The notes under the pieces: generated by a model
The model's database searches: none
What the model saw: the letters and a program-made list of their open reading frames with translations, nothing else
What the model was told of the DNA's origin: nothing
Source: an uncultured Spirochaetota bacterium
Lineage (GTDB): Bacteria; Spirochaetota; Brachyspiria; Brachyspirales; Brachyspiraceae
Length of the DNA: 64,000 bases
Assembly: GCA_944390575.1 (NCBI GenBank)
Contig: CALXQJ010000007.1
Location: 124,001-188,000 of the forward strand
Direction of reading: 5' to 3'
Shown: in pieces, positions 1 to 64,000 of the stretch
Numbering within the stretch: the stretch's first letter is position 1
Layout of the letters: each line of letters opens with the position of its first letter
Program-made: the position numbers and the translations under genes

Positions 1-1
1 A

Positions 2-1222
2 ATCAAAGTAATTTATATAGACCCACCTTATGGTAAAGACCATTTGGGGGAGTTTGCTGATGTAAATTATGATAATGCCATCACGAGAGATAATTTACTT
101 TCAATGCTTTATCCAAGACTAATGCTTGCGAAACAACTTTTACGCGATGATGGCGTCATATTTTGTAGCATAGATGACCGAAACCAAGCTTATGTGAAAT
201 GCTTGTTCGATGAAGTTTTTGGAGAAAGCAATTTTATAGCTAATATTATTTGGCAAAAAAAGAAAGGTGGGAGTCAAGATTCTGAATATTTTGCTAAAGA
301 GCATGAATATATTTTATGTTATACGAAACAAGATTGGAGAATTAATGATAAAACAGAAAAACAAGATGAAAAAGATTTTAATAAAATTATTAATGGTAAG
401 AAAGCAAAAATTTTAAAACTTGAAAAATGGGGAAATCATTCTTTAAAAATAGATAGACCGAGTTTATATTATTCAATTAAAGATCCAAATAATAATGACT
501 TTTATCCTTTAGCACCAAATGGTGAAGATGGTTGTTGGCGTAAAAAACCTGAAAATTTAGATAGTGAACATATTTATTGGCAAAAAGATTCTAAAGGAAG
601 ATTAACACCTTATGAAGTCTTATATTTTGAAGAAATGAAAGAAAAATATAAGATTATTAAAACAAGAACAATTTTTACAGAATATGGTACAACAACTGAC
701 GCTACAAAAGAAATACAAAAAATTTTTGGAGATAAAATTTTTGATACACCAAAACCAACACATTTAATTAAATATCTTATTGATATATCTACTGATATTT
801 CTGAAGACTATATTATACTCGACTTCTTCGCTGGTAGTGGTACTACTGGGCAGGCTATTTTAGAGCTTAATAGGGAGGACGGAGGAAGTAGGCAATTTAT
901 TTTGGTTACAAACAATGAAAAGACAGAATTAAATCAAAATGGCATTGCTTATGATGTTACTTCTAAAAGACTAAAAAGAGTAATGACTGGTGAGTGCTAT
1001 GACAAAACAAAAGATTTTAAATGGTTGGAAAAAAATACTCCTTATGGGGATAGTTTAGAGGTGACTGAAATTGAAACTATTCCATCAAATAATAGAGACA
1101 TTTTTAATTTAATAGATGAAAAACTTTATAATCAAGATTTTAACGGTAATATTCAAGATAAAATAGATTGGGTATGTAGAGAGTTTGAAATTACTTGTAG
1201 TACTATTGAGGAAAAAGAATGA
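2..1222 (+). CDS. mod: Type III restriction-modification DNA methyltransferase (Mod), 5' end outside the window
   Basis: Modification and target-recognition subunit of a type III R-M system; it would transfer a methyl group from SAM to an adenine. The reading frame is open from base 2, so the gene starts upstream; 406 residues are visible. The catalytic DPPY motif lies at visible residues 7-10 (YIDPPYGKD) and the SAM-binding FAGSGTTG motif near base 825. DPPY first and the FxGxG loop last is the beta-class order of type III Mod enzymes, and the stretch IIWQKKKGG is typical of them. The stop overlaps the start of the restriction subunit by four bases (ATGA), so the two are translationally coupled. 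Bases 60-230 and 820-900 use codons such as CGC, CGA, GCG and CTC that are rare elsewhere here, while the middle (target recognition region) is very AT-rich, suggesting a mosaic, acquired gene. Confidence 0.93.
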   Translation: MKVIYIDPPYGKDHLGEFADVNYDNAITRDNLLSMLYPRLMLAKQLLRDDGVIFCSIDDRNQAYVKCLFDEVFGESNFIANIIWQKKKGGSQDSEYFAKEHEYILCYTKQDWRINDKTEKQDEKDFNKIINGKKAKILKLEKWGNHSLKIDRPSLYYSIKDPNNNDFYPLAPNGEDGCWRKKPENLDSEHIYWQKDSKGRLTPYEVLYFEEMKEKYKIIKTRTIFTEYGTTTDATKEIQKIFGDKIFDTPKPTHLIKYLIDISTDISEDYIILDFFAGSGTTGQAILELNREDGGSRQFILVTNNEKTELNQNGIAYDVTSKRLKRVMTGECYDKTKDFKWLEKNTPYGDSLEVTEIETIPSNNRDIFNLIDEKLYNQDFNGNIQDKIDWVCREFEITCSTIEEKE

Positions 1223-3246
1223 AACAAGAAATAATAGAACTTCAAAATAAAGCTATTAACTCTTTAATATATATTGCAAAAACTGGAAAAGAAAATATTA
1301 CATTAAAAGCTCCTACAGGAAGTGGAAAAACTTATATGATGGCAAGCTTTATGAATAGAATGCTATTAGAAGATAAAAATTTAGTCTTTCTTGTTTCAAC
1401 GCCATCAAAAGGGAAATTAGCATCTCAAAACTATGATAGATTTACAGAATTGGCATTAAAGACATTTAGAGAATTAAAAACATTTTATGTTAGTAGTGGT
1501 TTAGAAAATGCAAAAAATACAGAGTATAGTTTATATATAGAAACAAACTATAATGTATTTGTATTACCTACTTCTCAATATACTGACTCTAGTAGAATTA
1601 ATAAAGAAAAAACTTTACTTCAATTTTTAGAAGATTGTAAAAATGCAAAAAGAAAAATAATTCTTATAAGAGATGAAGCTCATATAGCTACAAATAAATT
1701 AAATAAGCTTTCTGAATATTTTGCACAAACTATTAATTTCTCTGCAACACCTAAGGATGATATTTTTGATATATGTATTACTGAAGATGAGGCTGTAGAG
1801 GCTAGTCTTATTAAGAGTGTTGAATATATTGAAGATGATAAAGGGTTAGAAAATAGTTTAAGTGAAGCTTTGGATAAATTTAAAAATGAAATAAAACCTA
1901 CATATTTGAAAAATGGAATAAGACCAGCATTTATAATACAAATATCAAATGCAAACTACGCTGATGAAGAAATAGAAATAATAAAAGGAGTTTTAGAGGA
2001 GAAAGGACTTCAGTGGGTATATTTTGTAGAGAAAGAAAACGGTTATCAAACTAATAGTAGATTAGGAAAAATAAAAAATAAAGCTTTATGGCAAACTTAT
2101 GTTAAGCAAAATGATTTTCCTATTGATGTTATCATTTTTAAAATGGTAATAACAGAAGGTTTTGATATTCCAAGAGCTTGTATGCTTTATCAAGTTAGAG
2201 ATTCAAAATCAAAACAGTTAGATGAACAAGTGATAGGGCGTGTACGTAGAAATCCTGCTTTAACAAATTTTGAAAAGTTAGATAGTCAAACTCAAAACAT
2301 ATTTTCTAAAGCTTATGTATATGGTATAAAACCTGAAAGTCAAGGTAGAAAAAGAATTAAAGTAAACTTAAAAGGTGAAGAACATAAAGAATTATTTAAA
2401 AATCAAATTATTGAAGAGTTTACTCCTTTTAAAATTACTACTTTAAAGGAAGTACCATTAAATGATATAGATATTACTGATTGTATTAAAAAAGATAATA
2501 TGGAGTTCTACACTCAATCTATTTTTGACGCATATAGGATACTTCAAAATACTAGTGATAAAATTAAAGAAAAGCAAAGAGAGTTTGTTACAGACTATGA
2601 TAAATGGTTTTTATTTAATGCTAATTTAGAGTCTATAAAAGATAAAGTTGCATCGGTTGTAGAAAACTATGATAAATATGGACAAGTTGTAGAAATTGAG
2701 ATAAGAGAAAATATTGATAGTTTTTTTGATAACAATGGAAATATAGTTAGAATTAAAGATTGGATTTGGGAGACTGATAATGATAATGAATTTTCTTTTG
2801 ATAGTGAGGTTGAAAAAGAGTGGTTTTATATTCTTGATAAAATAACTAACAAGTGTTGTAAAACTATAGAAATAGATGATAATAGAATATATTTGTTTGG
2901 AAAAAATTTTATACATAACTCTAATATTAAATTTGACTATTATCACAATAGAAAGCATACAAGTTACCCCGACTTTATTCTCAAAGATAAGAAAGATAGA
3001 ATACATATTTTTGAAATAAAAAGTGTAAATAAGACTTCAAATATTATGATTGATGAAGATGAATATAAAGAAAAAATTAGAAAATTAAAAGAAGCGTATA
3101 TATTTGCAAGTAAGAAAACAGGTTATATATTTTATATTCCAATAAAAGTTAATGATGACTGGTATATTTGGAGAAGTGAAAATGGTATTGCTTATGAAGA
3201 AGGCTTAATGAATAAAGATAAGTTTATAGAGTATATTAAAATATAA
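1219..3246 (+). CDS. res: Type III restriction endonuclease (Res), helicase-nuclease subunit
   Basis: ATP-dependent translocase and nuclease partner of the preceding Mod. Superfamily 2 helicase motifs are visible in order: Walker A APTGSGKT at residues 31-38, DEAH at 152-155, SAT at 175-177, and a motif VI region ending QVIGRVRRNP near 340. Near the C-terminus YPDFIL followed by FEIKS matches the PD-(D/E)xK nuclease core of Res subunits. At 675 residues it is shorter than classical EcoP15I-type Res (close to 1000), but all motifs and the nuclease are present, so it looks intact rather than truncated. Its ATG overlaps the mod stop codon, and it ends the R-M operon; no promoter lies between the two. 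Whether the system is active depends on the part of mod outside the window. Confidence 0.92.
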   Translation: MKQEIIELQNKAINSLIYIAKTGKENITLKAPTGSGKTYMMASFMNRMLLEDKNLVFLVSTPSKGKLASQNYDRFTELALKTFRELKTFYVSSGLENAKNTEYSLYIETNYNVFVLPTSQYTDSSRINKEKTLLQFLEDCKNAKRKIILIRDEAHIATNKLNKLSEYFAQTINFSATPKDDIFDICITEDEAVEASLIKSVEYIEDDKGLENSLSEALDKFKNEIKPTYLKNGIRPAFIIQISNANYADEEIEIIKGVLEEKGLQWVYFVEKENGYQTNSRLGKIKNKALWQTYVKQNDFPIDVIIFKMVITEGFDIPRACMLYQVRDSKSKQLDEQVIGRVRRNPALTNFEKLDSQTQNIFSKAYVYGIKPESQGRKRIKVNLKGEEHKELFKNQIIEEFTPFKITTLKEVPLNDIDITDCIKKDNMEFYTQSIFDAYRILQNTSDKIKEKQREFVTDYDKWFLFNANLESIKDKVASVVENYDKYGQVVEIEIRENIDSFFDNNGNIVRIKDWIWETDNDNEFSFDSEVEKEWFYILDKITNKCCKTIEIDDNRIYLFGKNFIHNSNIKFDYYHNRKHTSYPDFILKDKKDRIHIFEIKSVNKTSNIMIDEDEYKEKIRKLKEAYIFASKKTGYIFYIPIKVNDDWYIWRSENGIAYEEGLMNKDKFIEYIKI

Positions 3247-3329
3247 ATAATAATTTAAGATTAAATACTTATAAATTATCAAAATTAAAAATTAATTAAG
3301 AATTTTTTATCTCTTATGATAACATTTTA

Positions 3330-3358
3330 TTGAAATTTAATTTTCTTTATTATATGAT
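3330..3358 (+). promoter_or_regulatory. Sigma-70-type promoter of guaA
   Basis: TTGAAA at 3330-3335, a 17-base spacer and TATGAT at 3353-3358, followed by AGGA and the guaA ATG about 35 bases downstream. Good match to the vegetative consensus; inferred from sequence only. Confidence 0.6.
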
Positions 3359-3393
3359 GAAAAATCAATTTTTATTAATAGGATATTAGTATT

Positions 3394-4935
3394 ATGAAAA
3401 ATATAGATAAAGTTCTAATATTAGATTTTGGTTCACAGTTTACACAGCTTATAACAAGAAGAATAAGAGAGCTTAATGTATATTCAGAAATACATCCTTT
3501 TAATATAGATATCAATTCTATAAAAAAGTTTAATCCAAAAGCTATAATACTATCAGGTGGACCTTCTTCTGTATATGAGGAAGACGCACCAAAAATAGAT
3601 AAAGAACTATTAAATCTTAATATACCAATACTTGGTATATGTTATGGTATGCAAATAATAGTTCATACTCTTGGAGGTGTAGTAGAGCACTCAGAAAAAA
3701 GAGAGTATGGACAAACTAATATTGATATTACTGATAATACTTCAATATTTTCTGGCTTTTCAAATAAAGGACTTGTATTAATGAGTCATGGTGACAGTAT
3801 TAAACAAGTACCAGAAGGTTTTACTGTTGTAGCAAAGACAGATAATACTCCATACGCTGCTATAGAAAATAAAGAAAAAAATATATATGCAATACAGTTT
3901 CACCCAGAAGTTAATCTTACAGAAAATGGAATAAAGATTATAGAAAACTTTTTATTTAATATTTGTAGGTGTGAAAAAAACTGGAATATGCATTCTTTTA
4001 TAGAGATGGAAATAGAAAATATACGAGAGACTGTTGGAGGTAGTAATGTTATACTTGGGCTTTCTGGTGGAGTTGATTCTTCTGTTGCTGCTGTATTAAT
4101 AGAAAAAGCTATAGGTAAACAACTTAAATGTATATTTGTAAATACTGGTCTTTTGCGCAAGGATGAGGAGAAAAAGGTTATTTCTATTTTTAGAGATAAT
4201 TTTAATATAGAATTAATTTATGTTGATGCTTCTAAGAGATTTTTAGATAAACTTAAAGGTATTAGTGATCCTGAAGAGAAGAGAAAAATTATAGGTTATG
4301 AGTTTGTCAAAGTGTTTGATGAGGAGTCAAAAAATATAGAAAATGCTAAGTTTTTAGCACAAGGTACATTATATCCTGATGTTATAGAGAGTGTATCTAT
4401 ACGTGGTAGTTCTGCTGTTATAAAAAGTCATCATAATGTTGGCGGTATACCTAAAGATATGAAGTTTGAATTGCTTGAACCTTTTAGAGAATTATTTAAA
4501 GATGAAGTTCGTGAAATAGGTTTAGAGCTTAATATACCTGAAGAGATTATTTATAGACAACCTTTTCCTGGTCCTGGTCTTGCTGTTCGTATACTTGGAG
4601 AGATTACAGAGGAGTCGGTTAAAATACTTCAAGAGGCTGATGCTATTGTAGTAGAAGAAATAAAGAATGCTGGTCTTTATAGAAAATTGTGGCAGGCTTT
4701 TGCTGTATTACTTCCTGTAAAGAGTGTTGGTGTTATGGGAGATGGGCGTACTTATGAGAGGGTTTGTGCTATTCGTGCTGTTGATAGTATTGATGCTATG
4801 ACTGCTGATTTTGCAAAAATAGATTATGAAGTTCTTGCTAAAATATCAAGTAGAATTATTAATGAAGTTAAGGGCATTAATAGAGTAGTTTATGATATAT
4901 CTCCAAAACCACCTTCTACAATAGAATGGGAATAA
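3394..4935 (+). CDS. guaA: GMP synthase, glutamine-hydrolysing
   Basis: Converts XMP to GMP using ATP and ammonia released from glutamine; purine nucleotide synthesis in the cytoplasm. The N-terminal class I glutamine amidotransferase domain has the catalytic Cys83 (GICYGMQ) and the His170/Glu172 pair (FHPE). The ATP pyrophosphatase P-loop SGGVDSS is at 224-230, and the C-terminal dimerisation domain includes [12 protein letters not shown] and ends [11 protein letters not shown], the usual terminus of the family. Length 513 is normal. Start ATG has AGGA upstream and its own promoter, so it is transcribed independently of the R-M genes before it. Its last ten bases are shared with the start of a methyltransferase gene. 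Confidence 0.98.
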
Positions 4936-5894
4936 AGAATATTAATAAAAAAATTAAGTCACCTCTAAATAAGACTATAGACTTTGATATTAATAGTGAT
5001 GAGTATAACAAGTTTATAAAAAATTGTATAATTGATGATGAAAGTTTTCTTTATTATAAGTTTGAAAGTATAAAAAACAAAATTATTAATGGCGACACTT
5101 TTAATGTTTTAAAAAAAATAGAGAGTGGTATAGTAGATTTACTTATAGTAGATCCTCCTTATAATATATATAAAAATTATAATGGCTATAGATTTAATGA
5201 GAAAGATAGTGATGAGTATGAAAGCTATACAATTAAGTGGATTGAGGCAGTTTTACCTATTTTAAAATCTAATTCTTCTATATATGTTTGTTGTGATTGG
5301 AAAAGTAGCCTTATTATTGGAAATATACTATCTAAATATTTTACTATACAAAATAGAATAACTTGGCAAAGAGAGAAGGGAAGAGGTGCTAAGCAAAACT
5401 GGAAAAACTCTATGGAAGATATTTGGTTTTGTACTATGAGTGATGTCTATATTTTTAATATAGATAGTGTGAAGATGAGAAGAAAAGTAATAGCACCATA
5501 CAAGGAAAATGGTAAACCTAAAGATTGGGTAGAAACTGAAAATGGAAATTTTAGAGATACTTATCCTTCAAACTTTTGGGATGATATTTCTATTCCATAT
5601 TGGTCTATGCCCGAGAATACTTCTCATCCCACTCAAAAGCCAGAAAAATTAATAGCAAAATTAATTCTTGCAAGTTCTAATGAAAATGATTTTATATTTG
5701 ATCCTTTTAATGGAAGTGGTACTACTTCAGTTGTTGCTAAGAAATTAGGACGAAATTACTCTGGTATAGAACAAAATAGTCTTTATTGTTCTTGGGCAGA
5801 GTATAGATTAAAAGAAGCTGATATAAATAAAAATATACAAGGATATATAGATAATATATTTTGGGAGAGAAACAGTGTGAAATTTAATAGATAG
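4926..5894 (+). CDS. Orphan DNA methyltransferase (beta-class, N6-adenine or N4-cytosine)
   Basis: SAM-dependent DNA methyltransferase of the N4/N6 family, 322 residues. DPPY is at residues 76-79 (IVDPPYN); [10 protein letters not shown] (motif X region) and [10 protein letters not shown] (motif I, SAM loop) come near residues 225-265. This order with a central target-recognition region is the beta class. The start codon lies inside the last codons of guaA (10-base overlap), with no good Shine-Dalgarno sequence, so translation is probably coupled to guaA. No restriction gene is next to it: the downstream gene is an unrelated membrane protein. It may be a solitary regulatory methylase or the left-over of an element inserted at guaA. 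Target sequence cannot be told from here. Confidence 0.9.
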
Positions 5895-5920
5895 TATTTA
5901 ATTATAAAATTTTAAATATC

Positions 5921-5949
5921 TTGAAAGAATATTTTATTTAGTATATTAT
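5921..5949 (+). promoter_or_regulatory. Sigma-70-type promoter for the DUF1385 gene
   Basis: TTGAAA at 5921-5926, 17 bases, TATTAT at 5944-5949, about 60 bases before the chosen start at 6010. Confidence 0.5.
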
Positions 5950-6009
5950 TATATAGATATATTTGTTATTATTAATAAATATTATTAAATGATAAGGAAT
6001 TTTAATTTT

Positions 6010-7041
6010 ATGAATAATCAATTAGATGAAAATAGAATAAAAGAAGGTGTTGGTGGGCAAGCGGTTATTGAAGGTATTATGCTTAGAAATAAAACACACT
6101 ATGTTGTTGCTGTTAGAAAACAAAATAATAAAATAGATTATATTAAACAGCCTGTAGAAGAAAATAATAGCAAGTTTAGAAATGTTGTATTTGTTAGAGG
6201 TGTTATTAATTTTATTCATATGATGAAGCTTGGATATAAAACATTGATGTTTTCTGCAAATACTGCTGGATTAGAAGAAGAAAAAAAATCTAAAAAAGAT
6301 GTAGAAATGAGTAAAGAGAAAAAAGAAAAAAAAGAAAGTATTGCTATGACTTTTAGTATGATGACTTCTCTTTTATTTGCTATTGGACTTTTTATAGCAC
6401 TTCCTTACTTTTTGACAAATCTTATTGGTATTAGTGAGAAAGATAGTGTTGTTGTTTTTAATTTGATACGTGGCGGTATTAAACTAATTATTTTTATTTC
6501 ATATTTGCTTATTATTTCATTTTTTAAAGATGTTAGAAGAGTTTTTGAGTATCATGGTGCTGAACATATGGTTGTAAATGCCTATGAGCATGGTCTTAAT
6601 CCTGATAAGACTAATATTAGAGAATTTACTACTATACATCCTCGTTGTGGTACTACTTTTATGTTTTTAGTATTAACTGTTTCTATTTTACTTTATGTAT
6701 TTACTAGTTATTTTGTTTATTCTGTAATTTTTAATGGTGTTACTCCTGCTAAAATAATTGGTAATCTTACGGTTTTAGCTATTAATATATTATTACTTCC
6801 TATTGTATCTGGAATTTCTTATGAGCTACTTAGAGTTGGATTTAAGTTTTATAAGTTTCCACTTTTTAGAATATTTATGATTCCTGGTCTTGCTTTACAG
6901 TATATTACGACTAAGATTCCTAATGATGAAGAAATTGAAGTGGCTTTATTTGCTTTGGATAAACTTACAGATACTTCAGTTTTAGATAGAACAGAAGAAG
7001 AAGTTCAAAAAGATATAGAAAAAGAAACTTTATGCTCATAA
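6010..7041 (+). CDS. DUF1385 (YqhQ-like) integral membrane protein
   Basis: Member of the DUF1385/YqhQ family of unknown function. The family signature is seen at the N-terminus (GVGGQAVIEGIMLR) and again in the middle (YHGAEHMVVNAYEHG and IHPRCGTTFM). Four or so hydrophobic segments lie between residues 110 and 290, so it sits in the cytoplasmic membrane with a lysine- and glutamate-rich stretch before the first. I chose ATG 6010 rather than ATG 5989 because AAGGAA at 5994-5999 is 10 bases before it, whereas the earlier ATG overlaps that ribosome site. In many bacteria the gene is linked to prfA/prmC; that context is absent here. The next gene starts ten bases before its stop. Confidence 0.88.
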   Translation: MNNQLDENRIKEGVGGQAVIEGIMLRNKTHYVVAVRKQNNKIDYIKQPVEENNSKFRNVVFVRGVINFIHMMKLGYKTLMFSANTAGLEEEKKSKKDVEMSKEKKEKKESIAMTFSMMTSLLFAIGLFIALPYFLTNLIGISEKDSVVVFNLIRGGIKLIIFISYLLIISFFKDVRRVFEYHGAEHMVVNAYEHGLNPDKTNIREFTTIHPRCGTTFMFLVLTVSILLYVFTSYFVYSVIFNGVTPAKIIGNLTVLAINILLLPIVSGISYELLRVGFKFYKFPLFRIFMIPGLALQYITTKIPNDEEIEVALFALDKLTDTSVLDRTEEEVQKDIEKETLCS

Positions 7042-8168
7042 AGAAAAGACTTGTAGAACAAAATGAAAACTACTATGAATATTCTTCTAGGTATATAAGA
7101 AAGTATATTGTTATATTTCTTATAATATTACTTTTTATTTCATTAGTTTTTGTAGTTACATATATTCCCTATAACTTAGTACCTGAAAAATCGCTTAGTA
7201 GGGCTGATATACCTATTTTAGAAGATGATAATTCTATAATGAATAAGAGGGGAGTATATTATAATGGAGTTTTTAGCAATAATACTCCTAAGTCTATTCC
7301 TATATATAATAATATGAATGAGAATTTATATTTATATATTTTTCATGATAATAATATTGTTTTTTGGAAGATTTATAAGTATAAAGATATAAGATACTTT
7401 TCTTATAATGCATTTAATATAATAGATGGAGATGTTCAGTCTTTTATTTTAAAAGAAGAAAATAAAGATTTTTTAGATTTTTATGATAATTTCATAAGAG
7501 TTCAATTTAAAAAAACTAATGCTAAATTTAATTTGGAGATACCTAATTTCTATAACTCATATATTAATTTAGAGACAACAATAGATAATCTAATAGAAGC
7601 TAAATTAAAATTTCGTTTTACAAACTTTAATGCATCAATGATAAATTGGGGTAGAAATAGAGCTTATTATATGGCTAATTATTACGGCTATCCTAATGGT
7701 AGTTTAGTTTTACCTGGTAGTGATAATAATATTAATAATACAAGCACTGTATTGGCATTTAATCTTGTAGGTAGAAATCCAACAAGATATATTCATAATA
7801 TTATAGCAGGTACTATCTATGTTCCTTATAGTTCTAAGGCTATACCAATTTTTATATATGATACTAAGCCATATTCACAAAACTCAAAGACTATAAAAAT
7901 ATACTTTAATAATAAGTGGTATGAGTATAAAGATTTTATTTCACATGAATACAAAGATGTTATAGATTTTTATTCTAAGGAGCATGGTTTTAGTTTTGTG
8001 TTTACTATCACAAGTAAGGATAAAATTTTAGAAGATAATTTTGGAAGTGTACGTTTGTTTGACAATAAAATATACTTTGGTGTTTTAAGTGGATATTTCA
8101 CTATAAATGATGAGCAGTATAATATTACTGGTAATGCAGTTTTGGAAAATCTACATAAGGTATTTTAA
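7032..8168 (+). CDS. Hypothetical single-pass membrane protein
   Basis: I do not recognise the family. 378 residues: a short basic cytoplasmic stretch, one strong membrane helix at about residues 28-47 (YIVIFLIILLFISLVFVV), then a large extracytoplasmic domain rich in Tyr, Asn and Ile with no catalytic motif I can name. It contains several aromatic-rich beta-strand-like segments, and could be a surface or periplasmic binding domain. The ATG overlaps the end of the DUF1385 gene by ten bases, so the pair is probably one operon and may act together at the membrane. The gene ends five bases before the stop of the convergent flavodoxin pseudogene. Confidence 0.75.
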   Translation: MLIKKRLVEQNENYYEYSSRYIRKYIVIFLIILLFISLVFVVTYIPYNLVPEKSLSRADIPILEDDNSIMNKRGVYYNGVFSNNTPKSIPIYNNMNENLYLYIFHDNNIVFWKIYKYKDIRYFSYNAFNIIDGDVQSFILKEENKDFLDFYDNFIRVQFKKTNAKFNLEIPNFYNSYINLETTIDNLIEAKLKFRFTNFNASMINWGRNRAYYMANYYGYPNGSLVLPGSDNNINNTSTVLAFNLVGRNPTRYIHNIIAGTIYVPYSSKAIPIFIYDTKPYSQNSKTIKIYFNNKWYEYKDFISHEYKDVIDFYSKEHGFSFVFTITSKDKILEDNFGSVRLFDNKIYFGVLSGYFTINDEQYNITGNAVLENLHKVF

Positions 8169-8173
8169 TTATA

Positions 8174-8709
8174 TTATAGTGTACTTATTATATTACTTAT
8201 GTTATTTCTATCTATAAAATTTTTATTTTCACCAAAAGTTTTTATAAACAATTTTTCTGATTCTGTTTTTTTGATTTTAAGCATTAAAAATATTTTTAAC
8301 ATACTCATCATAAATCTGTGTTTAGAGTTTAATTTATCAAAGTTGATAGCACCTCTTAAAAAATAAAATTTAATACTTGTTTTTTCATAATCATTAAAAT
8401 TTTTAGATATAGCATTATTGTAATATTCTATATTAGAAGTATCAGTTAAACCTACTAATATGTAGTATATATTTTTATCTTTTATTTTATTAAATATTTT
8501 TTGAATGACTTTATATTTGATAATTTACCAGCATATAATGCTGAAATAAAAATAATCTTATTATAAGAACTTATTTCATCTAATGATATATTTTTATTAT
8601 ATTCTAATACATCAGAGCAAAACTCCTCAGATATATATTTTGCATATATCTGAGAAGTTCCATAAATACTATTATATATTATAAGAGTATCTTTTTTCTG
8701 ATTATTCAT
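8174..8709 (-). pseudogene. Flavodoxin-domain protein (HemG-like), frameshifted
   Basis: The intact N-terminal part reads as a flavodoxin: LIIYNSIYGTSQIYAKYI is the FMN phosphate-binding loop region, followed by IIFISALYAGKL. The frame stops at 8482, but the adjacent frame continues to a stop at 8174-8176 with IYYILVGLTD and FYFLRGAINFDKL, matching the C-terminal half of flavodoxins of the menaquinone-dependent protoporphyrinogen oxidase (HemG) kind. Adding one A to the A6 run (8497-8502 on the complementary strand) restores a single protein of about 178 residues, the normal length. It follows cheB by 20 bases and is the last gene of the che transcription unit. The break could be real, switchable, or a sequencing error in a homopolymer. 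Confidence 0.8.
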
Positions 8710-8729
8710 ATTATCTATTTTTTATATAT

Positions 8730-9863
8730 TTATGCTTTTTTAAGTGCAGCAGCTAAAATTTTATCTAGTGGTAAAATTTCATCAACCCCACCACGAGCAA
8801 TAGCTTCACGAGGCATACCAAATACAGTACAAGTCTCTTCATTTTGAGCAATATTGTATGCACCCATATCTTTCATTTCTTTCATACCATTAGCACCATC
8901 ATCACCCATTCCAGTTAAGATAATACCAATAGCTTTGTTTTTAGCATAAACAGCACCACTTCTAAATAATACATCAACAGAGGGTTTATGACGAGTTACA
9001 GGCTCTCCATCTCTAACTTCAATAAAGTATTTTCCATTTTTTACTTTAATCATAGTATGTTTAGCACCACGAGCAAGTACAGCTTGTCCTCTTTCTATAC
9101 TCATACCATCCTCAGATTCTCTTACTTCTATTTTTAATATAGAGTTTAATCTTTTTGCAAAAGAAGTAGTAAATCCTTCAGGCATATGTTGAGCTATTAC
9201 TATAGGCGGAGCAGAAGGAGTAACATTTTTTAAACATTCTATTAAAGCCTCAGTACCACCAGTAGAAGAACCTATTAAAATAATTTTATCAGTAGGAACT
9301 TCCTTAGAAGGAGCAAGAGGTAATATAATATCAGCAGTATTTTTTTGATGTACTTTAAAACTGGAAGTTTTAGGAGCTTCTACTTCTATAGCAGGAGTTT
9401 TAGCTATAGACATACGAGTTTCTTCTGAAATAGTAACACCATGTTTTTTATAAAACTTAGCTCTGTTATTGTAGGCATTTTTAATTTTTTCAACTAAGTC
9501 AGTAGCTAAATCCTCAACACCACCTCTAACATTCGCCGATGGTTTTATAACATAGTCAAAAGCACCAATATTTAAAGCATCAAGAGCTAGTTCTCTATGT
9601 TTATCAAGTAAAGAACTAAACATTATTACAGGTATAGGATTATTAAGCATTAACTTTTTTAAATAAGTGATACCATCCATTTCAGGCATCTCTATATCTA
9701 AAGTAATAATATCAGGTTTTAACATTTTTACTTTACTATCTGCTAAAATAGGATTAGCAGCAGTACCTACCATTTCCAAATTAGGATCAGAGTTTACAAT
9801 TTTTGTAAGTAACTGCCTAATTAATGCACTGTCATCAATAGATAATACTTTTATTTTGCTCAT
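8730..9863 (-). CDS. cheB: Chemotaxis response regulator protein-glutamate methylesterase
   Basis: Removes methyl groups from (and deamidates glutamines in) chemoreceptors, giving adaptation; activated by phosphotransfer from CheA. The N-terminal receiver domain has the acidic pocket (IDDSALIRQLL) and the phosphoacceptor in TLDIEMPEMDG, with KPS as the conserved lysine region. The C-terminal esterase has Ser in GSSTGGTEAL, His in AQHMPEGFT and Asp in GMGDDGANGM, i.e. the full triad. About 377 residues. I start at ATG 9863: AAGGA lies nine bases upstream, while a TTG at 9872 would abut that site. It lies 20 bases after cheD in the che operon. Confidence 0.97.
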   Translation of the reverse strand: MSKIKVLSIDDSALIRQLLTKIVNSDPNLEMVGTAANPILADSKVKMLKPDIITLDIEMPEMDGITYLKKLMLNNPIPVIMFSSLLDKHRELALDALNIGAFDYVIKPSANVRGGVEDLATDLVEKIKNAYNNRAKFYKKHGVTISEETRMSIAKTPAIEVEAPKTSSFKVHQKNTADIILPLAPSKEVPTDKIILIGSSTGGTEALIECLKNVTPSAPPIVIAQHMPEGFTTSFAKRLNSILKIEVRESEDGMSIERGQAVLARGAKHTMIKVKNGKYFIEVRDGEPVTRHKPSVDVLFRSGAVYAKNKAIGIILTGMGDDGANGMKEMKDMGAYNIAQNEETCTVFGMPREAIARGGVDEILPLDKILAAALKKA

Positions 9864-9883
9864 AGATTTCAATCCTTATTTAA

Positions 9884-10480
9884 TTAAAATAATGTAATGT
9901 CTGATTTTGCTTCAATTTTATTTTGAAGAGTTTTAGAGTATTTAAGCTCCTGTTCTGCAGAAAACTCTTTAGTTTTACCTTCTATCTTTTTCATTAAAAC
10001 CTTATTTTCTGTGTTAAAGAAAAATACTTTACGAGGCCAATTTCCACCTACATCTTCACTAACTATAGGTATTCTTTCATCTGATAAAAACTTTTTAGCA
10101 AAAGCAATATTTTTATCAGGCACCTTAAGTACATTAGTACTTCCACTAGCTAAGACATGACCACCACCAAATATTTTAGCAGTTAAATTCTCTTTTTTAC
10201 CACCAAGTTTAATAATTTCATTTATCAAAACTTCCATAGCAAAAAGTCCATATCTAGTATGATTATAATCATCCTCTGGGTTTTCCCATTCTTTCATTTC
10301 TGGTAGCATAAAGTGATTCATACCACCAAATTTCAGCTTATTTTCAAATAAACAAACTGAAATACAACTACCTAACACAGTTTTTATAACAGCAGGCTCT
10401 TTTGAGGCATAATAACCGCCTATGTATATAGTTATACGTTTAAAATTTCCATTATTTGCAGCTGCTGGAAAATCTACCAT
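9884..10480 (-). CDS. cheD: Chemoreceptor glutamine deamidase
   Basis: Deamidates specific glutamines on chemoreceptors and, in species with CheC/CheX-type phosphatases, modulates them. The family hallmarks are present: catalytic Cys in TVLGSCISVCL and His in GGMNHFMLP, plus the glycine-rich KIFGGGHVL segment. 198 residues, somewhat longer than the usual 160, with a charged C-terminal tail of about 35 residues. AGAGGA precedes the ATG. It sits between cheR and cheB, so all three receptor-modifying enzymes are consecutive. No cheC or cheX is seen in this cluster. Confidence 0.95.
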   Translation of the reverse strand: MVDFPAAANNGNFKRITIYIGGYYASKEPAVIKTVLGSCISVCLFENKLKFGGMNHFMLPEMKEWENPEDDYNHTRYGLFAMEVLINEIIKLGGKKENLTAKIFGGGHVLASGSTNVLKVPDKNIAFAKKFLSDERIPIVSEDVGGNWPRKVFFFNTENKVLMKKIEGKTKEFSAEQELKYSKTLQNKIEAKSDITLF

Positions 10481-10498
10481 AATAAATAATCCTCTTTA

Positions 10499-11353
10499 TT
10501 AAATCTTTTTATAAATATTACTAGCTAAATATTTGAACTTATCAGATATACCAAACAAAGTCTCCGAGTGTCCTATAAATACTAAACTTTCATCTTTCAT
10601 ATATGAATAGAATTTTGTAAATAATTCTGTTTGGAATTCTTTTGTAAAATAAATGATAACATTTCTACAAAATATAAGATCAAATTTTGTTTGTATCTGA
10701 AAATCAGAATCTTTAAAGTTTAGCTGTTTGAAGAATAAGTCTTTTTTTAAAATATTTTTTACTTTATAAAATCCTTCATTTTCTCCAGTACCCTTAAGGA
10801 AATATTTTCTTAGTATATTATCAGGTATAGGATCTACAGTTTCTTCTTTATATATACCAGCACGACCATGAGCTAATACATTAGTATCAATATCACTTGC
10901 TAATATTTTAATATCATATTTTCCATATCTATCACCAAAATATTCATGTAATGTCATAGCAATAGTATATGGCTCTTCTCCAGTTGAGCATGCTGCCGAC
11001 CATATTCTTAAATTATTAACTCTACCTTCTTTATGAGCTTTTTCCCAATTAGGTAGGAATGTACTTTTCATATATTCAAAGTGTTTATTTTCTCTAAAGA
11101 AGTCAGTTTTATTTGTAGTGACAGCATTAATAAAGTTTGTAAGCTCATCATCATCTGCACCATTTTTTAGGAACTCTATATATTCTCTAAAAGAGTTCAT
11201 TTTTAAAGCTCTAAGTCTTTTCGTAATTCTCGAACTTACTAAAGCTCTTTTATGCTCTGTCATTTGAATTCGAGTTTTATCATAAATAAGTTTTACTAAT
11301 TCATTAAACTCAGCATCACTAAGAGCTGGCATATTAGAACCTAATCCCTGCAT
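10499..11353 (-). CDS. cheR: Chemotaxis protein methyltransferase
   Basis: Methylates glutamates of chemoreceptors using SAM. It has the N-terminal all-alpha CheR domain (about residues 10-75) and a Rossmann SAM domain with RIWSAACSTGEEPYTIAM, the family's motif I, then FDLIFCRNVIIYF. 284 residues is normal, and no TPR extension is present. The chosen ATG has GGA ten bases upstream; an internal ATG seven codons later is possible. It is 28 bases after cheW and 18 bases before cheD. Confidence 0.96.
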   Translation of the reverse strand: MQGLGSNMPALSDAEFNELVKLIYDKTRIQMTEHKRALVSSRITKRLRALKMNSFREYIEFLKNGADDDELTNFINAVTTNKTDFFRENKHFEYMKSTFLPNWEKAHKEGRVNNLRIWSAACSTGEEPYTIAMTLHEYFGDRYGKYDIKILASDIDTNVLAHGRAGIYKEETVDPIPDNILRKYFLKGTGENEGFYKVKNILKKDLFFKQLNFKDSDFQIQTKFDLIFCRNVIIYFTKEFQTELFTKFYSYMKDESLVFIGHSETLFGISDKFKYLASNIYKKI

Positions 11354-11381
11354 AATAATAATCCAATTTTATTAAAATATT

Positions 11382-11885
11382 TTAAGCTTTAACAATATCT
11401 TCTATAGGTAGTACCATTACTATTTTATTTTCAAGTCTAATAACATTAGATATTTGTAGACCACGCATATTATCTATAGGAGTTTCAGTCATTTGACTTT
11501 CAAAAACAGTAATAACGTCACTTACCATATCAGCTAATATTCCAAATCTTCTATTAGAAGTAGAAATAATAATGATAACATCATCATCTATAGAATGACC
11601 TTCTTGTCTTTCAAGTCCAAAACGAATTCTTATATCTACGATGTGTAGAATATTACCTCTTAGATTAATAAGCCCTATCATATAAGCAGGACTTCCAGGA
11701 ACAGGAGTAATATTAGTAACACCAACAATTCCTTCTATACTAAGAACATCAAGAGCATACTCTTCATTATCTATTTTAAAAACCAAAAATTGTTGACTAG
11801 GTTCAGTAGAGATATTCTCCTCATCCATAGGACTACCACCAACTTGTGGTATATTAGCAGCATTAATTTTTTGATTATCTAACAT
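11382..11885 (-). CDS. cheW: Chemotaxis coupling protein
   Basis: Scaffold that links receptors to CheA. A single CheW domain runs from about residue 30 to the end: FLVFKIDNEEYALDV, then ITPVPGSPAYMIGLINLRG and a terminal VLPIEDIV, all typical. The first 30 residues are polar and low-complexity. I start at ATG 11885, with AAGGA seven bases upstream, not at the TTG two codons earlier. It lies 11 bases after cheA, as expected for subunits made together. Confidence 0.97.
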   Translation of the reverse strand: MLDNQKINAANIPQVGGSPMDEENISTEPSQQFLVFKIDNEEYALDVLSIEGIVGVTNITPVPGSPAYMIGLINLRGNILHIVDIRIRFGLERQEGHSIDDDVIIIISTSNRRFGILADMVSDVITVFESQMTETPIDNMRGLQISNVIRLENKIVMVLPIEDIVKA

Positions 11886-11896
11886 ATTCAAATCCT

Positions 11897-14050
11897 TTAT
11901 TTAACACCATTGTTAATTTTACCCTGTAAAGACATATTAACAAGCCCTTGTATATCTATAATAAGTGCTATTCTACCATCACCTAATATAGTACCTCCAG
12001 CTATTCCTGGGTGTTTAGAGAATGCCGAGTCTAAAGATTTGATAACAACTTGTTGTTGATCTAATAATTCATCTACAAATATAGCACATTTTCTATATCC
12101 AGCTTCTACAACTACAACAATACCAGTATCAATATCTTCTACTTGAGTATCTATATCAAAAACTTTATGAAGGCGAATAAGAGGTAAGTACTCATCACGA
12201 ATCTTTATCATTTCGCCTTTACCTTCAAAAGGTTTTACCTGATCACTTTTTACTTTTATCTGTTCTATAATAGAAATAAGAGGCATAATATATATTTGAG
12301 TACCTATAGCAAAAGTTATACCTTCTATAATAGCAAGTGTAAGAGGAAGTTTAATAATAAATGTACTACCTTGACCTTCAGTAGACTTTATTTCTATTTT
12401 TCCTTTCATTTTTTCTACATTAGCACGTACTACATCCATTCCAACACCACGTCCTGAAATATCTGTAATTTTTTCTGCAGTAGAAAGTCCTGGGCTAAAG
12501 ATAGTTCTAAATATTTCTGCATCAGAATATTTGCCATCTTTAGATAATAATCCTTTTTCTATAGCTTTATTATAAATTTTTTCTTTATTTAATCCATTTC
12601 CATCATCAGATACTTCAATAACAACATGTCCTTCCTGATGTGCTGCAGACATTGTAATAGTACCAAAAGCAGTTTTACCTCTTTGTACTCTTTCTTCTTT
12701 TGTCTTTTCTATACCGTGATCCATAGAATTTCTAATAATATGTTTTAGAGGGTCTGATAATTGCTCCAACATATTTTTATCTATTTCTGTAGTTTCACCT
12801 TTTAGTATAAGTTTTACTTCTTTGTTTAATTCTAAGTTCAAGTCACGTACATATCTATGGAACTGATTAAATATAGGTCCTACTGGCATCATTCGTATAT
12901 TCATAACTTCTTCTTGTATTTGACGAGAAGTTCTATCCATAGAGCTAACTGCTTCTTTAAGACCATTATCTATATCTAAATTTTGAGTCAACTGCATTAT
13001 ACGAGACTGTGCTATAACAAGTTCTCCTATTAAGTTCATTAAGCTATCTAATTTTCTAGTATCTACTCTTACAGTAGAAGGAGCTTGAAGTTTAGAAGCA
13101 TTAGCTTTAGGAGCAGCTGCTTTATTATCTTGATTTTTATTTTCATCAGTAGTTTTTTCTTCTTTCTTACTATCTGCTTCTGCAGTTTGTTTATTTTGTT
13201 CAACTTCTGTATTTGTATCTTCTTTAGACTCTTCTTCAACAGGTGGCTTTACTATAGGACCAAAACTACCACCTATAGAAGATATATTAATATCATTATC
13301 ATCTATAACAAATAAGAATATATTTTGTATTTGCTCTAATGTAGAACTTGTAGATAAGTCTAAAGAGAAGTTTGTATAACAAGTATAAGGGTCTTCTAAG
13401 TTTAAAATACTTGGTACATTTGAACTATCTATTTTTAGATTACTAATAGTACCTATAGCTTTGAGGTCATTAATAAACATTAAAGGGTCTATACCATTAT
13501 CAAATATACTTGGTTTGAATCCCATATCTATGTGGTATAGATTTTCATCTATATTTTCATTACTTGTTTCTTCATTAGAAGAATCTGAAGAAGCATTACT
13601 TTCAGTTTTTTCTTCGCTTTTAGTATTAGAATCTATATTAGATACAGAGCTAATATCATTACCATCAGCTATAGCTTTAATTTTAGCTTTTAAGGAGTCT
13701 ATATTATTAAGACCATCAGCTTCACCATTACCATCTACTATATTTTGAAGCATTAATTTTACAGTGTCTAAGAATTCTAATAATACAGTAATCATTTGTG
13801 GAGTAACATCTAATTTACCACCACGTACCTTTTCTAATAAATTCTCAGCAACATGGTTAAGCTCGCTCATAGTAGTAAAACCAACAGTACCAGCAGAAGA
13901 TTTTAAAGTATGAGCACTTCTAAATATTTTGTTTAAAAGGTCTTCATCGCTTTTATTATCTTCTAATAAAACCAAGTCATTTTCAAGACCTTCAACTATT
14001 TCATTTGCTTCACTTAAGAATATGGATATAAATTCATCGCTATCAAACAT
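11897..14050 (-). CDS. cheA: Chemotaxis histidine kinase
   Basis: Receptor-controlled kinase that phosphorylates CheY and CheB. Domains in order: HPt with phospho-His47 (RSAHTLKSSAGT); a linker; a P2-like regulatory domain at about 175-265 (FKPSIFDNGIDPLMF); a long Lys/Glu/Asn-rich linker to about 325; dimerisation helices (MNLIGELVIAQSRI); the ATPase with N box (LKHIIRNSMDHGIE), G1 (DDGNGLN) and G2 (GRGVGMDVV); and a C-terminal CheW-like domain. 717 residues, within the usual range. AGAGGA precedes the ATG. It follows cheY by 55 bases and is followed by cheW. Confidence 0.97.
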   Translation of the reverse strand: MFDSDEFISIFLSEANEIVEGLENDLVLLEDNKSDEDLLNKIFRSAHTLKSSAGTVGFTTMSELNHVAENLLEKVRGGKLDVTPQMITVLLEFLDTVKLMLQNIVDGNGEADGLNNIDSLKAKIKAIADGNDISSVSNIDSNTKSEEKTESNASSDSSNEETSNENIDENLYHIDMGFKPSIFDNGIDPLMFINDLKAIGTISNLKIDSSNVPSILNLEDPYTCYTNFSLDLSTSSTLEQIQNIFLFVIDDNDINISSIGGSFGPIVKPPVEEESKEDTNTEVEQNKQTAEADSKKEEKTTDENKNQDNKAAAPKANASKLQAPSTVRVDTRKLDSLMNLIGELVIAQSRIMQLTQNLDIDNGLKEAVSSMDRTSRQIQEEVMNIRMMPVGPIFNQFHRYVRDLNLELNKEVKLILKGETTEIDKNMLEQLSDPLKHIIRNSMDHGIEKTKEERVQRGKTAFGTITMSAAHQEGHVVIEVSDDGNGLNKEKIYNKAIEKGLLSKDGKYSDAEIFRTIFSPGLSTAEKITDISGRGVGMDVVRANVEKMKGKIEIKSTEGQGSTFIIKLPLTLAIIEGITFAIGTQIYIMPLISIIEQIKVKSDQVKPFEGKGEMIKIRDEYLPLIRLHKVFDIDTQVEDIDTGIVVVVEAGYRKCAIFVDELLDQQQVVIKSLDSAFSKHPGIAGGTILGDGRIALIIDIQGLVNMSLQGKINNGVK

Positions 14051-14105
14051 AATATTAATCCTCTACTTTATTAATTAATTTTAACCCCTAAGCAATAACT
14101 AATTT

Positions 14106-14474
14106 TTAATTTAAAAAACGTTTTACAACATCCAAAAGCTGAGTAGGGTTAAATGGTTTTACAAGCCAGCCACTAGCACCAGCAGCTTTACCTTCCATTT
14201 TTTTCTCATCTTGAGATTCTGTAGTAAGCATTAGTATAGGTGTATATTTAAATTGATCAAATTTTCTAACATTTTTAATAAATTCTATACCATCCATTTT
14301 AGGCATATTAAGGTCAGTTATAATCATATCAACATTAGGATTTTTACCTAAAACTTCAAGTCCAGTAGTACCATCATCAGCAGATACTACACTATAACTT
14401 CCTTTCTTTAAAGTATACTCAACAGACGCCCTAGCTGTGTTTGAATCATCTACTATTAGTATTGTTTTAGACAT
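14106..14474 (-). CDS. cheY: Chemotaxis response regulator, CheY-type
   Basis: Single receiver domain of 122 residues. The acidic pair is in VDDSNTARASV, the phosphoacceptor Asp in ITDLNMPKMDG, the conserved Thr in MLTTES and the Lys in GWLVKPF. With no output domain and its place next to cheA, it should carry the signal to the flagellar switch, although GWLVKPFNP is also common in CheY-like proteins that act as phosphate sinks. AGAGG upstream of ATG. It sits between the STAS gene and cheA. Confidence 0.94.
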   Translation of the reverse strand: MSKTILIVDDSNTARASVEYTLKKGSYSVVSADDGTTGLEVLGKNPNVDMIITDLNMPKMDGIEFIKNVRKFDQFKYTPILMLTTESQDEKKMEGKAAGASGWLVKPFNPTQLLDVVKRFLN

Positions 14475-14512
14475 AATTTAACCTCTTATTCTATTTTATA
14501 ATATTATATATT

Positions 14513-14758
14513 TTAATTATTATTATTTAAATATTCTATAAATAAATTATCTAAACCTTCAACTATAAGTTCTTTACTATTTTTAGCAAGTTCCTTTTTT
14601 ACTGCATACAATATCTGTAGTCCTGCCAAATCCAAAGTAGACTCAGCGGGAAACTTTATAGTAATATCGTCATTATAATCGGCAGATTTAAAAGTATTCT
14701 TAAAATACTTCCCCATAGTTCTTATATTAAGATTATCATTTATTTCCAAAGTAGCCAT
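14513..14758 (-). CDS. Small STAS-domain protein in the che operon
   Basis: 81 residues that read as one STAS domain: a first strand, DITIKFPAESTLDLAGLQILYAVK with the loop in which anti-sigma antagonists carry their serine or threonine (here STLDLAG), then a helix and the strand KELIVEGL. STAS proteins of this size dock onto partner kinases or other proteins. AGGAGGA lies just before the ATG. Its position between the receptor-like protein and cheY suggests a role in the chemotaxis complex, for example on the HPt/linker of CheA, but that is inference. Similar small STAS genes occur beside cheA or cheY in some other bacteria. Confidence 0.75.
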   Translation of the reverse strand: MATLEINDNLNIRTMGKYFKNTFKSADYNDDITIKFPAESTLDLAGLQILYAVKKELAKNSKELIVEGLDNLFIEYLNNNN

Positions 14759-14797
14759 CTTTCCTCCTAAATATCGTTAATTTAAGAATATATATTA

Positions 14798-16708
14798 TTA
14801 AAATAAAGTAAAATCTCCACTATCTGAACCTTCTTCTATACTTATATCGTCATTTAGCACACTCTCCCCAGATAAAATACTATTTGCTATTTCTCTTTCC
14901 TTTTTAATTGTATAAGAGTTTACAATTTCTAAGTATTTATCACTTTCTATTTTCCAGCTCTCAACTCCGAGATTTTTATATGCTTCTTCTTTCTTCTCTT
15001 TTATAACCGATTTTATCTTTTCAAATATTTCTGTTATCTCTGTTATTTTAGTAAGTAGGGTAGTTAATGAACTTAAATCTATTAAAGACTTATCTATTAA
15101 AACAAATACTTCTTTTGCATGTGTTTCTAATATTTTTATATTAGAGTTTATTATAGATTTAGAGTCATCTAATCTTTTATGTACATCTTCTGTCATAGCT
15201 TCTATGAAAGAATGCTCTGTTGATTGTTTTGATATATTAGATTTAAACTTACTAATAGAATTAAATATTTCTACTTTTATTGTTTGAAACTGCTCTAAAC
15301 AAGAATCTACTGTTTCTGTAATATTTGTAGCGATACTTTCTATATTTTCTACAGAGAATATCTTAGAGTTTTCAAATATATTAGCTTTTTTTTCTAACTC
15401 TATTTTAGCTAAAAAGTTAATAGAGTTAAAAGCTTTACCTATATTTTTAGTTTCTAAGAACATATTTTCTAAGTCTTCTATAGAATCTATAATACTAATA
15501 TTATTATCATATATTCTGTATTTTGTATCTAAAAACAATTTAAAATTGCTTAAATATAGCTTAATAAAGTTTATATATTCATTAAATAAAGAATCTGATA
15601 CTGTGAAAGGAAAACCAGATTTTCTATTATCATTACCTATCATATATTCTACTATAGTATTTCTGTCTAATGTTATTTCTGATAAAGTATCTTTTAAATT
15701 CTTTAAGCTATTATAAATAAAGTTATTTGTATTATTAATTTCTTCATATATAGATTTAAAGTTTTCAATAATCAATGTAAGAACAAGTTCATCAAAGGTT
15801 AACAAATCAAGTAGCCTATGTTCTAAAACCTCATTTTGATTTGTATTATTTTCTATATGTTCAGAATACATATCAATAAAATCTTTATTTTCAGTAATAA
15901 TAGATTCTATAGAAGATATAATATGTTCTGTTTGCTGTCTTACAATATCTTCTCTTGGAAGCATCATCATTATATCAAAAATAATATCGCAACTATTATC
16001 CACTCTCTGAATAATATCAGATATCATATCTGCAAATGTAGAAAAAGAATCAACCATATTAGAGTGCTCTTTATATAGTTTTTCTTTCATTTTAGCAAAG
16101 TTATCTTTTTGATTATTATTTGTAGTTATGATTTCAGTTTTAAAGCTTTCAAACTTATTAAATAACTCATATCCAAGCTTATTCATCTGATTGGCCTGAT
16201 TATTTGAGTTTTCAGACATTTTAATAATATTTTTAGATATCTCACCAAATGCCTTACCACCAGATCCATGTTTTGAAGATATTATAATTGCATTTAGAGA
16301 ATAAACTTTTATTTGATCTGCTAATTTTCTAATTTGTTCTATTGAATTAATTATTTCACTAATTTTATCAACATCTTCAACAATAGAATTTGATAATTCA
16401 TTATCTTGATTAAGCAAGTCTTGAAATCTATCAAAAGATTTTGTGAAGTCGCTTTGATTTTCAGCTAAGTCTTTAGCAAAACTTTTATCATTCTCATCAA
16501 CATTATTAAAGTAAGAGAGTAGATTATTAGCTTTTTCATTTTCACTTTTCATTTCTTGTTCTATTACAGGAAACTTTTCTGCTATAAAGCTATAAACTTT
16601 ACTTACTTCTAATAGAAAAGATTTTATATCTTTTACTGTTGTATCTAAGATTGATGAGTAATCTAGTATGTATTGACTTATATTTTCTATAGAGTCAGGC
16701 TTCGACAT
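14798..16708 (-). CDS. Soluble chemoreceptor-like coiled-coil protein
   Basis: 636 residues, almost all alpha-helical, without signal peptide, membrane segment or recognisable sensor domain. Residues about 125-170 resemble the hairpin tip of methyl-accepting proteins: LADQIKVYSLNAIIISSKHG, then GSGGKAFGEIS. In normal receptors the tip reads close to LALNAAIEAARAGE followed by GRGFAVVA; here the Asn-Ala turn and glycines are kept but the usual Glu and Arg contacts for CheA/CheW are Ser and Lys. A second long helical part follows to residue 610. AGGAAA precedes the ATG at a slightly long distance. Its place at the head of the che genes suggests a scaffold or cytoplasmic receptor for this pathway. 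Annotation pipelines may call it methyl-accepting protein or hypothetical. Confidence 0.7.
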   Translation of the reverse strand: MSKPDSIENISQYILDYSSILDTTVKDIKSFLLEVSKVYSFIAEKFPVIEQEMKSENEKANNLLSYFNNVDENDKSFAKDLAENQSDFTKSFDRFQDLLNQDNELSNSIVEDVDKISEIINSIEQIRKLADQIKVYSLNAIIISSKHGSGGKAFGEISKNIIKMSENSNNQANQMNKLGYELFNKFESFKTEIITTNNNQKDNFAKMKEKLYKEHSNMVDSFSTFADMISDIIQRVDNSCDIIFDIMMMLPREDIVRQQTEHIISSIESIITENKDFIDMYSEHIENNTNQNEVLEHRLLDLLTFDELVLTLIIENFKSIYEEINNTNNFIYNSLKNLKDTLSEITLDRNTIVEYMIGNDNRKSGFPFTVSDSLFNEYINFIKLYLSNFKLFLDTKYRIYDNNISIIDSIEDLENMFLETKNIGKAFNSINFLAKIELEKKANIFENSKIFSVENIESIATNITETVDSCLEQFQTIKVEIFNSISKFKSNISKQSTEHSFIEAMTEDVHKRLDDSKSIINSNIKILETHAKEVFVLIDKSLIDLSSLTTLLTKITEITEIFEKIKSVIKEKKEEAYKNLGVESWKIESDKYLEIVNSYTIKKEREIANSILSGESVLNDDISIEEGSDSGDFTLF

Positions 16709-16750
16709 TTAATACAATTTTCCTAATTATATAGTTCATTAAAGTATAAC

Positions 16751-16779
16751 ATTATACTATTAATTTTGCAATAGTTTAA
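16751..16779 (-). promoter_or_regulatory. Possible promoter of the chemotaxis genes
   Basis: Read on the minus strand: TTAAAC (16774-16779), 17 bases, TATAAT (16751-16756), about 40 bases before the receptor-like gene. The -10 is perfect, the -35 weak. It overlaps the 3' end of nadE. Confidence 0.35.
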
Positions 16780-18632
16780 CTCATTATACTTTTTTTAAGG
16801 CGTATATACTTATCGGAAAAAGATATTAAATTTTGTACTTCTTTAATAGCTCCACCAAAAGTTCTATTTGTTAATGATAGTATAGGAGGAGACTGTACTC
16901 TTTTGTATACAGATATAAGGTGTTGTTTGTACCATTTTTCTAAGTCTTCTATAAACTCTAAGTGTGTATTAAAATATTTCTTTATTATACCTTTTTCACA
17001 ACCTATATTCTCTTCTAAGCTTCCATCTATATACCATTTTAAAATATCTTCTGGCATAACTCTGTTAAATACTTCTGTAAATGCTTTAAATAGATAATCA
17101 TGGTAATTATATTTTATAGGGTCGCCTTTTCCTTCATCCACAGCCTGATTTGTAGATAGTTCAGCAGATGGTATAATATCAATAGTTCCTTGCGGTATTA
17201 CTTCTTTTTTAAATACTTCTTCATTCATATATTTAGCAAGACCATATATTTGATATTTCCATAAATCTGCAAGTGCAGCAAAAAAACCAGCATTATCTCC
17301 ATACATAGTGCAATAACCTACAAATGTCTCTGTTTTATTTGCATTACAAGTAAATACTGCATTAAATCCTGCAGATATTCCAGCAAGTATACGAGATGAT
17401 CTATCCCTAGCTTGTATATTTTCAGTCATAAATTGTGTTATAGTTAAAAATGATTCTTTACCATTTTTTATCATTGGTATACTTTGAAACTGATTAATAC
17501 TAAAATCTACAGATTCTTGAATAGGTACTATCATATATGCACAATTAAGATTATCAGCTAAAGTTTTTGCTAAGTTTTTAGTTGTATTAGAATTATATTT
17601 ACTTGGCATATTAACAAGAAGTACATTATCAGCACCAATACTATCTACATATATAGCAGAAGATAAAGCAGAGTCTATACCACCAGATACACCAATAACA
17701 ACTTTTTCAGCACCTATAGTACGCATAAAATTTCTTATACCATACTTAATGGACTCATATATACTTTTATATGTATTTTCATTTTTATATAAACTTGAAA
17801 TAGTGTTGTTATCTATTTCTAAGTCAATAAAATATAGATTTTCTTCATATCTATTAGCTTCAAAAATTAACTCTCCTTTTTTATTATATGCAGAACTTAA
17901 ACCATCAAATACGTATATATTTTTAGAGCTACTTTGTATACCTGTATTATTAACATATATAATATTACTATTATGTTTTTTAGATGTGTTTGATAAGTTT
18001 TCATTAATTATATTATTATTTCCTATAGAGTATTTATTATTTGCAATAGTTATTATTAAGTCTATATTATTTTCTGTGTAGTTTAATATAGAGTTTTTAG
18101 ATATAATGTCACTATAAAAAGATATAGCTACATTATACTTTTTAGAGTTTATATCAAGTTCTATAGTATTATAATATTCTTTTATAGTTTTATTATTCTC
18201 ATAAGCTAAGTCTTTTAGGCTAAAAAAATGTCTATTTTCATTATATTCATTATAGTTTAATAAGTTATTTTTTATTATAAAGTCTGTGTGTTTTTGCTTC
18301 ACTAATTTACCATCTTTGGCTACAAATATAGAGTTGTATTTTCTGATTCTACCATCTGCACCAATATTATCTTTGTCTATAGCAACAGTTCCAAATATTA
18401 CGTATATACCATTTGACTCTTCTATTATTTTTTTATTGTACTCATCTATTTCTTCTACAAAGCTTCTACTTTCTAATATGTCATTAATAAAAGAACCTAT
18501 AGTAGAAAGCTCTGGAAATATAATAATATCAGCATTATTTTGTTTTGCTTTTTTTATAGAATCTATTATTCTCTTAGTATTGTCTAAAATCTCTAAAGTG
18601 TTTATTTTGAATTGACATATAGCAATATTCAT
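16776..18632 (-). CDS. nadE: NAD synthetase with a degenerate glutaminase domain
   Basis: Forms NAD from deamido-NAD, ATP and an amino donor. The C-terminal synthetase domain is intact: the P-loop GVSGGIDSALSS and the family motifs NIQARDRSSRILAG and GYCTMYGD. The N-terminal 280 residues are a nitrilase-fold glutaminase domain; Glu41 (FPELS) and Lys114 of the triad are kept, but the catalytic Cys position (normally in a context like TICEDIW) reads SFYSDII, with Tyr173 (codon TAT at 18114-18116, one transition from TGT). No other cysteine is near. The enzyme may therefore depend on free ammonia. 618 residues, normal for the two-domain type. AGAGGA precedes the ATG. It lies 67 bases upstream of the che genes on the same strand. 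Confidence 0.93.
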   Translation of the reverse strand: MNIAICQFKINTLEILDNTKRIIDSIKKAKQNNADIIIFPELSTIGSFINDILESRSFVEEIDEYNKKIIEESNGIYVIFGTVAIDKDNIGADGRIRKYNSIFVAKDGKLVKQKHTDFIIKNNLLNYNEYNENRHFFSLKDLAYENNKTIKEYYNTIELDINSKKYNVAISFYSDIISKNSILNYTENNIDLIITIANNKYSIGNNNIINENLSNTSKKHNSNIIYVNNTGIQSSSKNIYVFDGLSSAYNKKGELIFEANRYEENLYFIDLEIDNNTISSLYKNENTYKSIYESIKYGIRNFMRTIGAEKVVIGVSGGIDSALSSAIYVDSIGADNVLLVNMPSKYNSNTTKNLAKTLADNLNCAYMIVPIQESVDFSINQFQSIPMIKNGKESFLTITQFMTENIQARDRSSRILAGISAGFNAVFTCNANKTETFVGYCTMYGDNAGFFAALADLWKYQIYGLAKYMNEEVFKKEVIPQGTIDIIPSAELSTNQAVDEGKGDPIKYNYHDYLFKAFTEVFNRVMPEDILKWYIDGSLEENIGCEKGIIKKYFNTHLEFIEDLEKWYKQHLISVYKRVQSPPILSLTNRTFGGAIKEVQNLISFSDKYIRLKKSIMS

Positions 18633-18745
18633 ATAATTCCTCTTTTATAATAAAAAATATAGTTTTAATAATATGAAATTTATTTTATTTGTATAATGAA
18701 AAAATATCAATTAATATTTTTTATAGTTTTAGTTTTTAAAATAGC

Positions 18746-18773
18746 TTGAAAAAAGTATTTTTAATGATAGAAT
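18746..18773 (+). promoter_or_regulatory. Sigma-70-type promoter for the CNB-TPR gene
   Basis: TTGAAA at 18746-18751, 16 bases, TAGAAT at 18768-18773; the start codon is 29 bases further on. Confidence 0.5.
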
Positions 18774-18802
18774 AAAAAAATATATAATGAAGGGATCTAA
18801 TC

Positions 18803-19777
18803 ATGCAGGCAAAAAAGTATAGTGCAGGTTCGATAGTATATTTTGCAGGTGATAGAGCTGATAAAATATATATTCTAAAAGAGGGTGAAGCCCAAAGTAT
18901 TTTTATCTCTGAGGAAACTGGGTTAGAAGATAGAGAACCTATAAATGTAGGGGAGTTCTTTGGAGTAAAAAGTATTCTTAGTATTTATCCACAAGAAGAC
19001 ACAGTTCAGTGTATTACTAATTGTATTATTATAGTTATTTCTTATGAAGAATTTGAAGCTCTTATAGAAAAAAATAAGCAAATTATTATTAAAATGCTTA
19101 AGGTATTTTCTAATCAGCTAAGAAGAATCAATAAGAAAGTTAATGTTTTTATGGGTACAGAGTTTAGTGAGGATGATACTGCTATATTAGAAGGGTTTTA
19201 TAATATTGGAGAGTTTTATTTTAAAAGTAAAAAATTTAAAAGTGCACTATATGCTTATAAAAGATATTTTCAATATGCAAATGAAAATGACAGTGCCTAT
19301 CATACTGTTCAAAAAAAGATAGAAGAGTGTAAAAAAGAACTTAATATCACTGATGACAGCAATATAGCACCTGCATCAGATATTCATAAATTAGCTTCTA
19401 AGTATTCAAGTATTAATAATGCTGAGTATAATAAGGCTGTTGATAATTATAATACTTCTAATTATAGTGTTGCTTTAGCTTCTTTTAATAGTTTATCTAA
19501 AAGTCAAGATAATGATGTTGCTGAGGCTTCTATATTTTATTTAGCTAAGTGTTATTATGCTATGGAAAAATATAAAGAGACTATAGATATTATATCTTCT
19601 GCTATGAGTAAATATTCTAAGTCTAAATATATTAAAGAGGCTATATTATTTTTAGGTAAAGCTAATGAGATGATAGGGGAAAAAGAAAAGGCTAAGATAT
19701 ATTATAAGAAAGTTATCTCTATTTCTCCTGATGATAATTTATCTAAAGAAGCTAATATAAAATTATCTCAGTTATAA
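18803..19777 (+). CDS. Cyclic-nucleotide-binding-fold protein with TPR tail
   Basis: 324 residues in two parts. Residues 1-115 follow the cNMP-binding (Crp-type) beta-barrel: an opening like that of the next gene's product (YSAGSIVYFAGDRADKIYIL versus the neighbour's TGDIIFLEFERADKFYMV), and the FFG turn. The phosphate-binding cassette is degenerate: where nucleotide binders have GE and later RSA, this has G54-V55 and QEDTVQ, so it probably does not bind cAMP or c-di-GMP in the usual way. Residues 130-324 contain TPR-like repeats (FKSALYAYKRYFQYA; YSVALASFNSL; EKYKETIDIIS; KAKIYYKKVISISPDD). No DNA-binding domain and no signal peptide. It probably acts as a cytoplasmic adaptor. Followed by the Crp-type gene 51 bases later. 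Confidence 0.82.
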   Translation: MQAKKYSAGSIVYFAGDRADKIYILKEGEAQSIFISEETGLEDREPINVGEFFGVKSILSIYPQEDTVQCITNCIIIVISYEEFEALIEKNKQIIIKMLKVFSNQLRRINKKVNVFMGTEFSEDDTAILEGFYNIGEFYFKSKKFKSALYAYKRYFQYANENDSAYHTVQKKIEECKKELNITDDSNIAPASDIHKLASKYSSINNAEYNKAVDNYNTSNYSVALASFNSLSKSQDNDVAEASIFYLAKCYYAMEKYKETIDIISSAMSKYSKSKYIKEAILFLGKANEMIGEKEKAKIYYKKVISISPDDNLSKEANIKLSQL

Positions 19778-19828
19778 TTTTTATATATTAGCTATATTTT
19801 TATTTAACTAAAGAAGGTTTTATAATTT

Positions 19829-20476
19829 ATGGATAGTAATGTATTAGCACCACATACTAAAGAGTATGATACTGGGGATATTATTTTCTTAGAGTTTGAG
19901 AGAGCTGATAAATTTTATATGGTACAAAGTGGCTCTGTTAAGATTATTAAATTTGTCAAAGATGTAGAGAAATTATTAGACATTGTACATGCTGGTAATT
20001 TTTTTGGAGAAATGGCTATATTAGAAGATACAATAAGAAGTGCTTCTGCAATAGCTAATGAGCCTACTGTGTTATTAGAATTAAATAAAGAGAATTTTCA
20101 TAATATATTATCTAATAATACAGCAATGGGTCTTAAACTTTCTAAGATGTTTGCAAAGAGAATATTTGATTCTAAAAGAAGATTGTTAATACTACAGCTT
20201 AAAGAACCAGAATTAAGAGTATATGATTCTCTTCTTCTTACTGCTGAAATACAGAATATTGATAGAGAGTCTTATGATAAAACACATGAGCTTATGACAA
20301 ATATTAATGATATTTCAAATTGGTGTGGATTAAAAACTACAGATGTACAAAGAATATTAAATAATTTACAAAAGTCATCAAGAATAGAATTAAGACCAAA
20401 TAGTATAATTGTAAAGAGTCTTAACGATCTTAAAAGACAAGTAGATGTAAAGAGAAAAAAACCAGGACATCATTAA
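19829..20476 (+). CDS. Crp/Fnr-family transcriptional regulator
   Basis: 215 residues. The cNMP-binding domain (about 10-125) keeps the ligand cassette: G60-E61 (FFGEMAIL) and R70-S71-A72. A dimerisation helix then leads to a C-terminal winged helix (about 150-205) with the recognition region LKTTDVQRILNNLQKSS. No cluster of cysteines for an iron-sulphur centre, so an FNR-type oxygen sensor is unlikely. GAAGG precedes the ATG. It is probably in an operon with the preceding CNB-TPR protein, giving a regulator and a ligand-blind relative made together. Its stop shares TTAA with the stop of the convergent flippase gene. Confidence 0.88.
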   Translation: MDSNVLAPHTKEYDTGDIIFLEFERADKFYMVQSGSVKIIKFVKDVEKLLDIVHAGNFFGEMAILEDTIRSASAIANEPTVLLELNKENFHNILSNNTAMGLKLSKMFAKRIFDSKRRLLILQLKEPELRVYDSLLLTAEIQNIDRESYDKTHELMTNINDISNWCGLKTTDVQRILNNLQKSSRIELRPNSIIVKSLNDLKRQVDVKRKKPGHH

Positions 20477-21735
20477 TTTTTCATAATTCTATGCGATATT
20501 AGAATTATAATATTGTATACTAATAAAAGTATAAAAAATATATTCATTGTATTTATAAAACTATCAAAATCTCTATTTCCATTTCTTAGACTAAGATAAG
20601 AATATAAAAAGATAAGCATATAAAAGTAAAAAGGTTTATATAGTTTATATGCTAAAGAATAATTAAAAACCAATAATGCAAATCCCAATGAAAATCCAAA
20701 TAAACAAGCTTTTGGAATTAGTGGTATTATACTTGAGTATCTATCTGTAAATTGAATTAATACTATCTCTTTTGCAAATATAACAAGAAATATAGACAGT
20801 AGAATAGAGCATATTATAAAAAATAAAAATGCTGAATATATAATTTTTTTTTCTTTATTTTTATTGTTCTCTCTCATTGCTATTATGATATATGAAAACA
20901 TTATTGTAGAAATAGGGGTTGCTATATAGAAAAACATTTTTACTATTAATGATATAGTAGAGTAGTATCCAGCACTTATTTTATCTAAATATCTATTTGC
21001 CATTAATACATCATTTAATGATATCCAATTAAATATAAAGTTTATTATTATGATATTTATTATTGAAGTTAATAGTATCTGTAATTCTTTTTTATTTATA
21101 TATTTTTTTATTTCTTTTATTTTTATATAGTATGGTATATTTATTTTCTTTAGCTTTACTATGTGTATTGCTAAATATATTATTGGAAAAAGTAGCATTA
21201 ATGATGTAGTTTTTACTAAGCTTAGTCCTGAAATAATAAAATATGCTAATAGTATTATTTTTATCAGTAGTGTAGATATAAATGCAGATATGTAGTCATA
21301 TTTTATATAATTATTAATTCTTAAAATTGATTGAGATACTAAGAATAATATAGTTATAAATGTAGCTATTGCTATTATAAGTATTGATATATAGCTTTTT
21401 ATATTAAATAAAATATCTATTAGAGGAATAGATAAAATATGTAGTATTGTAATTATAGAAGCAAAAAAGTATGCAAAAGCCCAGTATTTTTTAGCATCTT
21501 CACTTTCTTTATAATTATGCATAATATAATATGAAAAACTACTTAAAGTTAATGATATTATAGTGTATATATTTAATAGTCCATTATACTGAGCAAAATC
21601 AGAAATAGATAAACTTCTATTTATATATATAGATGATATATAATTAAGAATACTTGTAGATAAATTAATAGATATAAGCATTATATAGTTAATATAATAC
21701 TCATATCTATTATATATATTTTTGATTTTATTCAT
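20473..21735 (-). CDS. Polysaccharide flippase-like membrane protein
   Basis: 420 residues, nearly all hydrophobic, with about 12 predicted membrane helices and a pattern (early NLSTSILNYISSIYINRSLSISDFAQYN) like the oligosaccharide flippase/Wzx (MATE-like) fold, in which helix 1 is followed by ..LGxxxFGxY... I infer transport of a lipid-linked sugar or similar; there is no sugar gene cluster next to it, so the substrate is unknown. It begins 15 bases after the GldG-like gene and is probably co-transcribed with it. Shine-Dalgarno sequence is weak and lies in the end of that gene. Confidence 0.65.
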   Translation of the reverse strand: MNKIKNIYNRYEYYINYIMLISINLSTSILNYISSIYINRSLSISDFAQYNGLLNIYTIISLTLSSFSYYIMHNYKESEDAKKYWAFAYFFASIITILHILSIPLIDILFNIKSYISILIIAIATFITILFLVSQSILRINNYIKYDYISAFISTLLIKIILLAYFIISGLSLVKTTSLMLLFPIIYLAIHIVKLKKINIPYYIKIKEIKKYINKKELQILLTSIINIIIINFIFNWISLNDVLMANRYLDKISAGYYSTISLIVKMFFYIATPISTIMFSYIIIAMRENNKNKEKKIIYSAFLFFIICSILLSIFLVIFAKEIVLIQFTDRYSSIIPLIPKACLFGFSLGFALLVFNYSLAYKLYKPFYFYMLIFLYSYLSLRNGNRDFDSFINTMNIFFILLLVYNIIILISHRIMKN

Positions 21736-21750
21736 TATTTTATAAGTATT

Positions 21751-23379
21751 TTATCTTCTTCTTAAGAACCAAATTAATATACCTAAAATACCAAATAAAC
21801 AAGGTAGTCCAATTTGAGCTACATATCTTATAAAGTTAGTTTGTGTAGTAGTTAGAGTAAGATTTCTAACACTTGCTTCTTTTGGTCTAATTGTTATTTT
21901 TTGTCTAGCTTCAAGTAGGTATGCTACAGTGTTCATAAATAAATCTTTATTGCCAGCAAATGCAATATCTACAGAAGGACCTTGTTCTGGATTAATATAG
22001 GCATTAAGAGCAAAACTTGCATCTCCAAATACAACTATACGAGCAGGATTTTCTCTTCCCTCTATAGGATACTCAGCAGAAACAGCAAGAGCTACAGGAC
22101 CAGCAATATCAGTTCTAGGGTTGAATCTTGCTCTACTTAAGTCAAAAGTAGCTTCTCTTTTACCATATCCTTGAGGAGTAGTTGTAATTATATTTTCAAA
22201 TTTACCATTATGCTTATTTTCACCACGAGTAATACTACGAGCTACAACTAAGCAAGCAAATACATTACCTTCTTTTAGAGTTTGTGTAATAGGATGTGCT
22301 GTATATTGTGGCACAACATTTACAGGTATTACAGCACTAGATACAGGATCTATTATATAATCATTTCTAGTTTCAAATCCCCACTCAGATAAAAATAAAT
22401 TAAGATTGCTATTAAACTGATTTCTATCTAAGAAGCTATCATATAAAATTAATAACTTACCACCAGTTCTTATATAGTTATCAAGTTTTTGAAGTTCAAA
22501 ATTGCTAAAAGATTCTATTGGAGAGGCTATAACTATTAATGAAGCATCTGTTGGTATGTTTTCTAATAATATGTTTAAGTCTCTTACTTTATAATTTTCA
22601 TTTTCTAAGTATGTTTTTACATAAGATAAACCTTCACCACCTCTGTCTTGAAGTTGTCTCTCTCCGTGTCCTACTGTAAAATATATAACGTATGATTCTT
22701 TTTCTAATAGAGAATATATAGCTTGAGTAAATTTTTCTTCACCTACAAATAAAGGCTCAGAGTTTACTTTAGACTGAGTAGTTAAATCCTTTCTATATAC
22801 TCTAACTTGTTTACCCTGTCCATAACTAAATACTATTTCTCCAACCTGAGTCATTTGATATTTACTTTTAGCAGAAGGTTTTTCTATAGGGTTTATATAT
22901 TCTATAGAAATATGTTTACTTAATTTTTTGTATTGATCTAATAATAAATCAGCTCTCCAGTCTGCAGAAGTAGGGTCTGTACTTGGAGCTCTTAAAACTA
23001 TTATTGAAAGAGGATTATCAATTCTTGATAATACATCTGTTGTTTGTTGAGATACTGTGTATGATTTACTTTTAGTTAGATCAAATCTAATAGGGAAGTT
23101 TATACTTATAATGTATAATCCCGCTAAAATAGCAAGTGTTATAATTAGAGATAATACTCCAAAAAATGCTTTATGTACAAAACGCATTTTTAGAAGAGAT
23201 ATTATACTTTTTTTCTCTAAAATTAAAGTTATAGTTGTTAATATTACAGTTATAGCCAATACCACCAAAAAAGTAATAGTAGGTCTTTGTGTTACCGCAT
23301 AGAAAAATATCCAAGCAAAGAATAATAATACCCAAGAGGCTATAGTAGCTATTTTTAAGTTAAACTTTTTATTTGACAT
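21751..23379 (-). CDS. GldG-family ABC-transport accessory membrane protein
   Basis: 542 residues of the GldG/ABC-2 auxiliary type. Two N-terminal membrane helices (about 15-55) and a third at 75-95, a periplasmic domain that starts RFDLTKSKSYTVSQQT, a signature of this family, an internal segment with YFTVGHGERQLQD and the SLIVIASP / LLILYDSF pair, and a single C-terminal helix followed by RRR. GldG proteins normally work with an ABC permease (GldF) and ATPase encoded next to them; neither is here: a tRNA gene is upstream and a flippase-like gene downstream. Own promoter at 23421-23449. In Bacteroidetes the family is tied to gliding, but in other phyla the role is unknown. Confidence 0.82.
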   Translation of the reverse strand: MSNKKFNLKIATIASWVLLFFAWIFFYAVTQRPTITFLVVLAITVILTTITLILEKKSIISLLKMRFVHKAFFGVLSLIITLAILAGLYIISINFPIRFDLTKSKSYTVSQQTTDVLSRIDNPLSIIVLRAPSTDPTSADWRADLLLDQYKKLSKHISIEYINPIEKPSAKSKYQMTQVGEIVFSYGQGKQVRVYRKDLTTQSKVNSEPLFVGEEKFTQAIYSLLEKESYVIYFTVGHGERQLQDRGGEGLSYVKTYLENENYKVRDLNILLENIPTDASLIVIASPIESFSNFELQKLDNYIRTGGKLLILYDSFLDRNQFNSNLNLFLSEWGFETRNDYIIDPVSSAVIPVNVVPQYTAHPITQTLKEGNVFACLVVARSITRGENKHNGKFENIITTTPQGYGKREATFDLSRARFNPRTDIAGPVALAVSAEYPIEGRENPARIVVFGDASFALNAYINPEQGPSVDIAFAGNKDLFMNTVAYLLEARQKITIRPKEASVRNLTLTTTQTNFIRYVAQIGLPCLFGILGILIWFLRRR

Positions 23380-23420
23380 TAATATATTCCATTTTATTAT
23401 TTTAAGAAAAGCGATGATTG

Positions 23421-23449
23421 ATTATAAAAGATAATAATATAAATTTCAA
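23421..23449 (-). promoter_or_regulatory. Sigma-70-type promoter of the GldG-like operon
   Basis: On the minus strand: TTGAAA (23444-23449), exactly 17 bases, TATAAT (23421-23426), about 40 bases before the start codon. Confidence 0.65.
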
Positions 23450-23490
23450 TAGATATTATATGTTTTGATTATAAAAATTATATTGTGCTA

Positions 23491-23519
23491 TTGACATTAT
23501 AATTATATAATTGTATAAT
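23491..23519 (+). promoter_or_regulatory. Consensus sigma-70 promoter of tRNA-Cys
   Basis: TTGACA at 23491-23496, a 17-base spacer, TATAAT at 23514-23519: both hexamers perfect. The tRNA begins 16 bases after the -10 box. A perfect promoter is what one expects for a stable RNA gene. Confidence 0.85.
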
Positions 23520-23535
23520 GCTTGATATATATTAT

Positions 23536-23607
23536 GGCGGTGTAGCCAAGTGGTAAGGCCGGAGTCTGCAAAACTCTTATGCATCGGTTCGAATCCGTTC
23601 GCCGCCT
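23536..23607 (+). tRNA. tRNA-Cys (anticodon GCA)
   Basis: Full cloverleaf: acceptor GGCGGTG pairs with CGCCGCC with one G-U; D arm GCC...GGC; anticodon stem GGAGT/ACTCT with loop CTGCAAA, giving anticodon GCA; T loop TTCGAAT. The discriminator base is T (U73), the known identity element of tRNA-Cys. The T stem has one U-U mismatch (ATCGG/CCGTT). CCA is not encoded. The PBP gene starts 50 bases downstream. Confidence 0.97.
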
Positions 23608-23657
23608 CATTTCTTTTTACAACAAAATAATTCAATAATTGTAAATTATTTATTATT

Positions 23658-25562
23658 ATGGTTAAAAATAATAGAATAACTGTTATATATATATTCATTA
23701 TCTTTTTTGCATTTCTTACTACTGTTATTGTATACAAGTTAGTTAAATTGACTGTTAAAGAGAGAAAGTCTTTATCAAATTTAGAAACTATAGATAAGCC
23801 AAGAGGAATTATATACGATGCTAAAATGCGTCCTCTTACTATTAATATCCCTGCATATACAATATATTTAGATACGCAGTCTATTAATTTAGATAATAGT
23901 AAAGAGGGACTAAATATTAATGATGGATACTCTAAGATATTTGAATTATTAAGTCTAACTAAAGAAGATATTGCTAAAAAACTAAATACAAGAAGAAGAA
24001 CTGTACAGTTAGCTCAAAATATTCATCCTGATATATACAAAAAAATACAAGATGTTAGAAGAGAATATAGTATACGTAGTATTTATGGGCTTGAAAGTTA
24101 TAAGAGATTCTATCCATACAATGATATATTCGCTCATATTATAGGGTATATGAATAGAACGGAAACAGAAGGCTATGCTGGACTTGAAGCTACATATGAA
24201 AATATATTATCAGGACAAAATGATAATCCAAAAGATTTAGTGTTAACAATAGATAGAGATATTCAAACTATAGTACGTAATGAAGTATTAAAAACTGTTG
24301 CAGAAAAACAAGCTCATTCTGCTACTTTTATAGTTGCTGATGTTAATACTGGTGCTATTATTGCAAATTATTCTTATCCTTCTTTTGATCCAAATATTCC
24401 ATTTCAGTATGTAAATAATGAAAGACTTGATAGAAGTATAATGAGTACTATTTATCCTGGATCTACTATGAAGATATTTGCAGAGCTTGCTGCTTTAGAA
24501 TCTGGGGTTGTTAATGCTGATGAAATATTTCATTGTCCTGGATATTATGATTATAGCACTCAGACACGTATTCATTGTGATTATATTCATGGTAATATAG
24601 CTTTTAATGATATTCTTAAGTATAGTTGTAATTATGCTGTTGTTACTATTGCTGAGAGAATAGATAGAAAGTTTTTTTATGATTATTTAAAGCGTTTTGG
24701 CTTTGGTGAGCCTACACGTGTTGGACCTTATAAAAATGAGTGGTCTGGTATATATCATGATTTAAAAGATTGGCATAAGTATTCAAGAGGGTATTTGGCT
24801 ATAGGGTATGATTTAAGTGTAACACCTATGCAAATAATAGATGCTTTTTTACCACTTCTTAATGGTGGTTGGAAAGTTCCTATGCATGTTGTAGATTCTA
24901 TATATAATGGACAAGTAAAAACAGATTTAACAAATCAACTTAAGAAAAAAAGAATTATAGATGAGCAATATTCTCAAATAGCAAGATATTTACTTAGAAA
25001 AGGAGTAGAGGCAGGTTCCACAGGACATAGAGCCAACTTAGTAAATATAGATGTTGTTGGAAAAACAGGTACTGCTATTACTGAGGTTTATAGAGCAGGT
25101 TCTACAGAAAAACCTGAGAAATATTATCAATCTATTTTTATAGGTGGTTTTCCATTAGAAAATCCTAAGGTTTCTATTTTGGTATTATTAGAAGACCCTA
25201 GAGGGGAAGGCACACAAGCTGCTGGTAGGGTTGCTGCTCCTCTTTTTGCTCAGGTTGCAAATCAGATAATACCGTATTTAGGGCTTGTTGATGGGGAGAT
25301 TCATACTATTAATACTAATGAGTTTTTATCTTTAATTCCTGTAGAAAATAAAATTGTTATTACAAATAATGTGATGCCTGATATATCTGGACTTTCTTTG
25401 AGAGATGCTTTGAATGATATTTCTTATATTATATCAAATAATAATGGTAGAATATCTATACAAGGTGAGGGGTATGTAGCTGATTTTTCTCCTAAGGCTG
25501 GAAGTGAGGTTAGTAATAATTCTATTATCAGATTGTTATTAAAGGCACCTGAAAAAAGATAA
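23658..25562 (+). CDS. Penicillin-binding protein (transpeptidase) with PASTA domain
   Basis: Class B PBP that cross-links peptidoglycan. One N-terminal membrane anchor (about residues 8-28), a PBP dimerisation domain starting DKPRGIIYD, then the transpeptidase with active Ser269 (STMK 269-272), SCN at 323-325 and KTGT at 469-472. Residues 560-632 form a PASTA domain (MPDISGLSLRDAL...), as in SpoVD/PBP2x-type FtsI proteins. 634 residues. This combination points to a division or septal enzyme (FtsI-like), though it is not in a mra/mur cluster. No Shine-Dalgarno sequence is visible before ATG; it may be read through from the tRNA promoter. The convergent gene ends 12 bases beyond. Confidence 0.93.
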   Translation: MVKNNRITVIYIFIIFFAFLTTVIVYKLVKLTVKERKSLSNLETIDKPRGIIYDAKMRPLTINIPAYTIYLDTQSINLDNSKEGLNINDGYSKIFELLSLTKEDIAKKLNTRRRTVQLAQNIHPDIYKKIQDVRREYSIRSIYGLESYKRFYPYNDIFAHIIGYMNRTETEGYAGLEATYENILSGQNDNPKDLVLTIDRDIQTIVRNEVLKTVAEKQAHSATFIVADVNTGAIIANYSYPSFDPNIPFQYVNNERLDRSIMSTIYPGSTMKIFAELAALESGVVNADEIFHCPGYYDYSTQTRIHCDYIHGNIAFNDILKYSCNYAVVTIAERIDRKFFYDYLKRFGFGEPTRVGPYKNEWSGIYHDLKDWHKYSRGYLAIGYDLSVTPMQIIDAFLPLLNGGWKVPMHVVDSIYNGQVKTDLTNQLKKKRIIDEQYSQIARYLLRKGVEAGSTGHRANLVNIDVVGKTGTAITEVYRAGSTEKPEKYYQSIFIGGFPLENPKVSILVLLEDPRGEGTQAAGRVAAPLFAQVANQIIPYLGLVDGEIHTINTNEFLSLIPVENKIVITNNVMPDISGLSLRDALNDISYIISNNNGRISIQGEGYVADFSPKAGSEVSNNSIIRLLLKAPEKR

Positions 25563-25574
25563 AAGTTTTAGTTT

Positions 25575-26735
25575 TTATTTTGGTATAGAGTTTTTAAATC
25601 TTATAAAGTCTTTATCATTTGGAAATATTAATAATGCTTCTTCTGATATTGTTAATGCATTATTATATCTTCCAGAATTATACTCTGTTACAGCATAATT
25701 ATAATATGACACTTTTAAGTTCTTTTTTAGAACATCAGCATTTTCTATTTCTTTTATTCCTATTTTATATATTTGAATTGCACTTGAGAAGTCTTTACTT
25801 TGTAAATATCTTGTTCCTACTGTATTGAAATAGTGTATTTGATTATTTCTTGTTAATTGACTTGTAGGGTCGAATATATATGCTTTTTTTAGATATTTGT
25901 ATGCATCTTTATATTGCATTTTTTTTATATTATCTAATGCCACTCTATTGTATGCATTTATTAGATTATCTGTGTATAACTCTGTATTTGGAGATAGGTA
26001 ATATGCTTTTTTAGCCATAGTTAATTGTTTTAATAAATCTTTTTCTATATGTTTTAATGTTATAGAGTTTGGGTATAATGTAGCTATTAATGTTAGAATA
26101 TCTACTTCTTTTCTTCTATTATAATTTTGTTTTGGTACAAATGTTACTATAGTAGAATTTCCTGTATTTCTAATTTCTTTTGTACCTGGATTAAATCCAC
26201 CTCTGACAGTAGTTTCTACATCTATATTACCTCTTTCTGTATATGATACACAAAAAGCATGATTGCTTGTTAATATACCAGTAGCTTTGAATCCAAACTC
26301 AGAATATAAAAGAGCATATAAAATACTAGAACTTAAACAGTTATATTCTCCTTTATATATCAAATCTTGAAATAATGTTGAAGTTTCAAAGTATTTTTTT
26401 AAAATTCCACTATCATATAACCAATTTAATAATATACGACCAAACTCATAAGCCCCTTGAGACTTATATTGAGATAATTCATCTTTTGCTTTTTTTCTAA
26501 TTTCATTTAATTTTTCTTTATATATATTAAACTCATTATAATCTACAATTCCAGAAGCTATTAAAAAACCATCATAATATATTTCTATATCATTAGTTTC
26601 TGAGTTGTCTATTTTAGTAAAAAAATTATACTCAAGTTCTGTCATCTCATTAGAATTAAATTTAATTTTATCAGATGGTTTTGTTAATAGAGTATATGTA
26701 ACAATAAATAAAGCTATTAATATATACCTTATCAT
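25575..26735 (-). CDS. Transglutaminase-like TPR protein, membrane-anchored
   Basis: 386 residues: an N-terminal hydrophobic segment (signal peptide or anchor, about 3-17), then a transglutaminase-like domain whose Cys-His-Asp triad can be placed at C133 (GEYNCLSSSILYALL), H159 (TSNHAFC) and D172 (NIDVETT). After residue 230 come TPR-type repeats (KMQYKDAYKYLKKAYIFDP; YNNALTISEEALLIFPND). Such domains act as cysteine proteases or peptidases on the cell-surface side, so a role in envelope processing is possible; the exact substrate is unknown. AGAGGA is just before the ATG. Confidence 0.78.
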   Translation of the reverse strand: MIRYILIALFIVTYTLLTKPSDKIKFNSNEMTELEYNFFTKIDNSETNDIEIYYDGFLIASGIVDYNEFNIYKEKLNEIRKKAKDELSQYKSQGAYEFGRILLNWLYDSGILKKYFETSTLFQDLIYKGEYNCLSSSILYALLYSEFGFKATGILTSNHAFCVSYTERGNIDVETTVRGGFNPGTKEIRNTGNSTIVTFVPKQNYNRRKEVDILTLIATLYPNSITLKHIEKDLLKQLTMAKKAYYLSPNTELYTDNLINAYNRVALDNIKKMQYKDAYKYLKKAYIFDPTSQLTRNNQIHYFNTVGTRYLQSKDFSSAIQIYKIGIKEIENADVLKKNLKVSYYNYAVTEYNSGRYNNALTISEEALLIFPNDKDFIRFKNSIPK

Positions 26736-26778
26736 ATATCCTCTATAAAAAGTAAGTCTTTATTATTAATAAAAACAA

Positions 26779-27441
26779 TTATTCTTCTAATTGGTCAAGC
26801 TCTTCTCTATATTTGGCAGCATCTTCATATCTCTCTTCTTTTACTGCCTGTTCTATAAGCTTTTGTATCTCAGCTTTTTTACTACTTTTTGCTTCTTTAT
26901 TCATACTTTTTGAAGTTTCTTTTTTATTTTCTTTAATCTCTTTAACTTTATCTTTTGCTTTGATTTTATTATCAACTTTATCTTCTCTTTCAAATTTTGG
27001 ATATGTAAAAGGGAGACTATTTTTTGCTTTAGCTAAGTTTTCATTATCAGATAGTACAATACCCGCATTTTCTACTACATGTTCTTCTATAAAGATAGTA
27101 GCATTAAACTTAACAGCAAGAGCAATAGCATCAGAAGGTCTTGCATCTATTAATATATTTTTACCATTATGCTCTATAACTAATTTTGCAAAAAAAGTTT
27201 CAGAATGTACATTGTCTATTATAACATTAATTAATCTTATATCACAATTTGTAAATATATTATTAATTAAATCATGAGTTAAAGGTCTTTCTATTTTATA
27301 TCCTATTAAACTTGCCATTATAGATTGTGCTTCTAAGTATGCTATTGATATATCTATAATCTTTTCACTATTTACTGGTTTTAGCATTATATGAAAGCCA
27401 ACTTCTGTTATTGCAAGATTGAATATTTTTGCTTCTATCAC
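26779..27441 (-). CDS. Bifunctional nuclease family (BFN/DUF151) protein with UVR motif
   Basis: Residues 1-135 are the BFN (DUF151) domain, with the conserved DARPSDAIALAVK and, earlier, EAQSIMASLIG. A lysine/glutamate-rich linker follows (about 150-190) and the last 30 residues form a UvrB/UvrC-type motif (AVKEERYEDAAKYREELDQL), which mediates protein pairing. BFN proteins from plants and Bacteroidetes have been reported as nucleases; in most bacteria the role is unproven. Start is GTG with AAGG 11 bases before. 220 residues. It ends 43 bases before the transglutaminase-like gene, on the same strand. Confidence 0.88.
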   Translation of the reverse strand: MIEAKIFNLAITEVGFHIMLKPVNSEKIIDISIAYLEAQSIMASLIGYKIERPLTHDLINNIFTNCDIRLINVIIDNVHSETFFAKLVIEHNGKNILIDARPSDAIALAVKFNATIFIEEHVVENAGIVLSDNENLAKAKNSLPFTYPKFEREDKVDNKIKAKDKVKEIKENKKETSKSMNKEAKSSKKAEIQKLIEQAVKEERYEDAAKYREELDQLEE

Positions 27442-27559
27442 TTTTAATAAAACCTTTTATTTACATATTGATAATATTAATATTATACTATATCTTTGTC
27501 AAGTTAAAATTCATATATTTGTCTATCATTATTATCTTGATTATGATAGTATATTTTTT

Positions 27560-27812
27560 ATGTTTAGAATATATTTTGTTTTATTATTATTTTTTTTTAG
27601 CTTCTTGTGCTACTACTTCAAGTGATTCTAATATTGTAGAGGATAATAATTATATAGATTATGACTATATAGGAACTTGGGTTGATTTAAGAGGTAATAT
27701 TGTGCTTGATATAAAAAATAATGCTACTGATATTATTTTTTATGATAGTGGTATGTTGTACTATATAAATAGTATTAATAAAAAACTAATAATTAATATA
27801 TATTGTACTTAA
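27560..27812 (+). pseudogene. Small lipoprotein gene out of frame in a poly-T signal peptide
   Basis: ATG 27560 starts MFRIYFVLLLFFF, a typical signal peptide, but then runs into a stop at 27625. The neighbouring frame at the same place reads FFLASCATTSSDSN, a perfect lipobox (LASC) with a normal lipoprotein follow-on, and continues to 27812 (ending INIYCT). The frames meet in a run of nine T (27590-27598). With eight T the gene would read MFRIYFVLLLFFLASCATT... and code for a lipoprotein of about 83 residues. There is no good Shine-Dalgarno sequence. The mature part has the segment YIGTWVDLRGNIVLDI, like the start of small lipocalin-type lipoproteins. Could be phase-variable or decayed. Confidence 0.65.
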
Positions 27813-27944
27813 AAGATAATAAGAATATTTTTTTATATATAAAATTCTATTCAGACATTTCATCAGAAATATTTATATATTCAGATAACTCTTTAGTATC
27901 AAAATTAATCTTAGATAAAGTGTAATTTTTTTTATAATATTTAC

Positions 27945-27973
27945 TTGAAAAAAAATATTAATATTTCTATAAT
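27945..27973 (+). promoter_or_regulatory. Sigma-70-type promoter very close to the S55 peptidase start
   Basis: TTGAAA at 27945-27950, 17 bases, TATAAT at 27968-27973. The start codon is only ten bases after the -10 box, so the transcript would have almost no leader. Confidence 0.6.
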
Positions 27974-27982
27974 ACTTTAACT

Positions 27983-29728
27983 ATGAGGAAGTATTTATTT
28001 TTTATTTTATTTAATATAACACTATTCGCACAAGATACAAATGTATCAGAACTATTACCTCCAATGCCTCCAGATAATCCAGAAGTATTTCCATTAAGTG
28101 AAGTAAGAGAAGGTATGAAAGGTGTTGGCTATACAGTAATTCATGGTACTAATGTAGAGCCTTTTAATGTTGAAGTTATTTCTGTATTAAAAAAGAGATG
28201 GCATGGTACAGATGCTATTTTAATAAAAATTTCAGGACTTAATTTAGAGCATTCTGGTACTGTTGCTGGTATGAGTGGTTCTCCTATTTATTTTGATGGT
28301 AAGTTGGCAGGCGCTTTAGCTTTTGGGTGGAATTATGCAAAAGACCCTATAGCAGGAGTTACTCCTATAGAAGAAATGTATAAGCTATATGAAGATCCTA
28401 ATACGGTTCCTAAGGGTGGCGTTAGCAGTCAAAACTCTCTACAAACTCCATTAATATTTTCTGGGTTTAGCTCGGATTCTTTTGATGCTTATTCTGATAT
28501 ATTTAAAGCTCAAGGTTTTTATCCAGTACAAGCAGGTTCCCCACTTTCTGATACAAATCAGAGTAATAAGTTTTTATTTGGGGACTCTGTTGCTATAGTT
28601 TTAGTTGATGGAGATTTATCTATAGCTGGTGTTGGAACTGTATCGCATACTGATGATGAAAAGTTTTTACTTTTTGGACATTCTATGTGGTCTAAAGGGC
28701 AGTTAAGAGCTCCTGTTTCTCGTGCTTATATTAATCATATTGTTGCTTCTTTGGCTAATTCTTTTAAGCTTGGTGCTGCTTATAATAATTATTTAGGTTA
28801 TACTGTTTATGATGGTGCTTTTGGAGTTTCTGGTGTTTATGGTGAAGTTCCTGAAAATACTATGATTCCAATTAATCTAAAAATAGAAGATCAAACTTTT
28901 CTAACTAAAGATTTTAATTTTAGAGTTTTATCTGATACTACATATTTTTCTAAACTATTAAAGGTTGCTTTATTTCAGGCTATTTATTCTTCGGCTGGAA
29001 ATGATGAAGAGGGTATATTTAGCATTAGCTATGAAATAGAAACAGATTATTTTAAAGAGCCTTATACTGTAAAAGATAGAGTTATAAGCTATTCTTCAAA
29101 AGATGCATTTACATCAGCTATAGATCAGCTTATAGCACCTATTAATTTCTTTATTTATAATAACTTTGAAAGAGTTGGAATAAAGTCTATTAAGTTTACT
29201 GTAAAAAGAAATAATTTAGAATATGCATTTTTAAATGATATAACATTATTAGAACAAACAGCAACAGCAGGTGAGACAGTTCATCTAAGAGTTGGTCTTA
29301 CAGCTTATAATAGTAAAGAAAAAACATATATAGATATACCAGTAGAACTTCCTATTAATTTAAAAACAGATGTGTATAGTATATATGTTGCTAATGAGTA
29401 TATTTATAATTATGTAGAGCAATTATTTATGCCTAATAAATATAAAATACGTAGTTTGGATGATGTTAGTAGAATATATGGAAAAAGCTATGATGATAAA
29501 TTATTAAAAGTATGGCTTTATTCTTCTTCTCGTGGTGTTCAAATAGGAGGAGATTTATTTCCTATGCTTCCTACTTCTAAGTATGGGGTTATTGCAAATA
29601 ATTATACATCGGATAAGGCGGCTGTTATAAGTCCTATAGATGGAATATATAATATGCCTTATTCTATTTTGGGTTTAATAAAATTAGATATAATAATTGA
29701 AGGGGCTAGAAAGTATGAAAATCGTTAA
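27983..29728 (+). CDS. Exported SpoIVB-like (S55) serine peptidase
   Basis: 581 residues with a signal peptide (about 1-16, ending LFA). The S55 core motif GMSGSPI has Ser100, followed by FDGKLAGALAFGW and PIAGVTPIEEM, as in S55-domain proteins of non-sporulating bacteria. A second conserved spot, FGHSMWSKGQLRAP at about 232, matches the GH motif of the family. The C-terminal 250 residues are beta-rich and unrecognised. In sporulating bacteria SpoIVB signals by cutting a membrane protein; here the target is unknown, but the next gene, an exported propeller, overlaps it by 14 bases and is the obvious partner. No Shine-Dalgarno sequence before ATG; possibly leaderless. Confidence 0.82.
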   Translation: MRKYLFFILFNITLFAQDTNVSELLPPMPPDNPEVFPLSEVREGMKGVGYTVIHGTNVEPFNVEVISVLKKRWHGTDAILIKISGLNLEHSGTVAGMSGSPIYFDGKLAGALAFGWNYAKDPIAGVTPIEEMYKLYEDPNTVPKGGVSSQNSLQTPLIFSGFSSDSFDAYSDIFKAQGFYPVQAGSPLSDTNQSNKFLFGDSVAIVLVDGDLSIAGVGTVSHTDDEKFLLFGHSMWSKGQLRAPVSRAYINHIVASLANSFKLGAAYNNYLGYTVYDGAFGVSGVYGEVPENTMIPINLKIEDQTFLTKDFNFRVLSDTTYFSKLLKVALFQAIYSSAGNDEEGIFSISYEIETDYFKEPYTVKDRVISYSSKDAFTSAIDQLIAPINFFIYNNFERVGIKSIKFTVKRNNLEYAFLNDITLLEQTATAGETVHLRVGLTAYNSKEKTYIDIPVELPINLKTDVYSIYVANEYIYNYVEQLFMPNKYKIRSLDDVSRIYGKSYDDKLLKVWLYSSSRGVQIGGDLFPMLPTSKYGVIANNYTSDKAAVISPIDGIYNMPYSILGLIKLDIIIEGARKYENR

Positions 29729-31754
29729 GGTTTTATTGGTAGTTTTTATTTTATCGTACACTAATATTTTTGGAGTTGTTACAAGAAATTTTTCTAGTTC
29801 TACTAAAGGTTTTTATAATAATGCAATATATGATGGTGTAATGCTTACAGAGCAGGGTGCTTTAACTTTAGCTCCTAAGGTAAAAAAAGAAAGTAGTATA
29901 GATGGTAAGCATATTTGGAAAATATATCCTGCTGATAATGGTGATTTATTTGCTGCTATTAGTGGATCGGGTGCTGAGATTTATAAAAAGAAATCTGGTG
30001 AAGAGAATTTTAATTTGTTTGTAAAGTCTACTAATGATAGTGCTTTTACTTCTGTAATTTCTGATAAGTCTGGTAATATTTATGCTACTACAGCTCCTTA
30101 TGCTGTTTTATATAAGTATGATGCTAATGGTAATGAGATTTGGTCTAAAACTCTTGATGATACTTATGTTTGGGATATGAAATTTGATAAAAATGATAAT
30201 CTTTATCTTGCTTGTGGTGGTGATAATGCAAGAGTATTAAAGGTTAGTGCTAATGGTAGTGTAAGTCAAGTAATTAAGACAGATGAACAGCATGCTATGA
30301 GTTTATATTATGATTCTAAAAATAATGTAATGTATGTTGGTACTGCTGGTCGTGGTTTAGTTCTTTCTATAGATTTATCTACTAATAAAGAAAATCCTAC
30401 ACATAAAGTAGTACATGATACTGCACAAAATGAAGTTTATGCTATTACTATGGATAATATTGGTAATTTATATTTTGGTACTGCTACAAGAGAAGCTTCT
30501 TATTTAATATTGCCTTCTATATTGGATGGTAATAAAAAGCCTAATGAGAGAGATAAGGAGTTTAGAAATTCTTTATACAAAGCAGATAGTAAAGGGACTG
30601 TACAGAGATTATTTTTCTTAAATCAGACACTTGTATTTGCTTTAAGTAGTGATAAGGATAATAATATTTATTTTATAACAGGTGATTCTGCTGATATTTA
30701 TAAGATAAATGGTAATGATGGTCTACTTTCTTATATAGGTGGTCTTAAAAATAAAACTTTATCTACTTTTGCTGTTGCTAATGATGGGCTTTATTTTGCT
30801 ATTTCAAAAACAGGAGAAGTTTATAAAATAGATAGTACATATCCTACTGAGGGTGTATTTACAAGTGATACTTTAGACTTAAGAGTTTTAAGTAAGTTAG
30901 GTAGCTTTTCTGCTATGAGTACTATTCCTGATGGTGCTAATATTGAACTTGCTGTTAGAACTGGAAATGTTGCTCGTATAGATTCTAGTTGGAGTGAGTT
31001 TAGTACTGTTAATTCTGATGGTAAGGTTTCTGTTCCTGATGGTAGATTTTTACAGTTTAAGGTTACTATGAAAACATCAGATACTAATACTACACCTATA
31101 CTAAGTTCTCTTGACTTTACTTATGTAGAAAATAATCTTGCTCCTGATGTATTAAATGCTGGATTAGTTTCTTACTATAAACAACAAACATCTACTGATG
31201 CGGTGAAAACACCTGCTTTAGAGGATGGTGAGTCTATGATTTATTGGAAAGGTTCTGACCCTAATGGAGATAAGTTAGTATATAATATAGACTATAGACT
31301 TAAAGGCGAGAAAAATTATAGAGTTCTTGCTACTAATTTGGAAACTGCATATTTTAGATTTAAATCTTATTTACTTGCTTCAGGTATTTATGACTTTAGA
31401 ATTACAGCTTCTGATAGACTTGATAATGCTATAGAAAATGCTAAAACTAAAACTTTAGAAGTATTTAATGTTAAGCATGATAATGAAGCTCCTGAAATTA
31501 TTGATTTTAAAGTGAGTGGAACTGGTAATAATAGATTAGTTAGTTTTTCAGTTCGTGATAATTTATCATTCTTAAAATCTATTAGATATTCTGATATTTA
31601 TAGTAATTGGTTTTATGTATTACCTACTGATGGTGTATTAGATTCTACTAATGAGAATTTTGAATTAAAGATAACAGATTCTAATATAAGTTCTATTACA
31701 ATAGAAGTTTCTGATATTGAAGGTAATATTAAATATTATTCTTTTGTAATTTAA
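29715..31754 (+). CDS. Exported beta-propeller protein
   Basis: 679 residues with a signal peptide (MKIVKVLLVVFILSYTNIFG). Residues about 60-390 contain repeated blades of the NHL/SMP-30 type (GNIYATTAPYAVLYKYDANG; DNLYLACGGDNARVLKV; GNLYFGTATREASYL; NNIYFITGDSADIYKI). The remaining part is Ig/fibronectin-like (KGSDPNGDKLVYNIDYRL; FRITASDRLDNAI; VSDIEGNIKYYSF at the end). I chose ATG 29715 (AAGGGG nine bases upstream), not the TTG at 29697, giving a 14-base overlap with the peptidase gene. Probable periplasmic or surface scaffold; function not known. Confidence 0.8.
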   Translation: MKIVKVLLVVFILSYTNIFGVVTRNFSSSTKGFYNNAIYDGVMLTEQGALTLAPKVKKESSIDGKHIWKIYPADNGDLFAAISGSGAEIYKKKSGEENFNLFVKSTNDSAFTSVISDKSGNIYATTAPYAVLYKYDANGNEIWSKTLDDTYVWDMKFDKNDNLYLACGGDNARVLKVSANGSVSQVIKTDEQHAMSLYYDSKNNVMYVGTAGRGLVLSIDLSTNKENPTHKVVHDTAQNEVYAITMDNIGNLYFGTATREASYLILPSILDGNKKPNERDKEFRNSLYKADSKGTVQRLFFLNQTLVFALSSDKDNNIYFITGDSADIYKINGNDGLLSYIGGLKNKTLSTFAVANDGLYFAISKTGEVYKIDSTYPTEGVFTSDTLDLRVLSKLGSFSAMSTIPDGANIELAVRTGNVARIDSSWSEFSTVNSDGKVSVPDGRFLQFKVTMKTSDTNTTPILSSLDFTYVENNLAPDVLNAGLVSYYKQQTSTDAVKTPALEDGESMIYWKGSDPNGDKLVYNIDYRLKGEKNYRVLATNLETAYFRFKSYLLASGIYDFRITASDRLDNAIENAKTKTLEVFNVKHDNEAPEIIDFKVSGTGNNRLVSFSVRDNLSFLKSIRYSDIYSNWFYVLPTDGVLDSTNENFELKITDSNISSITIEVSDIEGNIKYYSFVI

Positions 31755-31769
31755 TTTTATAGGTTATTT

Positions 31770-32054
31770 ATGAGTACTAAATGTGTTTGGTGTGGAATTG
31801 ATATTGAAGATATAGAAGGGCAAGCTACTATGGATACTTGCGATAGTTGTGAAGATTTTTTTGAAGATAATATTGATAAAATAACTTCTGTATTGAATGA
31901 TCTATTAAAGGAAAATGAGAATTCTACTCTTATTAATAATATAGATAATAATAGAAAATCTTGGATTAGCTATTCTCTTATTACAGCTATACATATGCTA
32001 AGTTCAAAGCCTCATATAGAGTTTAAAGATTCTCAGTATAAGTCTGATTTGTAA
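31770..32054 (+). CDS. Small zinc-ribbon-like protein
   Basis: 94 residues with two CxxC pairs: C5/C8 and C24/C27 (CVWC, CDSC), a spacing fit for one zinc site. The rest is acidic and helical with no other motif. I do not recognise the family. It follows the propeller gene by 15 bases and precedes dnaA by 75 bases, so it may end the exported-protein operon. AGG before the ATG. Could be a regulator or metal chaperone; unproven. Confidence 0.7.
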   Translation: MSTKCVWCGIDIEDIEGQATMDTCDSCEDFFEDNIDKITSVLNDLLKENENSTLINNIDNNRKSWISYSLITAIHMLSSKPHIEFKDSQYKSDL

Positions 32055-32090
32055 AAATTATTTTATTATCTTTTTTTTATAAATACCGAT

Positions 32091-32119
32091 TTAAGAATAT
32101 GAAGTAATATTTTTATAAA
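32091..32119 (+). promoter_or_regulatory. Possible dnaA promoter
   Basis: TTAAGA at 32091-32096, 17 bases, TATAAA at 32114-32119, ten bases before the dnaA ATG. Weak -35; the transcript would be nearly leaderless. Confidence 0.35.
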
Positions 32120-32120
32120 G

Positions 32121-32129
32121 TGTGTATAA
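32121..32129 (+). promoter_or_regulatory. DnaA box abutting the dnaA start codon
   Basis: TGTGTATAA reads on the other strand as TTATACACA, one base from the DnaA box TTATCCACA and identical to a box known from E. coli oriC. It ends at the base before ATG 32130. No second strong box is visible nearby. Confidence 0.5.
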
Positions 32130-33503
32130 ATGGAAGATATAAAAAAGTATTGGGAAGATTTTTTAGAATTAATTAATGATGAGGGTGAATATACTGCTAT
32201 TACTCTTTTAAAGGGTAGTTTATTTTTAGAAGATGATGATAGATTTAATATTATTTGTTCTGGAGAATTTGCAGCTAAACATATTAAAAATGATTTTCTT
32301 CCTAGAATAAAAGAGTTTATATCAGAACGTGTTGGTTATGATGTTGATATTAATGTTTTAGTTGATAATAATTTAGTTTCTGAGAGTATTGACAATATAT
32401 CTATAGTAGAAGAAGAGAGTAATAGAGAAAATATAGAAAAAAATATTGTTAATACTAAATTAGAAAAGAATAGAGATAAAACTAATCTTAAAAAAGAATA
32501 TTCTTTTGATAATTTTATTCAAGGTAATAATAATAATTTTGTATTTGCAGCTTCTAAACTTGTAGCTTCAAATCCTGGTCGTGAGCATAATCCTTTTTAT
32601 ATTTATGGTAGTGTTGGAATTGGAAAAACTCATTTATTACAAGCTATAGGTAATTATTATTTAGCAAACAAACCAGATGCTAAAATACTTTATATAGATG
32701 GTAGTGGTTTTAGAGATGAATATATATATGGTCTTCAAATAAAAAAGCCTGAACTTTTTAAGAAGAAATATAAAAATCTTGATATGCTACTTCTTGATGA
32801 CTTACAACTTTTAGAATCTGCACAAGAAACTTCTAAAGAATTATTTGAGATATTTCAGGCTTTAGATAGTGCTTGTAAGCAGATGGTATTTGTATCTGAT
32901 AAACCACCAAAAGAGCTTAGAAACATAGAAGCAAGACTTAAAAATAGATTTGAAAAAAGCTTAATTCTTTCTATAGAGCCTCCACAGTATGAAACAAGAC
33001 TTGCTATTATAGAGAGAAAAATATACGACTTAAATACATCTATAGATAGAGATGTTATGAGTTATATTGCAGAAAATATTACTACAGATGTACGCAAGAT
33101 AGAGGGTGCATTAAAAGCTTATTTATCTGTTCGTGATATATTAAAAATCACACCAGATGTAGAGCAGTGTGAGAAGATGGAAATTTTTAAAGATTATTTC
33201 ACAAGTAAGCCAAAATTAAAAAATGCTACAGTGAAAGAGATAAAAAGAATAGTTTCTGATTATTATGGTATAGAGGTTTCTGCTTTAAGTAGTAAGAATA
33301 GATCTAAGTTTATTGCAAAAGCTCGCCATGTTGCTATGTATTTATCTTGTGAATATTCAAAAAAGTCTGTAACAGAAATAGGTTTAGAGTTTAATAGAGA
33401 TCATTCTTCTATTATTCACGGTAGAGACAAGGTAAAAGAAGAAATAGCTACAGGTTCTCGTATTAATAGTGAATTAAATGAAATTATATCTGCTATATCA
33501 TAA
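32130..33503 (+). CDS. dnaA: Chromosomal replication initiator protein
   Basis: Binds origin boxes and opens DNA for replication. Domain I at residues 1-85 (W9 region and PRIKEFISER), a low-complexity domain II linker (about 90-125), domain III AAA+ ATPase with Walker A YGSVGIGKTHLLQA and Walker B LLLDDLQLL, and domain IV helix-turn-helix with FNRDHSSIIHGRDKV, the DNA-contact signature. 457 residues, normal. No Shine-Dalgarno sequence; the ATG directly follows a DnaA box. dnaN, recF and gyrB are not next to it, so this may not be the classic origin cluster. Confidence 0.97.
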   Translation: MEDIKKYWEDFLELINDEGEYTAITLLKGSLFLEDDDRFNIICSGEFAAKHIKNDFLPRIKEFISERVGYDVDINVLVDNNLVSESIDNISIVEEESNRENIEKNIVNTKLEKNRDKTNLKKEYSFDNFIQGNNNNFVFAASKLVASNPGREHNPFYIYGSVGIGKTHLLQAIGNYYLANKPDAKILYIDGSGFRDEYIYGLQIKKPELFKKKYKNLDMLLLDDLQLLESAQETSKELFEIFQALDSACKQMVFVSDKPPKELRNIEARLKNRFEKSLILSIEPPQYETRLAIIERKIYDLNTSIDRDVMSYIAENITTDVRKIEGALKAYLSVRDILKITPDVEQCEKMEIFKDYFTSKPKLKNATVKEIKRIVSDYYGIEVSALSSKNRSKFIAKARHVAMYLSCEYSKKSVTEIGLEFNRDHSSIIHGRDKVKEEIATGSRINSELNEIISAIS

Positions 33504-33511
33504 ATAAAAAT

Positions 33512-33573
33512 GTATAAAAATAATACAAAATTTAATAATTTGTGTGTATTATTTTTATACTATTCTTTTTTTT
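33512..33573 (+). terminator. Terminator of dnaA
   Basis: A perfect 16-base inverted repeat (33512-33527 and 33545-33560, beginning GTATAAAAATAATACA) around a 17-base loop that itself can pair, followed by C and eight T. AT-rich stem, but shape and place fit a rho-independent terminator. Confidence 0.65.
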
Positions 33574-33670
33574 CTGTGTCAATTTTTATACTATTTATAT
33601 TAATTATTTATTAAATATTATAATAAATACTCAAATATTTTCTACAATAAAGCTATTTATTATAAAATAA

Positions 33671-33698
33671 TTGGCATATTTTTTGCTTGTATTATGAT
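33671..33698 (+). promoter_or_regulatory. grpE-dnaK operon promoter, sigma-70 or sigma-54 type
   Basis: TTGGCA (33671-33676), 16 bases, TATGAT (33693-33698) fits sigma-70. The same stretch, TTGGCATATTTTTTGCTT, also fits the sigma-54 pattern TGGCAYRN4TTGCW with GG and GC ten bases apart. No CIRCE repeat is seen. grpE starts 37 bases on, after AAGGAG. Confidence 0.45.
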
Positions 33699-33734
33699 GT
33701 ATATATTATTAATTAAATAAGGAGTTATTTAATA

Positions 33735-34349
33735 ATGTCAGAAGAAAAGAAGGAAGAAATTTTAAATAGTGATGATAATAAGGAGGAATTAGCTGAAGAA
33801 GAAAATAATTCCAATGAAAAAAGTACAGATGAGAATGCTGAAAATACTAATAATGAAGAAGATAATATCATTACTACTTTAGAAAAAAGAATAGAAGAAT
33901 TAGAAAAAGAATTGGCTGATAATAAAGATAAATTTATAAGAGCTCATGCAGAGATGGAAAATATTAGAAAAAGAGCAGAAAAAGATAAGGTAGATACTAT
34001 AAAAAGAGCAAATAAAAATCTTCTATTATCTTTATTAGGCTTTTTGGATAATTTTGAGAGAGCGATTAAAGAGGGTTCTAAGAATACAGATATTCAAGGT
34101 AGTGAGTATTTTAAAGGTATAGAATTAATACATAAGCAATTTATAGATTTTATCTCGGATAATGGTATTACTGAGATAGAGGCTTTAGATTGTGAGTTTG
34201 ATCCTAAGGTGCATGAGGCACTTACTATGATAGAAGTACCTGATTTAGATATGGAAAAAGTAGTAGAAGTATATGCTAAAGGATATAAACTTAACGATGA
34301 GCTTTTGAGAACAGCAAAAGTTGTAGTTGGGAAACCAGCTAATAAATAA
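33735..34349 (+). CDS. grpE: Nucleotide exchange factor GrpE
   Basis: Co-chaperone that releases ADP from DnaK. 204 residues: a very acidic N-terminal 50, a long coiled coil (EKRIEELEKELADNKDKFIR, then HAEMENIRKRAEKD), and the C-terminal beta domain with FDPKVHEALTM and YKLNDELLRTAKVVVGK, the GrpE signature. AAGGAG is eight bases before the ATG. First gene of the chaperone operon, followed 20 bases later by a small conserved gene and then dnaK. Confidence 0.97.
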   Translation: MSEEKKEEILNSDDNKEELAEEENNSNEKSTDENAENTNNEEDNIITTLEKRIEELEKELADNKDKFIRAHAEMENIRKRAEKDKVDTIKRANKNLLLSLLGFLDNFERAIKEGSKNTDIQGSEYFKGIELIHKQFIDFISDNGITEIEALDCEFDPKVHEALTMIEVPDLDMEKVVEVYAKGYKLNDELLRTAKVVVGKPANK

Positions 34350-34369
34350 ATATATATTAGGAGTTTTTT

Positions 34370-34579
34370 ATGGCACATATTCAACTTTTTAGAGCATATT
34401 ATGAACCTAAAGAGAATAAAAATGAGAGCAAAATACATATACAAAATGTATTGCAAGACCTAACAGATAAAATTAATAATCATATAAAAGATAAAGAAGT
34501 AATAAATGTAGATTTAACAACTTCACATCTTGGTAATGGTCACACTGAGTATGTAGTTAGTGTTTTGACTAAAGATTAA
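34370..34579 (+). CDS. Small conserved protein between grpE and dnaK
   Basis: 69 residues, mixed alpha/beta by appearance, no signal peptide or known motif (MAHIQLFRAYYEP start, ending YVVSVLTKD). It lies 20 bases after grpE with AGGAG upstream, and 45 bases before dnaK. The tight position suggests a real gene co-expressed with heat-shock chaperones. Function unknown to me. Confidence 0.7.
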   Translation: MAHIQLFRAYYEPKENKNESKIHIQNVLQDLTDKINNHIKDKEVINVDLTTSHLGNGHTEYVVSVLTKD

Positions 34580-34624
34580 TTTATGAATATATGTTGATAT
34601 AATATAAAAAAGGAGATATTAATT

Positions 34625-36541
34625 ATGAGTAAAGTAATAGGAATAGATTTAGGTACAACAAACTCTTGTGTATCAATAATGGAAGGTGGTAAGGCAGTAG
34701 TTATTACAAATAGTGAAGGTAATAGAACAACTCCTTCTATAGTAGCTTTTACAAATAAGGGAGAAACTTTAGTAGGACAATCTGCTAAAAACCAAATGGT
34801 TACAAACCCAGAGAATACTATATTTTCTGTTAAGAGATTTATGGGTAATACATTTGCAGAGGTACAAGAAGAAAAAGCAAGAATGCCTTATACTGTATTA
34901 GAAGAAGATGGCAAAGTAAAAATAAAAACATTAGATGGAAATTTTACACCACAAGAAATAAGTGCAAGAACTCTTCAGAAGATGAAACAAACAGCAGAAG
35001 AGTATTTAGGAGAAACAGTAACAGATGCTATTATTACAGTTCCAGCATATTTTAATGATAGTCAAAGACAATCAACAAAAGATGCAGGACGTATAGCAGG
35101 ACTTAATGTTTTAAGAATAATAAATGAGCCTACAGCAGCTGCTTTAGCTTATGGTATTGAAAAAAAGAAAGATGAAAAAATAGCAGTTTATGACTTAGGT
35201 GGTGGTACTTTTGATATATCAATACTTGAGCTTGCTGATGGAGTATTTGAGGTAAAATCTACTAATGGAGATACTCACTTAGGAGGAGATGATTTTGACC
35301 AAGCTATTATAGATTGGCTTATAGATGAGTTTAAAAGAGATAATGGAATAGACTTAAATAATGATAAAATGGCTTTACAGCGTTTAAAAGAGGCAGCAGA
35401 GAAAGCTAAAAAAGAGTTAAGTAGCTCACTTACAACAGATATTAACTTACCATACTTAACAGCTGATGCTTCAGGACCTAAGCACTTAAATGTATCATTA
35501 TCAAGAGCTAAGTTTGAAGATTTAGTTAGAGGGTTAGTAGAGAAGACACGTATACCTTGTGAAAAAGCTTTACAGGATGCTGGTTTAACATTAAATGATA
35601 TTGATGAAGTAATATTGGTTGGTGGTTCTACAAGAATACCTTTAGTACAAGAGACTGTAAAAAATATCTTTAATAAAGAGCCTAATAAGAGTGTAAATCC
35701 TGATGAGGCTGTTGCTATGGGAGCTGCTGTACAGGGTGGTATTATTAAAGGTGATGTTAAGGATGTATTACTTCTTGATGTTACTCCTCTTTCTCTTGGT
35801 ATTGAAACTGAGGGTGGTGTTATGACTGTTTTAATTAATAGAAATACTACTATCCCTACTAAAAAGAATCAGGTATTCTCAACTGCAGCAGACAATCAGC
35901 CTTCTGTAACAATTAGAGTATTACAAGGTGAGAGAAAAATGGCTTCTGATAACCGTGAGCTTGGAAGATTTGACTTAACAGATATTCCACCAGCACCAAG
36001 AGGCGTACCACAGATTGATGTATCTTTTGACATAGATGCTAATGGTATTGTACATGTATCTGCTAAAGATTTAGGTACTGGTAAGGAGCAGAAGATTAGA
36101 ATTGAGTCTTCTAGTGGTTTAAGTGAAGATGAGATTAATAGAATGGTACAAGATGCTGAGAAGAATGCTGAAGCTGATAAAAAGCGTAAGGAAGAGGTTG
36201 AGACTAAGAACAATGCAGATCATATGATTTATCAGACTGAGAAATTATTAAAAGAGAATGGTGATAAACTTCAAGGTTCTGATAAGAGTGATATAGAAAG
36301 TAAGTTATCAGCATTAAAGAGTGCTTTAGAGAGCAATAATTCTGATAGTATAAAGAAAGCTACAGAGGATTTACAAGCTTCTTGGAGCAAAGCTTCTGAG
36401 GCATTATATAAACAAGGTGCAGGACAACAGGCAGGTGTAGCTCCAGAGCAAGGACAAGCTGATAGTAACAGTTCATCACAAAACAAAGATGGTGTCGTTG
36501 ATGCTGACTTTGAAGTTGTTGATGATAATGATAAAAAATAA
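34625..36541 (+). CDS. dnaK: Chaperone protein DnaK (Hsp70)
   Basis: ATP-driven folding chaperone. N-terminal actin-like ATPase with the three Hsp70 signatures: [26 protein letters not shown] and [14 protein letters not shown]; the substrate-binding domain begins near [14 protein letters not shown]; a helical lid and a glycine/glutamine-poor but Gln-rich tail end DADFEVVDD. 638 residues, normal. AAAGGAG upstream of the ATG. A strong terminator follows, so the ankyrin genes and dnaJ beyond it are separate units. Confidence 0.98.
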
Positions 36542-36563
36542 TAATTTATAGAAAATAATATGT

Positions 36564-36604
36564 TTGGCGGTTAATAGAGTATTAATCGCCAATGCTTTTT
36601 ATTT
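36564..36604 (+). terminator. Rho-independent terminator after dnaK
   Basis: TTGGCGGTTAATA (36564-36576), a three-base loop, TATTAATCGCCAA (36580-36592), one G-U in a 13-pair stem, then TGCTTTTTATTT. Confidence 0.85.
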
Positions 36605-36613
36605 GGAGTTTGT

Positions 36614-37090
36614 ATGCTTTTTCTTAAAAGAAGCTTATTTATTTTTTATATTTGTTTATTTTCTATATCTTGTTCTGTTAAAGAGAATATAAGTAATATT
36701 GGTGTTTTTGATTTACTTGTTAAGAAAGGTGCTGATATTAATGTTAAAGACAGTGATGGTAATACTTTATTAATTTTAGCTTCAAAAAGTTATAATATAG
36801 CTATTGTTCAGCTATTGATTGATAGTAAAGTTGATGTTAATGCTAAAAACAATGAAGGTAAAACAGCATTGATGTTTGCTTGTGAAAATGGTGATACTGC
36901 TATAGTGAAACTTCTGATAAATGCTAATTCAAATATTAATGATGTTGATAACTTTGGAAATACTGCATTGATGTTTGCTTCTAAAAAATTAAGTGTTACA
37001 GTTGTATCTTTATTATTAGAAAAAGGTGCTGATGTTAATATAAAAAATAATAATGGTGATACTGCTTTAATTTATAGTTTGAATAATTAA
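36614..37090 (+). CDS. Ankyrin-repeat lipoprotein
   Basis: 158 residues with a lipoprotein signal ending FSISC (Cys20), so it should be lipid-anchored in the envelope. The rest is about four ankyrin repeats (KKGADINVKDSDGNTLLILA; KVDVNAKNNEGKTALMFACE; INDVDNFGNTALMFASK; KGADVNIKNNNGDTALIYSL). It stops in mid-repeat, shorter than other ankyrin proteins, so it may be truncated. GGAG precedes the ATG. Start lies only 10-20 bases beyond the dnaK terminator. It is the only one of the four with an export signal. Confidence 0.82.
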   Translation: MLFLKRSLFIFYICLFSISCSVKENISNIGVFDLLVKKGADINVKDSDGNTLLILASKSYNIAIVQLLIDSKVDVNAKNNEGKTALMFACENGDTAIVKLLINANSNINDVDNFGNTALMFASKKLSVTVVSLLLEKGADVNIKNNNGDTALIYSLNN

Positions 37091-37114
37091 AATTGATTAG
37101 TAGTTATATCTTTT

Positions 37115-37162
37115 ATTAGAAGAGTTGATTTAATAGAAGATAATTTAGAGAAAGTTAAATAA
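37115..37162 (+). pseudogene. Decayed start of an ankyrin gene
   Basis: The frame ATT AGA AGA GTT GAT TTA ATA GAA GAT AAT TTA GAG AAA GTT AAA TAA gives RRVDLIEDNLEKVK then stop, which mirrors the first residues of the next gene (MRRVDLVKASREGNLDKVKK). The ATG has become ATT and about three codons are missing. It looks like the remains of a lost ankyrin copy. Confidence 0.55.
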
Positions 37163-37327
37163 ATATTGACTAAAAATTACTTTTTATAATTTGGGGGATG
37201 TTTACATATTTCTGTGCTATATACTTTTTTCTTATATAAATCTACTTTAAAGGGAAATAAAAAATACATAATATTGTTATATTTTTCTATATTAAAAAAT
37301 AATTTTTATATATTAGGAGTTTTATAT

Positions 37328-38056
37328 ATGAGAAGAGTAGATTTAGTAAAGGCATCTAGAGAAGGTAATTTAGATAAAGTAAAGAAAATATTAAGTGAAG
37401 GTGGGGAGTATAAGCATAATGAGCTTGATATTGCTTTGTCATATTCATTTCAAAATGGAGATAGAGCTATTGTTATAGAGTTGCTTAAATTTGGTGCCAA
37501 TATTGATAGAGTAGTTTCTAAGAATTATTTTGAGCTTTACTGTAGTAATATTCATAATTGTAAATCTGATTGTGATGGACTTAATATTTTACTTTATCAT
37601 TATAGTAAGTATGGTGATATTGAATTGGTTGAATTATTAATAGATAGTGGGGTGTGTATTAATAGTTCTGATAAATATAATAAGACAGCTTTAATGTATG
37701 CTTCTGAAAATGGGCATATTGAAATAGTTAATTTATTACTTTTAAGTGGAGCTAAGATTAATGCTACTGACAAGTATAATAAAACAGCTTTGATGTATGC
37801 TATTGCTAATGGACATATTGAGGTTTTTAAATTTTTGATTGATAGTGGTGCTGATATTAATATTAAAAATATATATGGTACAACTGCTTTGATGTATGCA
37901 AGTGTTTATGGATATATAGATGCTACTAATTTATTGGTTGATAGTGGTGCTGATGTTAATATTAAAGACATATATGGTACAACTGCCTCTATGTATGCTA
38001 ATGTTAATGGTCATAAAGAGATAGTTGATATTTTAAAAAAAGTTGAGGTTTTATAG
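37328..38056 (+). CDS. Cytoplasmic ankyrin-repeat protein
   Basis: 242 residues from ATG 37328, chosen because AGGAG ends eight bases before it; an upstream in-frame ATG at 37214 has none. No signal peptide. It opens MRRVDLVKASREGNLDKVKKIL, an ankyrin cap, and carries six or so ankyrin repeats. The last four repeats are exact in spacing at DNA level: 99-base units beginning at 37685, 37784, 37883 and 37982, with the third and fourth almost identical. Such repeats can gain or lose units by recombination. Ankyrins bind other proteins; the partner is unknown. Confidence 0.85.
   Translation: MRRVDLVKASREGNLDKVKKILSEGGEYKHNELDIALSYSFQNGDRAIVIELLKFGANIDRVVSKNYFELYCSNIHNCKSDCDGLNILLYHYSKYGDIELVELLIDSGVCINSSDKYNKTALMYASENGHIEIVNLLLLSGAKINATDKYNKTALMYAIANGHIEVFKFLIDSGADINIKNIYGTTALMYASVYGYIDATNLLVDSGADVNIKDIYGTTASMYANVNGHKEIVDILKKVEVL
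37685..38056 (+). repeat. Tandem 99-base ankyrin units
   Basis: Units start at 37685, 37784, 37883 and 37982 (33 residues each). Units three and four share near-identical stretches (GATAGTGGTGCTGAT, ATATATGGTACAACTGC). The last is cut by the stop codon. Confidence 0.8.
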
Positions 38057-38059
38057 AGT

Positions 38060-38446
38060 ATGAAAAAGGAACTTAGACTTATTGAGTATATTAAAGATTC
38101 ATACTTTGAGATTATTGAGGAGATACTTGAGTGTGAGAATATCAATCTTGATTTTAAAGATAGTAGTGGTAATTCTCCTTTACTAATGGCTTATAAGAAA
38201 AATAATTTAGAAGTTATGGAGATGCTATTGGATGAGGGGGCTAATATTAATCTTGAGTATAACAATAATAAAACACTTTTAATTATTGCTTGTGAAGACA
38301 ATAATGAAGAGGTTGTAAATTTGCTTCTTTCTTATGATGATATTGATATTGATGTTCGAGATAATAATAATAAGTCAGCGATTGATTATGCTAAAGAAAA
38401 TGATAATCAAAATATTATAAAGATAATTAATAATATAACTTCTTAA
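38060..38446 (+). CDS. Short ankyrin-repeat protein
   Basis: 128 residues, three ankyrin repeats (INLDFKDSSGNSPLLMAYKK; GANINLEYNNNKTLLIIACE; IDIDVRDNNNKSAIDYAKEN). No signal. The ATG is three bases after the stop of the previous ankyrin gene, with GAGG upstream in that gene's end, so the two are one operon. Repeats are more diverged than in its neighbour, which argues for an older copy. Confidence 0.82.
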   Translation: MKKELRLIEYIKDSYFEIIEEILECENINLDFKDSSGNSPLLMAYKKNNLEVMEMLLDEGANINLEYNNNKTLLIIACEDNNEEVVNLLLSYDDIDIDVRDNNNKSAIDYAKENDNQNIIKIINNITS

Positions 38447-38478
38447 TAAGTACTAATAAATAAAAATAGGAGTAATAT

Positions 38479-39168
38479 ATGTATAATAGTTTTCAATTAA
38501 TAGATGCGGTAGCTAATAATAATGCTTCATTGGTAGATAGTTTAATTAAAAATGACAGTATAGATATTAATATAAGAGATGATAAAAATAATACTGCATT
38601 AATACTCGCAACAAAAAATGATAATGCTGAAATAGTTTCTATACTTTCTAAACACTCTTTATTGGATGTTAATCTTAGAGATGGTATTGATAGTGCTTTA
38701 ACTATTGCTATTAAGAGAAATAATGCTGAAATAGTAAATATTCTAACTAAGTGTAGTGGTATAGATTTAGATATTAAAGATAAGTTTGGTATAAGAGCTT
38801 TATATTTAGCTTATAGAAATGATAATAAAGAGATAATGAATATATTAATAAAAGCTGGAGCTAATATAAACTTACATAATGATGATGGAACAGTTTCTTT
38901 AACTTGTTCTGCATTTAATGGGAAAATAGATATTGTAAAACTTTTAGTAGAAAATAATGCAGATATTAATATACAAAACTCACATAAGTCTACAGCATTA
39001 CTTCTTGCATCATATAATAGACATATAGAGATAGTTCGTTTTTTGATAGAAAATGGTGCTGATTGTAATATTAAGAATGATAAAGGAGCTACTGCTTTAA
39101 GTATAGCTTTAAAGAAGGGATTTACTGATATAGCTGGTTTATTAAAAAATGCTGGTGCTTTAGAGTAA
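38479..39168 (+). CDS. Ankyrin-repeat protein
   Basis: 229 residues with about six ankyrin repeats (IDINIRDDKNNTALILATKN; LLDVNLRDGIDSALTIAIKR; GANINLHNDDGTVSLTCSAF; NADINIQNSHKSTALLLASY; GADCNIKNDKGATALSIALK). No signal peptide; acidic. AGGAG precedes the ATG; 32 bases after the short ankyrin gene, probably the same operon. The last repeat ends KNAGALE. Confidence 0.85.
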   Translation: MYNSFQLIDAVANNNASLVDSLIKNDSIDINIRDDKNNTALILATKNDNAEIVSILSKHSLLDVNLRDGIDSALTIAIKRNNAEIVNILTKCSGIDLDIKDKFGIRALYLAYRNDNKEIMNILIKAGANINLHNDDGTVSLTCSAFNGKIDIVKLLVENNADINIQNSHKSTALLLASYNRHIEIVRFLIENGADCNIKNDKGATALSIALKKGFTDIAGLLKNAGALE

Positions 39169-39189
39169 TTTTTATTGTTACAAAATACT

Positions 39190-39218
39190 TTGACAATTTA
39201 TTTTGCTTTTAGTATAAT
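39190..39218 (+). promoter_or_regulatory. Consensus sigma-70 promoter for META lipoprotein and dnaJ
   Basis: TTGACA at 39190-39195, 17 bases, TATAAT at 39213-39218; both hexamers perfect, about 33 bases before the lipoprotein ATG. Confidence 0.8.
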
Positions 39219-39251
39219 ATTTGCTTGAAATAAGGGGGAAATTTTTTATAT

Positions 39252-39659
39252 ATGAAAAAGTTTTTAGTTGTTTTTGGAGTTTTATTTATTATGTCTTGTT
39301 CTAATAAGTCTAATATTAGTTATGATGATTTATTTGGAAAGAGCTTTACATTAACAAATTTATATACGGATAAAAAGCTTACACTTCTTTTTGCAGATAC
39401 TAATTTTGTTAGTGGATATTCTGGTATTAATCGTTTTAATAGCTCTTTTAAATTAGAAGGTAATAATATTATATTTGAGAATATGATTAGTACATTAATG
39501 AGTGGTAGTGAAGAGGATATGAAAATAGAAGATAGCTATTTAAAGCTATTAAACTCTGCAAAAAATATTTCAATATCAGAAAACACTCTCACTATAGAAA
39601 CTACAACAGGTACTAATTTAATTTATGAGTATAGTGGTGATGCTAATATTATTATGTAG
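39252..39659 (+). CDS. META-domain (HslJ-like) lipoprotein
   Basis: 135 residues with a lipobox (LFIMSC, Cys16). The rest is one META/HslJ domain: SFTLTNLYTDKKLTLLFADTN, VSGYSGINRFNSSF (the family's VsGxxGCNxF motif, with Ile in place of Cys), and ISTLMSGSEEDMK. In E. coli HslJ is a heat-inducible outer-membrane-associated protein; here the gene lies directly before dnaJ behind a strong promoter, which fits a stress role but does not prove it. AAGGGGGA upstream of the ATG. Confidence 0.85.
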   Translation: MKKFLVVFGVLFIMSCSNKSNISYDDLFGKSFTLTNLYTDKKLTLLFADTNFVSGYSGINRFNSSFKLEGNNIIFENMISTLMSGSEEDMKIEDSYLKLLNSAKNISISENTLTIETTTGTNLIYEYSGDANIIM

Positions 39660-39694
39660 TAATAATTTTTTAATTATGAGGGGATATATATTAA

Positions 39695-40813
39695 ATGGCG
39701 AATAAAAGAGATTATTATGAAGTATTGGGAGTTTCAAAGACTGCTAATTCTGATGAGATAAAAAAGGCTTATAGAAAACTTGCTATGCAGTATCACCCTG
39801 ATAGAAATCCGGGTAATAAAGAGGCTGAAGATAAGTTTAAAGAAGCTACAGAGGCTTATGAGATATTATCTGATGAAAAGAAAAGAGCACAGTATGATAG
39901 ATTTGGGTTTCAGGGGGTACATAGTGACTTTGCTGATGCTTATGGTAGTGGTGGTTTTGATTTTTCATCATTCTTTGGTGGAGGCGGTGGTGGCTTCGAT
40001 ATTGATGATATATTTAGTTCGTTTTTTGGTGGTGGGCGTTCTTCGTCTCGTCAAAAAAGAGGGCGTGATATTCGATATGATCTTACTTTATCTTTAGAGG
40101 ATGCTGTTTTTGGTAAGAAAACAGAAATAAAGTTAGAAAAGAATGATGTTTGTGATGCTTGTAATGGTTCTGGAGCTGAGATTGGATCTAAAAGTGAAAC
40201 CTGTCCTACTTGTCGTGGTGCTGGTGAGGTTAGGATGTCTCAGGGATTTTTTAGTGTTCGTCAAACTTGTTCTAGATGTGGTGGAAAGGGTTCTATTATT
40301 TCTAATCCTTGTAATAAGTGTAGAGGTACTGGTTCTATTAAGAAACCTAAGACTATATCTGTAAATATACCTCGTGGTATTGAGGACGGCACTCAATTAA
40401 GAGTTTCTGGAGAGGGAGAATATATTTCTGGGGGTGTTGCTGGTGATTTATATTTAATGATACATGTTGCACCTCATAATCATTTCTTAAGAGATGGATT
40501 GGATTTAATTACTGAGGTTGGTATTAATATTGTTCAGGCTACGCTTGGGGATGATATATTTATTACAACATTAGATAAGAAAAAATTAAAATTAAAAATT
40601 CCTGCAGGAACTAATAGTGGACAAGTATTTAAGTTAAAGGGTAGTGGAGCTTATCATATTAATAAAAACTTTAGAGGGGATTTACTTGTTATTGTTAATA
40701 TTGATGTTTCTAATAAATTATCTTCTGAAGAGAAGAGATTGTACTCTGAGCTTAAGAAAGTTATAGATAAAAATGAAGAACCTGTTTTAAGAAAGCCTAT
40801 GAGAAATATTTAA
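39695..40813 (+). CDS. dnaJ: Chaperone protein DnaJ
   Basis: J-domain co-chaperone that stimulates DnaK. J domain with HPD at 34-36 (YHPDRNPGN), a Gly/Phe-rich region ([15 protein letters not shown]), four CxxCxGxG zinc motifs ([32 protein letters not shown]) and the C-terminal substrate domain. 372 residues, normal. It is separated from dnaK by about 3 kb of ankyrin genes, unlike the usual dnaK-dnaJ pairing. Probably co-transcribed with the META lipoprotein. Its stop overlaps the convergent glycosyltransferase stop in TTAA. Confidence 0.98.
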
Positions 40814-41883
40814 TTATTATAGTAGTTTTCTATAATTTCTAATATTTTATCTGAGGTTTTTACTTCTAAAGTAATATTTGAAGATTGTAATTTTGTATAT
40901 ACTTCTTCAGATATTACTTTTAATTTTTCTGAAAGAGATATAGAGTTTTCACTATTAAAAAACACAATATTATTATTTTCTTTTTTACTTACTATCTCAT
41001 ATACTAATGACTTATTATCTGCAACTACTATCATATCATAATATTCAGCTAAAATTAATTCTATACAAAAACAGTCATTCTTATCATAAATAATAATAAC
41101 TTTTGACTTTTCTAATATTTCTACTACTTTATCTTTATCACTTTTATTTATTATCTCAACATAAGAATCTATATTAAGTTTTTTTATAATATTATGTAAT
41201 TCTTTACATTCACCTATAATTTTTAAGTTATATTTCTCTTTAGCTTCTTTAAGATATAAAGCAAAAGCATTAATACATCTATATATAGATTTCACATCAT
41301 CAAAAAATATAACAAAATTGTTTTCTTTTTTATAATTATTTTTCTTAATATCAGTGTATAGTGAGTAGAAAGGATATATTATCTCTATATTATTTTTTAT
41401 ATTATCATGTATATATAGTAGTTTATTTTTTACTTTTTCTTTTGATGCTAAAAATATGTCTATATAATTTGCACTTTGATAATCTAATTTTCTGTTAAGA
41501 TTATTTGTTATTTTAAATACTTCATTTTTATAAAGTTGATCTTGAAAGTTTATATTATATGATATAATGATAGGAGAATTATTATATTTCTTTTTTATCA
41601 TCATTTTTTTTGTTAATGAAGCTACTATATTCATAGGATAATCAATTGCTATTATTGCATATTGATTTTGTATATAGTTTAGTATTTGCTTTGCATATTT
41701 TTTGTATGATTTTCCTTTTAATTGTTTTTTTGCTATATATGCTGCAAAGTTTTTATCAAATTTTTTTGAGAATATTGTAACCTTTATATCTTTTTTATAA
41801 AGCTCATCCATCAAGCTTATAATAAACTGATTTGTTTTATTGTCTGTACTAATATTATGTACTAAAAAAATAATTTCTTTCAT
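40810..41883 (-). CDS. Glycosyltransferase-like (GT-B fold) protein
   Basis: 357 residues, no signal peptide. The layout of two Rossmann-like halves fits GT-B enzymes: the N-terminal [21 protein letters not shown] resembles the acceptor domain of GT4 proteins, and the C-terminal half has [19 protein letters not shown] and the weak E-x7-E-like segment [19 protein letters not shown]. The usual GT4 glycine-rich motif is poorly kept, so activity is unsure. No Shine-Dalgarno sequence. No sugar cluster is nearby. A surface-glycan role is plausible. Confidence 0.6.
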
Positions 41884-41952
41884 TTTATAATATTTACAAT
41901 ACTCTATTCCGATAGTTTTAAATGCTATATAAATTAGGGAGCATAAATAATT

Positions 41953-44682
41953 ATGAGAATAATATTAAGTATATTTTTTATGTTCTATATCTCGGCATAT
42001 TCTAGAGATATTTTACAAAATTACAATAGATTAGATGATAGAAATGTTAATATTTCATTAAATAGTATTTATGTTCGTACTAATGATGTTTATGATGTAT
42101 CTTCTGCTGCTGGTATTTCTGTAGAGAAGTTGCCTGGATATATAGATAGTGCAAAGTCTCTTATTAGTAGTAAAAATTATTTTGAGGCTATAGAGTATTT
42201 AAATGACTTAGATGCTAAGTATAAAAACTATGCTGATATATTTTATTTAAGGGGTATTGCCTATTTAAAGGCTGGTGATATTGCTTATGCTACTCGTGAT
42301 TTTGAACAGTTATTATATTTATATTTTAAAGATGAGAGTATGTATAATACTGTTGGTGAGTTTTTTGAGCTTATTAATGACTATGAATTAGCACTTAGAA
42401 CATATTTACTTGCATATAAGGTTAGTAAAGATGCTAAATGGCTTTCTCGTGCTGGTCAATTAGCTTTATCTAATGGTGATATTAATGGTGCTAATAATTA
42501 TTTTAATATGATATCATCATCTCCTTATGGTAGAGAGGGTATTGCTGATATACTTTTTGCTAATAAGGAATATACAAAAGCTATAGAGACTTATTCTAAT
42601 GCTATGAAACAATTTTCTAATTCTGATGATGATTATAGAGTTGTTAGTAAAATATCAAATACTATGATTCAAATGCAGTTATATTTATGGCAAAATAACT
42701 TAGATAGAAAGAGTTATAATAATGCTATATCTATATTAGATAAGATAGTAGATTATAGTTATCAGTATCCAGAAATTACTTTGGCTAGAGCTAAGACTTA
42801 TTTTTATATGAATAATTATAGAGAAGCTAAAAACTTATTAACAAGTTTTATAGTACAGTATAAAGCTTATGATGAGGCTTATGCATTGCTTGCTCAAATA
42901 TATTTATTAGAGAATAATGAAAAGGCAGCTATTGAATTATTAGAAAAAGGACTTAGAGATTTTTACGCTAATCCAAGACTGTATGAGCTTTTTGCAAATA
43001 TATTATATAATATAGGATATTCATACTATCCAAGTAAATTAATTTCTCAGATTATAGATATATATGAAGTATCAGATGAGAATAAAATAGAATATGTTAA
43101 ATATCTAATAAATACTAAAAAATATACAGAAGCTCATAATGTACTTGCAAAGATTAACTCATATCAGGCTACTGCAAAGGGATTAAAAGATACTATAGAG
43201 TATAATAAGATATTAGATAAGGTGCTTATTTTAGAAAAGAGTGATTATTATGTAGATATAATGTCTCTACTTTCTAAGTATAGGTTTACTGGATATGAAG
43301 AGCAGATGAGAGTTTATTATATAGCTAAGTCTTATTATAAATTGGGCTCTATAGATAAAGCTATTGACACTTTAAAAGATGCTTTTGAGAGGGGGGATAT
43401 TAGTGTTAATAACGTTTTACTTCTTAGAGTTCTTTTAACTTTGCGTTCTCAGGATGGTGGTACTATTTATGAGAGTGAAGTTGATACTACTTATATAAAG
43501 GCTACTGAGCTTTGGGAAGAAGATTTAGTTGAAAATACTAATTTAGTTTTAGATAAAATATATGAGTATGTTCGTTTTAAGCAGTATGATGAAGCTTTAT
43601 CTTATATTGATGCTATAAAAACAAGAGGATTTGATTATAGCTTTATTAAGAAACTTCAATCTATAGTTTATGGATATTATGCTTCTAATCTTTATGAGCA
43701 GAGTAAATATGATTTGGCTTTATCTGTTGCTAATATTGCTATACAAAGAAATAGAGAAAATTATGATGCACAGGCTATAAAAACAGATATTGATATTGAT
43801 GCTTATAAAGAATCTGTTGGCGACTATGAGAATACTGATGTTTATGTTAAGCTTTCTAAGTATAGAGAACGTGTATTAAATAAGGCAGTGCCATATCTTG
43901 AAAATTATATACTTCTTGCTGAGGCCCTTGTTAATGAGTATGATATTAAGGGGTATGAGATTATTAATAAAATATTTCCTTATATTAATAAGAATGGTGG
44001 TAAGGATGTTATTCTTGGTAGAATATATAATAAGAGTAGAATGTATTCATATTCTATTAAGTCTTATAATAAGGCTGCTGCTTATATGAAAATAGATTTA
44101 TTAAATGAGATTGATAGCTTAATTGCAGCAAGAGAGAGTTCTACTCCATACTATGAAAATAATGCATTAGATGAAAGAGATCATTATGCTTTAGCTAAGC
44201 TTTATACTTATATGAAAAGATATAATGATGCATTTAAAAATATTAATACTGCTTTGATATTTAATAAAAATAATTTGGATTATGTATATCAGATTTCATA
44301 TATTAATGAACTTGTTGGGAATGTTGATCAGGCACTTTCTGGATATAAGTATATTATATCTAGAAACAAAAGACATGCTGCTGCAAATTATAGGGCTGCT
44401 CTTTTGTCTTTTCAGGTTTATAAAAACTTTGATGATGCTAAAAATTATGCATTTAATTATATAGCTGTTACTCCTGATGATTATAGTGGTTATGAGCTTT
44501 TAGGAAGAATATATCATATATATGCATCTTCTTATGCTACTATAAATAAAAGAACTATATTAAGTGATTCATTAACTTCATATAAAAAGGCTCTAAATAA
44601 GGCAGTATGGGCTAAAGACTCAAAGGCAAGAGAAAATATTCTTAGAGAAATTGATTTGGTGTCTACAAAGATTTATGAATAA
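41953..44682 (+). CDS. Large exported TPR protein
   Basis: 909 residues with a signal peptide (about 1-17, MRIILSIFFMFYISAYS). Tetratricopeptide repeats run over most of the length (FEAIEYLNDLDAKYKNYADI; GDINGANNYFNMIS; NNYREAKNLLTSFIVQYK; KAAIELLEKGLRDFYANPRL; KYDLALSVANIAIQRNRENY; VDQALSGYKYIISRNKRHAA). No enzymatic domain. GGGAG precedes the ATG. It converges on the kinase gene with a ten-base overlap of the ends. A periplasmic assembly or envelope scaffold is likely, but no partner is evident. Confidence 0.8.
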   Translation: MRIILSIFFMFYISAYSRDILQNYNRLDDRNVNISLNSIYVRTNDVYDVSSAAGISVEKLPGYIDSAKSLISSKNYFEAIEYLNDLDAKYKNYADIFYLRGIAYLKAGDIAYATRDFEQLLYLYFKDESMYNTVGEFFELINDYELALRTYLLAYKVSKDAKWLSRAGQLALSNGDINGANNYFNMISSSPYGREGIADILFANKEYTKAIETYSNAMKQFSNSDDDYRVVSKISNTMIQMQLYLWQNNLDRKSYNNAISILDKIVDYSYQYPEITLARAKTYFYMNNYREAKNLLTSFIVQYKAYDEAYALLAQIYLLENNEKAAIELLEKGLRDFYANPRLYELFANILYNIGYSYYPSKLISQIIDIYEVSDENKIEYVKYLINTKKYTEAHNVLAKINSYQATAKGLKDTIEYNKILDKVLILEKSDYYVDIMSLLSKYRFTGYEEQMRVYYIAKSYYKLGSIDKAIDTLKDAFERGDISVNNVLLLRVLLTLRSQDGGTIYESEVDTTYIKATELWEEDLVENTNLVLDKIYEYVRFKQYDEALSYIDAIKTRGFDYSFIKKLQSIVYGYYASNLYEQSKYDLALSVANIAIQRNRENYDAQAIKTDIDIDAYKESVGDYENTDVYVKLSKYRERVLNKAVPYLENYILLAEALVNEYDIKGYEIINKIFPYINKNGGKDVILGRIYNKSRMYSYSIKSYNKAAAYMKIDLLNEIDSLIAARESSTPYYENNALDERDHYALAKLYTYMKRYNDAFKNINTALIFNKNNLDYVYQISYINELVGNVDQALSGYKYIISRNKRHAAANYRAALLSFQVYKNFDDAKNYAFNYIAVTPDDYSGYELLGRIYHIYASSYATINKRTILSDSLTSYKKALNKAVWAKDSKARENILREIDLVSTKIYE

Positions 44683-45491
44683 TTATTAAGTAGTTTTACT
44701 CTTTTTTCAGGTATAATTCCGTGTATTATATCATCATTGTCTTTTATAGCTTCATCAATCATTTGAAATACAAAGTCTGTAGATATTTTTAAAGCTTCAT
44801 TTATTGATTTATTTTTTAGTATAAATCCTAATAGTGTAGAAGCAAAAGCATCTCCAGTTCCTGGTATACTTATATTTATTTTTTTGTTGTATATAGTGTT
44901 TATATCTCCATTTGAATATGATAAACATCCTATTTTGTCACTGTCTTTTTCTACACTAGTAACTACAATAGTATTAGCTCCCATTTTTTCTAACTCTATA
45001 CACATATTAACTATTTCATTTTCTGAATACTGTTTTTTAGGATCTTTATCTGTTAGTATAGCTAATTCAGTTATATTTGGAGTTGCTATAGTTGAGTATT
45101 TAATTATTTTTCTCATAGCATCAATGTGTTTATCTGTAATTGAAGAATATAATTTGCCATTATCTCCTAATATAGGATCCAACATAATATTATTAAATTT
45201 AAAATGCTGTATTAAATCTATAATTATTTCTGGTTGTTTTTCAGATGAAATCCATCCTATATAAAATGCATCAAAGTCAGGTTTTCTTATTTTTAGTTCT
45301 TTTACTATATTTTCTAATTGCTCAGTTAAGCTACAAGCATAAAAAGATTCAAATGCAGTATGATTTGACAATATTACACTCACTAATGGAGAAACTTCTA
45401 TACCTAAATATGAAAGTATAGGTATATTTACAGTTAAAGCAGCTTTACCGTATGTGCATAAATCATTTATTATTAGTATATTTTTTTTCAT
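44673..45491 (-). CDS. pdxY: Pyridoxal kinase-like protein (PfkB/ribokinase fold)
   Basis: 272 residues of the pyridoxal/pyridoxamine kinase group of the ribokinase superfamily: ILIINDLCTYGKAALTVN at the start (the YG substrate region), DPILGDNGKLYSSI, ATPNITELAILT (a signature of PdxY/PdxK), and the ATP/anion-hole motif ISIPGTGDAFASTLLGF with the catalytic Asp. It should phosphorylate vitamin B6 vitamers as part of PLP salvage. Start ATG overlaps the last base of the small preceding gene. Exact substrate among B6 forms is not resolved. Confidence 0.85.
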   Translation of the reverse strand: MKKNILIINDLCTYGKAALTVNIPILSYLGIEVSPLVSVILSNHTAFESFYACSLTEQLENIVKELKIRKPDFDAFYIGWISSEKQPEIIIDLIQHFKFNNIMLDPILGDNGKLYSSITDKHIDAMRKIIKYSTIATPNITELAILTDKDPKKQYSENEIVNMCIELEKMGANTIVVTSVEKDSDKIGCLSYSNGDINTIYNKKINISIPGTGDAFASTLLGFILKNKSINEALKISTDFVFQMIDEAIKDNDDIIHGIIPEKRVKLLNNYS

Positions 45492-45709
45492 TATTTAAAT
45501 ATTATAATATCATCACTTCCCAACATTACTCTAAATCCAACACTTTCTGCGTAATAAGCGAAGTCTTCTAGTTTCATGTTGTATGTGTCTTTTATATATT
45601 GTTTTGAGATATTTAATTTTTTATGTCCACGCATAAAAGCATCTAAGTCGTATGTATTATTTCCGAATTTTTTTTCTATTTCCATTTGAAATGGGTTTTT
45701 TCTGCTCAC
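45491..45709 (-). CDS. Small hypothetical protein
   Basis: 72 residues, start GTG with AAAGGA eight bases upstream. Basic N-terminus, then FGNNTYDLDAFMRGHKKLN and an end GFRVMLGSDDIIIF. No motif I recognise and no membrane segment. It overlaps the kinase start by one base, so the two genes are translated together. The RBS spacing and coding pattern support it as real. Confidence 0.7.
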   Translation of the reverse strand: MSRKNPFQMEIEKKFGNNTYDLDAFMRGHKKLNISKQYIKDTYNMKLEDFAYYAESVGFRVMLGSDDIIIFK

Positions 45710-45812
45710 TTTTAGAATCCTTTAACACAAAAAATATATTATAATACGATGATAATATATAATATAACTATTCGTATGTCAATATAATTTTCTTTTATGT
45801 ATAGTTTATTTC

Positions 45813-45840
45813 TTGACATATATTTTAATTAGTTTATAAT
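45813..45840 (+). promoter_or_regulatory. Near-consensus promoter of gmk-rpoZ-miaA
   Basis: TTGACA at 45813-45818, 16 bases, TATAAT at 45835-45840; gmk starts 28 bases on. Confidence 0.7.
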
Positions 45841-45867
45841 TATCGAAATTCTTTTTTAGGCACATTA

Positions 45868-46410
45868 ATGAGTAATATAATAGTTATTACAGCTCCATCG
45901 GCATCAGGTAAAACAACTCTTATAAAAAAATATATGTCAAATCACCCTAATGCTTTATTTAGTGTGTCATATACAACAAGAGCTATTCGAGATGGAGAAG
46001 TTGATGGGCGTGATTATTATTTTATAGATGTACAAAAGTTTGAAGAAATGATTTCTGAAGACTTATTTATAGAGTGGGCTAAAGTTCATGATAATTATTA
46101 TGGAACTGCTATTTCTGAACTTGAAAAAGCTAATGATAATCAAGTATTGATATTGGATATAGATATTCAAGGTGCTTTATACTTAAAAGAAAAGAAAATA
46201 GAGGCTAAGTATATTTTTATAGAACCACCTTCTATTGATTCTTTAAAAGAACGCCTTATATCAAGAGGTAGTGAAACAGAAGAGAGTATTAAGCTTAGAC
46301 TTTGGAATGCTAAAAGGGAATTAGAGTATAAAGATAGATTTGATATAATTATCAAAAATGAAGATATAGATACTGCTTATAGAGAATTAGAAAATACTAT
46401 AAATAATTAA
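45868..46410 (+). CDS. gmk: Guanylate kinase
   Basis: Phosphorylates GMP to GDP with ATP. P-loop at residues 7-15 (APSASGKTT), the GMP-binding region SVSYTTRAIRDGEVDGRDYYF, EWAKVHDNYYGT and the lid with RLISRGSETEESI. 180 residues, slightly short but complete. Weak AGG before the ATG. First gene of an operon with rpoZ and miaA, an arrangement seen in many bacteria (gmk-rpoZ). Confidence 0.97.
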   Translation: MSNIIVITAPSASGKTTLIKKYMSNHPNALFSVSYTTRAIRDGEVDGRDYYFIDVQKFEEMISEDLFIEWAKVHDNYYGTAISELEKANDNQVLILDIDIQGALYLKEKKIEAKYIFIEPPSIDSLKERLISRGSETEESIKLRLWNAKRELEYKDRFDIIIKNEDIDTAYRELENTINN

Positions 46411-46439
46411 AATAATTATAAATATTAGAGGGGGATATA

Positions 46440-46823
46440 ATGGGTATTATTCCATTAGAAAAACTTATAGAGTATAAGGGTAATCGCTATGAACTTAGTA
46501 GAGCTATGATAGAATTAGCTAAGACTGGAAGTGGATTATTAAAGGCTGAAACTAAGTATAGACAGGGGAAGTATATTCCTACTGTTATGAAGAATATTCT
46601 TGATGGTAATATTAAATATGAGTATACTGATGATAAGTTAAAGATAGATGAAGAGGCTCCTTTTAATAAGTGTGAAAGTGTTTCTTATGATGTTAGCGAA
46701 TATGCTACTGAGGAACATATTGAAGAAGAAAATGTTGATGCATCTTTAGAAGAAGATTATTCTGATGAAGACTTTGATGATGACGAAGACTTTGATGATG
46801 ATGATTTTGAAGATGATAATTAA
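46440..46823 (+). CDS. rpoZ: RNA polymerase omega subunit-like protein with acidic tail
   Basis: 127 residues. The first 60 resemble omega: PLEKLIEYKGNRYELSRAMI, with RGNRY-type start helix and the place directly after gmk, as for rpoZ in many genomes. The last 50 residues are an extreme acidic run of Asp and Glu, longer than in model omegas. AGAGGGGG precedes the ATG. Omega helps assemble and stabilise RNA polymerase. The assignment rests on position and the N-terminal match, so it is good but not certain. Confidence 0.75.
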   Translation: MGIIPLEKLIEYKGNRYELSRAMIELAKTGSGLLKAETKYRQGKYIPTVMKNILDGNIKYEYTDDKLKIDEEAPFNKCESVSYDVSEYATEEHIEEENVDASLEEDYSDEDFDDDEDFDDDDFEDDN

Positions 46824-46836
46824 TTTTTAACTAATA

Positions 46837-47772
46837 GTGAAAAAGATTATTTTTATATCAGGGGCTACTGCTTCTGGTAAAAGTAGTTTTGTACATAGTC
46901 TTATAGATAATTATTTTCCAAAGGCTACTATTATATCTGCTGATTCTATGCAGGTTTATAAATATATGGATATAGGTTCTGCTAAACCTTCTTATGATGA
47001 GAGACTTAAGTATCATTATGAGATGATAGATATAGTAGAACCTTTTATTAATTTTAATGTTAAAGATTATTTAGATTGTTTTGCTAAAGTATTAAACTCT
47101 ACTAAAGATATTCCTATTTTTGTTGTGGGTGGGACTGGATTTTATATTGACAGTATTAAGTATGGAATATTTGATGATAGTTCTGAAAATAAAGATGATA
47201 TTTTAAAAATTAGAAATGAACTTTATAGACGTATAGATATTTATGGACTTGATTCTTTATTCTACGAGCTTTTAGAAGTTGATGAAGAGTGTGCTAATAG
47301 TATTGATAGATATAATAGCAGAAGAGTTGTACGAGCTTTAGAAGTTTATTATGCTACTGGAAGAAAGTTTTCTGAACTTAAAAAAGAAAGAAAAAGAGCT
47401 ATAGATATAGAATATAGAAGTTATTTAATAGATATAGATAGAGAAGAACTTTATAATAATATTAATAGTCGTGTTGATATTATGTTTGATAATGGTTTGC
47501 TTGATGAGGTTTATAGATTAATAGATATGAAAGTTAATATATCATCTACATCTATGCAAGCTATAGGATATAAAGAGTGCTATGATTATATAGTAAATAA
47601 GTCTATGAGCTATGATGAGCTTAAAGATCTTATAAAGAAAAGAACTCGTAATTTTGCAAAACGTCAATTAACTTGGTTTCGCCGTAGTGATGAATATATA
47701 AAAATTAAACCTACAAAAGAGTATTTAGATATAGTATCTAAGGATATAGAAGTTTATTATAATAATGTTTGA
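46837..47772 (+). CDS. miaA: tRNA dimethylallyltransferase
   Basis: Adds a dimethylallyl group to A37 of tRNAs reading codons starting with U. P-loop SGATASGKSS, the SADSMQVYKYMDIGSAKP motif, and VVGGTGFYIDSIKYG are all present, with the tRNA-binding RNFAKRQLTWFRR near the end. 311 residues, normal. The start is GTG 46837 with no Shine-Dalgarno sequence; an in-frame stop lies three codons before and the next ATG is beyond the P-loop. Third gene of the gmk operon, 13 bases after rpoZ. Confidence 0.95.
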   Translation: MKKIIFISGATASGKSSFVHSLIDNYFPKATIISADSMQVYKYMDIGSAKPSYDERLKYHYEMIDIVEPFINFNVKDYLDCFAKVLNSTKDIPIFVVGGTGFYIDSIKYGIFDDSSENKDDILKIRNELYRRIDIYGLDSLFYELLEVDEECANSIDRYNSRRVVRALEVYYATGRKFSELKKERKRAIDIEYRSYLIDIDREELYNNINSRVDIMFDNGLLDEVYRLIDMKVNISSTSMQAIGYKECYDYIVNKSMSYDELKDLIKKRTRNFAKRQLTWFRRSDEYIKIKPTKEYLDIVSKDIEVYYNNV

Positions 47773-47781
47773 GTACTCTAC

Positions 47782-47810
47782 TTGACAATTTAAGTTTTTA
47801 TTACTATATT
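47782..47810 (+). promoter_or_regulatory. Sigma-70-type promoter for the 47831 gene and possibly cstA
   Basis: TTGACA at 47782-47787, 17 bases, TATATT at 47805-47810. The next start codon is 21 bases on, preceded by AAAGGGG. Confidence 0.65.
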
Positions 47811-47830
47811 TATATTATAAAGGGGATTCA

Positions 47831-48361
47831 ATGAGCAGATTATACAATATAGATAATGAAAATGTTAAAAACTATATTTATTCTATATCAAGTAAGTTAA
47901 TGAGGCATTTTGATTTGGAGTATCAAGTAGAAATAGAAAATGAATATTTTGATCTTTATGCTTTTCATAGAAATGACTTTTTTAAATCTTTTTTAACTCG
48001 CTCTACTGTATATGAAGGATATTCTATTTTTGAACATATTTTAGTTCGATATATTCCTGTTTGTAGAAATGAGGATATTGATAATTTTAAGAATATGCTT
48101 ATTAGAATAAGTCCTCTTTTATCAAAACCGAATAAGTTTCACAAAAGAAGTATAATAACTGGAATTATTATTACAGATAGTGTATTAGATAGTGAGTATT
48201 TAAAGTTTATTAAAAAATTTTTCTATAGAAAAAGCTATAAATACTCATTCCACGGCTGGTCTGAAACTACATTGGCTTTGGTTTCTATGAGTGATAATAA
48301 TATTTATTTACCTAGAGTACGTAAAAAGGATATTTCAAATCTTTTAAATAATTTAAACTAA
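47831..48361 (+). CDS. Hypothetical protein
   Basis: 176 residues, soluble, basic C-terminal half. I cannot place it in a family. Visible features are a mixed alpha/beta pattern, ENEYFDLYAFHRNDFF, and a run of FIKKFFYRKSYKYSFHGW near the end; no nuclease or binding motif can be named. AAAGGGG precedes the ATG, and its own promoter is strong. It ends 13 bases before cstA, so it could regulate or be co-expressed with it. Confidence 0.65.
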   Translation: MSRLYNIDNENVKNYIYSISSKLMRHFDLEYQVEIENEYFDLYAFHRNDFFKSFLTRSTVYEGYSIFEHILVRYIPVCRNEDIDNFKNMLIRISPLLSKPNKFHKRSIITGIIITDSVLDSEYLKFIKKFFYRKSYKYSFHGWSETTLALVSMSDNNIYLPRVRKKDISNLLNNLN

Positions 48362-48374
48362 GGGAGGTTTATTA

Positions 48375-50048
48375 ATGAATGCTTTTTTACTATTATTAGC
48401 TGGTATCGTAATTTTTTTCATTGCTTATATTACTTACGGTGCATATTTAGCTAAGAAATGGGGTATAAACCCAGACTTAAAAACTCCTGCTCATACTTTA
48501 AGAGATGGTAAAGATTATGTACCTACAGATGCTAAGGTATTATTAGGACACCATTTCTCTTCTATAGCAGGTGCTGGTCCTATAACAGGTCCTATTATTG
48601 CTACTATGTTTGGATGGTTGCCTGTTTATTTATGGATTATAGTAGGATGTATATTTTTTGGTGGTGTTCATGATTATGGTGCTTTACTTGCATCTATACG
48701 TCATGAAGGTAAGAGTGTAGGTGAGGTTATAAGACATAATATTAATCAGAAAGCTAAAATTATGTTTACTATTTATGCTTTTATTACTATTTGTCTTGTA
48801 GTTGCTGCTTTTTTAGATATTACTGCTAGTACTTTTGCTGTTGATGTTAATGCAGCAAGTGCTGATGTTGCTGCTGCTTCTGGTACTGCGAGTATGATAT
48901 TTATAGCTCTTGCTTTACTTTTTGGTTTCTTTGTTTATAGAAGAGGGGTTAATGTTACTGCTTCTACTATTATAGGAGTAGCATTATTAGTTGGTACTAT
49001 TTGGGTATCTGATAATTTTCCTTTTGTAGCTTTAACTAAAGTTCAGTGGCAATTAATATTGGTTGCATATATTATACTTGCTTCTTTGATGCCTGTATGG
49101 ATATTATTACAGCCAAGAGATTATTTATCATCTTTCTTACTTTATGCTATGGTTGTTGGAGGAGTTATAGGTCTTATTATCTTACGTCCTACAGTTGATG
49201 CTCCTATGTTTACAAGTTTTACACCTGCTGAAGGTAGTTTCTTATTCCCTATATTATTTATTACTGTAGCTTGCGGTGCTATTTCTGGATTTCATTCTTT
49301 AATAAGTTCTGGTACTAGTTCTAAGCAATTAAATACAGAGAAAGATGCTAAGTTAGTAGGTTATGGTGCTATGCTTATTGAGGGTGTACTTGCTATTGTT
49401 GCTTTACTTTCTGTAGTTGCTGTTGCTGGTAATGGTGAGGGTACTCCTGCTACTCGTTTTGCTTTTGGTGTTGCTACATTTATGGCTTCTTTTGGTATTC
49501 CATTAAGTATTGGTAAGACTTTTGTTACTTTAGCTTTTGCTTCTTTTGCTTTAACTTCATTAGATAGTGCTACTCGTATTGGTAGATATTTAATACAGGA
49601 GCTTGGAGAATATACAACTGCTGATGGTAGAGTTAAAAAGACTTTCTTAACTAATCCTTATATTGCTACACTTGTTGCTGTTGCTGTTTCTGTAGGATTT
49701 ACTCTTTATGGATATACAAGAATATGGCCTATATTTGGTTCTGCTAATCAGCTTCTTGCTGGTTTATCTTTACTTGCTGTTGCTGCTTGGATTAGAAGAA
49801 GACATAATAGAGTATCTTGGGAGAATATTATTCCTTTAGTATTTATGTTTGCTGTTACACTTAGTGCTTTAGGTTTAGTTGCTTATTCTAACTTTACTAA
49901 GGCTACTTTTGATGGATATGTACTTGCTATAGTTGCTTTATTTATGGCTTTACTTGCTATTATAGAGATTATTATTACTATTAGCTGGGCATTAAACTTA
50001 TCTAAGCAATCTTCTTTAGATAGTGATATGGTTAAAAATAATAAATAA
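48375..50048 (+). CDS. cstA: Carbon starvation protein A (peptide/pyruvate transporter family)
   Basis: 557 residues with about 15 membrane helices. CstA signature near the N-terminus: YVPTDAKVLLGHHFSSIAGAGP and FGGVHDYGAL; later GAISGFHSLISSGTSSKQL and the GSANQLLAGLSLL segment. CstA members carry peptides or pyruvate into the cell, often under starvation. AGGGAGG lies before the ATG. A terminator follows directly. The substrate here is not known. Confidence 0.93.
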   Translation: MNAFLLLLAGIVIFFIAYITYGAYLAKKWGINPDLKTPAHTLRDGKDYVPTDAKVLLGHHFSSIAGAGPITGPIIATMFGWLPVYLWIIVGCIFFGGVHDYGALLASIRHEGKSVGEVIRHNINQKAKIMFTIYAFITICLVVAAFLDITASTFAVDVNAASADVAAASGTASMIFIALALLFGFFVYRRGVNVTASTIIGVALLVGTIWVSDNFPFVALTKVQWQLILVAYIILASLMPVWILLQPRDYLSSFLLYAMVVGGVIGLIILRPTVDAPMFTSFTPAEGSFLFPILFITVACGAISGFHSLISSGTSSKQLNTEKDAKLVGYGAMLIEGVLAIVALLSVVAVAGNGEGTPATRFAFGVATFMASFGIPLSIGKTFVTLAFASFALTSLDSATRIGRYLIQELGEYTTADGRVKKTFLTNPYIATLVAVAVSVGFTLYGYTRIWPIFGSANQLLAGLSLLAVAAWIRRRHNRVSWENIIPLVFMFAVTLSALGLVAYSNFTKATFDGYVLAIVALFMALLAIIEIIITISWALNLSKQSSLDSDMVKNNK

Positions 50049-50075
50049 TAATATTTATTAATTATATACTTAAAT

Positions 50076-50118
50076 AATCCACCTTATAAACTTAGATGTT
50101 TATATGGTGGATTTTTTT
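50076..50118 (+). terminator. Rho-independent terminator after cstA
   Basis: AATCCACCTTATAAAC (50076-50091) pairs with GTTTATATGGTGGATT (50098-50113), with a short loop, followed by a seven-T run. Confidence 0.9.
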
Positions 50119-50194
50119 ATTGTAATAGAATTCTTATAGTTGTCGATATATTTTATATATTATTATGTTTTTATAAGGGTTTATTAGTATTTAT

Positions 50195-50608
50195 ATGTCT
50201 AAGAGATTTAAGATTCGAGAGGAGAAGGCTGTATTTGTTGATATAAAATCGGCTATTTCTATTGCACTTTTTGATATGAATGATGATGTTAATATGGATG
50301 ATGATGTAAAAAAGGCTGTTATGTATAATAGTGTTGTTTTTGAGGATTTAATTAAGAGACTATTTTCATATCAGGCTAGTAGAGAAGATAGAAAAGATAA
50401 AGTAAAAGAAAGATCATTAATTAAAATGCTTCAAAAAGATATTAAATCTAATAATAAAAGAGAGAGAGTTTATTATATTGAAAATCCTAATGAGGATACT
50501 TTTAATTTTTTAGATGATGTACTAAACAAAGATAAGAAGGTAAGAGGTTATAGCGAGTATATACTTTACTCTTTATTTAATAATTATTTTGACTATATTA
50601 AAAATTAA
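50195..50608 (+). CDS. Hypothetical protein
   Basis: 137 residues, highly charged and helical, with KFKIREEKAVFVD-like start and a basic middle (QASREDRKDKVKERS). I do not recognise a family. No export signal. AAGGG upstream of the ATG. It lies 29 bases before the exported DGS-repeat protein. Confidence 0.65.
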   Translation: MSKRFKIREEKAVFVDIKSAISIALFDMNDDVNMDDDVKKAVMYNSVVFEDLIKRLFSYQASREDRKDKVKERSLIKMLQKDIKSNNKRERVYYIENPNEDTFNFLDDVLNKDKKVRGYSEYILYSLFNNYFDYIKN

Positions 50609-50637
50609 TAGTTTTATAGCTTAGGGTTCTTATATTT

Positions 50638-53307
50638 ATGAAAAAAATAGTTATTCTTGGCTTTATATTTTTTAGTTTTGTATCATTATTTGCTCAAAAG
50701 GCTGGGCCTAATGATGGTAGGGTTTTTGATAGAGAGTTTTATAATGCTGAGAAATTATTTTTTCAAAAGAAGTATAATTTTGCAAGAGAGGCTTTTTTAC
50801 TTTATTTAAAAAGAAGACCATTATCTACAAATGATATGCTTTATTATTATATAGGAGCTTCATACTTTCAAGATAAGCAGTATGAAAAAGCTATAGAGTA
50901 TTATAAGCTTGCTTTTGATATTAATGATTCATATTCTTTTTGTAATAATATAGCTAATTCTTATTATCAATTAAAAAATTATAATGATGCTCTTATTTGG
51001 TATAATAGAAGTATAGAGAGACTACATTCACCTTATATAGCTACAATAACTAATTCTCTTCTAACTAATTATATAGTATCACAAAATGTTGTAACAAATA
51101 CTATTTTTGTTATTGATAATAATAACTCTACAGATGATATAACAAATATTACTATTAGTTCTAATTCATTTATTTCTAATGAAAATATAACAAATGTAGT
51201 AGCAACAGATAATACTAATGATATAATTACTTCTTCTACAAACACAGAAAATATAACATCAGCTATTAATATTCAAAATGAAGTTAATAAAGAAGTAAAG
51301 TCAAGAGTAGATAATTTATTTACAAAATTACCACTATTCTCAGAAGTAGTAATAACAAATACATTTACAAATGCAAATATATTCACAAATACAACTGTAA
51401 TATTTGAAAATAATCCAAACTTTGCTCTATCTACTATAGGTGGTATAGAGGCTAAAACAAACTCAGCATTTTCTCCAACAGTAAATTCAAATACAATAGT
51501 AGCTATGAATAATAGTACAGTGTTTAGCACTAATACAAATGCAGTTGGAAGTATTTATACTACTATAGAGACTAATGGATATGCTGTTACAAATATTATA
51601 ATAAGAACTAATATTATAAATAATGGTACTAATGTATCTATACAAACTAATGTAGCATCTGTTGATATGTATAACACTTGGGCTTTATACTATAGTGCAT
51701 ACTTAAATAGAGGACATACATATTTAGCATTAAAAGATTATACAAATGCTGCCATTTCTTATGAAATATTTCTTACAAATGTAGGTAATGATTATTATCA
51801 AAAAGAGTCATTAGAAAAAGTTATTAATCTTATCAGAAGCAATGATACTTCTATTCAATTTATTCCTTTTACTAATAATTTTAGAGTTAGTACAAATAAT
51901 GATGGTAGTATTACAAAAGAAACTATTTATCCTAATTTTGATTATGAAAGAGATACACTATATACTAATGGTGTTAGAATAGTATATGAAAGTTCTAAAA
52001 ATGATAAAACCACACTTTATTCTAATGATTATCAACTTTCAGATACTCAATATTTTTATGGAAAGAGAGAAATAGAAACAAAGTTTGAAAATGGTGATAA
52101 AAAGATAGAAAGTTATTTTTCTGATAATTCAAAAGTAATTAATACAAAAACATCAAATGGTGATATTTATGAATATACATTATATCCTGATGGTTCTTTT
52201 ATTAATAGAAAAATATTAGATAATAATAATACATTTGTTGTAGAGCGTTCTGATGGTTCTATTACTACTAATTATAGAGATGAGAATGGTGCATTTTTTT
52301 ATAGTAGAAGTTTAGATGGTACTGAAGTGAAAAAGAATAAAAAGAATAATGGTGAGACTATTACTGAAACAAGAAGAGTTGATGGAGTATATATTATAAA
52401 AAAAGAAGCTCCTGATGGAAGTTATGAGATAGTTGCAAATTATATAGATGGAAGTATTGGAACTACTACGGTTGATACCAATGGAAACAGCAGATTAAAA
52501 GTTGTATATCCTGATGGTAGAGTAGAAGAGAGGGCTTCTAATGGTGTTGGAGCTGGGCAATTTTCTTATAATGTTAAGGCAGATGATGGTAGTATTATAA
52601 CTAAGACTTATAATGATGATGGTTCTTTTACTGTTGTTACTAAAAAAGTAGATGGTACTGTTATAACTGATACTGTTGCTGAAGATACTATTAGTGAAAT
52701 AAAAATGCCTAATGGTACTACTATAAAGAGAATAATAAGACAGGATGGATCTCGTGAAACTACTACACTTCATAGAGATTCTACATCTATAACTGAAGTT
52801 GTAGCATCTGATGGTAGTAGTAAAACAACTACTGTAAAGCCTGATGGTTCTACTACTATAGAAAATAAAGACTCAAGAGGAAATAGTGAGACTATATTTA
52901 CAGATAGACAGGGAAATAAAACTACTACTAATACTTATATAGATGGTAGGGTTGTTTCTTTGGAAGAACGTATTGATGGTACTGTTATAAGTATAGAAAG
53001 TGATGATGAAAATAAACATACAAAAGCTACAGATTATGAAGGGTATGTATTAGAAATTAAACAGATTAGAAATAATTATGCTGTTATAACATTATTAAGT
53101 CCTCTTGGAGAGAGAGTAGATATAAATACTGCTAGAGATGTAGTAAAAAAAATGCGTATTAGTATTAATGCTGATAGTATAAGTAATTTATTAGAAGAAC
53201 AAGGTTCTACTAATATTTCTACTGATACTTCTACTACAGAAGATAATACTACTATAGAAAATACAGTTCCTACAGATGATATAAATAATACTACAGAAGA
53301 GAATTAA
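50638..53307 (+). CDS. Exported TPR protein with long Asn/Thr region and DGS-type repeats
   Basis: 889 residues. Signal peptide (1-20, ending SLFAQ). Residues 25-135 hold TPRs (YYYIGASYFQDKQYEKAIEYYKL; NYNDALIWYNRSIE). Residues 140-345 are low-complexity, rich in Asn, Thr and Ile. A further TPR lies near 355-385. From about 410 to 810 there are some twenty degenerate repeats of 16-21 residues centred on DGS/DGT/NGD (LYPDGSF, ERSDGSI, SLDGTEV, APDGSYE, YIDGSIG, YPDGRVE), as in MORN/YD-like beta-hairpin arrays. A Thr/Asn tail ends it. Likely a surface or periplasmic structural protein. Its stop shares TTAA with that of fhs. Confidence 0.75.
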   Translation: MKKIVILGFIFFSFVSLFAQKAGPNDGRVFDREFYNAEKLFFQKKYNFAREAFLLYLKRRPLSTNDMLYYYIGASYFQDKQYEKAIEYYKLAFDINDSYSFCNNIANSYYQLKNYNDALIWYNRSIERLHSPYIATITNSLLTNYIVSQNVVTNTIFVIDNNNSTDDITNITISSNSFISNENITNVVATDNTNDIITSSTNTENITSAINIQNEVNKEVKSRVDNLFTKLPLFSEVVITNTFTNANIFTNTTVIFENNPNFALSTIGGIEAKTNSAFSPTVNSNTIVAMNNSTVFSTNTNAVGSIYTTIETNGYAVTNIIIRTNIINNGTNVSIQTNVASVDMYNTWALYYSAYLNRGHTYLALKDYTNAAISYEIFLTNVGNDYYQKESLEKVINLIRSNDTSIQFIPFTNNFRVSTNNDGSITKETIYPNFDYERDTLYTNGVRIVYESSKNDKTTLYSNDYQLSDTQYFYGKREIETKFENGDKKIESYFSDNSKVINTKTSNGDIYEYTLYPDGSFINRKILDNNNTFVVERSDGSITTNYRDENGAFFYSRSLDGTEVKKNKKNNGETITETRRVDGVYIIKKEAPDGSYEIVANYIDGSIGTTTVDTNGNSRLKVVYPDGRVEERASNGVGAGQFSYNVKADDGSIITKTYNDDGSFTVVTKKVDGTVITDTVAEDTISEIKMPNGTTIKRIIRQDGSRETTTLHRDSTSITEVVASDGSSKTTTVKPDGSTTIENKDSRGNSETIFTDRQGNKTTTNTYIDGRVVSLEERIDGTVISIESDDENKHTKATDYEGYVLEIKQIRNNYAVITLLSPLGERVDINTARDVVKKMRISINADSISNLLEEQGSTNISTDTSTTEDNTTIENTVPTDDINNTTEEN

Positions 53308-54971
53308 ATAAGACCTGTAATTTCTCCATCTTCATTAATATCTATTTTTGAAGCAAGAGGTTCTTCTGGTAGTCCTGGCATATCTATAATATCTCCTGCC
53401 ATTGCTATGATAAATCCTGCCCCTGAGGCTAATCGAATTTCATTAATACTAATTGTATAATTATTTGGTGCTCCTAAAAGTTTTGGATTATCGGATATTG
53501 ATTTTTGTGTTTTAGATATACATATAGGTAAGTGTTGATAGCCTATACTTTCTATTTTTTCTATCATTTTTAATGCTTTTGATGAAAACTTTATTTCTGA
53601 TGCTGAGTATATTTCTCTACATATAGTCTCTATTTTTTCTATAATGCTTCTATCTAATTCATATAAAGCTTTATAGTTGCTTTCTTCTTTTGTTATTTTT
53701 ACTACTTTTTCTGCTAAGTCTATAGCACCATTAGAGCCTTTTTCCCAGCTTTCGCATAGAGATATTTCTATCTTTTTTTTGCTATAGTAATTTATTAAAA
53801 AGTCTATTTCATTTTGTGTGTCTGTACTAAATTTATTAATAGCTACTACTATTGGTATATTATATTTTTGCATATTTTCTATATGTTTATCTAAGTTTTC
53901 TATTCCTTTTTCTAATGCATTTATATTTTCTGTTTTTAAGTTTTCTAATGATATTCCACCATGATATTTTAATGCTCGAATTGTGGCTACTATTACTATA
54001 GCATTTGGTTTGAGATTTGCTACTCTACATTTTATATCTAAAAACTTTTCAGCACCCAAGTCGGCAGCAAATCCAGCTTCAGTTATAGTATAGTCGCATA
54101 ATTTTAATGACATTTGTGTTGCAATAATAGAATTACATCCATGAGCAATATTAGCAAAAGGTCCACCGTGGATAATAGCTGGTGTATTTTCTGTTGTTTG
54201 TACTAAATTAGGTTTTATAGCATCTTTTAATAGAGTAGTAACTGCTCCTTGAATATTTAAATCTTTTACTTTTAGTGGATTATCATTTATATCATAAGCA
54301 AATATAATATTTCCAATTCTTTCTTTTAAATCTATTATAGAATTACATAAACAAAGTATAGCCATAATTTCTGATGCTACTGTTATTTGAAATGAAGACT
54401 CCCGTGTTATACCATTTTCACTACTACCAAGCCCTATAACAATTTCTCTTAATGCTCTGTCATTCATATCCAGAGCTCTTTTAAAAGAAATCTTTTTTAT
54501 ATCTATATTTAATTTATTACCCTGTTTTATATGATTATCTATACAAGCAGCTATCAAATTATTAGCACTACTTATAGCGTGAAAATCTCCTGTAAAATGT
54601 AGATTTATATCTTCCATAGGTAGTACCTGAGCATATCCTCCACCAGTAGCACCACCTTTTATTCCAAATACAGGTCCTAATGATGGTTCTCTTAAAGTTG
54701 CTATACTTGTTTTTCCTATTTTATTTAATCCTAATGATAATCCTATTGTTGTTGTTGTTTTGCCTTCTCCTGCTGGTGTTGGTGTTATTGCTGTTACTAA
54801 TATTAGTTTTCCATTTTCTTTTTGTTTTAATTTATTTAGAATATTTAATTCTATTTTTGCTTTATATTTTCCATATACTTCATAATCATTTTCTTCTAAG
54901 TTTAATTTATCTGCTATTTTTATTATTTTCTCTAATTTACATTCTTTTGCTATTTCTATATCATTTTTCAT
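53304..54971 (-). CDS. fhs: Formate--tetrahydrofolate ligase
   Basis: Makes 10-formyl-THF from formate, THF and ATP; a one-carbon metabolism enzyme common in anaerobes. P-loop ITPTPAGEGKTTTTIGLS at about 62-79, SLGPVFGIKGGATGGGYAQV, LHFTGDFHAI and the C-terminal MPGLPEEP. 555 residues, typical. AGGAGC precedes the ATG, and a 9-1-9 palindrome lies 22 bases upstream of the start. Confidence 0.97.
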   Translation of the reverse strand: MKNDIEIAKECKLEKIIKIADKLNLEENDYEVYGKYKAKIELNILNKLKQKENGKLILVTAITPTPAGEGKTTTTIGLSLGLNKIGKTSIATLREPSLGPVFGIKGGATGGGYAQVLPMEDINLHFTGDFHAISSANNLIAACIDNHIKQGNKLNIDIKKISFKRALDMNDRALREIVIGLGSSENGITRESSFQITVASEIMAILCLCNSIIDLKERIGNIIFAYDINDNPLKVKDLNIQGAVTTLLKDAIKPNLVQTTENTPAIIHGGPFANIAHGCNSIIATQMSLKLCDYTITEAGFAADLGAEKFLDIKCRVANLKPNAIVIVATIRALKYHGGISLENLKTENINALEKGIENLDKHIENMQKYNIPIVVAINKFSTDTQNEIDFLINYYSKKKIEISLCESWEKGSNGAIDLAEKVVKITKEESNYKALYELDRSIIEKIETICREIYSASEIKFSSKALKMIEKIESIGYQHLPICISKTQKSISDNPKLLGAPNNYTISINEIRLASGAGFIIAMAGDIIDMPGLPEEPLASKIDINEDGEITGLI

Positions 54972-54992
54972 TATTCTTTGCTCCTAATGTAA

Positions 54993-55011
54993 TTATGATT
55001 ATTAATCATAA
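54993..55011. promoter_or_regulatory. Palindrome upstream of fhs (candidate operator)
   Basis: TTATGATTA-T-TAATCATAA: a perfect 9-1-9 inverted repeat between fhs and the divergent oxidoreductase gene. The 9-1-9 layout resembles Fur/PerR-type operators, but the sequence is not their consensus. Confidence 0.4.
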
Positions 55012-55067
55012 ACTATTTTTTTATAATTTTATATAGTAAATAGTATATTTAATTTTTTAATTTCTTC

Positions 55068-55095
55068 TTGAAAAAGTTTTTTTATAAATTATAAT
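55068..55095 (+). promoter_or_regulatory. Sigma-70-type promoter for the Gfo/Idh gene
   Basis: TTGAAA at 55068-55073, 16 bases, TATAAT at 55090-55095; ATG 32 bases on. Confidence 0.65.
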
Positions 55096-55126
55096 GTTGT
55101 AATTAATATTGTTTTAGGATTTTTTG

Positions 55127-56089
55127 ATGAGTAAAGTTAATATAGGTGTTATAGGTACTGGTAAAATGGGTCAGTTTCATTTAAATGTTATTTCCCAAAT
55201 AGAGAATATTAATTTAACTGGAATATATGATACAGATGAAAATAGAGCATTAGAAGTTTCTAAAAAATATAATACTAATGTTTTTAAAAGTTTAGAAGAG
55301 ATAATAGATAATTCAGAAGCACTTATAATAGCAAGTCCTACAAAATATCATTTTGAAATAGCAAAAAAAGCTATCAGTCTTGGAAAACATATTCTTGTAG
55401 AAAAACCTATGACAGAGACTTTTTTACAAGCTCAAGAATTAGCTTCTTTGGTTAAAGAAAAAAATGTAGTATTTCAGGTTGGTCATGTTGAGAGATTTAA
55501 TGGTGCTGTTCAAGAACTATCTCATATAATAGAAAATCCATATTTAATAGAGGCTAGAAGATTAGCTCCTTTTACTAATCGTATATCTGATGTTGGTGTT
55601 GTATTAGATTTGATGATACATGATTTGGATATTGTTACTTCTCTAGTTAAAAAGCCTGTTATTAGATTTTTTGCTAATGGTAAAAAGATTAAAAGTAATT
55701 ATGAAGATATTGCAAGTGCTTTACTTGAATTTGAAGATAATACTATAGCTACAATTAGTGCAAGTAGGGTTACTCAAGAGAAAATTAGAACATTATCTGT
55801 AAGTACAGAAGAAGCATATTTTTTATTAGATTATTCTACACAAGATATTACAATTCACAGACAAGCTACAAGTCAGAGTAATATTAAAACATCTCTTGGT
55901 ATAAATTATAAACAGGAATCTATTATAGAGAGAGTTTTTATACATAGAGATAATCCTCTAAAGTTGGAAGATGCTCATTTTGCTAATTGTATATTAAATA
56001 TAGAAAATAAAATTGTTCCTATAGAAAATGATGTTAATACTATTAGAATTACAGAAGAGATTTTAAAACAAATTAGAGAGACTTGGTAA
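55127..56089 (+). CDS. Gfo/Idh/MocA-family oxidoreductase
   Basis: NAD(P)-dependent oxidoreductase. Rossmann fold at the start (IGVIGTGKMGQFHLNVI), DTDENRALEVSKKY for cofactor, and the family's catalytic region EKPMTETFLQAQELAS then QVGHVERFNGAV. 320 residues from ATG 55127; AGGA is nine bases upstream, and I reject the TTG one codon earlier. The substrate is likely a sugar or sugar acid. It lies before a sugar-binding protein gene, so the two may share a pathway, but no transporter is near. Confidence 0.9.
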   Translation: MSKVNIGVIGTGKMGQFHLNVISQIENINLTGIYDTDENRALEVSKKYNTNVFKSLEEIIDNSEALIIASPTKYHFEIAKKAISLGKHILVEKPMTETFLQAQELASLVKEKNVVFQVGHVERFNGAVQELSHIIENPYLIEARRLAPFTNRISDVGVVLDLMIHDLDIVTSLVKKPVIRFFANGKKIKSNYEDIASALLEFEDNTIATISASRVTQEKIRTLSVSTEEAYFLLDYSTQDITIHRQATSQSNIKTSLGINYKQESIIERVFIHRDNPLKLEDAHFANCILNIENKIVPIENDVNTIRITEEILKQIRETW

Positions 56090-56114
56090 TTATTTTATTA
56101 TTTAAGAGAGTGTT

Positions 56115-57125
56115 ATGAAAAAAGTTTTTATATTATTTTTATTTAATTTTTTAGTTTTATATTCTCAAACTAAGAAAAATACTATTGGTATTGCTTTATC
56201 TAGGTATGATAATAATTATATTAGCTTTATTAAAAATAATATAGAAACATCTTTAAAAAATAAATTATCTCTTATATTAGTAGATTCTCAAAATAGTCAA
56301 GCTATGCAAAATTCTCAAATAGATATATTCTTAAATAATAATGTTAATCTAATAGCATTAAATTTAATAGATATTAACTCAGCACAAAAAATAGTAAATA
56401 AAATAGCAATTAGAAATATACCTATAGTGTTTTTTAATAAAGAACCTTCTTCAGATGTTTTTAATAGTTATGATAGGGTTTATTATATTGGTGGTAGAAG
56501 TTATGATGCTGGAATTACTCAGGCGAAACTTATAGAGAATAGTTGGAATAGTAGGGCTAGTTTTGATAAAAATAATGATGGTGTTTTACAATGTATTATT
56601 TTAAAGGGGCCTGAAGATGATGTAGATTCTAATATTAGAACAGATTCTTTAAAAAAGTATTTAAAAAGTAAAAATATAAAACTTCGTGTATTATCTGAGG
56701 TAAATGCTAATTGGAGATATACTACAGCTTCAATCAAAATGGAGGAACTACTTAATAAGTATAAAGATAAAATAGAATATATTATTGCAAGTAATGATGA
56801 TATGGCATTGGGTGCATTATCTACTTTAAGAAAGTTTGGATATAACATTGATAATAGACGAATGCTTAACTTTATTCCTATTGTAGGTATAGATGGTACT
56901 AAAGAAGCTTTAGAAGAAATATCTAATTATGGCTTATATGGTACAGTTTTATTGAATCCTAAGACCCTATCTGAGGCATTGTCTTTATTTTCTCTTAATA
57001 TATCACAAAATAAATCGCCATTAGATGGAACTACATTTATTTTACAAGACAATAAATATATTTCTATTCCATATATTCCTATTACTTATTCTAACTTAGA
57101 TCTTGCCTTGAGTATATATAAGTAG
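56115..57125 (+). CDS. Periplasmic sugar-binding protein, MglB-like
   Basis: 336 residues with a signal peptide (1-18). Type I periplasmic-binding fold of the galactose/glucose group: TIGIALSRYDNNYISFI, DSQNSQAMQNSQIDIFLNN, IPIVFFNKEP, the calcium-loop-like DKNNDGVLQ and IIASNDDMALGAL. AAGAGAG before the ATG. It stands alone without ABC transporter genes; MglB-type orphans of this kind are common in Brachyspira, where glucose/galactose-binding lipoproteins are abundant (from general knowledge). No lipobox is seen here. Confidence 0.85.
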   Translation: MKKVFILFLFNFLVLYSQTKKNTIGIALSRYDNNYISFIKNNIETSLKNKLSLILVDSQNSQAMQNSQIDIFLNNNVNLIALNLIDINSAQKIVNKIAIRNIPIVFFNKEPSSDVFNSYDRVYYIGGRSYDAGITQAKLIENSWNSRASFDKNNDGVLQCIILKGPEDDVDSNIRTDSLKKYLKSKNIKLRVLSEVNANWRYTTASIKMEELLNKYKDKIEYIIASNDDMALGALSTLRKFGYNIDNRRMLNFIPIVGIDGTKEALEEISNYGLYGTVLLNPKTLSEALSLFSLNISQNKSPLDGTTFILQDNKYISIPYIPITYSNLDLALSIYK

Positions 57126-57222
57126 GGTAAATTAGTTGTTATTTATATATAATATTAAATTCTATTTTCAATTAGAAATTACATAAATTATTTCTCCAAT
57201 TTAAAGAAAACAATATCGTGTA

Positions 57223-57254
57223 CCGAAAATAAGTATAACTTAATTATTTTTCGG
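57223..57254 (+). other. Hairpin over the SpoIID-gene ribosome-binding site
   Basis: CCGAAAATAA (57223-57232) can pair with TTATTTTTCGG (57244-57254) with one bulged T. The GG begins the GGAG Shine-Dalgarno sequence of the next gene, so folding would hide part of it. Could be regulatory or chance. Confidence 0.3.
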
Positions 57255-57266
57255 AGTTATAGATTT

Positions 57267-58421
57267 ATGAAAATAAAAAAGTACCTATTTTTATTTACTG
57301 TATTGGTTGGATTAAATAGTATAGTAGCATTTGCAACTCCAAATACTATTAGAGTTTATTTAACAGACGTTAAGGCTCCTTATACTATCACATTAAATGG
57401 TGACTATAAAGCTTATAATTACAAGTATGAAAGTGATATCATTACAGGATTAACTAATGAGGTTGTTAATATTGTAGAACATCCACTTGGACTTAAAGTA
57501 AATGATGTTGGTATATATAAAGAGGGTATAGTATTTGAAACAGATAATGGTTTTAACTTGAATGGTGTAGACTATTATGGTACTATTCGTTTTATTCCAT
57601 ATAATGATACTATGATTGTTATTAATGAGCTTAATATTGAAGACTATGTTAAAGGAGTTCTTCCACATGAGATGTCTCCTGATTGGCCTATAGAAGCTTT
57701 AAAAGCTCAAGCTGTTGCTGCTCGTACTTATGCTATGTTTCATATATTAAAGAATGGTGATCAGCGTCCTTATGATGTAGATAATACTACAAGATATCAA
57801 GTTTATAATGGAAAAGAAAAAATTAATTGGTCTGTAGAACAGGCAGTTGATAGAACAAGATATGAAGTTGCTACTTATGATGGTAGAGTGATTGCTACAT
57901 ATTTTAGTGCTATTTGTGGTGGTCATACTGATAGTGCTAAGAATGTATTTGGTGTTTCTGTACCTTATTTAGAGGGTGTTGAGTGTCAATATTGTAATGC
58001 TCAAATAAAGCCTTGGACTAATGCTTTAAGTTATAAGGAACTTAATACTGACTTTTCTGCTTTTGACTTGAATGTTAATCCTAAGTCTAAGATTTCTGCT
58101 ACTGTAGATCCAAGAAGTGGTAAGACTACAAGCATTAAGTTATCTGATGTAGATATATCTGCTCGTGACTTTAGAAATACATTATCTCCTACAATTGTAC
58201 CTTCTCTTAACTTTAGTATTAAAAAAGTTGATAATGGTATTTTACTTACTGGAAAAGGTAGTGGTCATGGTGTTGGTATGTGTCAATGGGGTGCTTATGG
58301 TATGGCTTATGTAAAAAAGGACTATAAGGATATTTTGAAATTCTATTATAAAGGTATTGATATTGTTGATTATAATAGATTAAGTGGCGATCTACAACCT
58401 GATATTTGGATAGAAAACTAA
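57267..58421 (+). CDS. Exported SpoIID/LytB-domain protein
   Basis: 384 residues with a signal peptide (1-23, ending VAFAT). SpoIID domain: IEDYVKGVLPHEMSPDWP with the key Glu, then EALKAQAVAARTYAMFH, and the end GKGSGHGVGMCQWGAYGMA. SpoIID cuts denuded glycan in spores; in non-sporulating bacteria relatives are thought to be glycan lytic transglycosylases. A cell-wall remodelling role is likely. GGAG ten bases before the ATG, inside a possible hairpin. Followed by a terminator. Confidence 0.92.
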   Translation: MKIKKYLFLFTVLVGLNSIVAFATPNTIRVYLTDVKAPYTITLNGDYKAYNYKYESDIITGLTNEVVNIVEHPLGLKVNDVGIYKEGIVFETDNGFNLNGVDYYGTIRFIPYNDTMIVINELNIEDYVKGVLPHEMSPDWPIEALKAQAVAARTYAMFHILKNGDQRPYDVDNTTRYQVYNGKEKINWSVEQAVDRTRYEVATYDGRVIATYFSAICGGHTDSAKNVFGVSVPYLEGVECQYCNAQIKPWTNALSYKELNTDFSAFDLNVNPKSKISATVDPRSGKTTSIKLSDVDISARDFRNTLSPTIVPSLNFSIKKVDNGILLTGKGSGHGVGMCQWGAYGMAYVKKDYKDILKFYYKGIDIVDYNRLSGDLQPDIWIEN

Positions 58422-58447
58422 TTTCTTATTTTTAATATTATATATTA

Positions 58448-58484
58448 AAAGCGTACATTGATTTATATGTACGCTTTATTTTTA
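58448..58484. terminator. Bidirectional terminator
   Basis: AAAGCGTACAT (58448-58458) pairs with ATGTACGCTTT (58467-58477), then ATTTTTAT. It lies between converging genes and carries A-rich and T-rich flanks, so it can serve both. Confidence 0.85.
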
Positions 58485-58488
58485 TAAA

Positions 58489-59484
58489 TTATTTCCAAAA
58501 AGCAGATACTCTTTTTCTAATATTTTCTTTTAAATCATAAAAATATAAAGCTACATTGTATGGAGTATAAACACCCTTTGGATAAATAGAGTTTGGAGAG
58601 TAGAAATCATTTTCATCGATAGAATTGCATTTAACAACACCTCTTTCTTTATTTACCTTAGCTGATGCAAGTGTATTTATTTTTTTTGCTTCTCCATCTA
58701 TAATCATCTTTGCTCCTAAACTTAAATTTGAACTTGCAGTAAACTCATCTATAACCCAAGTTATTGGATTAATAGAAATAGAATTGCTAAGTAGTGTTGG
58801 ATTATATCCTGAATAATTTGCACTTTCTGTATTATAAGAAATTATTACACCAGTATCATATTCACTTCTTGCAAATCTCAAATTGGTATATGTATTTAAA
58901 TCATCTTCTGTTACAGAGTAGCCTATTATATATGCTGCAACCATTCTTCTTTGAATATTAGAGTTTGTATTTATATATTCTTTTAATATCTCTTTTATAA
59001 GCATAGCCCCTTGAGAATCTCCAAACAATATAAAAGGTCTTTGTTTATTATAATTTTTTAAGTAATATTCAAAAGCATTAAAAACATCTTCTTTTTGTAT
59101 ACCATAAAAATATTTATTCTTTTCATCATCACTTATATTATTTTTTTCATTTAATAAATAATTAAAATCTGATTGTCTATAAAATGGGGCATAAATACTA
59201 CCTACCTCAAAAAATAATTCCTTTTGAAAAGATAATATATTTGATGCTCCTTTTCTCATACTTTCATTATTTATATCAGAAATCATATTTTCACTATTAT
59301 TAATCCAAGTTGTTGGATATAAATAAAATACATCAACTTCGTTTTCTTGTGCATTTTCGGGTATGTGTAGCCAGTTATTTTCATGTGAATAATCTAATAC
59401 TGAATATTTTTCTTCTTCTTGTTCTTTGTCTATTAAGTTTTTACAAGATATTGTAAATATTAATAATAGTAGCAAATATTTCAT
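58489..59484 (-). CDS. DUF3089 lipoprotein, alpha/beta-hydrolase-like
   Basis: 331 residues with lipobox FTISC (Cys14). DUF3089 features: EVDVFYLYPTTWINN and SIYAPFYRQSDF, and the nucleophile elbow GDSQGAMLIKEIL with the expected Ser. Probably a membrane-anchored esterase or lipase-like protein. AAAGGA upstream of the ATG. Substrate unknown. Confidence 0.85.
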   Translation of the reverse strand: MKYLLLLLIFTISCKNLIDKEQEEEKYSVLDYSHENNWLHIPENAQENEVDVFYLYPTTWINNSENMISDINNESMRKGASNILSFQKELFFEVGSIYAPFYRQSDFNYLLNEKNNISDDEKNKYFYGIQKEDVFNAFEYYLKNYNKQRPFILFGDSQGAMLIKEILKEYINTNSNIQRRMVAAYIIGYSVTEDDLNTYTNLRFARSEYDTGVIISYNTESANYSGYNPTLLSNSISINPITWVIDEFTASSNLSLGAKMIIDGEAKKINTLASAKVNKERGVVKCNSIDENDFYSPNSIYPKGVYTPYNVALYFYDLKENIRKRVSAFWK

Positions 59485-59606
59485 ATAATTTTCCTTTTAT
59501 ATTTATATAATCTCAAAATTATAATAATAATATTAATTAAAATCAATTAATAATCTTGAATAAAATATTATATTAATTATAATTGATAATGAGGTTATTA
59601 ATATAA

Positions 59607-60869
59607 ATGCAATATTTATTTAGGCAAGTATATACTTTATTAGGATATGTTTTTTATCCTTTCATATTTTTATCTTTTTTTATAATAATGTTATTTAATA
59701 AGCCTATACGTAAGGGAGCTTTATCAAGACTTGGATTTATATATCCTAAAGAAAGTAATAAAAATACTGTTTGGATACATGCTGTTAGTGTGGGTGAGAT
59801 TGTTGCTGTTAGAGAGATAGTTTTTTATTTACTTGATAAGGGGTATAATGTTTATTTATCTACTACTACGGTTGGTGGATATGAGATTGCTAATAAAAAT
59901 TATAAGGATAGTGTAGAGTTATTTTATTTACCTCTTGATTATCCAAATATGATTAATAAGCTTATTAACTTAATTTCTCCTGAATATGTTCTTATTGCTG
60001 AGATAGAGATTTGGCCTAATTTAATTTATATGCTTCATAAGAGACTTATACCTGTATATCTAATTAATGGTAGAATAGGGAAAAAAGAAATTAATGGATA
60101 TAAAAATCTACAATTTTTCTTTAAACCATATTTTAATATGTATACTAAAATACTGGCACAAAGTGATATTGATAAAAGTAATATGATTTCTATTGGTATG
60201 CCTGAGAAATTAATTACTGTTACTGGAAATTTAAAATATGATATAAATTATTCATTAGATGATGAGTATATAAAAGAGTTAAGAACTTTAATACCTGAAA
60301 ATAAATTTATAATAGTAGCAGGGAGTACTCATCCTACAGAAGAAGAGTTAATATTAAAAACTATTAATTCTCTAAATATAAAAGATGATATATATATAGT
60401 AATTGTTCCTCGAGATATAAGTAGGGGAGAAGAAATTAAGACTATTTCTTCTAAACTTGGATATAATCTTAGTCTTTATGATGGTGAAGATGAGGTTTAT
60501 GAGGATGGTATTATTATAAATACTATTGGTGAATTATTAAATTGGTATAGTATTTCTGATCTTGTTATTATGGGGGGAACTTTTGTTTCTAATGTTGGGG
60601 GACATAATATTTTAGAGGCTATATATTTTGAGAAACCTGTTATAGTTGGTTATTCTATGTATAATTTTATTGAAATCTACTCCTATATGAAAGATAGTAT
60701 ATTTAAAGCTGATAGTGTAGATAAGCTTTCTGAAGTATTGGATATAGCTTATAGAAATGAAAATTTAAGAAATGAAATGGCTCAAAAAGCACATAACCTT
60801 CTTATATCTAATAATGGTGCTTCTATGAGAACTATTGATATAATTAATTCTCATCAATATATTTCATAA
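59607..60869 (+). CDS. waaA: 3-deoxy-D-manno-octulosonic acid (Kdo) transferase
   Basis: Transfers Kdo to lipid A precursor; the membrane-anchored GT30 enzyme. N-terminal membrane helix (about 12-32), then WIHAVSVGEIVAV with the base Glu, STTTVGGYEIA, LIAEIEIWPNLI, LINGRIGKKE, VAGSTHPTEEE and MGGTFVSNVGGHNILEAI. 420 residues. It shows that this organism makes a Kdo-bearing lipid A core. GAGG before the ATG. Not inside an LPS cluster. Confidence 0.95.
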   Translation: MQYLFRQVYTLLGYVFYPFIFLSFFIIMLFNKPIRKGALSRLGFIYPKESNKNTVWIHAVSVGEIVAVREIVFYLLDKGYNVYLSTTTVGGYEIANKNYKDSVELFYLPLDYPNMINKLINLISPEYVLIAEIEIWPNLIYMLHKRLIPVYLINGRIGKKEINGYKNLQFFFKPYFNMYTKILAQSDIDKSNMISIGMPEKLITVTGNLKYDINYSLDDEYIKELRTLIPENKFIIVAGSTHPTEEELILKTINSLNIKDDIYIVIVPRDISRGEEIKTISSKLGYNLSLYDGEDEVYEDGIIINTIGELLNWYSISDLVIMGGTFVSNVGGHNILEAIYFEKPVIVGYSMYNFIEIYSYMKDSIFKADSVDKLSEVLDIAYRNENLRNEMAQKAHNLLISNNGASMRTIDIINSHQYIS

Positions 60870-60873
60870 ATCA

Positions 60874-61551
60874 TTATTTAAATATATCATTAGTAGCATC
60901 ATACCAAAATACAAAATCTAAAAATTCCATAGGTATTTTTTCTTTTTTAGAGTATTCTAATAATTTTTCTTCACATCTATTATAATTTTTAGTTGTCAAA
61001 CTTGTTTTTATAGTCATACCATCTGGAAGAATATTTAATTTATCCATTACTCTCATAATATGTCTATCTAAAATAGCAATACTCTGACCAAAACCAATAT
61101 TACGTAAAAAATGACTTGCTTCTTTTAATCCATAACCTTTAATTTCTTTTGCTAACTTATTTCTTAAATCTACCATAGTATTATTTTCTAAAGCATCATT
61201 AATTCTTTCTTTTAAAAGAAATTTGTTATTTTTAAAATAAGTTTCTCTTGCAAGTACAATATTTTTTGCTTTCATATTATGAAAACGTACATGCTTTACC
61301 AATACCTCAGCTATTGCTATATCATCTCCATTTATGAGTAGCCCTCTATTATGTAAGTCTAAAATAGCATTAGCTCCACTTCTTGCTTTAGTCTGTGGAG
61401 TACATATACAAAATGCCATCTCTGCAAAAAGTCTATAGTCATTATCTCTTTTATATACTCGCTCAAAATAATCAAGTCTTCTTTTCATTCTATTGTATAA
61501 TATTTTATCTTTATAAATACTCTTTAAATGTTTTGCATATTCTATATTCAT
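60874..61551 (-). CDS. ogg: 8-oxoguanine DNA glycosylase/lyase (Ogg2-type)
   Basis: 225 residues. HhH-GPD glycosylase of the archaeal-type Ogg2 group: EIKGYGLKEASHFLRNIG carries the catalytic Lys and hairpin, and AILDRHIMRVMDKL the catalytic Asp. It removes oxidised guanine and cuts the strand. AGGA upstream of the ATG. The neighbouring helicase-nuclease ends five bases before its start region on the same strand (helicase gene lies upstream in transcription), so both repair genes form one operon. Confidence 0.92.
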   Translation of the reverse strand: MNIEYAKHLKSIYKDKILYNRMKRRLDYFERVYKRDNDYRLFAEMAFCICTPQTKARSGANAILDLHNRGLLINGDDIAIAEVLVKHVRFHNMKAKNIVLARETYFKNNKFLLKERINDALENNTMVDLRNKLAKEIKGYGLKEASHFLRNIGFGQSIAILDRHIMRVMDKLNILPDGMTIKTSLTTKNYNRCEEKLLEYSKKEKIPMEFLDFVFWYDATNDIFK

Positions 61552-61555
61552 ATAA

Positions 61556-64000
61556 TCATCCTAAAAATATAATATTTGTTTTTATATTATTTTTATTTTC
61601 TATTTTAAATAAATCAAAAATAATATCTTTATATATATTTAATTGTTTTTGATAATATTCTTCTTTTTCTTTTGTATACTTTGTTGTTTTATAGTCTATA
61701 ATATAGTAGTTGTTGTTATCATCTTTTGTTAATAGATCTATTTGTGCATTTGTTATATATAGAGTTTTATCTTTTATTTCTCTTTTTTGGAATTTATGTT
61801 CTCTTGAAATAATAGTTTCTTTATTGTTTATAATGTTTATTATATGCTCATTTTCTAAAAATTTTTTTAAGTAATTATTAAGTCTATATTCTAAATTGTT
61901 TATATCATAGAAACTATAATGCTTTATTGTATTATTTATTATTTCTTTTATATATTTGTCTTTATTTTTTATGTAATTATTAAAATCAAAGTATTCAAGT
62001 ATTTGATGAGTTATAGTACCAATATCTATTGGGGATATTTTTTGTTTATTATTATTTTGATGATTATCATAGCTTGTATATTCTAAAGACAACTTTTTGT
62101 TTATTAATTCTTTTATATCTATAAAATTATTTTCATCTTTTTCTGTATTTTCTACTATGGATGGTTTTATATACTTTAATTTTGAAATATTACTTTCTTT
62201 TGTATTTTGAGTATTGTGCCTATTATTAATTTTTTCTTTTATTATTTCTATAGTATTATCTACTATTTCCTTATTTTTATTTATGTTAATACCATAAGCA
62301 TAATAATTAATATATTTATTTGAATTATTTATTTCTATATAATCTATACTTTCTATATTTTCACTTTTATATTCATTATTTAATTGAAAATATGTTCTTA
62401 TTTCAGGTAAATATGAGTTTATATAATCTCTATATGAAGTATTTTTTTCATTATCTATATTTTTGGGAATCTTTCTAACTTCACAAGGTATTATTAAGTT
62501 TTCACTTGCTCTTGTTAATGCTACGTAAAATAATCTCTTCTTTTCAGATAGTTCTGCATTTTTATTATATTCTTTATCATAATATTTATAATCTACAGTA
62601 TAACTTTTAAAATTATTAATAATAGGTATATTTATACTTGGATAATTTTCTATAAACTCAAATCTATTTATATTATTATTTTTATTATGACTATTATTTG
62701 CTAAAAATACATTTTTAAACTCAAGTCCTTTAGATTTATGTATAGTCATAATTTTTACAGCATCTATGTATATCTTTGGAATTGTAGAATATGCTATATC
62801 ATTTTTTTCTATTAAAATATTTATTATAAAATCATAAGAGTTTTTACCAGATTGATTTTCAAAGTTTATAGCAAGCCTTTTTAATTTTTCTATATTTGAT
62901 AATGCTATTTCAGCATCTTCTTTTGTCATTAAGTATTCATAATAATTTGTTTTAGTACATATTATCTCTATTAACTCTACTGTTGTTGTAGTGTGTGCTA
63001 TTTTTTCTAACTCTACTAATATATTTTTTATATTAATTAAATTATTATAGTATGCTTTTTCTTTAGCGACTATCAATGCTTTTTCATAATTATCTGAGTG
63101 TAGTGGAAAAAAATCTCTTAAGTCTAAGTTTATTTGTAATAGTGAGTTAGAGAAGTCTGATATGTCATTTATATTATAATTAAAAAAATCAGTCATTATT
63201 AGATGTGGTAATATATAATATTCTTTTAATATTAAATATCTTAAAAATAGTATAATATTATTTATTTCTTCTCTCTGAAAAAATCCTCTTCCCCCATCTG
63301 TATAATATGGTATATTATATTTAGATAATGCTTCTAAGTATATATTTAATTTTGTTAGAGTTGGAAATAGTATAGCTGTATTTTTATAATCATTTTTTAA
63401 GTTTTTCTTTATATATTCTGCAATAGCATAAGCTTCTAATTCTATTTTATCATTAGAGTAAAGTTTTATACTATCATCCTCAAAGTTATTATTTAATAAT
63501 AATAGAGAAACTTTTTTATTTTTTTCTTCTTTGTTAGATTTTATATTATCATTATCTGTATAATTTATATCATCATTTATAAATACAGTGTTTTGAAAAA
63601 TTTCATTAAAGAAGTCTATAAGCATAGAATTGCTTCTATAATTTGTTTGTAGATATACAGAATTATTTTTAAATATATTTTGTAGTCTCATAAACTCATT
63701 TAAATTAGCATCTCTAAATCTATAAATAGACTGTTTTCTGTCACCTACTATAAGAAGTTTTTTATCATTATTGTATATGTTTTTATCAATATCTTTACTT
63801 CCAAATATAAGAAGATTAATAAAAGAAAATTGTAGCTTACTTGTATCCTGTGCTTCATCTAATATTAATGCTTTTATATTCTCTCTAATTTCATCTGATA
63901 TAAAATCTATTTCTAAAGCCTCTATTGCTATAGATACTAAATCATCATATGAATATGTAGACATTTGTTTTTTTAATTTTTCAAAAACATAAAATGCGTC
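61556..64000 (-). CDS. AddA/RecB-like helicase-nuclease, N-terminus outside the window
   Basis: UvrD-family helicase with a C-terminal nuclease, for double-strand break repair. The frame is open to the window edge, so the Walker A region is missing; 814 residues are seen. Motifs: YSYDDLVSIA, ALILDEAQDTSKLQF (II), IVGDRKQSIYRFRDA (III), LQTNYRSN (IV), IMTIHKSKGLEFKNVF (V), LFYVALTRASENLI (VI), then at the end YYIIDYKTTKY, the PD-(D/E)xK nuclease with its QxxxY partner (QKQLNIYKD). AddA rather than RecB is favoured by general layout but not certain. Next downstream is ogg, five bases on. Confidence 0.9.
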   Translation of the reverse strand, partial: DAFYVFEKLKKQMSTYSYDDLVSIAIEALEIDFISDEIRENIKALILDEAQDTSKLQFSFINLLIFGSKDIDKNIYNNDKKLLIVGDRKQSIYRFRDANLNEFMRLQNIFKNNSVYLQTNYRSNSMLIDFFNEIFQNTVFINDDINYTDNDNIKSNKEEKNKKVSLLLLNNNFEDDSIKLYSNDKIELEAYAIAEYIKKNLKNDYKNTAILFPTLTKLNIYLEALSKYNIPYYTDGGRGFFQREEINNIILFLRYLILKEYYILPHLIMTDFFNYNINDISDFSNSLLQINLDLRDFFPLHSDNYEKALIVAKEKAYYNNLINIKNILVELEKIAHTTTTVELIEIICTKTNYYEYLMTKEDAEIALSNIEKLKRLAINFENQSGKNSYDFIINILIEKNDIAYSTIPKIYIDAVKIMTIHKSKGLEFKNVFLANNSHNKNNNINRFEFIENYPSINIPIINNFKSYTVDYKYYDKEYNKNAELSEKKRLFYVALTRASENLIIPCEVRKIPKNIDNEKNTSYRDYINSYLPEIRTYFQLNNEYKSENIESIDYIEINNSNKYINYYAYGININKNKEIVDNTIEIIKEKINNRHNTQNTKESNISKLKYIKPSIVENTEKDENNFIDIKELINKKLSLEYTSYDNHQNNNKQKISPIDIGTITHQILEYFDFNNYIKNKDKYIKEIINNTIKHYSFYDINNLEYRLNNYLKKFLENEHIINIINNKETIISREHKFQKREIKDKTLYITNAQIDLLTKDDNNNYYIIDYKTTKYTKEKEEYYQKQLNIYKDIIFDLFKIENKNNIKTNIIFLG

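Follow-up and report, generated by a model that had tools for sequence, protein, structure and literature searches.

Does a NAD synthetase that still carries a full-length glutaminase domain necessarily take its nitrogen from glutamine? The choice between ammonia and glutamine has been framed as the absence or presence of the glutaminase domain (De Ingeniis 2012, PMC3376133), and the literature on NadE classification recognizes fused forms that use glutamine, single-domain forms that use ammonia and rare two-subunit forms. The question is raised by the nadE gene of an uncultured Brachyspira (assembly GCA_944390575.1), which we analyzed within a 64,000-nucleotide stretch of contig CALXQJ010000007.1 (positions 124,001 to 188,000), hereafter the window. 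An earlier note on this DNA had proposed that the glutaminase nucleophile of the enzyme has become a tyrosine, so that the enzyme would need free ammonia or the domain would have kept only a structural role.

A two-domain NadE with tyrosine at the nucleophile position

The nadE gene occupies 16776–18632 of the window on the minus strand and encodes a protein of 618 aa, which open reading frame, Pfam, NCBIfam and own-genome searches identified as a two-domain NAD synthetase. Its nitrilase-type glutaminase domain spans residues 1–275 (17808–18632, minus strand), as delimited by Pfam, column loss and AlphaFold2/Foldseek, and is followed by the synthetase domain of residues 276–618 (16779–17807, minus strand). 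Pfam matched PF00795 (CN_hydrolase) at residues 3–271 (E = 6e-11) and PF02540 (NAD_synthase; E = 2e-39), both above cut-off, and the NCBIfam model TIGR00552 scored the protein at 111 bits against a cut-off of 64. The synthetase motifs are intact (SGGIDS etc.), with the PP-loop SGGxDS and the substrate residues that define the NadE family, and the fusion to an N-terminal nitrilase domain is the architecture of glutamine-dependent NadE (NadE-Gln). With its nitrilase domain and 618 aa, the protein falls outside the single-domain NadE-NH3 class, which has no glutaminase domain. NadE is encoded by a single copy in this genome; a second one was ruled out by the own-genome search, in which the other weak match was GuaA. 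A scan of genome contigs with the window protein as query returned no relative.

We aligned the protein with NadEs of 24 other Brachyspira genomes and six outgroups from other spirochaetes. No NadE was matched in one further Brachyspira assembly (G002; 91% complete and 7% contaminated), hence the comparison with 24 congeners. Codon 173 (18114–18116, minus strand; ATA on the plus strand) is TAT and places Tyr exactly on the nucleophile, as the earlier note had read it. All 24 congeners have Cys at this position (12 TGT and 12 TGC codons), as do the six outgroups, and Tyr is confined within the genus to the window's species. Codons 172–177 (18102–18119, minus strand) read F-Y-S-D-I-I where relatives have I-C-E-D-x-W; the longer stretch is S-F-Y-S-D-I-I, whereas all other Brachyspira NadEs found read T-I-C-E-D-(A/M/I)-W, and congeners and outgroups share x-I-C-E-D-x-W. 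The catalytic Glu (Glu41, 18510–18512, minus strand) is kept, again as claimed. The catalytic Lys, in contrast, had been misassigned to Lys114, a nearby lysine: it is K121 (18270–18272, minus strand), within K-N-N-L-L-N-Y and numbered as Lys121 of M. tuberculosis NadE. Tyr127 and Glu129, of the equivalent of the YRE loop, are also retained. The Cys-Glu-Lys triad of NadE-Gln is thus represented by Glu41 and Lys121, with Tyr173 in place of Cys. Codon 209 (18006–18008, minus strand) is Ile, in contrast to the Lys or Arg of all other Brachyspira; we take its equivalent to be a glutamine-carboxylate contact in the M. tuberculosis enzyme. The glutamine pocket has changed as well (E174S, W177I): the residues equivalent to E174 and W177 are Glu177 and Phe180 in M. 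tuberculosis and Glu176 and Trp179 in the human enzyme, and they form and gate the glutamine site (PMC6946656). Another cysteine of the domain as nucleophile was rejected, and no replacement is apparent, as the sole cysteine in residues 1–275 is C6, in the first strand.

Decay is confined to the glutaminase domain

The AlphaFold2 model of the protein (21-sequence alignment; pTM 0.87, mean pLDDT 86) contains the nitrilase sandwich, with lower confidence at residues 121–130 and 181–190, and its best Foldseek matches are glutamine-dependent NadEs. The glutaminase fold is therefore predicted to be intact.

Conservation of the two domains was compared over universal columns, defined as invariant in 22 full-length Brachyspira congeners and the six outgroups. 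The window protein has lost 9 of 29 such columns in the glutaminase domain versus 1 of 46 in the synthetase domain (Fisher p = 6e-4), which bears out the claim that the synthetase domain is intact. The nine losses (Y47S, P125L, F130Y, I172F, C173Y, E174S, W177I, one deleted Pro and S199N) are for the most part near the active site, within the Cys motif, the serine motif and the region of the YRE loop. Columns invariant only within the genus gave the same picture, with 55 of 133 lost in the glutaminase versus 29 of 195 in the synthetase (p = 9e-8). As a fraction of the remainder of a fixed, shared tree, the window branch amounted to 0.67 for the glutaminase and 0.37 for the synthetase, compared with 0.44 and 0.41 for the two domains of GuaA, and the glutaminase ratio exceeded that of the synthetase in 40 of 40 bootstraps. 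The domain comparison and the GuaA baseline rule out a fast-evolving genome in place of local decay.

That TAT is one transition from TGT, as the earlier note remarked, holds for the codon and is what would make a sequencing or assembly error in a gene that really has the Cys conceivable. The remark misleads, however, because the Thr-Ile-Cys-Glu-Asp-x-Trp motif is altered at five positions, which a base-calling error cannot explain. With nine universal columns changed in one domain, four of them in the Cys motif, an open frame and a genome rated 99.84% complete, such an error has next to no chance of being the answer. That the glutaminase is really dead, and by more than a point change, is well supported by these comparisons.

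In this lineage nadE as a whole has diverged further than GuaA, as might happen if the gene were turning into a pseudogene and NAD came by another route, such as NMN or NR salvage. The synthetase domain, however, keeps 45 of 46 universal columns. Furthermore, the genome encodes a PncB-type NAPRTase and NadD, found in searches for these two families; NaAD, to which they lead, should therefore still need NadE. We regard a decaying nadE as highly unlikely.

Other amidotransferases retain their cysteines

As a control, we examined guaA (3394–4935, plus strand), which genome search and alignment showed to encode a class I amidotransferase with an intact catalytic Cys (LGICYGMQ). The plus-strand regions around it (44–3246 and 4926–5894) hold restriction-modification-like genes, namely two N6/N4 DNA methylases and one ResIII/DEAD protein. 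CarA, PyrG, a PuuD-like hydrolase and Lnt of the same genome also retain their catalytic cysteines, and a genome-wide loss of amidotransferase cysteines was thus ruled out. Because GuaA, CarA and PyrG keep theirs, the loss in NadE is specific; because the same three enzymes still look glutamine-dependent, the cell must obtain glutamine from somewhere.

If the NadE glutaminase is dead, another glutaminase or amidase might supply ammonia in trans and use the dead domain as a docking site. A two-subunit NADS is known in Thermus (PMC3376133), and the persistence of the domain would suit such a role. Against this, the only other nitrilase-family protein found in the genome is the membrane N-acyltransferase Lnt, and a search covering class I enzymes gave three amidotransferases and one PuuD-like hydrolase, each with a role of its own. 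Supply in trans is accordingly very unlikely in our judgment. An Amt-type ammonium transporter (PF00909) was ruled out as the ammonia source: none was found in any of the 26 Brachyspira genomes searched, while 14 of 14 control genomes have one.

The domain may instead have gained a new function, as a sensor binding glutamine, PII or another ligand, and so be more than a scaffold. Glu41, K121, Tyr127 and Glu129 are kept, and in other bacteria dimeric NadE-Gln is a target of PII regulation (PMC7196632). The residues that would hold glutamine are gone, though, no new conserved motif is apparent, and the closest dead relative (G148, described below) decays differently, with Gln at the catalytic Glu. 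We consider a sensor role improbable.

Glutamine synthetase is undetectable in the window's genome

Within the genus, the feature found to set the window's species apart is that it lacks glutamine synthetase. PF00120 is matched in each of the 25 other Brachyspira genomes, whereas the window's genome gave no match; the congeners and 14 control genomes served as positive controls. A full-length glutamine synthetase of a congener, used as query against the window's genome, returned nothing even at E <= 10. The genome is also smaller, at 2.0 Mb versus 2.5–3.4 Mb in other Brachyspira.

In hyodysenteriae-type genomes, glutamine synthetase lies about 10 kb from nadE. The order in B. hampsonii (G024; loci L076 and L077) is nadE, an MCP-like gene, cheY-like, cheA-like, a 176-aa gene, cheR, cheD, cheB, an unknown gene and glutamine synthetase, followed in L077 by one unknown gene and a 375-aa gene (cheR, cheD, cheB and MCP-like names are from Pfam). 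In the window, the orthologue of the 375-aa gene (7032–8168) adjoins cheB (8730–9872) across 561 bp, and synteny with L076/L077 identifies this interval (8169–8729, no strand assigned) as the site of the congeners' glutamine synthetase and two other genes. A remnant of glutamine synthetase in the interval was ruled out by tblastn, which found no trace of it. The minus strand of the interval carries a frameshifted flavodoxin-like open reading frame. Gene order makes it likely that glutamine synthetase was deleted from this nadE-proximal site in the window's lineage; its ancestral position is uncertain, since the gene is located elsewhere in other Brachyspira clades (G014, G021).

GlnA has been described as a major ammonium-assimilating route of B. 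hyodysenteriae (PMC2650404). In Salmonella, either ammonia or a glnA mutation rescues strains with an impaired NadE, which has been read as competition for ammonia (PMC3376133); on this rationale, a cell without glutamine synthetase would have scarce glutamine and spared ammonia. The co-occurrence of the two losses is suggestive of a link between them.

Dead glutaminase domains recur across spirochaetes

A full-length NadE with a dead glutaminase had been expected to be unusual. We searched 296 spirochaete genomes and classed 96 NadE sequences residue by residue: 76 have intact triads, two are short, one is a partial piece and 17 have dead glutaminase domains. The 17, from seven families, comprise the window's genome (G000), G148, seven genomes of family f37, four of f35, and G277, G130, G102 and G034. 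L178 (G177), which had looked dead, was left out because its sequence is truncated. Spread over seven families, and present in a sister genus and in all f37 genomes sampled, such dead domains show that the window NadE is no solitary oddity.

In G148 (L098), of sister genus g19, the triad reads Q-K-Y: Tyr takes the place of the Cys (IIYQDGSD), Gln that of the catalytic Glu, and glutamine synthetase is retained. A single loss common to G000 and G148 was considered; NadE trees and the AU test give no decision either way (p-AU 0.34 for a clade shared by the two, 0.56 for the genus without G148). Sister genus g18, in the same family as Brachyspira, has a single-domain NadE of 286–287 aa (L115 and L116 of G059 and G068), and the two-domain form appears to have been replaced or lost there, another way of losing the glutaminase.

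All seven f37 NadEs (L103–L109) are without any triad residue, yet keep an N-terminal domain of about 250 aa. We infer that these genomes, with chromosomes of about 0.9 Mb, are Borrelia-like; no glutamine synthetase was found in those with a sampled NadE. All four sampled f35 NadEs (L110–L113) have a dead glutaminase. Their N-terminal domains, like that of L114 (G277), are shortened, yet the NAD synthetase to which they remain joined is intact, and the three f35 proteins examined lack any cysteine in this domain. Mean identity of the dead domains is 57% in f37 (synthetase 73%) and 65% in f35 (synthetase 74%), values that would fit continued structural constraint; retention alone is weak evidence of constraint, because a domain fused upstream is not free to gain stop codons.

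Glutamine synthetase was undetected in 11 of the 17 dead-glutaminase genomes, absence in some genomes meaning that it was not among the matches listed. Only three genomes with intact triads lack it, all of them assemblies 93% complete or less. Genus g23 (family f19), whose NadE is outside the sequences classed, also lacks glutamine synthetase. The genome-level association gave a Fisher p of 6e-8, in a test that ignores shared ancestry and is not phylogenetic. Loss of glutamine synthetase is not necessary for a dead glutaminase, because G148, G130 (f41), G102 (f28), G034 (f10) and two of the four f35 genomes keep the synthetase; G102 also has a second NadE-like match. By removing the main competitor for ammonia together with the source of glutamine, this loss may have been a recurrent trigger, with one Brachyspira lineage showing both losses, a proposal to which we give somewhat less than an even chance. 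The ammonia-rich gut, to which the earlier note had pointed, may be relevant and is insufficient as an explanation by itself, since other Brachyspira are also gut spirochaetes and keep the Cys.

Discussion

We consider it very probable, from the residues and the distribution of decay, that the window NadE depends on ammonia and keeps its glutaminase domain as a scaffold. The core of the earlier proposal is supported in that glutamine-site residues are gone as well and decay is confined to one domain, while its view of the case as unusual and its pointer to the gut need changing. For ammonia dependence taken by itself, the residues make a strong case. Two-domain NadEs accept free ammonia as a substrate, and the human one does not prefer glutamine to it (PMC6946656). 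The synthetase half would activate NaAD with ATP as usual and take NH3 from the cytosol; the nitrilase half, unable to form the gamma-glutamyl thioester or hold glutamine, would persist for structural reasons, as it packs onto the synthetase half and makes the fold and oligomer complete. Loss of glutamine synthetase may have relaxed selection on the glutaminase. Counting against this picture are the lack of an Amt-type transporter match in every Brachyspira searched, the apparent glutamine dependence of GuaA, CarA and PyrG, and the genomes that combine a dead glutaminase with glutamine synthetase.

The protein is a clear homologue of "type F" NadE-Gln (A. baumannii 5kha, B. thailandensis 4f4h, M. 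tuberculosis Rv2438c) in domain order, predicted fold, catalytic Glu and Lys and complete synthetase motifs, but differs in the Cys-to-Tyr change, the replaced pocket Glu, Trp and Lys/Arg and a short sequence loss after the motif. Like the single-domain NadEs of the E. coli and B. subtilis type, whose size the short g18 proteins share, it is expected to use ATP and NH3 on NaAD, whereas its full-length nitrilase domain places it outside that subfamily by architecture. Human CPS1 likewise retains an inherited glutaminase-like domain without the catalytic Cys and uses external ammonia (PMC4655335), but its glutaminase belongs to an unrelated class (Cys-His-Glu triad, Cys to Ser) in another enzyme family, with no homology. 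The M. tuberculosis C176A mutant (PDB 3sdb, 3seq, 3sez, 3szg) has also lost the nucleophile and kept the fold; it is an engineered single change, whereas the window NadE is natural and more widely decayed.

Text searches of the open-access literature found no report of a natural dead-glutaminase NadE, which is not proof of novelty; such enzymes are apparently an undescribed, recurrent kind. They represent a third state, fused but with a catalytically dead domain; annotation that goes by domain architecture will label them glutamine-dependent. A link with glutamine synthetase loss is a hypothesis that can be tested. These enzymes also let one ask, in a system provided by nature, whether an essential amidation can run on free ammonia in vivo, and they give CPS1 a bacterial counterpart. 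They further predict a gut spirochaete lineage that would depend on ammonia and imported glutamine.
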